Assembly: GCA_003671275.1 (NCBI GenBank)
Contig: QWPB01000187.1
Location: forward strand, 1-33,963
Direction of reading: 5' to 3'
DNA from: Planctomycetota bacterium
Lineage (GTDB): Bacteria; Planctomycetota; Planctomycetia; Planctomycetales; Planctomycetaceae
DNA: 33,963 nt
Below the pieces are notes generated by a model that made no database searches, was not told where the DNA came from, and saw nothing but the letters and a program-made list of their open reading frames with translations. Positions 1 through 33,963 of this stretch are shown one piece after another. Numbering within the stretch: position 1 is the stretch's first letter; every line of letters starts with the position of its first letter. Position numbers and translations under genes: made by a program.

Positions 1-668
<668 letters not shown>

Positions 669-810
669 TGCGATCGCCCTGCGATGGATACTCGGTGAGA
701 GGAGAGGGGCGGCAGTTTATCAGGCTTGAATCACAGAGCGTAGCGATCCGCAGCGCACACACCTGGAACCCTCGTGATGTTCTTCATTGGGACCGCTGTC
801 GGTCGGCACG

Positions 811-2238
811 CTACGTCAGGATCTCTCGCAACACCTGGCCGTGGACATCGGTCAGGCGGAAATCGCGACCGGCGTAGCGGTAGGTCAGCTGTTCGTGGTC
901 AAAGCCGAGCAGGTGCAGGATTGTCGCGTGCAGGTCATGGACGCTGGTCGGCTTATCGACCGCTTTAAATCCAAAGTCATCGGTGGCCCCGTAGGTAGTG
1001 CCCCCCTTGATGCCGCCCCCGGCCATCCAGGTACTGAATCCCCAGTGGTTGTGATCGCGGCCCATCTGTTCCTTGCCATCGCCGCCCAGTTCGACTGTCG
1101 GCGTCCGTCCGAACTCGCCCCCCCAGATTACCAGGGTTTCTTCAAACATTCCGCGCTGCTTCAAGTCGTGCATCAAGGCTGAGATGGGGCCGTCGATCTC
1201 CCCTGCCAGTTTCCGGTGATTGGCCTCGATCTGATTGTGGTTGTCCCACGGTTGACCCGCACCATGCCACAGCTGGACATAGCGGACCCCGCGTTCGAGC
1301 AGCCGCCGCGCAATCAGCGTTTGGCGACCATGGACGCCGTCTCCATACCGCGCTTGCACATGATCGGGCTCCTTCGAAATATCGAACGCTTCCGCCGCCT
1401 CGGTTTGCATCCGGAAGGCCAGCTCGAACGATTGGATTCGGGCGTCGAGCCGCGAGTCGGTCCGCTCCTCCATATGCTGGGTATTGAATGCCTTGAGCAG
1501 ATCGAGCTGTTTCCGCTGCACAGCCAGCGAGGCATGCGGACTGCGGATGTTCTCGATCAGTTTTTCGAGTTCGCGATGCTGGGGATCGACGAAGGTGCCT
1601 TGGTAGATGCCCGGCAGAAAACCCGACTGCCAGTTCTCGGAGTCCTTGATTGGCATCCCGTTGGGGCACATCGCGATGAACCCCGGCAGGTTTCTGTTCT
1701 CTGCCCCCAGCCCATACATGACCCACGCCCCGACGCTGGGCCGCGGCTGGACTGAGTCGCCGCAGTTCATCAGCATCAGTGATGGCTCGTGATTGGGAAC
1801 CTGCGCATACATCGAGCGGATGACGGCCATGTCGTCGGCATGTTCGGCAGTCTTAGCAAAGATCTCGCTGATTTCGAGGCCGCTTTCCCCATACTTCTGA
1901 AACTTAAACGGTGACGGAAATGCCGCACCGGTCTTCCGCTCGGTGGTCAGGTTGATGGGAGCAGGTTTCCCAGCGTAAGTCGTCAGCGCGGGCTTGGGAT
2001 CGAACGTGTCGACGTGCGATGGCCCGCCATTGCAGAAGAAGTGGATGACCCGTTTCACCTTGCCGGGGAAGTGCGGCATCTTTTGTCCCAGACCGGCATC
2101 CGACGGAGCTGCCTGCACCACGCTCGTGCGTTCATCCAGCAGCAGCCCCGCCAGACCAAGAGCCCCCAGTCCCATGCCGGACCGTTGAAGCAGAGACCGT
2201 CGAGAAAGGATTCCCATGTCGAGCATCACAGCACCCAT
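811..2238 (-). CDS. DUF1501 (PF07394) exported protein, copy 1
   Basis: About 475 residues, a usual length for DUF1501, a sulfatase/phosphatase-superfamily-like family expanded in planctomycetes and of unknown activity. The N terminus carries a twin-arginine-like signal (SRRSLLQRSGMGLGALGLAG), so export by Tat is likely. Family landmarks are visible: FFCNGGPSHVDTFDPKP near residue 70, a WGGEFGRTP segment in the C-terminal third, MAGGGIKGG, and a C terminus ending in [14 protein letters not shown]. An upstream in-frame TTG at 2241 and internal ATGs at 2226 and 2217 are alternative starts; none has a convincing ribosome site. The DUF1549/DUF1553 cytochrome-type partner often found beside DUF1501 genes is absent. 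It lies 142 bases downstream of the xylulokinase start on the same strand, with no sign of coupling. A paralog sits at 23678-25144. Confidence 0.9.
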   Translation of the reverse strand: MGAVMLDMGILSRRSLLQRSGMGLGALGLAGLLLDERTSVVQAAPSDAGLGQKMPHFPGKVKRVIHFFCNGGPSHVDTFDPKPALTTYAGKPAPINLTTERKTGAAFPSPFKFQKYGESGLEISEIFAKTAEHADDMAVIRSMYAQVPNHEPSLMLMNCGDSVQPRPSVGAWVMYGLGAENRNLPGFIAMCPNGMPIKDSENWQSGFLPGIYQGTFVDPQHRELEKLIENIRSPHASLAVQRKQLDLLKAFNTQHMEERTDSRLDARIQSFELAFRMQTEAAEAFDISKEPDHVQARYGDGVHGRQTLIARRLLERGVRYVQLWHGAGQPWDNHNQIEANHRKLAGEIDGPISALMHDLKQRGMFEETLVIWGGEFGRTPTVELGGDGKEQMGRDHNHWGFSTWMAGGGIKGGTTYGATDDFGFKAVDKPTSVHDLHATILHLLGFDHEQLTYRYAGRDFRLTDVHGQVLREILT

Positions 2239-2412
2239 CAAGGAGGTTGGATGTCTTCAGTGTAGCCGAGAGAGGGGTTCCGGGAATACCAGAGCCGCCA
2301 GTGAGATGTCAGGGTCGTCGTCGAATTGTGAATTCATCCAGTCACGGCCCCCCGTGGGGAGGGGGGGCGATTCACCAACGTTCCTGACACAAACACGCGA
2401 TCGGGGCTGCGC

Positions 2413-3810
2413 TCAGTCCTCGGCCTTGCTCCCGTCGCCGCACATCTTGACGATGCGGGGATCAAAACGCCCGATGGTGTCGACGAGATCGAACTGGTGC
2501 TGCATCACCTCGTGGATATCCTTGTAGACACCGGGGACTTCATCCGAACCGGCGGACAAAATTCGAACGCCTTTCTTGAAGAGATCACTCGCCACGGCCT
2601 TAATCCGGAATTTTTCCCGGCCCTGAGTCCGCGACATCAGCCGGCCCGCCCCGTGCGAGGCGGACTCCAGCGAGTCCCGATTTCCCGTGCCGCGAACGAT
2701 GAAGGCCGGACTGGCCATCGATCCCGGGATCACGCCTAGAACGCCCGCTCCGGCGGGCGTTGCCCCCTTGCGATGCACGACCACCTCGCGGCCATTGTGA
2801 GTCTCCTTCCACGCAAAGTTATGGTGGTTTTCGACACCGGCCAACACTTCGGCCCCGATCAAATGGGAAACGTTGCGGTGAATCACATCGTGGTTCGCCG
2901 CTGCATAATCCCCCATCAAGTTCATCGCCGCCCAGTACTCCTGACCGGCCTGCGTCTCCAGGTCCAGCCATGCCAGCCGTCCGAATTTGGCGTACTTGCG
3001 CGGCAACAGATCCCGCGCCAGCACGCTATACGTCTCGCACACGGCGTGACCCGTTCCTCGGCTGCCGCTATGACTCAGTAGTGCCATGTATTTCCCCGGC
3101 GACAGCCCCAGCTCCGGACGGTCGATCGTCACCACGCCGAACTCGACAAAGTGATTCCCGGAACCGCTTGTTCCCAATTGCTTCCAGGCTCGGTCCTTGT
3201 TTTCCCGCGTGATTCGCGTCACGGTCCAGTCTTGGTCAAGGACGGGGTGGAGCTGCTTTCGTGAATGGGCGCCGCCCGATCCGAAGACGGTGCCGTGTTC
3301 CAGGGCCTTCTCGAAGTCCGGAAACCGCTTGTCGTCCTCCAGCGCCGTCACTGGCAAATCCAGAATCGACAACTTCATGCGGCAGGCGATATCGACCCCC
3401 ACCGCATAGGGGCAAACCGCATTATCGAGTGCCAGCACACCGCCAATGGGCAGCCCGTACCCCAGATGCGCATCGGGCATCAGTGCCGCCCCGACGGCAT
3501 TCGGCAGGCAGCAAGCGTCCTCCATCTGCTGGATGGCGTTGACATCGATCCCGTCCCGTCCCCAAATGCGGTAGGCAAGCGGTTCGCGCGTCGGAGCCTC
3601 CTCGTTCTCGGGATCGAGCAGGGCCTTCGCAAAGGCACCGAACAGAGCGTCCTCGGTAAAGGTCGCGGGTGCGGCCAGTACCTCGGCGATCTGCTTGGGG
3701 CCATGTTTCCCCTTGATCGCCCCCGTCATGGCGGCTTGTTGTACGGCTTGAATCGCTATGCCGACACAGTGCTCGGGAACGCCGAGCTTCATCAGTTGTT
3801 TCTTGTTCAT
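2413..3810 (-). CDS. rtcB: RtcB-family RNA ligase
   Basis: 465 residues. RtcB joins RNA ends carrying 2',3'-cyclic phosphate or 3'-phosphate to 5'-OH ends using GTP and Mn2+, acting in RNA repair or tRNA splicing. The metal and guanylylation residues can be read: Cys143 (GVDIACRM), His220 (GSGNHFVEFG), His247 (LLSHSGSRG), His329/330 (NHHNFAW) and the guanylylated His386 (ASHGAGR). The protein is longer than the ~408-residue E. coli enzyme, mostly at the N terminus (about 70 residues before the conserved RIWG). The start at 3810 is an ATG with only a weak GGCGGG upstream. No RtcA cyclase, RtcR regulator or archease gene is adjacent. A 270-base gap separates it from the peptidase gene upstream, so it probably has its own promoter. 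Confidence 0.93.
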   Translation of the reverse strand: MNKKQLMKLGVPEHCVGIAIQAVQQAAMTGAIKGKHGPKQIAEVLAAPATFTEDALFGAFAKALLDPENEEAPTREPLAYRIWGRDGIDVNAIQQMEDACCLPNAVGAALMPDAHLGYGLPIGGVLALDNAVCPYAVGVDIACRMKLSILDLPVTALEDDKRFPDFEKALEHGTVFGSGGAHSRKQLHPVLDQDWTVTRITRENKDRAWKQLGTSGSGNHFVEFGVVTIDRPELGLSPGKYMALLSHSGSRGTGHAVCETYSVLARDLLPRKYAKFGRLAWLDLETQAGQEYWAAMNLMGDYAAANHDVIHRNVSHLIGAEVLAGVENHHNFAWKETHNGREVVVHRKGATPAGAGVLGVIPGSMASPAFIVRGTGNRDSLESASHGAGRLMSRTQGREKFRIKAVASDLFKKGVRILSAGSDEVPGVYKDIHEVMQHQFDLVDTIGRFDPRIVKMCGDGSKAED

Positions 3811-4080
3811 GATCCCGCCGAGACACGTGGAAGAGTCAGTCGGTTCGCGGCATCATGGTCAACCCTTTGCCTTGTTGCCAGAGGGAAGTCCGGCATTCGT
3901 TCGAGGGCTGTTTTCAAGCCCGTCAATGGAAGGCGTGATCGAGGTCCGATACGGCGAATTCCGGTTCTGGCTGTGGTGTCTGTGTCAGGAATATCATTAT
4001 GTCGGGGAGGTCATCCAGCCTGTCAATCCCTTCAGAATATCGACAGACTGGAAGCCCATCCCACGTTTTTCAACGGACGG

Positions 4081-5064
4081 TTAGTCGGGCAGCTTGATCT
4101 CCACCGACCGAAACCAGCGCAGTATGCCCATCAACAGGGCGGTTCCACCCAACGCCGCGCTCAACAGCCCCAGCAACAACAATCCGTCGCCAAACAGGCG
4201 GCGGATGGCAAACCGGGTCAGACGGTCTTCTTCACCAGGTTGGGCATTCAGCGAGATGTCGATCTCAAACATCCAGATCCAGCGCCACGCGAACAGGACC
4301 AGAATTGCTCCCGCCGCCAAAAATGGCCCATAGGGAACGGCACGTTCTCGAGAGATTCGCCGCGCCAGTGGCCCCAGTGTTAGCGCCAGTAAAGGCGCGA
4401 AAAAAAACGCGATGACGGTTGGCTGCCATCCGAGAAAAGCGCCCACCATGGCCATCAAGGTCACGTCGCCGCTGCCCATGGCGGGTTGACCGAGAACTCT
4501 TTCGGCGACACTCTTCACCAGTTGAGTCAGACCCGCTCCCACACCGGCCCCGACCAGACTCCACGCCAGTCCATGCAGGTGGGGGTGCTCCGCCAGCCAC
4601 ACCGGGATATCGGGGCCTTTGATTTGCGGGATCTCGGCATTCCAATCGACCCACACATGGGCGATCTGCAAATCACCGACCAGGAAGGCCGCGGTGATCG
4701 CGATACTGCCTCCCAGGAATAACACAAAATCCGGGATATAGAGCGTGGCCAGATCGGTGGCTGTGACGACCAGCAGGCACGCCAGAAAGACCAGATGAAA
4801 CAGTATCCGTAACGAATGGGTCATGACGCTGGGGCGGACTTCGGGCACCTCCTGGCAATGTCCCGCATGCATGGCCCAAGCCAGTCCGGCCCCCAGCGCA
4901 GCCGCAACGATGGTCATGCCGACCTTCCAGTGTCCGGGCTCACCGCCGCATAGCCGCAGGGCGGGACCGGTCAGACTTCCCGTCAGCAATGCGGTGATGA
5001 ATGCTCCGATGATCATCCAGGTCGGGGCGTTCAACGTGTTGACGAATTGCTCCAGCCAGACCAT
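4081..5064 (-). CDS. A24-family prepilin peptidase, lacking the N-methylase domain
   Basis: 327-residue polytopic membrane protein with the aspartic protease pair of type IV prepilin peptidases: Asp104 in ATDLATLYIPD and Asp200 in GSGDVTLMAMVGAF, followed by a VPYGPFLAAGA segment near residue 275. Such enzymes cut prepilin and pseudopilin leader peptides on the cytoplasmic face of the inner membrane. Bifunctional PilD has an N-terminal domain with two CxxC pairs; here that region is replaced by two predicted membrane segments without cysteine pairs, so only the protease half is present. A hydrophilic insert (about residues 130-165) between the two catalytic segments is unusual. It starts 15 bases after the serine hydrolase stop, with AGGA about 10 bases before the ATG, so it probably belongs to that operon. 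No pilin or secretion ATPase gene is in the window. Confidence 0.85.
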   Translation of the reverse strand: MVWLEQFVNTLNAPTWMIIGAFITALLTGSLTGPALRLCGGEPGHWKVGMTIVAAALGAGLAWAMHAGHCQEVPEVRPSVMTHSLRILFHLVFLACLLVVTATDLATLYIPDFVLFLGGSIAITAAFLVGDLQIAHVWVDWNAEIPQIKGPDIPVWLAEHPHLHGLAWSLVGAGVGAGLTQLVKSVAERVLGQPAMGSGDVTLMAMVGAFLGWQPTVIAFFFAPLLALTLGPLARRISRERAVPYGPFLAAGAILVLFAWRWIWMFEIDISLNAQPGEEDRLTRFAIRRLFGDGLLLLGLLSAALGGTALLMGILRWFRSVEIKLPD

Positions 5065-5079
5065 ATCCCCACATCCTGT

Positions 5080-6318
5080 TCATGTTGCGGCCGTGGCATC
5101 CGGTCCCAGTCCCAGATCCTCGTAAAGCGCGGTGAGCAGTTCGCGAAATCGTCGATTGTGCGGCACCTCGCCGGGGTAACCATTGGCGATGGCTGACACA
5201 ACCAGGCGATGTTGGGGATCGGCAAAACCGATCGAGGACTGCGAACCTCCGTGCCCAAAGGCCCCTTCCGTAGAGTGTTGCCCAAAGCCGTAAGGAATCG
5301 TCCGGGCACCGTACCGGTTCGAGTTTGTAATCACGCCCAGCCCGAAGTCGACCGTGTGTTGAAACGTCTGATCGAACATCCCCACGCGATGCCGCTGGGT
5401 CATCCCATCGACCGTTTCGGGACGCAGGAATTGCTTTCCATTTCCATATCCGCGACTGAGGAGCATCTCGTAGAACCTCCCCAACTCGCGGATTGGTCCG
5501 CGGCAACTGCTGCCCGGTGCCGAGTAAGCGAGCATCTCGGGCCGCTGCGAATGATTCGGTCGTAGCTTCCCGTCGGTGATCTGGTAAACCTGTCCCCACG
5601 GAACGGAATTCTGGGCAATGACCTCGGAAGGCACTCCTAGCCAGCTGCGAGTCATTCCGAGCGGTTCCATTAGTTCACGGCGGATATAGTCCGCGATGGG
5701 CTCCTGACGCAGACGCCGAACGAGTTCTCCGAGGATAAACCAGCTGCGCTGCGGGTCATATCCGGCCGCTTCACCCGGAATCGCTCCGGCCTTCAGCGGA
5801 GCGGCACAGATGCGCTGGATGACGGTGTCCCAGTCGCTTTGCGGCCAGCCCAGCGCAACGGCATCGATCCCGGCCGTATGGGTCAGCAGATGCCGCGTGG
5901 TGATCGCATCCTTGGAATTCTGCGCGAACTCCGGAATCTGATTCGCGATTGGCTGATCGAGATCCAGTCGTCCCGCTTCGACCAGTTGCATGATCGCCAC
6001 CGCTGTGATCGGTTTGCCCGCACTCAGCCAGGGCAGCACATGATCCGCCGTGAGGGGGTCACCCGGTTGGTTTTCCCCTAGAGCCACATCCACCAGGGGA
6101 ACATGATCTCGCGAGACGTACAACTGTAGTCCCAAGTGTAATCCTCGAGTCCGCCCGGCCTCAAAGACCGTCCACACCCGTCCCAACTGATCGCGTATGG
6201 CATCCAGGGAATCAATCACAGACAGACCACCATCCACCACACAAAGGGAATTGTCCAGTTTGTATCGTCTCGTTCCTGATACAGAGCCCCAACCGTCAGG
6301 GAGATCCCTTACCGTCAT
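5080..6318 (-). CDS. Serine hydrolase, beta-lactamase / class C-like family
   Basis: 412 residues of the beta-lactamase-related (PF00144) fold, which includes esterases, DD-peptidases and class C beta-lactamases. The SxxK nucleophile motif is Ser99-Ala-Gly-Lys102 (LSAGKPITAV), followed by the family's DQPIANQIPEF and TRHLLTHTAGI segments and a C-terminal HGG (356-358) in the place of the KTG triad. The second motif, normally YxN, appears as Tyr187-Asp-Pro (GYDPQRSW), keeping only the tyrosine. No signal peptide is visible at the N terminus, so a cytoplasmic location is likely, which is unusual for a cell-wall enzyme and favours an esterase-like role. The ATG at 6318 overlaps the stop of the phosphatase gene by four bases (ATGA), pointing to translational coupling. 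Substrate unknown. Confidence 0.82.
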   Translation of the reverse strand: MTVRDLPDGWGSVSGTRRYKLDNSLCVVDGGLSVIDSLDAIRDQLGRVWTVFEAGRTRGLHLGLQLYVSRDHVPLVDVALGENQPGDPLTADHVLPWLSAGKPITAVAIMQLVEAGRLDLDQPIANQIPEFAQNSKDAITTRHLLTHTAGIDAVALGWPQSDWDTVIQRICAAPLKAGAIPGEAAGYDPQRSWFILGELVRRLRQEPIADYIRRELMEPLGMTRSWLGVPSEVIAQNSVPWGQVYQITDGKLRPNHSQRPEMLAYSAPGSSCRGPIRELGRFYEMLLSRGYGNGKQFLRPETVDGMTQRHRVGMFDQTFQHTVDFGLGVITNSNRYGARTIPYGFGQHSTEGAFGHGGSQSSIGFADPQHRLVVSAIANGYPGEVPHNRRFRELLTALYEDLGLGPDATAAT

Positions 6319-7577
6319 CCGGGTTGTCGAGACATCAGCAGGTCGATTGCCCGCGACAGATCACGACACCCCCGCGCGAAACGTCTTTCCTTGCGAGCCT
6401 GTTCCGCAGCATGGATGGCACTTTGGTGCTCACTGGTTTCGTACTTCCAGTTTTCCTCTGTAGCGGATCGCCGCAAGGTTCCTTCGACTTCCAGAAGCAT
6501 CTGAAAAAGTTCCTCCGAACTCATCGCCACGGCTGTTCGATGGGGCCGACTGAGATTGGTCTGGGAAAGTTCGTCAGCGGTGTTGAGGCGGTTTTGGGCC
6601 TCGCGCTGAATGGCGATCGCCTTGATAAACAGGATAATCAGCGCCACCGCCGAGAGCGCCGACAGGACAGAACCATACACCGGTGTTCCCGAGATCACCA
6701 AGCTGACCCCACCGACCAATGAGAACGAGATTAACCAGAACGCGACGAGCCAGATCCAACCAAGCGCACTGGGGGGGGCGTCGAGAGGTTCCGGAGCCGG
6801 GGGCGGTACATTGGCGGGCAGCTCCCCCACCTTGGCAATGATCACGGTGCTGTTGTCCGGGCCTCCCCGCAGATTCGCCAGGTGAATCAGCAGGCGACAG
6901 GCCTGAGACGCTGACAACTCACGAACTATCGCTCCCAGCTCATCGGATTCCAGCTGATTACTCAATCCATCGGTACACAGCAGAAAGGCATCCCCAGGCA
7001 GGACGACAAACGGGCCTTCCAGGTCGACTTGAACGGTCGATTCGGGGCCCAGCGATCGCAGGATGATATTGCGATGGTTGGAAAAATCGATCTTCTCGGC
7101 GGCTTTGACATCGCGCCGCCGCATCTCCCATTCCAGGCTGTGGTCAAAGGTCAGTTGATCGATTCGGTCACGACGAATCCGGTAGCACCGACTGTCTCCC
7201 ACGTGGGCCAGAATGGCTCCCCGGGATGACAGCGTCAGGACCGTACACGTGGTTCCCATTCGCTGAAAATCACGGTTCTGTTCGCCCTTCTCGTGGATGG
7301 CGGCGTTGGCGGCGGTGACAGCGGCTTGCAGTGAAATCCGGGGATCCGCAATCGGGCTTTTGAAATACGTATGCGGGACCGTTTCGACCGCAATCTGGCT
7401 GGCCAGTTCGCCGACGGCATGCCCCCCCATCCCATCGGCAACCATCATCAGATGCCCGCGTCGTAAAAACTCTTCTTCATTCTGACTGACCTGAATACAA
7501 AGCGAATCTTCATTGTTCTGTCGGCGCATGCCGACATCCGAGAGCGAGGCGTATTGGACTTTCTGCTCCCAGCGCAT
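6315..7577 (-). CDS. PP2C-family Ser/Thr protein phosphatase with C-terminal membrane segments
   Basis: About 420 residues from the ATG at 7577. The catalytic domain (residues ~8-250) shows the metal-binding motifs of PPM/PP2C phosphatases in order: SDVGMRRQNNED (Asp24), VADGMGGHAVGE (Asp48), HVGDSR, CTDGLSNQ (Asp203) and GGPDNSTV (238-245). These enzymes remove phosphate from Ser/Thr residues and usually counter Hanks-type kinases. A Pro-rich linker leads to two hydrophobic helices (~274-295 and 302-323), so the enzyme is probably membrane-anchored with its catalytic domain in the cytoplasm, followed by a charged tail. The start was chosen because homology begins at MRWEQKVQYA and GGGGAG lies 4 bases upstream; in-frame ATGs at 7631 and 7718 are possible but the extra residues look unlike the family and the longest runs into repeat DNA. 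No kinase gene is adjacent. First gene of a three-gene cluster. Confidence 0.9.
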   Translation of the reverse strand: MRWEQKVQYASLSDVGMRRQNNEDSLCIQVSQNEEEFLRRGHLMMVADGMGGHAVGELASQIAVETVPHTYFKSPIADPRISLQAAVTAANAAIHEKGEQNRDFQRMGTTCTVLTLSSRGAILAHVGDSRCYRIRRDRIDQLTFDHSLEWEMRRRDVKAAEKIDFSNHRNIILRSLGPESTVQVDLEGPFVVLPGDAFLLCTDGLSNQLESDELGAIVRELSASQACRLLIHLANLRGGPDNSTVIIAKVGELPANVPPPAPEPLDAPPSALGWIWLVAFWLISFSLVGGVSLVISGTPVYGSVLSALSAVALIILFIKAIAIQREAQNRLNTADELSQTNLSRPHRTAVAMSSEELFQMLLEVEGTLRRSATEENWKYETSEHQSAIHAAEQARKERRFARGCRDLSRAIDLLMSRQPG

Positions 7578-7662
7578 GGGACTCCCCGGAAGATACGACG
7601 ATTCCCGATCATATCGCCTGAAAAACAACATGGCTACGACGCCGCATCCTCTCCTTGAATCT

Positions 7663-7794
7663 GTGTGCGCGTTCGGAAAGTGGGTAGGACAGACAATCCT
7701 GTCTGTCCCATGCGTCAAGAGATTAAGTTTTCTCGCAGATCGTGGGGCAGGCAGGATGGCCTACCCTGCCTGTTCGCTGACCTGACGCACACAT
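7663..7794. repeat. Interspersed paired-hairpin repeat, locus A (possible small insertion)
   Basis: A perfect 9-bp stem GGACAGACA / TGTCTGTCC with loop ATCC lies at 7687-7708. About 37 bases further on, at 7744-7766, is a second, inverted and less perfect version (GGGGCAGGCAGGAT...). The block is bounded by TGTGTGCG (7662-7669) and its reverse complement CGCACACA (7786-7793), and then by the 9-base direct repeat CTTGAATCT at 7654-7662 and 7795-7803. This is what a non-autonomous insertion with short inverted ends and a 9-bp target duplication would look like; the reading as an insertion is inference. Related pairs occur at 10621-10753 and, degenerate, at 26989-27128. Confidence 0.65.
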
Positions 7795-7834
7795 CTTGAA
7801 TCTGGGGACGCTTCCGGCTTCCAGAGTCGATTGG

Positions 7835-8947
7835 CTACTTTGTCGGGACCAGTTTCACTCGGACAAATCGCGGCCAGTACAAGGTCGCATCCTGGAACAG
7901 ATCGGCAAACTGAAATGAGTTGACCGCATAGGTGATCAACAGTTCGCCGTCTGTGGAAATTTCCGGATGGGCTTTGCCCGCGTAGGCAAAATAGCCCTTT
8001 CGGCTCGCTGGTTCGGGACATTTCCACAGATCCCTGGGGGCTGTCCATGGGCCCCAGGGATGGTCGGCGGTTCGAGCAACGATCTGGGGAGATAGCAGGT
8101 CGCCGTGGCTGATGACGAGGAACTGATTCTCCGGAGTCTGGTGATGCACCGAATACTCGGCGGCAATTCCCGATACCAGCGGCACGGCTCGATGAACGTC
8201 GGTTGACCAGCTCGATTCCGTGCGAAATTCCCAGGTGGCGTGATCGTGGATGGTCTGTTCGGGGACGCGGGCTAACAGCATCTGGCGGGGGGAGAGCTTT
8301 ACTTGCGGCGTTTCGCGTGTGCCATAGATATAGACCAATCCTTCGTGTTTCATAACTGCCGAACCGAATAATGTTCGGCGTTCTTCGGTGATCTCTGTGA
8401 ACGGTAACGGCTGACGGGAGACCTTCCACTGTGTCGGAAGCTCCAGCGGGTTTTCAATGATCGTATGAGTCACACCGACATTCTGAAATCCAAAAACGCC
8501 GGGCTCCGTGCTCTTTTGAAACTCCCACAGAAACAGGTGAACGCGTCCTTCGACGATGGTTCCGCCCAGCAGCCAGTACCAGTGCGTTGGGGTGTCAGGA
8601 CGGAACAGGGCCACGGGTTTCCGGGCATCGTCAGCCCCATGATAAAACTCGAGGCGTGGCCCGGTCGGCGTGTCCGTTTGCACGCCAATCGAATTATTAA
8701 TCATCCGCGAATCGACTCGCCGCCCCGCCTCGATCCGTCCCAGCAAGGTGTCACTGAAGAACCATAAAACGCGATCCGGGGCCACCCGAATCGCGTAGTT
8801 TCCGTCCGCTCCGATCCAGTCACCTGACCGTTGAAAATGGGCCTCCCAGTCGGGAGCGGGTTCGACCGACATCACCAGCAGCGGTTCGGCGGCCTCCGCC
8901 GCGACGATGGCCACCAGCAAGAGCCATACCCCGTACACACAACGCAT
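7835..8947 (-). CDS. Exported DUF4185-type beta-propeller protein
   Basis: 370 residues from the ATG at 8947. The first ~20 residues (MRCVYGVWLLLVAIVAAEAA) form a clear Sec signal peptide, so the protein is exported. The mature part opens with SGDWIGADGNYAIRV and RVLWFFSDTLLG, the typical beginning of DUF4185 proteins, which form a propeller related to glycosidase folds. Repeated short segments with WYW, HLFLWEF, YIYGTRE, and a late GPWTAPRDLW and ISTDGELLITYA match blade strands. A role in binding or cutting extracellular sugar is a family-level guess; no catalytic pair can be assigned with confidence. A longer reading frame starts 42 bases upstream but would bury the signal peptide. It follows the phosphatase gene region upstream of a repeat and is separated from the next gene by 170 bases. 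Confidence 0.7.
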   Translation of the reverse strand: MRCVYGVWLLLVAIVAAEAAEPLLVMSVEPAPDWEAHFQRSGDWIGADGNYAIRVAPDRVLWFFSDTLLGRIEAGRRVDSRMINNSIGVQTDTPTGPRLEFYHGADDARKPVALFRPDTPTHWYWLLGGTIVEGRVHLFLWEFQKSTEPGVFGFQNVGVTHTIIENPLELPTQWKVSRQPLPFTEITEERRTLFGSAVMKHEGLVYIYGTRETPQVKLSPRQMLLARVPEQTIHDHATWEFRTESSWSTDVHRAVPLVSGIAAEYSVHHQTPENQFLVISHGDLLSPQIVARTADHPWGPWTAPRDLWKCPEPASRKGYFAYAGKAHPEISTDGELLITYAVNSFQFADLFQDATLYWPRFVRVKLVPTK

Positions 8948-9117
8948 AACCGTTTCTCTCTGTCCGCCTCGGATCAGGAAACAGGCCATGTTCCGACATT
9001 CTCAGGGATGCCTGTCGGGTGACCCTTCCGTTGGATTCAGTATTCACGGTTCGTTGGCATCGCCTCGTTCGTCGGAAGCCCGACGTTCCGAAGATGAGCC
9101 TGCTGCTACAGCCACGA

Positions 9118-9930
9118 CTACTCGGGAACAGGCACCAGCGGGGTCGGTTCCGGTTGTCCGGTCGGGGCCGCAGACGCCGGCCGGTCGGGTACCTGACCCG
9201 GCACATAACCCGCATCAATCGACAACAATTTCACCGCCGATTGAACACTGCTCAACGGACCACTTGCCGAATTCCCCGAGGGCGTGGACCGTTCGATGAT
9301 CGGTGTCATCTGTTCGACTAGCAATAGCATATCGCCCACAATTTCTCGTGTGGCTTCAGGTTTGGCGGATGTCGGGGTGATTTGTCTGGCCAACTCTGTC
9401 AGAAGTTCGGTGTCGCGATCCAGCTGCGGCAGGTCAGGACTGTCAGCATATGATTTAGCCAATGTGTCCCGCAGTTGGGCGGTCCGCTCGATAATTGCAT
9501 TCGCCAACACTTCCAGATGGGCTCGGGCGCCGAACGACACTCCGGGCAGGCTGGTTCGTTGTCCCACAGAAGTTCCGGAAGCCATCGGGGTGGGCTCGAC
9601 CGGGGGGCTGTCGGTGTCGTACGGCTGGGCGATGCGCTGTGCGGGAACATAGACCGGGGCCGGAGCATAACCGTACGGTCGCGGCCCACCCCCAGGGACA
9701 ATCTGGATGCTCAGGCCACTGCGAGAGGGTCCATAAAACCCGCCCCGTCCCGGACCGTAGTAACCGCCACGACCGCCGCTGCCGATCCCCAGACCAATTC
9801 CCAGTCCCCCCGATTGAATGTACAGCCCCCCGCCACTGCGTCCCCGGCCTTGGGCATGCGCCGGAGAGATTTCACACAGCAGCGAGACCGCAGCCACCAA
9901 ACCACCGATTTTCCACATGCGAGCGAACAT
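9118..9930 (-). CDS. Exported Gly/Pro-rich protein of unknown function
   Basis: 270 residues from the ATG at 9930, which has AGGGAG 8 bases upstream. Residues 1-27 are a signal peptide (WKIGGLVAAVSLLCEISPAHA) ending in an AHA cleavage site. Residues ~28-85 are low-complexity Gly/Tyr/Arg-rich (GYYGPGRGGFYGPSRSG), then a Pro-rich stretch with many Pro-Tyr pairs. From ~135 to 240 lies a helical region (HLEVLANAIIERTAQLRDTL, TELARQITP) and the end is again Pro-rich (TGQPEPTPLVPVPE). This pattern fits a surface or periplasmic structural protein with an extended N-terminal half and a helical bundle. No family is recognised. Genes on both sides are also on the minus strand but separated by about 170 bases, so it is probably transcribed alone. 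Confidence 0.78.
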   Translation of the reverse strand: MFARMWKIGGLVAAVSLLCEISPAHAQGRGRSGGGLYIQSGGLGIGLGIGSGGRGGYYGPGRGGFYGPSRSGLSIQIVPGGGPRPYGYAPAPVYVPAQRIAQPYDTDSPPVEPTPMASGTSVGQRTSLPGVSFGARAHLEVLANAIIERTAQLRDTLAKSYADSPDLPQLDRDTELLTELARQITPTSAKPEATREIVGDMLLLVEQMTPIIERSTPSGNSASGPLSSVQSAVKLLSIDAGYVPGQVPDRPASAAPTGQPEPTPLVPVPE

Positions 9931-10097
9931 TTTGGGGACTCCCTGTACTTGCCTGCCGGGTGACCAGTTGTGGTCTTCCCGGGTCGCGTTGTCCCGCATT
10001 GTACACCAATGGGTCAAGAGGGATGGCTAAAAACCCCCGCAGCCTGAATGTTGTGTCCGTCCGGAATGTCGGTACGGCAGAGAATCGTGTTTGCCGC

Positions 10098-10592
10098 TCA
10101 GCCCGGCAGTTCCACCCAGCTGTGGCAGCCCGCCATGCCGGGTGTTTCCTGAACGAACCGTGTCGGGTAGACGGTGACACGGGCGATCTCGATGACGAAC
10201 AACTCGGGGCGTTTGTAGTGAAATCGCTGCTGAACCGCGTCCAGAGAGAGGATTTGCCGATGGAGGTGAGGAATGATGTCTGGGATCTCCGTGATGCGAT
10301 GGACGGAGCCCACTTCGATATACAGTCCGATCGGGACCAACCCCGGCGAGGCCGGAGTCTCCAGCCCCTCGAGCAGTGCCGCGCCAGCCGGGGTCAGAGC
10401 TTCGGCTCCCTGGTGAAAGCGGGTGGGGTAGAGCCAGAACGCCGCATGTTCACAGCGAAACATGCCGCCCGGCTCGGCGATGCCGCCCTTGCGTAGCAGG
10501 ACCGTTTGCACGCCGGTCCCGATGGCGCGGCAAACGACCGCCCATTCCTTCAGTGCTGTGTGTGTTTCGGGGAGCGTGACAGCAGGGGACAT
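10098..10592 (-). CDS. DUF1802 family protein
   Basis: 164 residues from the ATG at 10592, with GGAG 5 bases upstream. DUF1802 landmarks are visible in order: ALKEWAVVCRAIGTG at residues ~13-28, LLRKGGIAEPGGMF, EHAAFWLYPTRFHQ near residue 60, and a C-terminal half ending in RVTVYPTRFVQETPGMAGCHSWVELPG. The family is small, soluble, widespread in cyanobacteria and planctomycetes, and has no known activity; the N-terminal part resembles a nuclease-like or nucleotide-binding fold only in a vague way, so no function is given. The frame stays open upstream to 10691, but that would translate the interspersed repeat at 10621-10753, so the shorter start is preferred. It is probably a single-gene unit. 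Confidence 0.8.
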   Translation of the reverse strand: MSPAVTLPETHTALKEWAVVCRAIGTGVQTVLLRKGGIAEPGGMFRCEHAAFWLYPTRFHQGAEALTPAGAALLEGLETPASPGLVPIGLYIEVGSVHRITEIPDIIPHLHRQILSLDAVQQRFHYKRPELFVIEIARVTVYPTRFVQETPGMAGCHSWVELPG

Positions 10593-10620
10593 GTAGGCTC
10601 CATGGGAGTCGGGGCCAACG

Positions 10621-10753
10621 TAGGTCAGACAATCCTGTCTGACCCTTGAGTCAACAGCGTCTTGCGAGTCAGAACAAGATGGATCTCGCAACAGCGCAGT
10701 GGGTTGATGTGTGGCCTGTCTGCCGAAGTGGGGCAGGCAGGATTGTCTACCCT
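10621..10753. repeat. Interspersed paired-hairpin repeat, locus B
   Basis: Perfect 9-bp stem GGTCAGACA / TGTCTGACC with loop ATCC at 10623-10644, and an inverted, imperfect partner (GGGGCAGGCAGGATTG...) at 10730-10753. Compared with locus A, the third stem pair has switched from A-T to T-A, with both partners changed together. Spacing between the two hairpins is longer here (about 85 bases). The right end runs into the 3' end of the 77-residue gene and supplies its stop codon. Confidence 0.65.
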
Positions 10754-10980
10754 ATGGCATTCTGGTCGTCTTTCTCGATGAGTACCACCAGCCAACCACG
10801 CGAAAACATCGATTCTGCGGCTCCGCCGAAGCAGTTGACCGAGACGACTCTCCAACCACGCTTAAGTTCTTCCTCAAGATGTTCCTCGACGATCCCGTGC
10901 TTGTCCTGCACGGCCATGCCCAGCCACTTGCCTGCTCCATAGACGGCGCTGTCGAGATAGATCGTCACGAGTTTTTGCAT
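10747..10980 (-). CDS. Small conserved-looking protein, 77 residues, unknown function
   Basis: Starts MQKLVTIYLDSAVYGAGKW, followed by HGIVEEHLEEELKRGWRV near residues 29-44, FGGAAESM and RGWLVVLIEK near 61-70. The alternating beta-helix-beta pattern, and the phrase 'VEEHLxxxLxxGWxV', look like a small compact alpha/beta domain that I recall as a recurrent hypothetical family in planctomycetes, but I cannot name it. No signal peptide. There is no clear ribosome site before the ATG at 10980. An intrinsic terminator ends only about 28 bases upstream, leaving almost no room for its own promoter unless that promoter overlaps the terminator. The last codon and TAG stop fall in the hairpin of repeat locus B, so the C terminus may have been altered by the repeat. 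Confidence 0.6.
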   Translation of the reverse strand: MQKLVTIYLDSAVYGAGKWLGMAVQDKHGIVEEHLEEELKRGWRVVSVNCFGGAAESMFSRGWLVVLIEKDDQNAIG

Positions 10981-11007
10981 GGATTGGGCTGCTTGTCGGT
11001 CGTAATA

Positions 11008-11040
11008 CAAAAAAGCCCAGGGGTTGCAACCCCTGGGCTT
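11008..11040 (-). terminator. Intrinsic terminator of the aldehyde dehydrogenase operon
   Basis: A perfect 28-base palindrome (11013-11040; 14-bp arms beginning AAGCCCAGGGGTTG) is followed on the minus strand by a run of six T. It starts 12 bases after the dehydrogenase stop codon. The other strand ends in only CTTT, so termination is mainly in the minus direction. Confidence 0.9.
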
Positions 11041-11051
11041 TGGCATCGCAA

Positions 11052-12488
11052 TCAGTGCGCCGGCGGCGGGCTGTTCTGGTAGGCCCGCGCACGGAACAGG
11101 AAGTCGATGATGTTTCCCTCGTGAGGCTGCATCCAGTGCAGTTGGTTCGTGCGGATCTCGCCGACGTTCAGGCGGTCGATGTGAGTGGCATCGACGAGCT
11201 GGCTGGCCCACTTTTCGTTCTTCGTAATCGCGGTGCAGACCAGCGTCTGGCCGATCCGCTTAAGCATCTCGTCCTGCGGGCACTCCACGACGGAGGCACA
11301 CGGGAACATGTACTCGGGATTGGCCAAGAAGGCATCGAGGTTGGTGACGTGGAAGATGGTCGGGCGCAGATAGTCGCACCGCTCGTGCTTAACCAAGCGA
11401 TCGCCGCCCCGGTACTTGGCTGTGACGTCGCTGCAGCCGGGCTCGCGGAGTTTCTCATCAATCTGGTTGTTGACCCCTTCGGCGACGCCGGGGGTGGTGA
11501 ACGCAGCCAGTCCGGCCTTGGGATCGGTCATTGGCAGCGGAGCGATCGGTCCGAGTTTCTTGGCGAGCGCATCGGCGATCTCGGCAGTATGGCGGCTGGC
11601 CCAGACGCCGGAGGCATTGATGCACGACCGACCTCCATTGAGGTAGATTGAGTCGGCCATGATGTCGATGTACTTCTCCCACTGATCGACGCAGTCATCG
11701 CCGAGGATGATCTTGCTGAAGCCCGGACCGTGGGCCTGGACGCGAGGATCGCCCTTGTACTTATCGACGGTCGCCTGACCCCCGAAGATCATCGAGCGGT
11801 TGCAGGTCTCCATCACCGCCGGGCCGCAGTCGTGCCCGCCCGGATAGAGGCAGAACGCCTCGCGGGGCACACCGGCCTGAGCGAAGGCTTCGTAGATGCG
11901 GTACGGCGTCCAGGGTTCGCTCGAACCGGGTTTGAGGACCAGACCGATCTGCAGCGGAATCACCGGCATCCACAAGGTATGGACGCCCGGCGAGTTCGAG
12001 GGCAGCACCATGCCGAGGGTCGGGCTCTGGCACTGGTAGCTGAGCATCACGCCCCGCGATTCCATGCCGTACCCACGTGAGAGGATGTCGAACGGCAGCC
12101 CGCGAGTCAGGGCTTCCAGAACCTCGCGCATGTGGGTCAGCACATACGAGTTCTTCCGCATGTTGGCCGCACACATCGCTTCCGGCAGTCCGGTTGTCGC
12201 CGACTGAATGCGGCAGAACTCTTCCGGAGTCTGCGTGCCGTTCCCCAGCGGCAGCGTCGCGTTCAGATACAGATCGGCTGCCTTCGCGCACATGTTGCAC
12301 AGCTGATCGATCGTGAACTGCCGCAACAGCTCGCGAGCCTTAGCCTGCTTGCGGCCATCGAGCTTGATTTGCCCGGCGGTGGCCTGGTGGAGATATCCAA
12401 GTGTCTCACCCGTCTCGAAGTGAACGACCGGCTGCTTCTCGATCGACTCGTACGGTTTGCCCCAACGGATGACGGGGATTTCGAGCAT
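11052..12488 (-). CDS. Aldehyde dehydrogenase superfamily protein, general-base Glu not in the usual place
   Basis: 478 residues of the NAD(P)-dependent ALDH fold. The oxyanion asparagine segment VLPSNSPGVHTLW (Asn165) and the cofactor-binding LKPGSSEP are present, as is the catalytic cysteine Cys289 in NGGRSCINASG. Where ordinary aldehyde dehydrogenases have the ELGGKSP motif with the general base Glu, this protein has AHGPGFSKIILGDD (252-265). That loop resembles the AGPGNPPVVV loop of CoA-acylating dehydrogenases such as EutE and PduP, which also lack the Glu. It may therefore make or use an acyl-CoA, or another acyl acceptor. Substrate is unknown. It is the last gene of a cluster with the ATP-grasp-like gene (105 bases upstream) and the TrhO fusion, and ends in an intrinsic terminator. 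No microcompartment shell genes are nearby. Confidence 0.82.
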   Translation of the reverse strand: MLEIPVIRWGKPYESIEKQPVVHFETGETLGYLHQATAGQIKLDGRKQAKARELLRQFTIDQLCNMCAKAADLYLNATLPLGNGTQTPEEFCRIQSATTGLPEAMCAANMRKNSYVLTHMREVLEALTRGLPFDILSRGYGMESRGVMLSYQCQSPTLGMVLPSNSPGVHTLWMPVIPLQIGLVLKPGSSEPWTPYRIYEAFAQAGVPREAFCLYPGGHDCGPAVMETCNRSMIFGGQATVDKYKGDPRVQAHGPGFSKIILGDDCVDQWEKYIDIMADSIYLNGGRSCINASGVWASRHTAEIADALAKKLGPIAPLPMTDPKAGLAAFTTPGVAEGVNNQIDEKLREPGCSDVTAKYRGGDRLVKHERCDYLRPTIFHVTNLDAFLANPEYMFPCASVVECPQDEMLKRIGQTLVCTAITKNEKWASQLVDATHIDRLNVGEIRTNQLHWMQPHEGNIIDFLFRARAYQNSPPPAH

Positions 12489-12593
12489 GGCGGGGTCTCA
12501 GTGGAGGGTCATGATCTAGCGGCCCTAGATTGTAGTCACGCTGATCTCCGTTGCCACTGCCGACAGGGTGTTCTCGATCGAAGGGGGGGGACA

Positions 12594-13706
12594 TTACTCG
12601 ATCATCAGCCAGGTCCGGTGTCCGACCGGGCGATTATCCAGTCGTTCCGGCGAGGTGGGAATCCACCGGGCCCCGGGGGCCAGTTCCCGAACCCGCGATT
12701 CGCTTCCATGCAGCCATGCCATGGCGGTCGGGAGCGGGGCGTCGGAAGTGGCCATCGCGAGGTGGCGAGCGAACCAGCCAGCGGCCAGTCGGCCCATCGT
12801 CCAACGGGCGTTAATGTCCTGAAATGGACGTACCTGCTCCTGACCGTCCACTCGATAGCGCATGACATCGATTCCCACGGGGCCCCGGTAGCCGCGCTGG
12901 GCCAGCTCCCGGACTACCGGAAGAGTGGCATTCGCGGCGGGGATCACCGCCGCAGCGATCGGGTCGGCCAGATTAAGGAATCGCGTCCCCATGTATTGCC
13001 CTCGTGGATCGACGAGCAGTTCCGTGATCGCGACCAGTTTCGGCGCGGATGTGGCCGCTGGACCATCGATCTGCCACTGTACTCCGAATTCGGTCACTCG
13101 CTCCAACCAAAATTCGGCACAGACCATCCCATCGCGGCTTAAACGCTGCCTGAGCCATGCTTCGGCGGCGGGATCGAGGTCGGGGCCGTTCCCCAGAATC
13201 CGCTCGCGGGCCGCATGACTCCAGTTGGCCTTGATGACCCAGCGGCTGTCCGCCTGCCGGGACCGCAGGAAGGCTTGCACTTCGTCGGTGGATCGACAGA
13301 GGCGTGACGGGTGAAGCGGATCGGCGGATTCGCATCGCGCGGAGAACTCGCGGCTATTGGCATAGCGGACGAGATCCAGTGGTGGTGGCTTCATCTGCAG
13401 CCCCCATTGTTCTCCGAAACGGATAGCGGCGTTCGACCAGCCCCATGGTTCCAGTGTCAGACCGCTGGGCAGTTGTGATGGATGACTGACGAAGTGATCG
13501 TGTGGCCAGCCGCTGGCTTCCAATTGGTCAAGATATGTGGCGGGCAGAGAGGCGGGGCACCAGATCCGGTCCTCGGCGGTGGACACGCCGAGAAAGCCAA
13601 ACGTCAGTTCTTGAACCAGACGTTCCATCGCCGCCGGGCGTCGTTGTCCCGGTGTCGCGTGCAGCTGTTCTTCGAAATCGAAGTTGCCGTAGAAAAGACG
13701 AGGCAT
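12594..13706 (-). CDS. ATP-grasp-like protein of unknown substrate
   Basis: 370 residues. The C-terminal half has the order of an ATP-grasp domain: a lysine strand WVIKANWSHAARERI (155-170), an acidic strand MVCAEFWLERV (194-204), a VGIDVMRY strand (277-284) and FQDINARWTMG (295-305), where Asp297 and Asn299 sit like the metal-binding E-x-N of the superfamily. ATP-grasp enzymes join a carboxylate to an amine or thiol using ATP. The first ~110 residues (MPRLFYGNFDFEEQL...) are not assignable. The start at 13706 has GAGG 9 bases upstream and lies 3 bases after the stop of the TrhO fusion, so the two are co-transcribed and probably translationally linked. A role in modifying the same target as the fusion, or an amino acid or peptide, is speculation. 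Confidence 0.6.
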   Translation of the reverse strand: MPRLFYGNFDFEEQLHATPGQRRPAAMERLVQELTFGFLGVSTAEDRIWCPASLPATYLDQLEASGWPHDHFVSHPSQLPSGLTLEPWGWSNAAIRFGEQWGLQMKPPPLDLVRYANSREFSARCESADPLHPSRLCRSTDEVQAFLRSRQADSRWVIKANWSHAARERILGNGPDLDPAAEAWLRQRLSRDGMVCAEFWLERVTEFGVQWQIDGPAATSAPKLVAITELLVDPRGQYMGTRFLNLADPIAAAVIPAANATLPVVRELAQRGYRGPVGIDVMRYRVDGQEQVRPFQDINARWTMGRLAAGWFARHLAMATSDAPLPTAMAWLHGSESRVRELAPGARWIPTSPERLDNRPVGHRTWLMIE

Positions 13707-13709
13707 GGG

Positions 13710-15530
13710 CTACGCCTCACGAGTCGCCCAGGCGGGAGGGAGAGCCGCGTAACGGACCCGCTGGTCGGTCAGGGGGTGCTGGAACTCCAGCCACCACGCG
13801 AACAGTCCCATCGGCGGAGCGGAGAGATCCAGAGTTTGAGTGTCCCCCAGCTTTCTCTCGGGGAGGTAAGTCGGATCGCCGACGATCGAGTGTCCCAGGG
13901 CCCACAGATGGATGCGGATCTGGTTCGGTCGTCCGGTTCGGGGGGTGACCTCCAGCAGAGCGGTCCCATCCGGGCGGCGATCCAGAACCTGAAATTCGGT
14001 GCGGGCCGCGCGGCCATTGGGGTCGACCTGATACGAGCCTGCCACGCCAGGGGACTCGCTCAACGGCAGGTCGCAGGTAAAAGTGTCCTCGACCGGATGG
14101 CCATTTACATGGGCCAGATACCGCTTCTCAATCTGTCCCGATTCGAACTGGGCCTGCAACTGCCGAGCGAAGTTTCGGGTGCGGGCAAATAACACGACTC
14201 CTTCGGTATTTGCGTCGAGGCGATGAACCGGGCGCGGATTGTAGGGGCGGTAAACCTCGGTCAGGATCTGCTGCAGGGTATTGCGATTGAACCGCCCGCT
14301 GGGGTGCATCGGCAGTGGAGCGGGTTTGTGAATGACAACGAGCGCCTCGTCCTCATGCAGCAGTTGGATATGGGCATTCACTGCGGGTTCGCATATCGCC
14401 CGCTGGACATGCAGGAACCGCTCGCCGCCGCGCACGATGTCTTCCGGCTGGGCTGGCACCGGTTCCGGTCCGGGCATCTTGCCAGGCGATTGTCGCTTGA
14501 GGAGCCGTCCTTCGGCGCAGGTTTGGAGCCAGGCTTCCCGTGGGATGTGTCCCAGCAACCGCTCCAGCATCTCGATGACCGTGAGCCCATCACATTCGGC
14601 AGGGACATTCAGCGGTCGACGATTGTCGCCGAGCAGTGAGCCGGGGAGGGGGGTTGTGGCCTGCTGGATCGCTGCCTGCCGCTCGGCGATCGCCTGAGCG
14701 GTGCGGTCCTCTGCCGGGCGATGGCAGAAAGGGCAGGAGATACCGAAGATGTATCGCGGGTCGGCCTGGTCCGTTTCGGTCAGCGGTTCCTGGCAGGCAT
14801 AACACCGTGTGGCCGGTGACTCGCTCAGATTTGGATCGAGTCCCACGCGATCATCGAATACAAAGCATTCGCCGTCGTAATGCTCGCCGCCGCACTCCTC
14901 AAAATACTTGAGGATGCCTCCTTCCAACTGATAGATCTGCTCGAAGCCTTCGTTCTCCATGAACGGGCCGGCCTTTTCGCAGCGGATCCCGCCGGTACAG
15001 AACATCACGATGGGCTGGTGCTTCATTTCTTCGGGCAGGCGGCGGACAGCGTCCGGGAACTGACGGAAGTGATCGATCCCCGCAGGCAGGGCGTTCCGAA
15101 ACGTACCAAGCTTCACCTCATAATCGTTTCGCGTGTCATACAGCGTCACGGGGCGGCCTTCGTCGAGCCACCTCTTCAGTTCGTGCGGGGCCAGCTTGGG
15201 AGAGGGCCGCCCGACGGGATCAATCCCTTCGATCCCGAAACTGATGATCTCCCGTTTGATCTTCACGAGCATGCGACGAAACGGCTGGTCGGCACTGTCG
15301 CTGAATTTGGCTTGCAGCGATTCCAGTCCCGGAATCGTCCGCAACTCGGCCAGCAGTTCTTCCGTGTGTGACCTCTGACCCGCCACGAAGAGGTTGACTC
15401 CTTCCGGCGTAATCAGAATTGTCCCCTTGAGTTGCCGTGCCTTGCAGTAGGCCAGCAGTCGCTCCCGCAGTGGTTTCAAGTCGGAGAGCGTGGCGAACTG
15501 GTAGGCGGCAATGTTCGTGACAGCAGGCAT
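13710..15530 (-). CDS. trhO: TrhO (rhodanese/UPF0176) fused to an RluA-type pseudouridine synthase
   Basis: 606 residues with two enzymes in one chain. Residues ~1-270 are a TrhO/YceA protein: an acylphosphatase-like N-terminal domain, a rhodanese domain with catalytic Cys178 (VMFCTGGIRCEKA), the downstream FVFDDRVGLDPNL and a four-cysteine cluster (C243, C246, C266, C269) like a zinc knuckle. TrhO hydroxylates U34 of tRNA (ho5U). Residues ~309-370 look like an S4-type RNA-binding segment and ~385-600 an RluA-family pseudouridine synthase, with catalytic Asp439 in VHRLDANTEGVVLFAR and the late TGRPNQIRIHLWALGH. The single frame is intact, so this is a real fusion unless a sequencing error joined two genes. 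Its stop is 3 bases before the ATP-grasp gene. Fusion suggests that both activities act on related RNA, probably tRNA; the pseudouridine target is unknown. Confidence 0.9.
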   Translation of the reverse strand: MPAVTNIAAYQFATLSDLKPLRERLLAYCKARQLKGTILITPEGVNLFVAGQRSHTEELLAELRTIPGLESLQAKFSDSADQPFRRMLVKIKREIISFGIEGIDPVGRPSPKLAPHELKRWLDEGRPVTLYDTRNDYEVKLGTFRNALPAGIDHFRQFPDAVRRLPEEMKHQPIVMFCTGGIRCEKAGPFMENEGFEQIYQLEGGILKYFEECGGEHYDGECFVFDDRVGLDPNLSESPATRCYACQEPLTETDQADPRYIFGISCPFCHRPAEDRTAQAIAERQAAIQQATTPLPGSLLGDNRRPLNVPAECDGLTVIEMLERLLGHIPREAWLQTCAEGRLLKRQSPGKMPGPEPVPAQPEDIVRGGERFLHVQRAICEPAVNAHIQLLHEDEALVVIHKPAPLPMHPSGRFNRNTLQQILTEVYRPYNPRPVHRLDANTEGVVLFARTRNFARQLQAQFESGQIEKRYLAHVNGHPVEDTFTCDLPLSESPGVAGSYQVDPNGRAARTEFQVLDRRPDGTALLEVTPRTGRPNQIRIHLWALGHSIVGDPTYLPERKLGDTQTLDLSAPPMGLFAWWLEFQHPLTDQRVRYAALPPAWATREA

Positions 15531-15721
15531 GATCGTTGTGCGGGCCAGAGGCCAAACGGGAAGGAGGCGGATCGCCCAGGGGAGATTGAGAATGGGCCGG
15601 ATTTCCAGAGGCAGAGTTCGCGAGAAGTCTACCGTCAGGAGCTATCGCCATCTGGCAGTTTAGCAACCCGGAGCGGTGAGGCCGAACCCGCCGGGTGGGT
15701 TCTCTGAGCAGGTGACAACCG

Positions 15722-15745
15722 TGTCAACATGTCACACTTGTGTCA
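15722..15745. promoter_or_regulatory. TGTCA repeat cluster (candidate protein-binding site)
   Basis: Three TGTCA units in direct orientation at 15722, 15730 and 15741, preceded by the inverted form TGACA at 15713. The first two form TGTCAACATGTCA, the same TGTCAAnnTGTCA arrangement seen at 17300-17312 on the other side of the response regulator gene. It lies about 190 bases upstream of the TrhO fusion start. Function is inferred only from the repetition. Confidence 0.4.
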
Positions 15746-15791
15746 TCGCGACGCGTAGTCCCCGTCGGAATTGTTGAGCAAGGGCACCGGC

Positions 15792-17204
15792 TCAGTTACG
15801 CAGCCCGTACTCGTTGATCTTGCGGTACAGGGTTCGCTCCCCGATGTTCAGCATCTTGGCGGCCTCTTCTCGGCGGCCCCCGGTGATTTCCAGGGCTCGC
15901 TGGATGTAGAACCGCTCGACATCTTCGAGAGTCTTCCCGACGAGATGGTCCGCTCCGCTTCCCAGAGCGGCGGCTTCGGCGTCACGCCCGGCGAACGGGC
16001 GGATATCATCGGGCAGATCGTCGACATCCAGCAGTCCATCCAGGTCGAGGGCCATCATCCCCTCGATCGTGTTTCGCAACTGGCGGATGTTGCCCGGCCA
16101 GTCGTAGTGGATGAGCGCGTGCTTGGCGGCGCGGGACACTCCCTGGACTTCCTTGCCGTAAAGCTTGGAGAACTCTTTAAGAAAGTGGTCGATCAGCAGC
16201 GGAATATCGGGCCGCCGGTCCCGCAATGGAGGCAGGTAGATCGTGACGACGCTCAGCCGATAATACAGGTCGCGGCGGAAGGAGCCTTTCTCCATCGACT
16301 CCTTGAGATCCGCGTTCGTGGCTGCGATCAGCCGGACGTTGATTGACTTCTCATCGTTGGAGCCGACTCGCGTGATCTTGCGATCTTCGAGGACGCGGAG
16401 CAGCTTAATCTGCGTCTCGGTCGGCATTTCGCCGACTTCGTCGAGAAATAGTGTGCCGCCGTTGGCGTACTCGAACTTGCCAACACGTTTTGTGACGGCC
16501 CCGGTGAAGGCCCCCTGCTCATGGCCGAACAGTTCGCTTTCGAGGATGCTTTCGGGGAGAGCCGAGATATTCAGCGGCACAAACGGCTTGGTCTTTCGCT
16601 GGCTGTTCTGGTGCAGGGCGCGGGCGACCAGTTCTTTTCCCGTACCGCTTTCGCCGAGGATCAGCACTGTGGCTTCGGTGGGGGCCAGGGCTTTGAGTTG
16701 CTCGATGACACGGTTCATCGCGGGGCTGTTGCCGATGACACCCTCGAAGCCAAACTTCTCATCGAGCCGCCGGTTGAGAGCTGCGTTCCGACGGATGAGT
16801 CGAATGCGGGTGGCGGCCTTCTCAACGGAGTGCCGCAACTCCTGAATATCGAGCGGCTTGGTCAGATAGGTATACGCTCCCGCCTGCATCGCGGTGACGG
16901 CAGAGTTAATCGAGCTATGCCCAGTGAGGACAATGACCTCAGCCTCAGGGAGTTCTTCTTTGGCCTTGCGTAGAATGGCCAAACCGTCGATCTCATCCAT
17001 CTTGAGATCGGTAATGATGATGTCGAAGTTTTCGCCTTCGATCCGTTCGATTCCTTTGCGGCCCGAGCCCGCGATCTGGCAGTCACAGCCGACCCGCTCA
17101 AGAGAGTCTGCGACGGCCTGGGCGTGGGCCTCGTCATCATCCACGATCAGGACACTGATCGGGATGGCAGCCAGTTCAGGAAGGTTTTGATCAGTCGGCG
17201 TCAC
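15792..17204 (-). CDS. Sigma-54-dependent response regulator, NtrC family
   Basis: 470 residues with the full three-domain layout. Receiver domain ~16-125: acidic pocket VDDDE (22-24), phospho-acceptor Asp66 (IITDLKM), Lys116 (LTKPLDI). AAA+ domain ~155-385: Walker A GESGTGKE (184-191), GAFTGA loop (231-236) for sigma-54 contact, Walker [13 protein letters not shown] (249-260), and R-fingers in [11 protein letters not shown]-terminal Fis-type helix-turn-helix ending [27 protein letters not shown]. It activates transcription from -24/-12 promoters after phosphorylation. The start is GTG at 17204, without a strong ribosome site. No histidine kinase gene is adjacent, so it is an orphan here. Likely target regions are the flanking gaps that share TGTCA repeats, but that link is inference. 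Confidence 0.95.
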
Positions 17205-17298
17205 AGGAAACCGAGTCAGAGTGAGCAGGGCGGAACCAACCGGGCCAAATGCTTATGCCATGGAGGCTTTCCCGGAACTGCTGGAGAATAACAGACGG

Positions 17299-17325
17299 CT
17301 GTCAATTTGTCAGGCTGCCCTGACG
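17299..17325. promoter_or_regulatory. TGTCA repeat motif between divergent genes
   Basis: CTGTCAATTTGTCAGG at 17299-17314 holds two TGTCA units 8 bases apart, followed by CTGACG (17320-17325), an inverted half-site that can pair with the second unit. It lies about 95 bases upstream of the response regulator and 96-120 bases upstream of the plus-strand gene at 17421. The same TGTCAAnnTGTCA pattern is found at 15722. A binding site for the neighbouring regulator is possible but unproven. Confidence 0.4.
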
Positions 17326-17420
17326 CCTTTCAGTAGAACAAAAATGGCAGCTCATACGGTTCACTCCCCGCCGAGGAGATGCTTCGCTAACATCGCGTTC
17401 TCACCTGAAAGGCCCGCCCG

Positions 17421-18581
17421 ATGTCGACGATCTACGATGAACTGGTCCAGCTTCCCTCGGGCGATGCGGCAGCCCTCTTTGAACGGGTTGCGGCTCAGCT
17501 GCTCGCTGATAAGGACTATCACAAGCTGTTCGATTCGCGGCTGATGCGCAAGAAGCACGAACTGGGGCTGCCGGTGACGAAGCCGGCCTCGTTGACGGAT
17601 GTTCCGGACGCACTCCGCAAGACGGTGGAAGAGACGTATATTACCGCCGCACGTGAAGCGGGCGAGCTGTTCCTGAAGGACGGTGACATCCCGGCGGCAT
17701 GGATGTACTTTCAAGTGATTCGCGATCCGAAGCCGGTCGCAGACGCGATTGATGCGCTGCCCGATACGCTCGATTACAACCAGGCTGAAGAGATCATTCA
17801 GGTCGCCCTGCATCAGGGGGTGAACCCGATCAAGGGGCTCAAGCTGATGCTGAAGGGCCACGGGACGTGCAGCACGATCACGGCGTTTGACCAGGTGACC
17901 GCCAATCTCGCTCCCGAGCAGCGGCAGGCGTGCGCCCAGGTCATGGTTCGCAGTCTCTACACCGATCTTGTCGACAGCCTGCAGGGCAGTGTGCAGAAGC
18001 GGATGCCGTTTCTCGCTCCGGGGTCATCGCTTCGCGAACTGATGGGCGGGCGGGACTGGCTGTTTGAAGGGGGTAATTATCACATCGATGTGTCGCACCT
18101 GAACTCGGTTGTACGGTTCGCCCGGACCATCGAACCGCCCGCTGAAGAATTGGACATGGCGTTGCAGCTGGCCGAGTACGGATGCAAGCTCGATCTCCAG
18201 TTGCAATATGGCGGTGAGGCTCCGTTTGATGATTTTTACCCGGCGCACGTGAAGTTCTTCCGCGTGCTGCTGGATAAGAACCGGGCCGATGCACTGCAGT
18301 ATTTTCAGGAGCGTCTCGATCAGGAACCGGACGAACAGGACAAGCCATTTCTGGCTTATGTCGTGGTCGATCTGCTGATGCGGTCGAATCAGCTGGAGCC
18401 AGCGGTCGAACTGGCGGCCAGGTATCTGTCGAACATCAACAACGATGCACGCGTGTCGTTTGCTGAACTTTGCCAGAAGGCGGGAAGAACCGATGTCTGG
18501 CAACGGGTCACCCGCGAGCAGAACGATCTGCTGGGGTTCGCGGCGGCCCTTTTGGCCAGTGGGACGAAAACGCAGGCGTAA
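17421..18581 (+). CDS. Conserved-looking hypothetical protein, 386 residues
   Basis: No family recognised. The chain is soluble, acidic and mostly helical, without signal peptide or membrane segment. The N-terminal third (MSTIYDELVQLPSGDAAALF, LRKTVEETYITAAREAGELF, GDIPAAWMYFQVI) and the C-terminal part (LAYVVVDLLMRSNQLEPAVELAARYL) show helix pairs of TPR-like spacing, so a helical-repeat scaffold is likely. A middle segment with GNYHIDVSHLNSVVRFAR and FDDFYPAHVKFFRVLL breaks the pattern and may form a binding face. The ATG at 17421 has GAAAGG 8 bases upstream. Codon use looks like the neighbours. It is divergent from the response regulator gene across a 216-base gap that carries a TGTCA repeat. 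A role as a regulated target of that regulator is only a guess from position. Confidence 0.8.
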   Translation: MSTIYDELVQLPSGDAAALFERVAAQLLADKDYHKLFDSRLMRKKHELGLPVTKPASLTDVPDALRKTVEETYITAAREAGELFLKDGDIPAAWMYFQVIRDPKPVADAIDALPDTLDYNQAEEIIQVALHQGVNPIKGLKLMLKGHGTCSTITAFDQVTANLAPEQRQACAQVMVRSLYTDLVDSLQGSVQKRMPFLAPGSSLRELMGGRDWLFEGGNYHIDVSHLNSVVRFARTIEPPAEELDMALQLAEYGCKLDLQLQYGGEAPFDDFYPAHVKFFRVLLDKNRADALQYFQERLDQEPDEQDKPFLAYVVVDLLMRSNQLEPAVELAARYLSNINNDARVSFAELCQKAGRTDVWQRVTREQNDLLGFAAALLASGTKTQA

Positions 18582-18628
18582 TCTGCTGATGGGCCATTGG
18601 CGATTCGCCCGTGATTGACGGGGCGGGG

Positions 18629-19597
18629 TTATCGACCCAGGACACTGGCCATTTCACCGGCATGGTAGCTGGAGCGGACAAACGGGCCGCTGGAGACCAG
18701 CTTGAAGCCCATCCGGCGGCACTGTTCACCCAGCCAGTCGAACTCTTCCGGCGGTACGAATCGCTCGACGGGCAGGTTCTGTGGCGTCGGTTGCAGGTAT
18801 TGACCGATGGTCAGCATCTCGCAGCCGACCGCCCGCAGGTCAGAGGCCACGTCCAGGACTTCGTCCATCGTTTCGCCGAGGCCGAGCATCAGGCCACTCT
18901 TGGTGGGCATGTCGGGGGCTTCGTGCTTGACCTGCTTGAGAAGATCGAGCGTCCGCTGGTACTCCGCGTTACGGCGTACCCGCTCGTACAGGCGGGGGAC
19001 CGTTTCGGTGTTATGGTTGAACACATCGGGGCGGGACTGTACCACGCGGGAGATTGCTGCGCGGTTTCCCTTGAAGTCACTGGTCAGCACTTCGACGGCG
19101 GCCCCGGTGGCGGCACGGACCGCCAGTACGCACTGGTAGAAGTGTTCCGCACCTCCATCGGGCAGGTCATCGCGAGTCACGCAGGTGATAACCACATGCT
19201 CCAGCCCCAGCCGCTTGGCTGCTTCGGCGACGCGTTCGGGCTCATCGAGTTCGATCTCTTCGGTCTTGCCGCGGGGCACCGAGCAGAACCCACACGGACG
19301 GGTGCAGACGTTGCCCAGGATCATGAACGTGGCGGTGCGGTGCGACCAGCATTCGGTCCGGTTGGGGCACTTGGCACTTTCGCAGACGGTTTCCAGCCGC
19401 AGATCTTCAATGACCTGACTGGTAAATGACATCTCGGAGGTGGGAAGCGGACGCTTGAGCCAAGGGGGCAGCCGCCGCCGACCCGGGATCGATCCATCCA
19501 ATGCCAATGCAATCCCCGAGGAGCAGCCGCCAGCAGTACTGGATACCGGAGCCCCTGACAGTGAGTCGTCGACCGAAATGATGGGCAGATCAAGCAT
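18629..19597 (-). CDS. lipA: Lipoyl synthase (radical SAM)
   Basis: 322 residues from the ATG at 19597. LipA inserts two sulfur atoms into protein-bound octanoyl chains to make the lipoyl cofactor of 2-oxoacid dehydrogenases and the glycine cleavage system. Both iron-sulfur sites are present: the auxiliary cluster cysteines CESAKCPNRTEC (72, 77, 83) and the radical SAM triad CTRPCGFC (98, 102, 105). The C-terminal RSSYHA holds the serine ligand of the auxiliary cluster. The first ~45 residues are longer than usual and variable. Alternative starts at 19606 and 19663 exist; none has a good ribosome site. No lipB or dehydrogenase genes are adjacent. It converges on the 386-residue gene and diverges from the sulfatase gene (260 bases). 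Confidence 0.95.
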   Translation of the reverse strand: MLDLPIISVDDSLSGAPVSSTAGGCSSGIALALDGSIPGRRRLPPWLKRPLPTSEMSFTSQVIEDLRLETVCESAKCPNRTECWSHRTATFMILGNVCTRPCGFCSVPRGKTEEIELDEPERVAEAAKRLGLEHVVITCVTRDDLPDGGAEHFYQCVLAVRAATGAAVEVLTSDFKGNRAAISRVVQSRPDVFNHNTETVPRLYERVRRNAEYQRTLDLLKQVKHEAPDMPTKSGLMLGLGETMDEVLDVASDLRAVGCEMLTIGQYLQPTPQNLPVERFVPPEEFDWLGEQCRRMGFKLVSSGPFVRSSYHAGEMASVLGR

Positions 19598-19857
19598 GAA
19601 TGTCATCGCATGAGCGGAGGTCAGGTCGACACGTCGACCGATTCTGGATTTCCCACAAGACAATCGCGGAGCCCCAGAGATCGCGATCCATGATAACGGG
19701 CTCCGGGCAACAGGGCACGCGCGAGGGATTGTGGGGGATCATTTCGAAGAGAAGTCGAACCGAGGGACGGTCGATCCACTCGGCACTGTTGATGCGATCC
19801 GTTAAAGTCAGCCTCGTTGATATGGCGGTCCAATGGATCAATGCAATGGGGGGAAGC

Positions 19858-21285
19858 ATGCGGTGGTTCCTGAGTTTGATGTTGTCTGGAGTATGGTTGA
19901 TCGGGGGGGCTGTGCATGCGGAGACGGTCTTGCCGCGACCGAACATTCTGCTGATCATCACGGATGATCAGGGGTACGGGGACCTCGGCCTGCATGGCAA
20001 CCCAACCGTACGGACGCCGCATCTGGATGCCTTGGGGCGGCAATCGGTGCGGCTGACGAATTTTCATGTCAGTCCGACCTGTGCCCCGACGCGGTGTGCG
20101 CTGCTGACCGGACGGCATGAGTTTCGTTCGGGGGTCACCCACACGATTCAGGAACGAGAACGGATGGACCTGCGGGCCACGACCTATGTCAACCTGCTCC
20201 AGAAGGCTGGGTATTCCACGGGTATCTTCGGAAAGTGGCATCTGGGGGATCAGGCTCCCTACCAGCCAGACCAGCGCAGCTTCACCGAGGTCTTTATTCA
20301 CGGGGCGGGAGGGATTGGCCAGACGTATCCCGGCAGTTGCGGTGATGCTCCGGGGAATACCTACTTCAGTCCGGCAATCCGGCATAATGGAAAGTTCGTG
20401 AAAACCAAGGGCTACTGCACCGATCTGTTCTTTGATCAGGCGACTCGCTGGATGAAGGCCCAACCGGGGCCGTTCTACGCCCACATCTCGACCAACGCTC
20501 CGCATCAGCCGCTGCAATGCCCCGAAGAGTACGAACACCGGTACGCCCATCTGAACGATCCGGCTCGGGCCAAGTATTATGGCATGATTGAAAATATCGA
20601 TGACAATGTCGGGCGGCTGATGATGTTCATGCGGGAGACCGGATTGGACCAGAACACCATCATCATTTTCATGACCGATAACGGTGGGACGGGCGGGGTC
20701 AAGGAGTTCAATGCCGGGATGCGCGGTGCCAAGGGGTCTCCGTGGGAAGGGGGAACACGTGTTCCCTGTTTCATCCGCTGGGGGCAAAAGTATCCGGCAG
20801 GGGATCGTACGCAGCTGACGGCGCACCACGATCTGTTTCCCACGCTGACCCATCTGGCAGGTGTGACGATTCCAGAGGCCGTGGCTGTACAGTTGGAAGG
20901 GCGGGATCTGTCAGACGTCCTCCAGAATGCGGAGACGCCTTGGGAAAATCGCACGCTGGTCACGCATGTGGGACGCTGGCCACAGGGGCAGGTGGAACAG
21001 GCCAAGTACGCGAATTGTTCGATTCGTGATGAGCGTTATTCCCTGGTCTCGGTCGGGAAAGGGGCTGTTAAATGGCAATTGTTCGATTTGCAGGTCGATC
21101 CGGGGCAGATGACCGATGTGGCGTCGCAGCAGTCGGAAGTGAAGGCTCGCTTGGAAGCCGCATATGACCAGTGGTGGGGCACGCTTCCAACCGGGCTGGT
21201 GAATGAGGACGCGACGCCTCCCGCCGAGAATCCGTTTCATGTCTGGTATTGGGAGCAGTTCCCGGAAGAGCGGCCCAACAAGTAG
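19858..21285 (+). CDS. Exported sulfatase (type I, formylglycine)
   Basis: 475 residues from the ATG at 19858, which follows a GGGGGGAA stretch. Residues 1-21 are a signal peptide (MRWFLSLMLSGVWLIGGAVHA). The mature protein begins RPNILLIITDDQGYGDLG with metal-binding Asp36/Asp37. The maturation motif is Cys75-Ala-Pro-Thr-Arg followed by CALLTG, so the cysteine should become formylglycine. Later landmarks are GKWHLG, FMTDNGGTGG and GSPWEGGTRVPCFIRW, all typical of arylsulfatase-like S1 family enzymes. Such enzymes remove sulfate esters from polysaccharides, and planctomycetes carry many. Substrate is not predictable from this. The frame is open further upstream to 19600, but that region lacks homology. 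It converges with the HisA-like gene (22-base gap). Confidence 0.93.
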   Translation: MRWFLSLMLSGVWLIGGAVHAETVLPRPNILLIITDDQGYGDLGLHGNPTVRTPHLDALGRQSVRLTNFHVSPTCAPTRCALLTGRHEFRSGVTHTIQERERMDLRATTYVNLLQKAGYSTGIFGKWHLGDQAPYQPDQRSFTEVFIHGAGGIGQTYPGSCGDAPGNTYFSPAIRHNGKFVKTKGYCTDLFFDQATRWMKAQPGPFYAHISTNAPHQPLQCPEEYEHRYAHLNDPARAKYYGMIENIDDNVGRLMMFMRETGLDQNTIIIFMTDNGGTGGVKEFNAGMRGAKGSPWEGGTRVPCFIRWGQKYPAGDRTQLTAHHDLFPTLTHLAGVTIPEAVAVQLEGRDLSDVLQNAETPWENRTLVTHVGRWPQGQVEQAKYANCSIRDERYSLVSVGKGAVKWQLFDLQVDPGQMTDVASQQSEVKARLEAAYDQWWGTLPTGLVNEDATPPAENPFHVWYWEQFPEERPNK

Positions 21286-21307
21286 CGGGATCTGCAGTCA
21301 TTCTGCA

Positions 21308-22051
21308 TCATTGCCCGGGCAGCCAGTCGGCCACCTGATGCAGGGCGGTGGCGATCAGTACGCCATCGACCCCGGCGGTTTCCAGTTCTGCCAGATCCGC
21401 CGCGTGACGGACGCCTCCGCCGGTGATCAGTTCGATGGTCGGTGCCTGTGTGCGAATCCGTCGACACAGCGGCAACGTTGGAACTCCCTGCGCGACGCCG
21501 ACTCCCGCCAGGTCGAGAACAATCAGCGAGCGAATGCCACAGTCCAGAACGGTCGTCGCGATCTCCATCGGATCGGAAGGCCAGCCGAGGCCGCCCAGCG
21601 ATTGGCCGGATTGGAGATCGAGGGAAAACGTCACACAGCCAGCGGTTGCCGCGCTGAGGATCGACCGAAGCCTTTCGGGGCTGGAGCATGATTCCAGTCC
21701 CACAATTACCTGGCTGGCTCCCTGAGCCAGCAGAGCCTCGGCCTCGACGGGGGAGTTCACGCCCGCATCGATCATCAGGGTGCCCGCCGGATGTCGTAGA
21801 GCGGAGTACAGGTCATAAGCTGCCGCCCGTCCCTGAATCACGTCGAGGTCCGCGATATACAGATCGCGGTAGCTAAACCGCTGGCGGATCGCCGCCACGA
21901 TGTCGTTCGGGGCAGAAGAATCGGTGAGTTGGCTGCGTATCGGGGCATATCGCTCGCGCTGGCCGGCCACCCCGTGGACGACCCGACCATGGAGGATGTC
22001 AATCACGGGAATGATGCGCACGGCGGACTCTCGCAGGGGAGGGCGTATCAT
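21308..22051 (-). CDS. HisA/HisF-like (beta-alpha)8 barrel protein (HisA paralog)
   Basis: 247 residues from the ATG at 22051. The chain has the half-barrel repeat layout of HisA/HisF: N-terminal VRIIPVIDILHGRVV with Asp18, the second-half strand FSLDLQSGQ with Asp145, and phosphate-binding glycine loops ITGGGVRHAADL and VDGVLIATALH near the C terminus. The sequence VVHGVAGQRERYAPI in the first loop differs from the HisA pattern (KGxxVRLxQGD) and matches the hisA/hisF-related group known from methanogens and C1-metabolising bacteria. It is thus probably not the histidine enzyme; a place in tetrahydromethanopterin or related cofactor metabolism is a family-level hypothesis. No histidine genes are adjacent. 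A longer frame extends to 22219 but looks non-coding. Confidence 0.75.
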   Translation of the reverse strand: MIRPPLRESAVRIIPVIDILHGRVVHGVAGQRERYAPIRSQLTDSSAPNDIVAAIRQRFSYRDLYIADLDVIQGRAAAYDLYSALRHPAGTLMIDAGVNSPVEAEALLAQGASQVIVGLESCSSPERLRSILSAATAGCVTFSLDLQSGQSLGGLGWPSDPMEIATTVLDCGIRSLIVLDLAGVGVAQGVPTLPLCRRIRTQAPTIELITGGGVRHAADLAELETAGVDGVLIATALHQVADWLPGQ

Positions 22052-22243
22052 AGCAAACGGCAGGGGGGGCTGGTGTGCGGGACTTACGCCCAGCGGAGTT
22101 GCCCCGCCATTTGTCACCAGAGTTGTCATCTTTGGGGACGATCTTGGATTCGCCTTGCATGGCCAGGTTTCATGGCAACGGAGACCAAAATGGAAAGCGG
22201 TGGAATTGCATGGATTCAAACTGAGGAGTGTGATTGCAATGAT

Positions 22244-22969
22244 TTATACATTATGGCAAAGATCTAAGTCGATCAACTGGGGTGCGTGATCATTGAAGTG
22301 TCTTTGCATGGTGGGGTCTTTCATTGCCATTCTACGAGTTTCCTTGTCAGGGAATACGATTGCTTGCACTTCATGGTGCTCAAAATAAAATGATCGTTCT
22401 GTTGGCGATCTTTTACATGAACGAAATTCAAGTGGAAGAAAATTTCCGTTAGTTTCCCAACTCTGGAAAACGACCATTCTCCATTCGTGTTCTTCGAAAT
22501 AAACGAGGTCGCCTTGTTCCGGTTTGCTCATGGGTTTACAAAATGAAAGAATGTACTTCTGGTCGTTGCTTGTGGTGTTTTCGCTATTGATCTCCGAGCT
22601 GTTCGACAGTCGTACAACGTGGGTATTGACGATTCCGCTATTGCCCGAATGGATATAAAACACCGGGTTCGCACCGCCTTTTTTTATTAAGTATGCTCGT
22701 TGGAATACAATACCAAGCGTTCCATATCTTTTCGAGAATCGGTGTGCGTGCCTCAGTCGCAGTTCCGTGAAACAGATGGAAGGTAGGTGCGGTAGTTTAC
22801 ATTCCGAAGGTGCATCCCCTCCTACTCCGTGAAGATTATAAAAATTCGAATCGGTATAGTAGAGTCCATTCTCGTAGATACTCTTTAATCGCTCGATGAA
22901 TAAGTGTGGATCCTTACAATCACGTCCCGTCCAGTGGACAAGCAATTCGGATCGTGTTGGTGGATTCAT
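22244..22969 (-). CDS. AbiGi / DUF2971-like protein (candidate phage-defence or ART-like gene)
   Basis: 241 residues from the ATG at 22969, which has AGGAG 10 bases upstream. The N-terminal part reads ELLVHWTGRD (H12, T14), then LPSICFTEL (C66, E69), RYGTLGIVFQRAYLIKKGG and ANPVFYIH (100-107), then YFEEHEWRMVVF (158-168) and HEVQAIVFPDKETRR near 199-212. The order H-x-T, CFTE, YGxxGI, GANPV and EWR is what I know from AbiGi-type antitoxin (PF10899) and DUF2971 proteins, which have been linked to abortive infection systems. The match is from memory, not from a search. Base composition is clearly AT-richer than the flanks, with several A/T runs, which fits recent acquisition. No AbiGii-like toxin gene is adjacent; the upstream neighbour is a 138-residue unknown. 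Confidence 0.62.
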   Translation of the reverse strand: MNPPTRSELLVHWTGRDCKDPHLFIERLKSIYENGLYYTDSNFYNLHGVGGDAPSECKLPHLPSICFTELRLRHAHRFSKRYGTLGIVFQRAYLIKKGGANPVFYIHSGNSGIVNTHVVRLSNSSEINSENTTSNDQKYILSFCKPMSKPEQGDLVYFEEHEWRMVVFQSWETNGNFLPLEFRSCKRSPTERSFYFEHHEVQAIVFPDKETRRMAMKDPTMQRHFNDHAPQLIDLDLCHNV

Positions 22970-23034
22970 GCTGACATCGCTCCTGGTCGACAGTGGCCCT
23001 GCTCCGAGCCGGAGAGACAGGCGTGGGAATTGAG

Positions 23035-23451
23035 TTACTTCCATTCCCAGATTTTGACGGAAAAGCCTCCGGTGGAATCGACGATGAATTCGAAGAGCCC
23101 CATGACTTCGTTCAAGTATTGCCAAGAAGTGGCTGTGGTTTCGTATTTGCCGGTGGTGACATACCGTCCTTGCGGAGCAGGTCCAGTCAGTCGCCCCAGT
23201 CCCGATGCTTTGAGTCGAACAATGTCCCCGGTCGGTCCGGTGATAATAATATGTCCTTCATCCGAGGCAATTACGCCATCGTCGCGAAACACAAATTGAC
23301 TGGAGCCCAGGCTCGTAATCGGAATCCCGAGGAGTTCTCCACTTCCTTGAAACGAAATCTCCAGTACCGCCTGGCGCTCCAGCGGAGGGAGTACTCGCGT
23401 TCCGGTCACTCGCCCTTGAGCGTGTCCCACACATTGACAGCTGTCCAACAT
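23035..23451 (-). CDS. Hypothetical protein, 138 residues, beta-rich
   Basis: Starts MLDSCQCVGHAQGRV at 23451 with AGGAG 6 bases upstream, a good ribosome site. The chain alternates short beta strands (AVLEISFQGSG, QFVFRDDGVIASDEG, HIIITGPTGDIVRLKASG, GRYVTTGKYETT) and ends LFEFIVDSTGGFSVKIWEWK. This pattern, with a WQYLNEV helix before the last strands, resembles small calycin-like barrels such as DUF3237, but I cannot claim membership. No signal peptide. The next gene, the AbiGi-like one, starts 65 bases downstream on the same strand, so they may be co-transcribed, although base composition differs (this gene looks like the host genome). A longer frame reaches 23532, but that would translate the hairpin at 23491-23521. 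Confidence 0.6.
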   Translation of the reverse strand: MLDSCQCVGHAQGRVTGTRVLPPLERQAVLEISFQGSGELLGIPITSLGSSQFVFRDDGVIASDEGHIIITGPTGDIVRLKASGLGRLTGPAPQGRYVTTGKYETTATSWQYLNEVMGLFEFIVDSTGGFSVKIWEWK

Positions 23452-23490
23452 GGCCTGCTCCTGATCTTGAAGAGTTGAACCGTCAGGCAA

Positions 23491-23521
23491 GAATCCCCCG
23501 AGGCCGTTTTCGGGGGGATTC
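23491..23521. other. Stem-loop in the gap between the second DUF1501 gene and the 138-residue gene
   Basis: GAATCCCCCGA and TCGGGGGGATTC can pair with a single bulge, enclosing a short loop. No T run follows on either strand. It lies 157 bases after the DUF1501 stop and 40 bases before the small gene, so it could be a terminator of the former or a leader structure of the latter. Confidence 0.4.
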
Positions 23522-23677
23522 AAGACAGTCAAAAAAGTTCGGGATCATGAGGGCGGGCCTGTGATCACCCCGGGGCTTGCGGTTCGATCGATCCTCGGAT
23601 TGATGGCTCGCGTGAGCCGACTTTCGGTGAGGCACGGAGGATGATGTTCTCCACCGACCGGGATCAGCATGTGGCCT

Positions 23678-25144
23678 CTACGACAGAATCCCGTGGACCA
23701 CTTTGCCATGGATGTCGGTCAGGCGGAAGTCGCGTCCCTGGAATTTGTAGGTCAGCTTCTCATGGTTGACACCCATGCAGTGCAGGATCGTCGCGTTCAG
23801 GTCGTGGATGTGGACCGGATTTTCGATGACGTTGTAGCTGAAGTCATCCGTCTCGCCGTAGGTCAGTCCCCGTTTGATCCCGCCGCCGGCCATCCACATG
23901 GTGTAGTTTCGCGGGTGGTGGTCCCGGCCGTAGTTATCTTTGGTCAGTGTTCCCTGACTGTAGACAGTCCGTCCGAACTCGCCACCCCAGACAACGAGAG
24001 TGTCGTCGAGCATTCCCAGTCGCTTCAGATCCTTGATGAGGGCGGCACTGGGCTGATCAGTGGCCGGTGCCAAGCCGCGAATCGCCCCCGGCAGCCCCCC
24101 GTGATGGTCCCATCCACGGAGGAAGACCTGCGTGAAGGGAACGCCGCGTTCGGCCAGTCGCCGCGCGAGCAGGCAGTTGTAGGCAAACGTCCCGGGATTC
24201 GTGACGTCCGGTCCATACATATCGAGGACGGACTTGGGTTCCTGTGAGATGTCGACCAGGTCCGGTACCGAGGTCTGCATCTTGTAGGCCATCTCGTACT
24301 GGGCGATCCGGCTGGTGATCTCGGGATCGCCCATCGCCTCGAACCGCTGCTGGTTGAGATTGGCCAGTCCGTCGAGCATCTTGCGGCGGGTCGCCTTGTC
24401 GATGCCCGCCGGGTCGCTCAGGTACAGCACCGGGTCACCGGAAGACCGTAAGGCCACGCCCTGGTGCTTGGTGGGCAGAAACCCAGACCCCCACAGGCGT
24501 GAGAAAAGTGCCTGCGGCTGCGCCCCCGTGCCCAGTCGCGAGACGAGTACCACAAATGCAGGCAGATCCTTGTTCGGACTTCCCAGTCCGTAGCTGGTCC
24601 AGGCCCCCATGCTGGGGCGACCGGGAATCTGGCTGCCCGTCTGGATGTAGGTGATCGCCGGGTCGTGGTTAATGGCCTCGGTGTTCACGGTCTTGATGAC
24701 GGTGATGTCGTCCACGATCGATGAGATGTGCGGCAGAAGCTCACTGACCCATGTGCCGCATTGCCCGTGCTGGGCGAACTTGAAGACCGACGGAGCACAA
24801 GGGAACCGTGCCTGCCCCGAAGTCATTGTCGTGATCCGCTGCCCGTTGCGAATACTCTCGGGCAGGTCTTTGTCAAAAAAGTCGACCAGCTTCGGCTTGT
24901 AGTCGTACAGGTCCAGCTGGGACGGGGCATCGGCCATGAACAGCCAGATCACTCGTTTGGCGGTGGGCTTGTGATGCAGTTGGGGCAGGGCTCCCAGCGA
25001 GGTCAGATCGGGAGCCGCCCCGCTCTCGCCGAAAAGTTGGGGACTCAGGCAGTTGGCAAGTGCAGCCGCTCCCAGTCCGCACGCATTCCGGTGGAAGAAG
25101 TGCCGACGGGTGTGAGAGAGGAAGTGGTCTTGAATCGGGTTCAT
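23678..25144 (-). CDS. DUF1501 (PF07394) exported protein, copy 2
   Basis: 488 residues from the ATG at 25144. The N-terminal [20 protein letters not shown] is a twin-arginine-like export signal. The domain shows [18 protein letters not shown] near residue 75, [18 protein letters not shown] in the middle, [29 protein letters not shown], and the C terminus [18 protein letters not shown]. The last ~90 residues are close to copy 1 at 811-2238, so the two are paralogs that have diverged in the N-terminal half. [15 protein letters not shown]-like segment near 110 marks the longer N-terminal part. No DUF1549 partner is next to it. Upstream in-frame ATGs reach 25246 but lack the signal pattern. It ends 226 bases upstream of the 138-residue gene. 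Confidence 0.9.
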
Positions 25145-25249
25145 CGTGGGTTTCCGACAGGATGGATCGACGTACTTTAATGTATCGACCGGCATGCCCG
25201 CTGTGAATCCGAGAAGTGACTTCGCGATGGTCTGGGGGGGATTCATGCA

Positions 25250-25279
25250 ACAAGCCCCCGAGAAAACTCGGGGGCTTGT
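25250..25279 (-). terminator. Stem-loop downstream of groEL
   Basis: Perfect 13-bp stem (ACAAGCCCCCGAG at 25250-25262 paired with 25267-25279) closed by a 4-base loop, 47 bases after the groEL stop. On the minus strand only a weak TTGTTGC follows, so it is a terminator-like structure with a poor U tract. It also lies about 105 bases upstream of the DUF1501 start. Confidence 0.7.
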
Positions 25280-25326
25280 CTGATTATCACCGGAACCGGC
25301 CAGGCCGTGATGTGCGTCGCAGCGAA

Positions 25327-26943
25327 TTACATATCGCCGTGATCGTCGTGGCTGTCCTTCTTGTCGGCCTTGGGCTTCTCGGCGATGAGGGCATCGCTGG
25401 TCAGCAGCAGGGTCGCGACGCTGGCCGAATTGGTCAGGGCCGAACGGGTCACCTTAACAGGGTCGATCACACCGGCCTTCACCATGTCTTCGTAGACGTT
25501 GGTGGCGGCGTTGTAACCGTTGTTGCCCTTGAGTTCGGAGACCTTTTCGCAGACGACGCCGCCGTCAACGCCCGCGTTGTCGGCGATCTGGGTCAGCGGA
25601 GCCCGGCAAGCGCGGCGGATGATGTTGTAGCCCACTTCTTCATCGTGGGTCATCTTGCCACCATCGACGGCCATCGAGGCTCGCAGCAGAGCCACACCAC
25701 CGCCGGGGAGGATTCCCTCTTCGACAGCGGCACGGGTCGCGTGCAGGGCGTCTTCGACGCGGGCCTTCTTCTCTTTCATCTCGGATTCGGTAGCCGCCCC
25801 GACGTTGATCTGGGCCACACCGCCGGAGAGCTTGGCGATCCGCTCTTCGAGCTTTTCACGATCGTAATCGCTGGAGCTGGCTTCGAGTTCCCGCTTGATC
25901 TGCTCGATGCGGGCCTTGATGTCAGCGCTCTTGCCCGCTCCTTCGATGATCGTCGTGTTGTCCTTGTCGACGACCAGCTTCTTGGCGCGACCGAGGTCGC
26001 TCAGCTGGACGTTTTCGAGCTTGACGCCGAGGTCTTCGAAGATCGCCTGTCCGCCGCACATAATGGCGACATCTTGCAGCAGGGCCTTGCGGCGGTCACC
26101 GTAGCCGGGAGCCTTGACGGCGACGCAGCGGAACACGCCCCGCATCTTATTGATGACGAGGGTGGCCAGCGCTTCGCCTTCGACTTCTTCGGCGATGATC
26201 AGCAGTGGCTTGCCCGCGTTCACGACCTTTTCGAGGACCGGGACCAGATCCTTGATGTTGGTGATCTTCTTCTCGTGGATCAGAACGTAGCAGTCGTCAA
26301 ACACGCACTCCATGCTGGCGGTGTCGGTGACGAAGTACGGTGACAGGTAACCCCGGTCGAACTGCATTCCCTCGACAACGTTGAATTCAGTCTGGAGCGA
26401 CTTGCCTTCTTCGACGGTGATGACCCCGTCCTTGCCGACCTGTTCCATGGCATCGGCGAGGATCTTACCGATCGCTTCATCGCCGTTGGCGGCCACGGTA
26501 CCGACCTGGGCAATGGCTTTCTTGTTGTCGCACTTGATCGCCATCGACTTCAGCTTGTCGATGATATCATTCACGGCCTTTTCCATGCCGCGCTTCATTT
26601 CGAGGGGGCTAACCCCGGCGACGACCGACTTGAGACCTTCGTTGAAGATCGCTTCGGCCATGATGGTGGCGGTGGTGGTTCCATCCCCGGCATTGTCATT
26701 GGTCTTGCTGGCAACTTCCTTCACCATGCTGGCGCCCATGTTTTCGAACTTGTCAGACAGTTCGATTTCGCGGGCGACGGTCACTCCGTCCTTGGTGACG
26801 GTGGGAGAGCCGAAGCTCTTCTCGATGATGACGTTGCGGCCCTTGGGACCGAGGGTCACGCGGACTGCTTTGGCGAGCTTGTTAACGCCCCGCCGCATTG
26901 CTTCTTGAGCTTCCTGATCGAAAGCAATCATCTTCGCGCCCAT
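25327..26943 (-). CDS. groEL: Chaperonin GroEL (Hsp60)
   Basis: 538 residues from the ATG at 26943 (GGAG 8 bases upstream). Forms the double-ring ATP-driven folding chamber with GroES. Landmarks: [26 protein letters not shown] at residues ~28-53, the ATP-binding [15 protein letters not shown], the apical segment, and [29 protein letters not shown] with GGGVAL near residue 410. The C-terminal tail reads [11 protein letters not shown] and lacks the repeated GGM of E. coli GroEL, having instead a His/Asp-rich end. It follows groES by 192 bases, more than in most groESL operons, and that gap carries a degenerate interspersed repeat. No CIRCE element was found upstream of groES. A frame open to 26997 is less likely than this start. 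Confidence 0.97.
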
Positions 26944-26988
26944 GGGCGTATCTCCCGTGTGAGTGTGTGTAGAGTGGTGACTTGCTGT

Positions 26989-27128
26989 GGGGGGCAATCC
27001 TGCCTGCCCATCCCGGCAAACGGCTCATTCTTGAGAACCGTTGTGACCCGGAGGCGATCCCCCTGGTCTGGTCAGCGTTCGTGAGACAGTTGGTCCAATC
27101 TCGAAGGACAGACAGAATGTCCGCCCGC
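26989..27128. repeat. Degenerate interspersed repeat between groES and groEL, locus C
   Basis: Contains GGGGGGCAATCCTGCCTGCCC at 26989-27009 and GGACAGACAGAATGTCC at 27106-27122. In reverse orientation this is the same order of units as in loci A and B (a GGACA...TGTCC hairpin, then GGGCAGGCAGGATTG), but both hairpins have decayed. It fills most of the 192 bases between the two chaperonin genes. Confidence 0.45.
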
Positions 27129-27135
27129 GGACGAT

Positions 27136-27450
27136 TTAGTAGATGGCGAGGATGTCACTCTCGCGGAGCAGCAGATACTCGTCGTCACCGATCTTGATTT
27201 CGTCGCCCGCATAGGACGAGAAGATCACCCGGTCGCCTTCCTTGACGGTCAGCGGTACACGAGCACCATCACGGCGGACATGGCCGTCTCCGACGGCAAT
27301 GACTTCACCCTTCTGCGGCTTATCCTGTGCCGAATCCGGCAGGACGATTCCGCCCGCCGTCTTCGATTCTGCTTCCTGTCGCTTGAGGACGACCTTGTCA
27401 CCGAGCGGCACGATCCGTGTGCCACTGCTTGCATTGCCCTTCTTCGCCAT
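27136..27450 (-). CDS. groES: Co-chaperonin GroES (Hsp10)
   Basis: 104 residues from the ATG at 27450, with AGGAG 10 bases upstream. Caps the GroEL cavity. Family sequence: [19 protein letters not shown] (residues ~10-28), the mobile loop [21 protein letters not shown] (the GGIVLP contact for GroEL), [19 protein letters not shown] and [13 protein letters not shown] at the end. The N terminus has a short extra [10 protein letters not shown]. It is the first gene of the chaperonin pair. The 285 bases upstream to the ABC permease stop hold no recognisable CIRCE (TTAGCACTC-N9-GAGTGCTAA); heat-shock control is therefore probably of another type, or the promoter cannot be recognised by eye. Confidence 0.95.
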
Positions 27451-27735
27451 GATCCGATAGCTCCTCAGCATGCTGAGTCATTGCAGGTGGAAAAGGGAGT
27501 TGCCCCACTTTCCCCCTTGGGACGCGATGTTTCCTGATAGCCTGACTGCGAATCGCGTTCCAAACATAATCGCGAGTCGTAATCTAAAATGAATAAAGAA
27601 GATACGATCGAAGACGATGGTCTTGTTCACCGTTTTTGGCGGTTATTGCCGATCCGAAAAGTCGAGGACTCTGTCAAAATGGCACAGCCTGTTCCACCCG
27701 TCAAATCGGCGGCGTGCGGGTGGGCCCACTGGCTG

Positions 27736-29100
27736 TCACGTGTGACGCAGGGCTTCGATCGGGTCGAGCTTTGCGGCGGCCCTGGCGGGGTAGACACCGA
27801 ACACCAGGCCGGTTACGACCGAGAATCCAAACGCCACGGGAAGACTCCACACTGCGATGACCGGTTCCATTCCAAGAAACATTTTCCCCATCTCGCTGCC
27901 AGCTGCGGAGGAATCCAGAATGAACTCCTTGAGAATCCATTTTCCGCCCGCAAACACATAGGGAGTTGACAATCCCATGGCCATCCCGATCAGTCCGCCC
28001 GTTCCTGACAGGGCGATGGTTTCGGTGATGAACTGGTTGACGATGTCGCGCTGACGGGCGCCCAAGGCCCGGCGGATGCCGATCTCTCGTGTGCGCTCCG
28101 TCACGGTCGCCAGCATGATGTTCATGATGCCGATTCCGCCCACCAGAAGGCTGATCCCGGCCACGGAGCCCAGTACAATGTTGAAGATGTTCCGCAGCTG
28201 TTCGGCCTGACGAAGCAGTTCCAGTGGTACGACAACGTCGTAGTCATTTTTCTTGTCATGAGTCCGTTCGAGGGTTTCGCGGACGACCTCGGCGGTGCGT
28301 TCAACAACGTCGATGCTGCTGACCTGGAGGGTGATCTGGTTGTAAATCACTGACTCCGCGCTGAAGCTGCCGGGCAGAATCCGCGAGAACACATCACCGG
28401 AATTGAGTAGCGACTGGAGAGTCGACAGGGGGATGTAGATGTCCTTGTTGAAGTCCTGCCCTGACAGGCTGCCTCCCACGGCGGCTGAGGCTGTGCGTTC
28501 CTGGGTGACTCCCACCACGCGGTAGGCCCGCCCCTTGATCTGGATCGATTGTCCAATCGGATTGTCGATGGGGAACAGGCTCATCGCGGTCCCGTAGGCC
28601 AGGACGGCGGTGTTGGCCATATCGAAGTTGTCGCGGTCGGAGATAAACCGTCCCGCCGCAATGGCGAGGTGGTTCATTTCCAGATAATCCGCCGTGCAGC
28701 CCACGATTCGCGAGCTGGTGACTTGCCCCAGCCGCCGGGCCTCCAGATTCAGTTCCCGGACGGGAACCAGACCGCTGCCGGTCAGGTTGGGGATGGTTTC
28801 TTCCAGGATTTTGTAGTCCGCCCGTGTCAGCCCGTACCGCTGAACGGAACCGCCGCGTCCCCCAGAACTGCTTTGACTGGCAGCTGGGTCATCGGGGGGC
28901 TTGACGCTGCGGATGATGATGTTGGTGGCTCCCAGAGAGAGCACCTGTTGCTGGGCTTGCTGACTGGCCCCTTCTCCGATCGCCAGCATGGCGATTACCG
29001 AGAAGACGCCGAAGACGATCCCCAGCATCGTCAGCCCTGACCGCAGCTTGTGCAGCAGCAGGCTTTTGAACGCCAGCTGGATGGTGCGGAATAATCGCAT
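27736..29100 (-). CDS. MacB/FtsX-type ABC transporter permease
   Basis: 454 residues. One N-terminal membrane segment ([24 protein letters not shown]), a long periplasmic MacB-PCD domain (about 50-290) and three C-terminal FtsX membrane segments, with the typical [33 protein letters not shown] at ~325-357 and a last segment ending [17 protein letters not shown]. These transporters move substrates such as lipoproteins, peptides or macrolides by mechanotransmission across the periplasm rather than through the membrane. It sits 2 bases downstream of its ATPase gene, with GAGGG 8 bases before the ATG. No MacA-like adaptor or outer-membrane factor gene is in the window. The periplasmic domain carries a Ser/Gly-rich insert ([11 protein letters not shown] near 75-85). 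Confidence 0.9.
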
Positions 29101-29102
29101 GG

Positions 29103-29819
29103 TCAGGCCCTCACTCGTTTGTTACCGGGGAGGATCCCTTCGCTGGCGATCACACCATCTTTCATGATGATCTGTCGGTTGGCATTGGCGGCGACGTCGG
29201 CTTCGTGCGTCACCATGATGATCGTTCGCCCCTCGTCGTGAAGTTCGGTGAGGATTCGCATGATCTCCTCGCCCGTGGCGGAATCGAGATTTCCCGTCGG
29301 TTCATCCGCCAGAATGATGGTAGGGTCGTTGACCAGGGCCCGGGCAATCGCCACTCGCTGCTGTTGACCTCCGGAGAGCTGGAACGGGCGGTGGTCCAGG
29401 CGTTCCGTCAGACCTACCCGGTCCGCCAGAAGCAGGCATTTCTGGCGGTCGGCAGCGGAAATGGAAGTGGTTCCCGATCGGTAGAGCAGGGGGACTTCGA
29501 TGTTTTCCAGTACGGTGTACTGCTGGATGAGGTTGAACGATTGGAAAATGAACCCGATGAGCGAGTTGCGGGCTTCTGACAGCTCGTCGTCGGTCATCTC
29601 GGAGACATCGCGGTCACGGAGCAGGTACTGCCCACTGGTGGGACGGTCGAGCGCCCCCAGAAGATTGAGCATGGTACTTTTGCCCGATCCGGAGGAACCC
29701 ATAATCGCCAAAAAATCCCCTTCGGGGATATCGAGAGAGACCCCTCGCAGCGCTTGCACCTCGTGGTCGCCGAGCTGGTAATGCTTTCGCAGGTTGATCA
29801 GTCGGGCCGCGTACTTCAT
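29103..29819 (-). CDS. ABC transporter ATP-binding protein, MacB/LolD type
   Basis: 239 residues. Full nucleotide-binding domain: Walker [10 protein letters not shown] (41-49), Q-loop Gln93 ([21 protein letters not shown]), signature [15 protein letters not shown] (148-162), Walker B IILADEP (168-174), D-loop GNLDS and the switch MVTHE near the end. The order and the [10 protein letters not shown] segment match the LolD/MacB subfamily, which works with a single FtsX-type permease. The start at 29819 was chosen because homology begins [17 protein letters not shown]; the region upstream (to 29906) is pyrimidine-rich on this strand and lacks a ribosome site. First gene of a two-gene operon, divergent from lexA. 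Confidence 0.92.
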
Positions 29820-29846
29820 GCGTATGTGGGAGAGGGAGGAGTGGGG

Positions 29847-29875
29847 TGGGAGGCGGCGTGGGAGGCGGCGTGGGA
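29847..29875. repeat. Two-copy 12-base tandem repeat
   Basis: TGGGAGGCGGCG occurs twice head to tail (29847-29858 and 29859-29870) and is followed by TGGGA, the start of a third copy. It lies just upstream of the ABC ATPase start. Likely replication slippage. Confidence 0.8.
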
Positions 29876-30087
29876 TTCGTCGGAGAGGTACGCAGGACGC
29901 GTGCACCTATATTGATCGGTTCTTCCCTCCGGCGGAACCTCGATCGAAGGAAAGGTACGCCGAAACCGCCCGAATTCACCGGTTCAGCTTCAAGTTTTCA
30001 TGATTGTACGGCTTGCAAACTAAACAGTGGTATAGTACAAGGGTTCATGTGGACACTAGTCGACACGCGTGAACTGGCTGATTCTTG

Positions 30088-30103
30088 TGATTGTTCACAA
30101 TCA
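30088..30103. promoter_or_regulatory. Palindrome upstream of lexA (candidate operator)
   Basis: TGATTGTTCACAATCA: perfect 7-base arms (TGATTGT / ACAATCA) around TC, ending 36 bases before the lexA start. LexA genes are usually self-repressed through a palindrome close to the promoter, and this is the most symmetric site here. A second, weaker pair GTTCA...TGAAC lies at 30043-30074. Binding is inference. Confidence 0.4.
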
Positions 30104-30139
30104 GCGGGTGATCTTCCTCTGGCGACCGGAATTTGATCG

Positions 30140-30742
30140 ATGTCTGAACGACTTTCTCTGACCCAGCGACAACTTGAGATTTACGAGTTTATCAAGGACA
30201 AAATCCTTAATCGCGGTTACGGTCCAACCGTGCGGGAGATCGGTACCGCATTTGAGATCCGTTCTCCGAACGGGGTCATGTGCCACCTCAAGGCCCTGGA
30301 AAAGAAGGGGTTGATCTCACGCGAACAGCACATGTCGCGAGCGATTCAGTTGACTGACCAGCCGCAGTTGAAGCGGACCAGTTTGCCGATGGCCGGGCAT
30401 ATCGCTGCCGGGCGACCCTCGACGGCTGTGGAGCAGTCAGAACGGGTGGAGTTTGGCCACCTGTTTCAGGAACCCGACCACTTCTGTCTGAAGGTGCGGG
30501 GAGAGTCGATGATCGAAGCCCACATCGACGATGGCGATTACGCCATTATCCGGCGACAACCGACGGCCCGCGATGGCGAGATCGTTGCCGCTTTGGTCGA
30601 TGGCGCGGATGCGACGCTCAAACGGTTTTACCGAGATTCGGACCGGATTCGCCTGGAACCCGCCAATTCTCGGTTCCAGACGATTTATTCGCAGCATGTT
30701 GAAGTGCTGGGGGTGCTGGTCGGGGTGATCCGGCAATACTGA
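30140..30742 (+). CDS. lexA: LexA repressor
   Basis: 200 residues, the usual length. LexA represses SOS genes and cleaves itself when RecA forms filaments on damaged DNA. N-terminal winged helix: LTQRQLEIYEFIKDKILNRGYGPTVREIG with recognition segment SPNGVMCHLKALEKKG (42-57). Cleavage site Ala85-Gly86 (PMAGHIAAG), catalytic Ser123 (RGESMIE) and Lys161 (ATLKRFYR) are all present, so it should be active. A candidate operator, the palindrome at 30088-30103, is 36 bases upstream of the ATG. The downstream dehydrogenase gene starts 106 bases after its stop, so they may be co-transcribed. No imuB, dnaE2 or other SOS genes are in the window. Confidence 0.95.
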   Translation: MSERLSLTQRQLEIYEFIKDKILNRGYGPTVREIGTAFEIRSPNGVMCHLKALEKKGLISREQHMSRAIQLTDQPQLKRTSLPMAGHIAAGRPSTAVEQSERVEFGHLFQEPDHFCLKVRGESMIEAHIDDGDYAIIRRQPTARDGEIVAALVDGADATLKRFYRDSDRIRLEPANSRFQTIYSQHVEVLGVLVGVIRQY

Positions 30743-30848
30743 CCCCACTTGGCGGTCCCCTTCAAACGGTACGTCCGGCTTGCTGGTCCGGCGTGATCTT
30801 GTGACGATACGCTGGTCGTGTCCCCTTTGAAGTATTGGTCCACTCATC

Positions 30849-31874
30849 ATGAAGCAGGCAGCTGTCGTCAATTTTGCCCCGACCAAGGGATCTGTGGAAC
30901 TGCGTCACGTCGACCGCCCGTCGATCGGTGACGAGGACGTTCTGCTCAAGGTGGGAGCTGTCGGGGTTTGCGGCAGCGACTTGCACCAGTGGACTGCCGA
31001 TCACAGCTGGCCGGTGAATTATCCGGTGATCCTGGGGCATGAATTCGCCGGCACGATTGAGCAGGTCGGTGGTCGCGTGGTTGGCTGGCAGGTGGGCGAT
31101 CGGGCCTGTAGTGAAACAGCTGCGGTGATCGATCCGAACAATCCGATGTCCCGTTCCGGGCTGTATAACCTTGATCCGACCCGCAAGGGTTTCGGATACG
31201 GTGTGAATGGCGCTATGACTGAGTATGTGAAGGTGCCTTCGCGGTGTCTGCACCGGGTGCCGGACGGGCTGGCTCTGGATCGGGCCTGCCTCACGGAACC
31301 ATGCTGCGTTGCGTATAATGCCGTCGTGATGAATGGCTCCGTGAAGCCGGGTGATCGGATTGTCGTTCTGGGGCCGGGGCCGATCGGTCTGTTGTGCGCT
31401 GCGATGGCGCGGCTGCAAGGGGCGATCGTGGCGGTGGTCGGCTTGGAGCGGGATCGTGTCCGCCTCGACATTGCCAAGCAGTATGGGTGCGAAGTGGTGA
31501 CCGGGGATTGCCGCGGCTGGGCGTTCTCGGGTGACGGTCTGGGTGTGGACGGCGTGGTGGATGCTGCTGGGATCTCGGTGACTTTGAAAACGGCCATCGA
31601 CATTGTGCGCCCCGCCGGCTGGATCTCGAAGGTTGGTTGGGGGCGTGATCCAGTGGGATTCTCTCTCGATCCGATGGTTCAGAAGAACGTGACGCTGCAG
31701 GGCAGCTTCAGTCATAACTGGGGCATGTGGGAACGAGTACTGCGATTGATGTCTACGGGTCTGCTGAATATCGATCCAGTGGTCGGTGGAACCTGGACAC
31801 TGGAGCATTGGCACGAGGCATTTGAGACGATGCACAGTGGTCAGATTGCCAAGGCTGTATTGACACCCGCTTGA
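30849..31874 (+). CDS. Zinc-dependent medium-chain dehydrogenase, no structural zinc lobe
   Basis: 341 residues, MDR superfamily (sorbitol, threonine and polyol dehydrogenases). Catalytic zinc ligands are seen as Cys41 (GVCGSDLH), His64-Glu65 (ILGHEF) and Glu150 (LTEPCC). The NAD(P) loop is GPGPIG (175-180). The usual second zinc site, four spaced cysteines at about 95-110, is replaced by SETAAVIDPNNPMSRSGLY with no cysteine, so only the catalytic zinc should bind. Substrate is not predictable; polyol or sugar alcohol dehydrogenases are the closest by the GVCGSDLHQW pattern. The start at 30849 has no strong ribosome site. It follows lexA by 106 bases and precedes purD by 265. Confidence 0.88.
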   Translation: MKQAAVVNFAPTKGSVELRHVDRPSIGDEDVLLKVGAVGVCGSDLHQWTADHSWPVNYPVILGHEFAGTIEQVGGRVVGWQVGDRACSETAAVIDPNNPMSRSGLYNLDPTRKGFGYGVNGAMTEYVKVPSRCLHRVPDGLALDRACLTEPCCVAYNAVVMNGSVKPGDRIVVLGPGPIGLLCAAMARLQGAIVAVVGLERDRVRLDIAKQYGCEVVTGDCRGWAFSGDGLGVDGVVDAAGISVTLKTAIDIVRPAGWISKVGWGRDPVGFSLDPMVQKNVTLQGSFSHNWGMWERVLRLMSTGLLNIDPVVGGTWTLEHWHEAFETMHSGQIAKAVLTPA

Positions 31875-32139
31875 GTTTCAGGGGCTCCCGCCTGTTTCAG
31901 GGGATCGTGGGAGCTTGCCGGGCCCGCTCCGGGGTGACCTGTGAACGGGAAGCTCTTCGGGCTCCCGAGGACTAATAGCGTCTGCACAGGGCGCACAATG
32001 CCGCCCCGCCTCGGAGCTTCCTGGATTGGTTCGGGGCTCTCTGGCTGCGAGTGGGATTCTGGACGTCTTCTGATAGACTACGCGATTGTCAGGCGATGTT
32101 CGCCTGGTACAGCTCTTTTCGATTCAGGAACACGGCTCC

Positions 32140-33513
32140 ATGAAGGTGCTGGTTATTGGCCAGGGCGGACGCGAGCATGCTCTCGTCTGGAAGCTCAAAC
32201 AATCCCCCAAAGTGACCGAGGTGTATTGTGCACCCGGTAATGCGGGCACGGCTCTGGATGGGCGAAATGTGGATATCGCCAGCACGGATATCGGTGCGCT
32301 GGTTCGATTTGCTCAGAATGAGGAGATTGGTCTGACGGTCGTGGGGCCGGAAGCTCCGCTGGTGGCCGGAGTGGTTGATGCCTTTCAAAAAGCCGGGTTG
32401 ACGGTGTTCGGGCCTTCGAAGGCCGCGGCCCAGCTCGAAGGCAGCAAAATCTTCTGCAAAGACATCCTGCGGAAAGCGAATGTTCCGACGGCGGAAGCCT
32501 GGGCCTTTAGCAGTGCGGATGAGGCCATCCGATTTCTGCGGGACCGTGAAGAATCCCCGTTTGTGATTAAGGCCGATGGCTTGGCGGCGGGCAAAGGGGT
32601 CACCGTTTGCGCCAACCGCGACGAAGCGCTGGCTGCCGTGCGTCAGGCCATGACTCTCAAGGAGTTCGGGGTCGCTGGCGAAAAGATCCTCATCGAGGAA
32701 ACGCTGATCGGTGAAGAGGTCAGCATTCTGGCGATCGTCGATGGTCGTACGATCATCCCGCTGGAACCTGCTCAGGATCACAAACGGGCCTATGACGATG
32801 ATCTCGGACCGAATACCGGCGGCATGGGAGCCTACACCCCCGCCTCATTCGCGACGCCGGAACTCATGGCAACGGTGATTGAAAAGATTCTCATTCCAAC
32901 CGTCCACACCATGAAAAAGCAGGGCTGCGAGTTTCGTGGCATTCTGTACGCCGGGATCATGCTGACCACGCAAGGGCCCAAGGTGCTCGAGTACAACGTC
33001 CGGATGGGTGATCCAGAGACCCAGCCCGTCCTGATGCGATTGAAAACGGATCTGTTTGAGATCCTGCTTGCAGCTGCGGAAGGCCGGCTCAAGGATTTCG
33101 ATGCCATCGAGTGGGATGATCGTACGGCGGTGTGTGTCGTGATGGCCGCTCAGGGATACCCGAACAAGTATCCCAAGGGGCAGGTGATTCGCGGGTTGGA
33201 CGCTGCTGCGCCGCTGGCGGATGTGAAGGTCTTTCACGCGGGAACCGATCAGATGGGGAGCGATATCGTCACAAATGGCGGTCGCGTGCTGGGTGTGACA
33301 GCCCTGGGTGATGATGTGGCCGATGCCAAACGCAAGGCGTATGAAGCGGTTAAGCTGATTCGCTGGGAAGGCGGATGGTGTCGCAAAGATATCTCGGATA
33401 AGGCCCGCCTGGGGGATCTGATCCGGCACGGCGGCATGAAGCCCAAGGGAATCCCCGGAGAGGACACACCGGCCAGCGAATCGGTGGCTGCGGACGAGAC
33501 CCCCTCGGAGTAG
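32140..33513 (+). CDS. purD: Phosphoribosylamine-glycine ligase
   Basis: 457 residues from the ATG at 32140 (AGGA about 10 bases upstream). PurD joins glycine to 5-phosphoribosylamine using ATP, step two of purine synthesis. Landmarks: MKVLVIGQGGREHALVWKL at the N terminus, VVGPEAPLVAGVVDAF near residue 70, GPSKAAAQLEGSKIFCKDIL, ATP-grasp strands VIKADGLAAGKGVTVC (147-162) and EVSILAIVDG, and the GPNTGGMGAYTPA, LEYNVRMGDPETQP segments. The last ~20 residues form an acidic Pro/Ser/Glu tail (EDTPASESVAADE) beyond the usual end. No other pur genes are adjacent. The upstream 265 bases (31875-32139) hold no gene. A palindrome 42 bases after the stop may be a weak terminator. Confidence 0.95.
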   Translation: MKVLVIGQGGREHALVWKLKQSPKVTEVYCAPGNAGTALDGRNVDIASTDIGALVRFAQNEEIGLTVVGPEAPLVAGVVDAFQKAGLTVFGPSKAAAQLEGSKIFCKDILRKANVPTAEAWAFSSADEAIRFLRDREESPFVIKADGLAAGKGVTVCANRDEALAAVRQAMTLKEFGVAGEKILIEETLIGEEVSILAIVDGRTIIPLEPAQDHKRAYDDDLGPNTGGMGAYTPASFATPELMATVIEKILIPTVHTMKKQGCEFRGILYAGIMLTTQGPKVLEYNVRMGDPETQPVLMRLKTDLFEILLAAAEGRLKDFDAIEWDDRTAVCVVMAAQGYPNKYPKGQVIRGLDAAAPLADVKVFHAGTDQMGSDIVTNGGRVLGVTALGDDVADAKRKAYEAVKLIRWEGGWCRKDISDKARLGDLIRHGGMKPKGIPGEDTPASESVAADETPSE

Positions 33514-33554
33514 CGCGGCGGTCCGACAGCGTCCCTGAAATGTGATCGTTGGCG

Positions 33555-33570
33555 ACCCGTCGCGACGGGT
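33555..33570. terminator. Palindrome downstream of purD (weak terminator candidate)
   Basis: ACCCGTCGCGACGGGT, a perfect 16-base palindrome, 41 bases after the purD stop. No T run follows in the plus direction, so it would be at most a Rho-assisted or weak stop. Confidence 0.35.
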
Positions 33571-33788
33571 TCACCCATTCCTGTTCGCCGGATCGTCTGA
33601 CTTCTGAACAGGCGGTTAATCGAATCCATCGTCTCGGCCAGATGCCCCAGCGTGTGATCTGCTGAAACAGCGGTAGTACAACCACCGAGACAGAGCGATG
33701 TTTAAAAGGAGTGCTGCACCGCTTTCAGGATACTCAGCCTCGGCTCAAACTGCGTTGGCCAGCTGGCTGGGAGACCCGCGGACCAGTG

Positions 33789-33963
33789 TCAGAGTGGCGA
33801 GGTGCCGTCCGCGAGTACTCGGAGAGTTCGTCGTCCGGCGGCGTCATAGATCATGGTCGCCCGGCCTGAAACGTTGTCTTGCAGGCTGGTGACTTGTTCG
33901 TTGCCATCATAGCCATATGTGATTCGACCGCCGTTGGGATCGAGTAAAGTCGCGCGATTGCCA
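33789..33963 (-). pseudogene. End of an RHS/YD-repeat coding sequence (partial, probably degenerate)
   Basis: The minus strand is open from the right edge to a TGA at 33791-33789, giving 57 residues that include LLDPNGGRITYGYDGNEQVTS and ATMIYDAAGRRTLRVLADGT. These are two YD repeats (YGYDxxxQVTSL, MIYDAAGRRT) of the RHS family, large exported or toxin-delivery proteins. Intact RHS proteins end with a core segment around DPxGRF and often a toxin tip. Here the chain stops directly after a repeat, and the next bases in the other frames do not continue it. It is therefore most likely the tail of a broken gene or an orphan fragment, but the main part lies beyond the window and a short intact protein cannot be excluded. 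Confidence 0.7.

Follow-up and report, generated by a model that had tools for sequence, protein, structure and literature searches.

A gene of a Planctomycetota bacterium encodes, in one reading frame, a TrhO-type tRNA hydroxylase followed by an RluA-type pseudouridine synthase. The gene lies on the minus strand of the window (the whole stretch of DNA that was analyzed, 33,963 nucleotides), as do all of its features given below. The fusion is conserved but patchily distributed, with carriers in Planctomycetota and Verrucomicrobiota and among a few further records. We propose, with a probability of about one half, that its product is a bifunctional RNA-modification enzyme, in which the TrhO half would form ho5U34 and the synthase half would isomerize a uridine close by in the anticodon stem-loop, with positions 31 and 32 the likeliest.

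Layout of the fused gene

An earlier note, made from the letters of the window, had described one intact frame for this gene, and this was borne out: 13710..15530 runs uninterrupted from ATG to stop and encodes 606 aa. The first 270 residues have the layout of TrhO and the last 220 that of an RluA-type synthase, with a helix and an S4-like domain in between. Among 130 examined loci, 116 contain the fusion in a single frame, representing 114 distinct proteins. A local accident or assembly error at the fused gene was considered, and is ruled out by these 114 distinct one-frame orthologues.

Cys178, Cys243, Cys246, Cys266, Cys269 and Asp439 sit at the positions that the earlier note gave, and are invariant in all 114 distinct fused proteins, together with Thr179, Gly180, Gly181, Arg183, Lys402, His436, Thr442 and Gly444. 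The mean pairwise identity of the fused proteins is 68.1% in the rhodanese part and 54.4% in the synthase part, falling to 39.2% in the connecting helix region and 33.9% in the S4-like domain. The AlphaFold model of the fused protein has a mean pLDDT of 90.5 and a low pTM of 0.59, so that the mutual placement of the two halves is not fixed by the model.

The TrhO half

The N-terminal half contains a UPF0176_N domain (Pfam, residues 5–95, 15246..15518), which holds Lys90 and Lys92, a Rhodanese domain (Pfam, residues 115–210, 14901..15188) with the CTGGIR active-site loop (residues 178–183, 14982..14999), and a Rhodanese_C region (residues 219–269, 14724..14876) with the four Cys residues. Within the loop, Ile is present in 113 of the 114 distinct proteins and the other residues in all. 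Rhodanese_C (PF12368) matched residues 219–252 with 23.1 bits when taken alone (cut-off 26.9) and 28.6 bits together with its neighbours in the frame, and was matched in 44/44 members at E ≤ 0.1. The closest structures to this half were Legionella lpg2838 (4f67, Z 28.2) and B. subtilis TrhO with tRNA-Ala (9j5o, Z 26.7).

The NCBIfam TrhO equivalog model NF001133 gave 239.9 bits, exceeding its cut-off of 170. A higher score, 328.7 bits, was obtained with PRK05320 (NF003703), whose name is "sulfurtransferase", and the first half could on that account be a sulfurtransferase rather than a hydroxylase. We regard this as very improbable: the score on the protein is below the PRK05320 cut-off of 331 (the DNA frame gave 331.3), while the TrhO cut-off is exceeded, and the TrhO-specific basic residues and loop are kept. 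The name itself is presumably automatic, and we take it to predate the characterization of TrhO.

In E. coli TrhO, C200, T201, G203 and R205 of the rhodanese loop are essential, and the basic residues K112 and R114 on the tRNA-facing sheet are needed, as stated in the available part of the report (PMC6599085). In pairwise alignment, Lys90 and Lys92 correspond to K112 and R114, and both positions are Lys or Arg in 114/114 fused proteins. Because the TrhO model is passed and the needed residues are kept, the N-terminal half is very probably a U34 hydroxylase; it would act as an O2-dependent TrhO, forming 5-hydroxyuridine at U34 of tRNAs reading NYN boxes. A search for CmoB in the window's genome and 12 other fusion genomes did not reveal a convincing homolog, giving only short, weak, generic PF08003 matches (best 59.4 bits). 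The ho5U in these genomes may therefore remain as such, or be converted to another derivative.

The synthase half

Residues 385–600 (13731..14378) of the C-terminal half form a pseudouridine synthase domain of the RluA type. PseudoU_synth_2 (PF00849) matched residues 397–542 with 109.2 bits (cut-off 26.8), and the best structural match was E. coli RluA (2i82, Z 27.5, rmsd 1.6), followed by RluC (Z 25.9) and RluD (Z 24.5–25.6). Comparison of the sequence with the E. coli enzymes gave the same first place to RluA (102 bits), with RluC (83.2), RluD (82.8) and TruC (72.0) behind. The score for TIGR00005 (rluA_subfam) was 177.7 bits, below the cut-off of 192.7, making this half a divergent relative that is filed outside that subfamily; the RluA orthologue model NF007543, with 100.5 bits against a cut-off of 286, was not reached either.

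The half carries the HRLD motif, Tyr471 and TGRxNQIR. Asp439 (14214..14216) is the aspartate in HRLDxxT, and we take it to be the catalytic aspartate. Arg539 is present in 113 of the fused proteins, with one gap. From these residues, the half very probably isomerizes uridine, and would be an active RluA-family pseudouridine synthase. That it serves instead as a non-catalytic RNA-binding module is hardly credible. Such a role would suit locus L029, which lacks Tyr471 and the HRLD and TGR motifs and keeps its TrhO half; against it, Asp439 is aligned in 114/114 fused proteins and Tyr471 in 113/114, L029 being the single exception, which looks like decay and not the rule. The L029 gene (1483–3330, plus strand) represents a natural single-function variant with an intact TrhO half.

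The joint and the S4-like domain

The two halves are connected by a helix and a PLPG motif (residues 273–300, 14631..14714), with the model helix spanning residues 273–291 and P296 and G297 invariant, followed by the S4-like domain (residues 301–380, 14391..14630), the fastest-changing part of the protein. The length of the joint is nearly constant across the fused proteins, with 123–143 residues (median 124) between C269 and K402. The earlier note had described the linker as S4-like, a description supported by structure and by the general RluA model. AlphaFold residues 305–606 align with RluD over its full length, the N-terminal part included (2ist, Z 24.5, rmsd 7.5), and the TIGR00005 match begins at residue 316; the Pfam S4 model (PF01479), on the other hand, was not matched in any of 44 members at E ≤ 0.1.

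Occurrence of the fusion in bacteria

According to the earlier note, a conserved fusion in several genera would support its reading. Of 59 related genomes, 24 carry the fusion, and these belong to families f1, f2, f4 and f5; it was also found in other phyla. In 23 of the 24 it is a single frame matching over more than 540 query residues, and in the remaining one (G002) it is broken by a contig end inside the synthase.

Frequencies were taken from this set and from three further samples. A sample of 392 Planctomycetota genomes contained 35 matches at E ≤ 1e-60, of which 24 extend across both halves and 11 cover the TrhO half only. Of 387 Verrucomicrobiota genomes, 65 matched: 42 were confined to the TrhO half, 22 spanned both halves, and the match in one (G822) reached residue 492. 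The third sample, drawn from the order to which Rhizobiales bacterium TNE-4 belongs, comprised 249 genomes, with 40 matches. TNE-4 is the sole genome among the 249 with a match across both halves, which suggests that its fusion was acquired by horizontal transfer.

In named genomes, 79 of the best 80 of 584 matches are one-frame fusions, a near-total share that is a selection effect, since the best 80 are biased to full length. Carriers among these best 80 include Luteolibacter pohnpeiensis, Lacipirellula limnantheis, Prosthecobacter and Opitutales records, together with records labelled Gammaproteobacteria and Deltaproteobacteria (labels as given in the records). The fusion genes of Rhizobiales TNE-4 (L077, 5001–6776) and of a Gammaproteobacteria-labelled MAG (L055, 5001–6794) may reflect horizontal transfer or a mislabelled MAG.

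Genomic neighbourhood

The next gene, P0002 (12594..13706, minus strand, 370 aa), starts 3 bases downstream of the fusion, as the earlier note had it. The note had also called this gene ATP-grasp-like and placed it in an operon headed by the fusion, and neither view was upheld. P0002 matched nothing in Pfam, in NCBIfam or among PDB sequences, the sole basis of the ATP-grasp reading being a motif-like stretch near the C-terminus; its single-sequence structure model was uninformative (pLDDT 34.7). By sequence similarity, P0002 is a conserved planctomycete family, with relatives in 37 of the 59 related genomes. Of the fused loci, 100 (that of the window among them) extend for 1200 bases or more downstream, and P0002 adjoins the fusion in the window's genome only. 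No fusion lay alongside the P0002 relatives in the 11 loci that were checked, and in the same-genus genome G001 a different stretch follows the fusion, with no P0002 within 240 readable bases. P0002 thus gives no clue to function, its adjacency being confined to this genome and its relatives elsewhere lying apart from the fusion. No conserved gene neighbourhood was found, with no neighbour family present in more than 7 of 116 fused loci. Assigning a function from the operon was therefore ruled out.

Origin and loss of the fusion

A careful tree of the synthase domain unites 34 fused and 3 split copies in a single clade, with support of 100/100. This tree omitted 11 long, duplicate or near-identical rows, including the own-genome paralogues L004 and L005, from a quick tree of 79 rows. 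The deepest branch of the clade is the unfused L202, the other 36 members grouping together at 98/86. In L202 (1875–3882, minus strand, genome G566), TrhO and its cognate synthase are encoded separately, by two overlapping genes of the same strand. A tree of the TrhO half also places L202, there joined with the single-domain row L135, outside the group of all fused rows (93/89), although its root is unsure because the E. coli TrhO row is very long. Since the deepest member of the synthase clade is an unfused overlapping gene pair, albeit a single case, the fusion may descend from an operon. Among 20 neighbourhoods of stand-alone TrhO genes, of about 6.7–7 kb each, a nearby synthase was found only in G566.

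Several TrhO-only genes are nested inside the group of fused rows in the TrhO tree. This history is most simply read as an overlapping operon that was fused once, after which the synthase half was lost several times, e.g. in L030, L203 and a verrucomicrobial set. The opposite case is found in G007 (L031), where the linker and synthase are kept and TrhO is missing; in 23 genomes that have TrhO alone, the synthase alone or no more than a fragment, a separate close relative of the synthase half is confined to G007. L052, from a metagenome assembly, has an in-frame stop at the joint. As each half has been lost somewhere with the other kept, coupling of the halves is not obligatory. Whether a free-standing RluA had been replaced was also considered; a clear RluA-like gene is present in only one of the 59 genomes, G040 (203 bits), which itself lacks the fusion.

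Target of the synthase half

The earlier note had held that the same RNA is isomerized too, and we infer the same: the fusion suggests two marks on the same tRNA, both placed by a single protein. The tRNA would be held by the TrhO part together with the S4-like domain, placing a uridine of the anticodon stem-loop within reach of the synthase. Isomerizing and hydroxylating one and the same uridine is chemically unlikely, because C5 of pseudouridine carries the bond to the sugar.

Trees do not place the synthase domain with confidence next to RluA, RluC or RluD. In the AU test, uniting the fused clade with RluA (p-AU 0.436), RluC (0.645) or RluD (0.339) was in no case rejected, and with RluC held beside the fusion the likelihood was above that of the free tree. 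In the best tree the fused clade does not group with E. coli RluA; in the careful tree it lies beside TruC and RluA at 89/74. Substrates of the RluA family cannot be read from sequence: as given in the accessible part of PMC7408541, B. subtilis YhcT is closer to RluA and acts like RluD.

An unlikely reading, although one to be weighed, is that the synthase half acts on rRNA, e.g. 23S, the fusion tying only the expression of the two activities with no shared substrate. The layout of the S4-like domain follows that of RluD, the RluC union scores highest in the constrained trees, and E. coli RluA itself is annotated as acting on both tRNA and 23S rRNA; yet RluA is the best match in both sequence and structure, and TrhO binds tRNA, as described in the part of PMC6599085 that is available. 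The same genome also contains other RluA-family paralogues, L001 (beside RluD at 91 in the quick tree) and L003, whose own targets are not assigned. The position of the fused clade beside TruC and RluA would also suit a synthase acting on the same tRNA outside the anticodon arm, e.g. at position 65 as TruC does. This we consider improbable, as TruC gave the lowest score of the four E. coli enzymes and support for the placement is weak.

For a target in the anticodon stem-loop there is a precedent in YjbO of B. subtilis, which forms both psi31 and psi32, the psi32 of tRNA-Pro(UGG) among them, according to the available part of PMC7408541. Because this enzyme belongs to the same broad family, psi31/32 beside ho5U34 is, by analogy, a plausible pair.

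We examined the tRNAs of the window's genome at these positions, counting 42 of 43 (the second Arg(UCU) copy was left out). The genome has Ala(UGC), Pro(UGG), Thr(UGU), Ser(UGA), Val(UAC) and Leu(UAG) tRNAs, which we take to be of the TrhO type (xo5U boxes). Candidate substrates would be Ala(UGC), Pro(UGG) and Thr(UGU) through U32, and Ser(UGA), Val(UAC) and Thr(UGU) through U31; Leu(UAG) has U at neither. The TrhO-type tRNAs show no enrichment of U at these two positions (5/6 with U at 31 or 32 versus 29/42 overall, P = 0.38 for 5 or more of 6), and U32 alone occurs in 6/12 U34 tRNAs versus 23/42 overall. We presume that E. coli tRNA-Leu3 is the UAG tRNA. E. coli TrhO bound tRNA-Ala1 and not tRNA-Leu3, as stated in the accessible part of PMC6599085. 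If Leu3 is the UAG tRNA, this fits the lack of U31 and U32 in Leu(UAG), without significance, as 29 of 42 tRNAs have U there.

More tentatively, and with the balance of odds against it, a single binding event could serve both reactions across Planctomycetota and Verrucomicrobiota: capture of the tRNA by the TrhO half and the S4-like domain would be followed by formation of psi at 31/32 and ho5U at 34, one mark promoting or ordering the other.

Comparison with known systems

The fusion of TrhO with a pseudouridine synthase was not found described in the open PMC literature that was searched; the architecture may be listed in UniProt or InterPro. The TrhO half shares with TrhO of E. coli and B. 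subtilis (YceA, UPF0176) the UPF0176_N domain, the rhodanese CTGGIR loop, the K112/R114 equivalents and the cysteine pairs, but TrhO stands alone in these organisms, whereas the fused half is nearer to PRK05320 and runs on into the synthase. E. coli RluA (tRNA psi32, 23S psi746) has the same catalytic domain, with 34% identity over ~210 aa, but consists of 219 aa and lacks the S4-like domain and any partner domain, and the fused clade fits unions with RluC and RluD as well. YjbO resembles the synthase half in its broad family (COG0564) and in the proposed action on the anticodon arm (as far as the available text of PMC7408541 goes), but is a stand-alone enzyme, and is likened here by description, not by sequence.

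TrcP of Vibrio is a precedent for a fused synthase working in the anticodon loop (PMC9553926, available part). In TrcP, a pseudouridine synthase is fused with a second base-changing domain, with position 32 of tRNA-Tyr as the target; unlike in our fusion, the partner is a cytidine deaminase, and the two domains act in turn on one base (available parts of PMC9553926 and PMC12588516). If both marks are made on one tRNA, the enzyme described here would couple modifications of the anticodon loop as TrcP does, yet on two different bases. The TrhO–TrmR fusion of Phytophthora and Phaeodactylum likewise joins TrhO with another tRNA-modifying enzyme, but TrmR acts on the product ho5U itself (PMC6599085, available part), whereas the partner here is unlikely to share the base.

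Sequence is a poor guide to the substrates of RluA-family enzymes, and the conserved linkage to an enzyme of the tRNA wobble base provides a strong and cheap hypothesis for one whole clade. It is testable in the named carrier isolates Luteolibacter pohnpeiensis and Lacipirellula limnantheis, and the lineages in which one half is lost or decayed (L029, L030, L031, L203) offer ready natural comparisons.

A further frame, at L200 (2185–3783, minus strand, G717), encodes 533 aa and is perhaps another TrhO fusion: beyond TrhO it continues for ~260 residues as a C-terminal part that looks unrelated and includes a membrane-like stretch.
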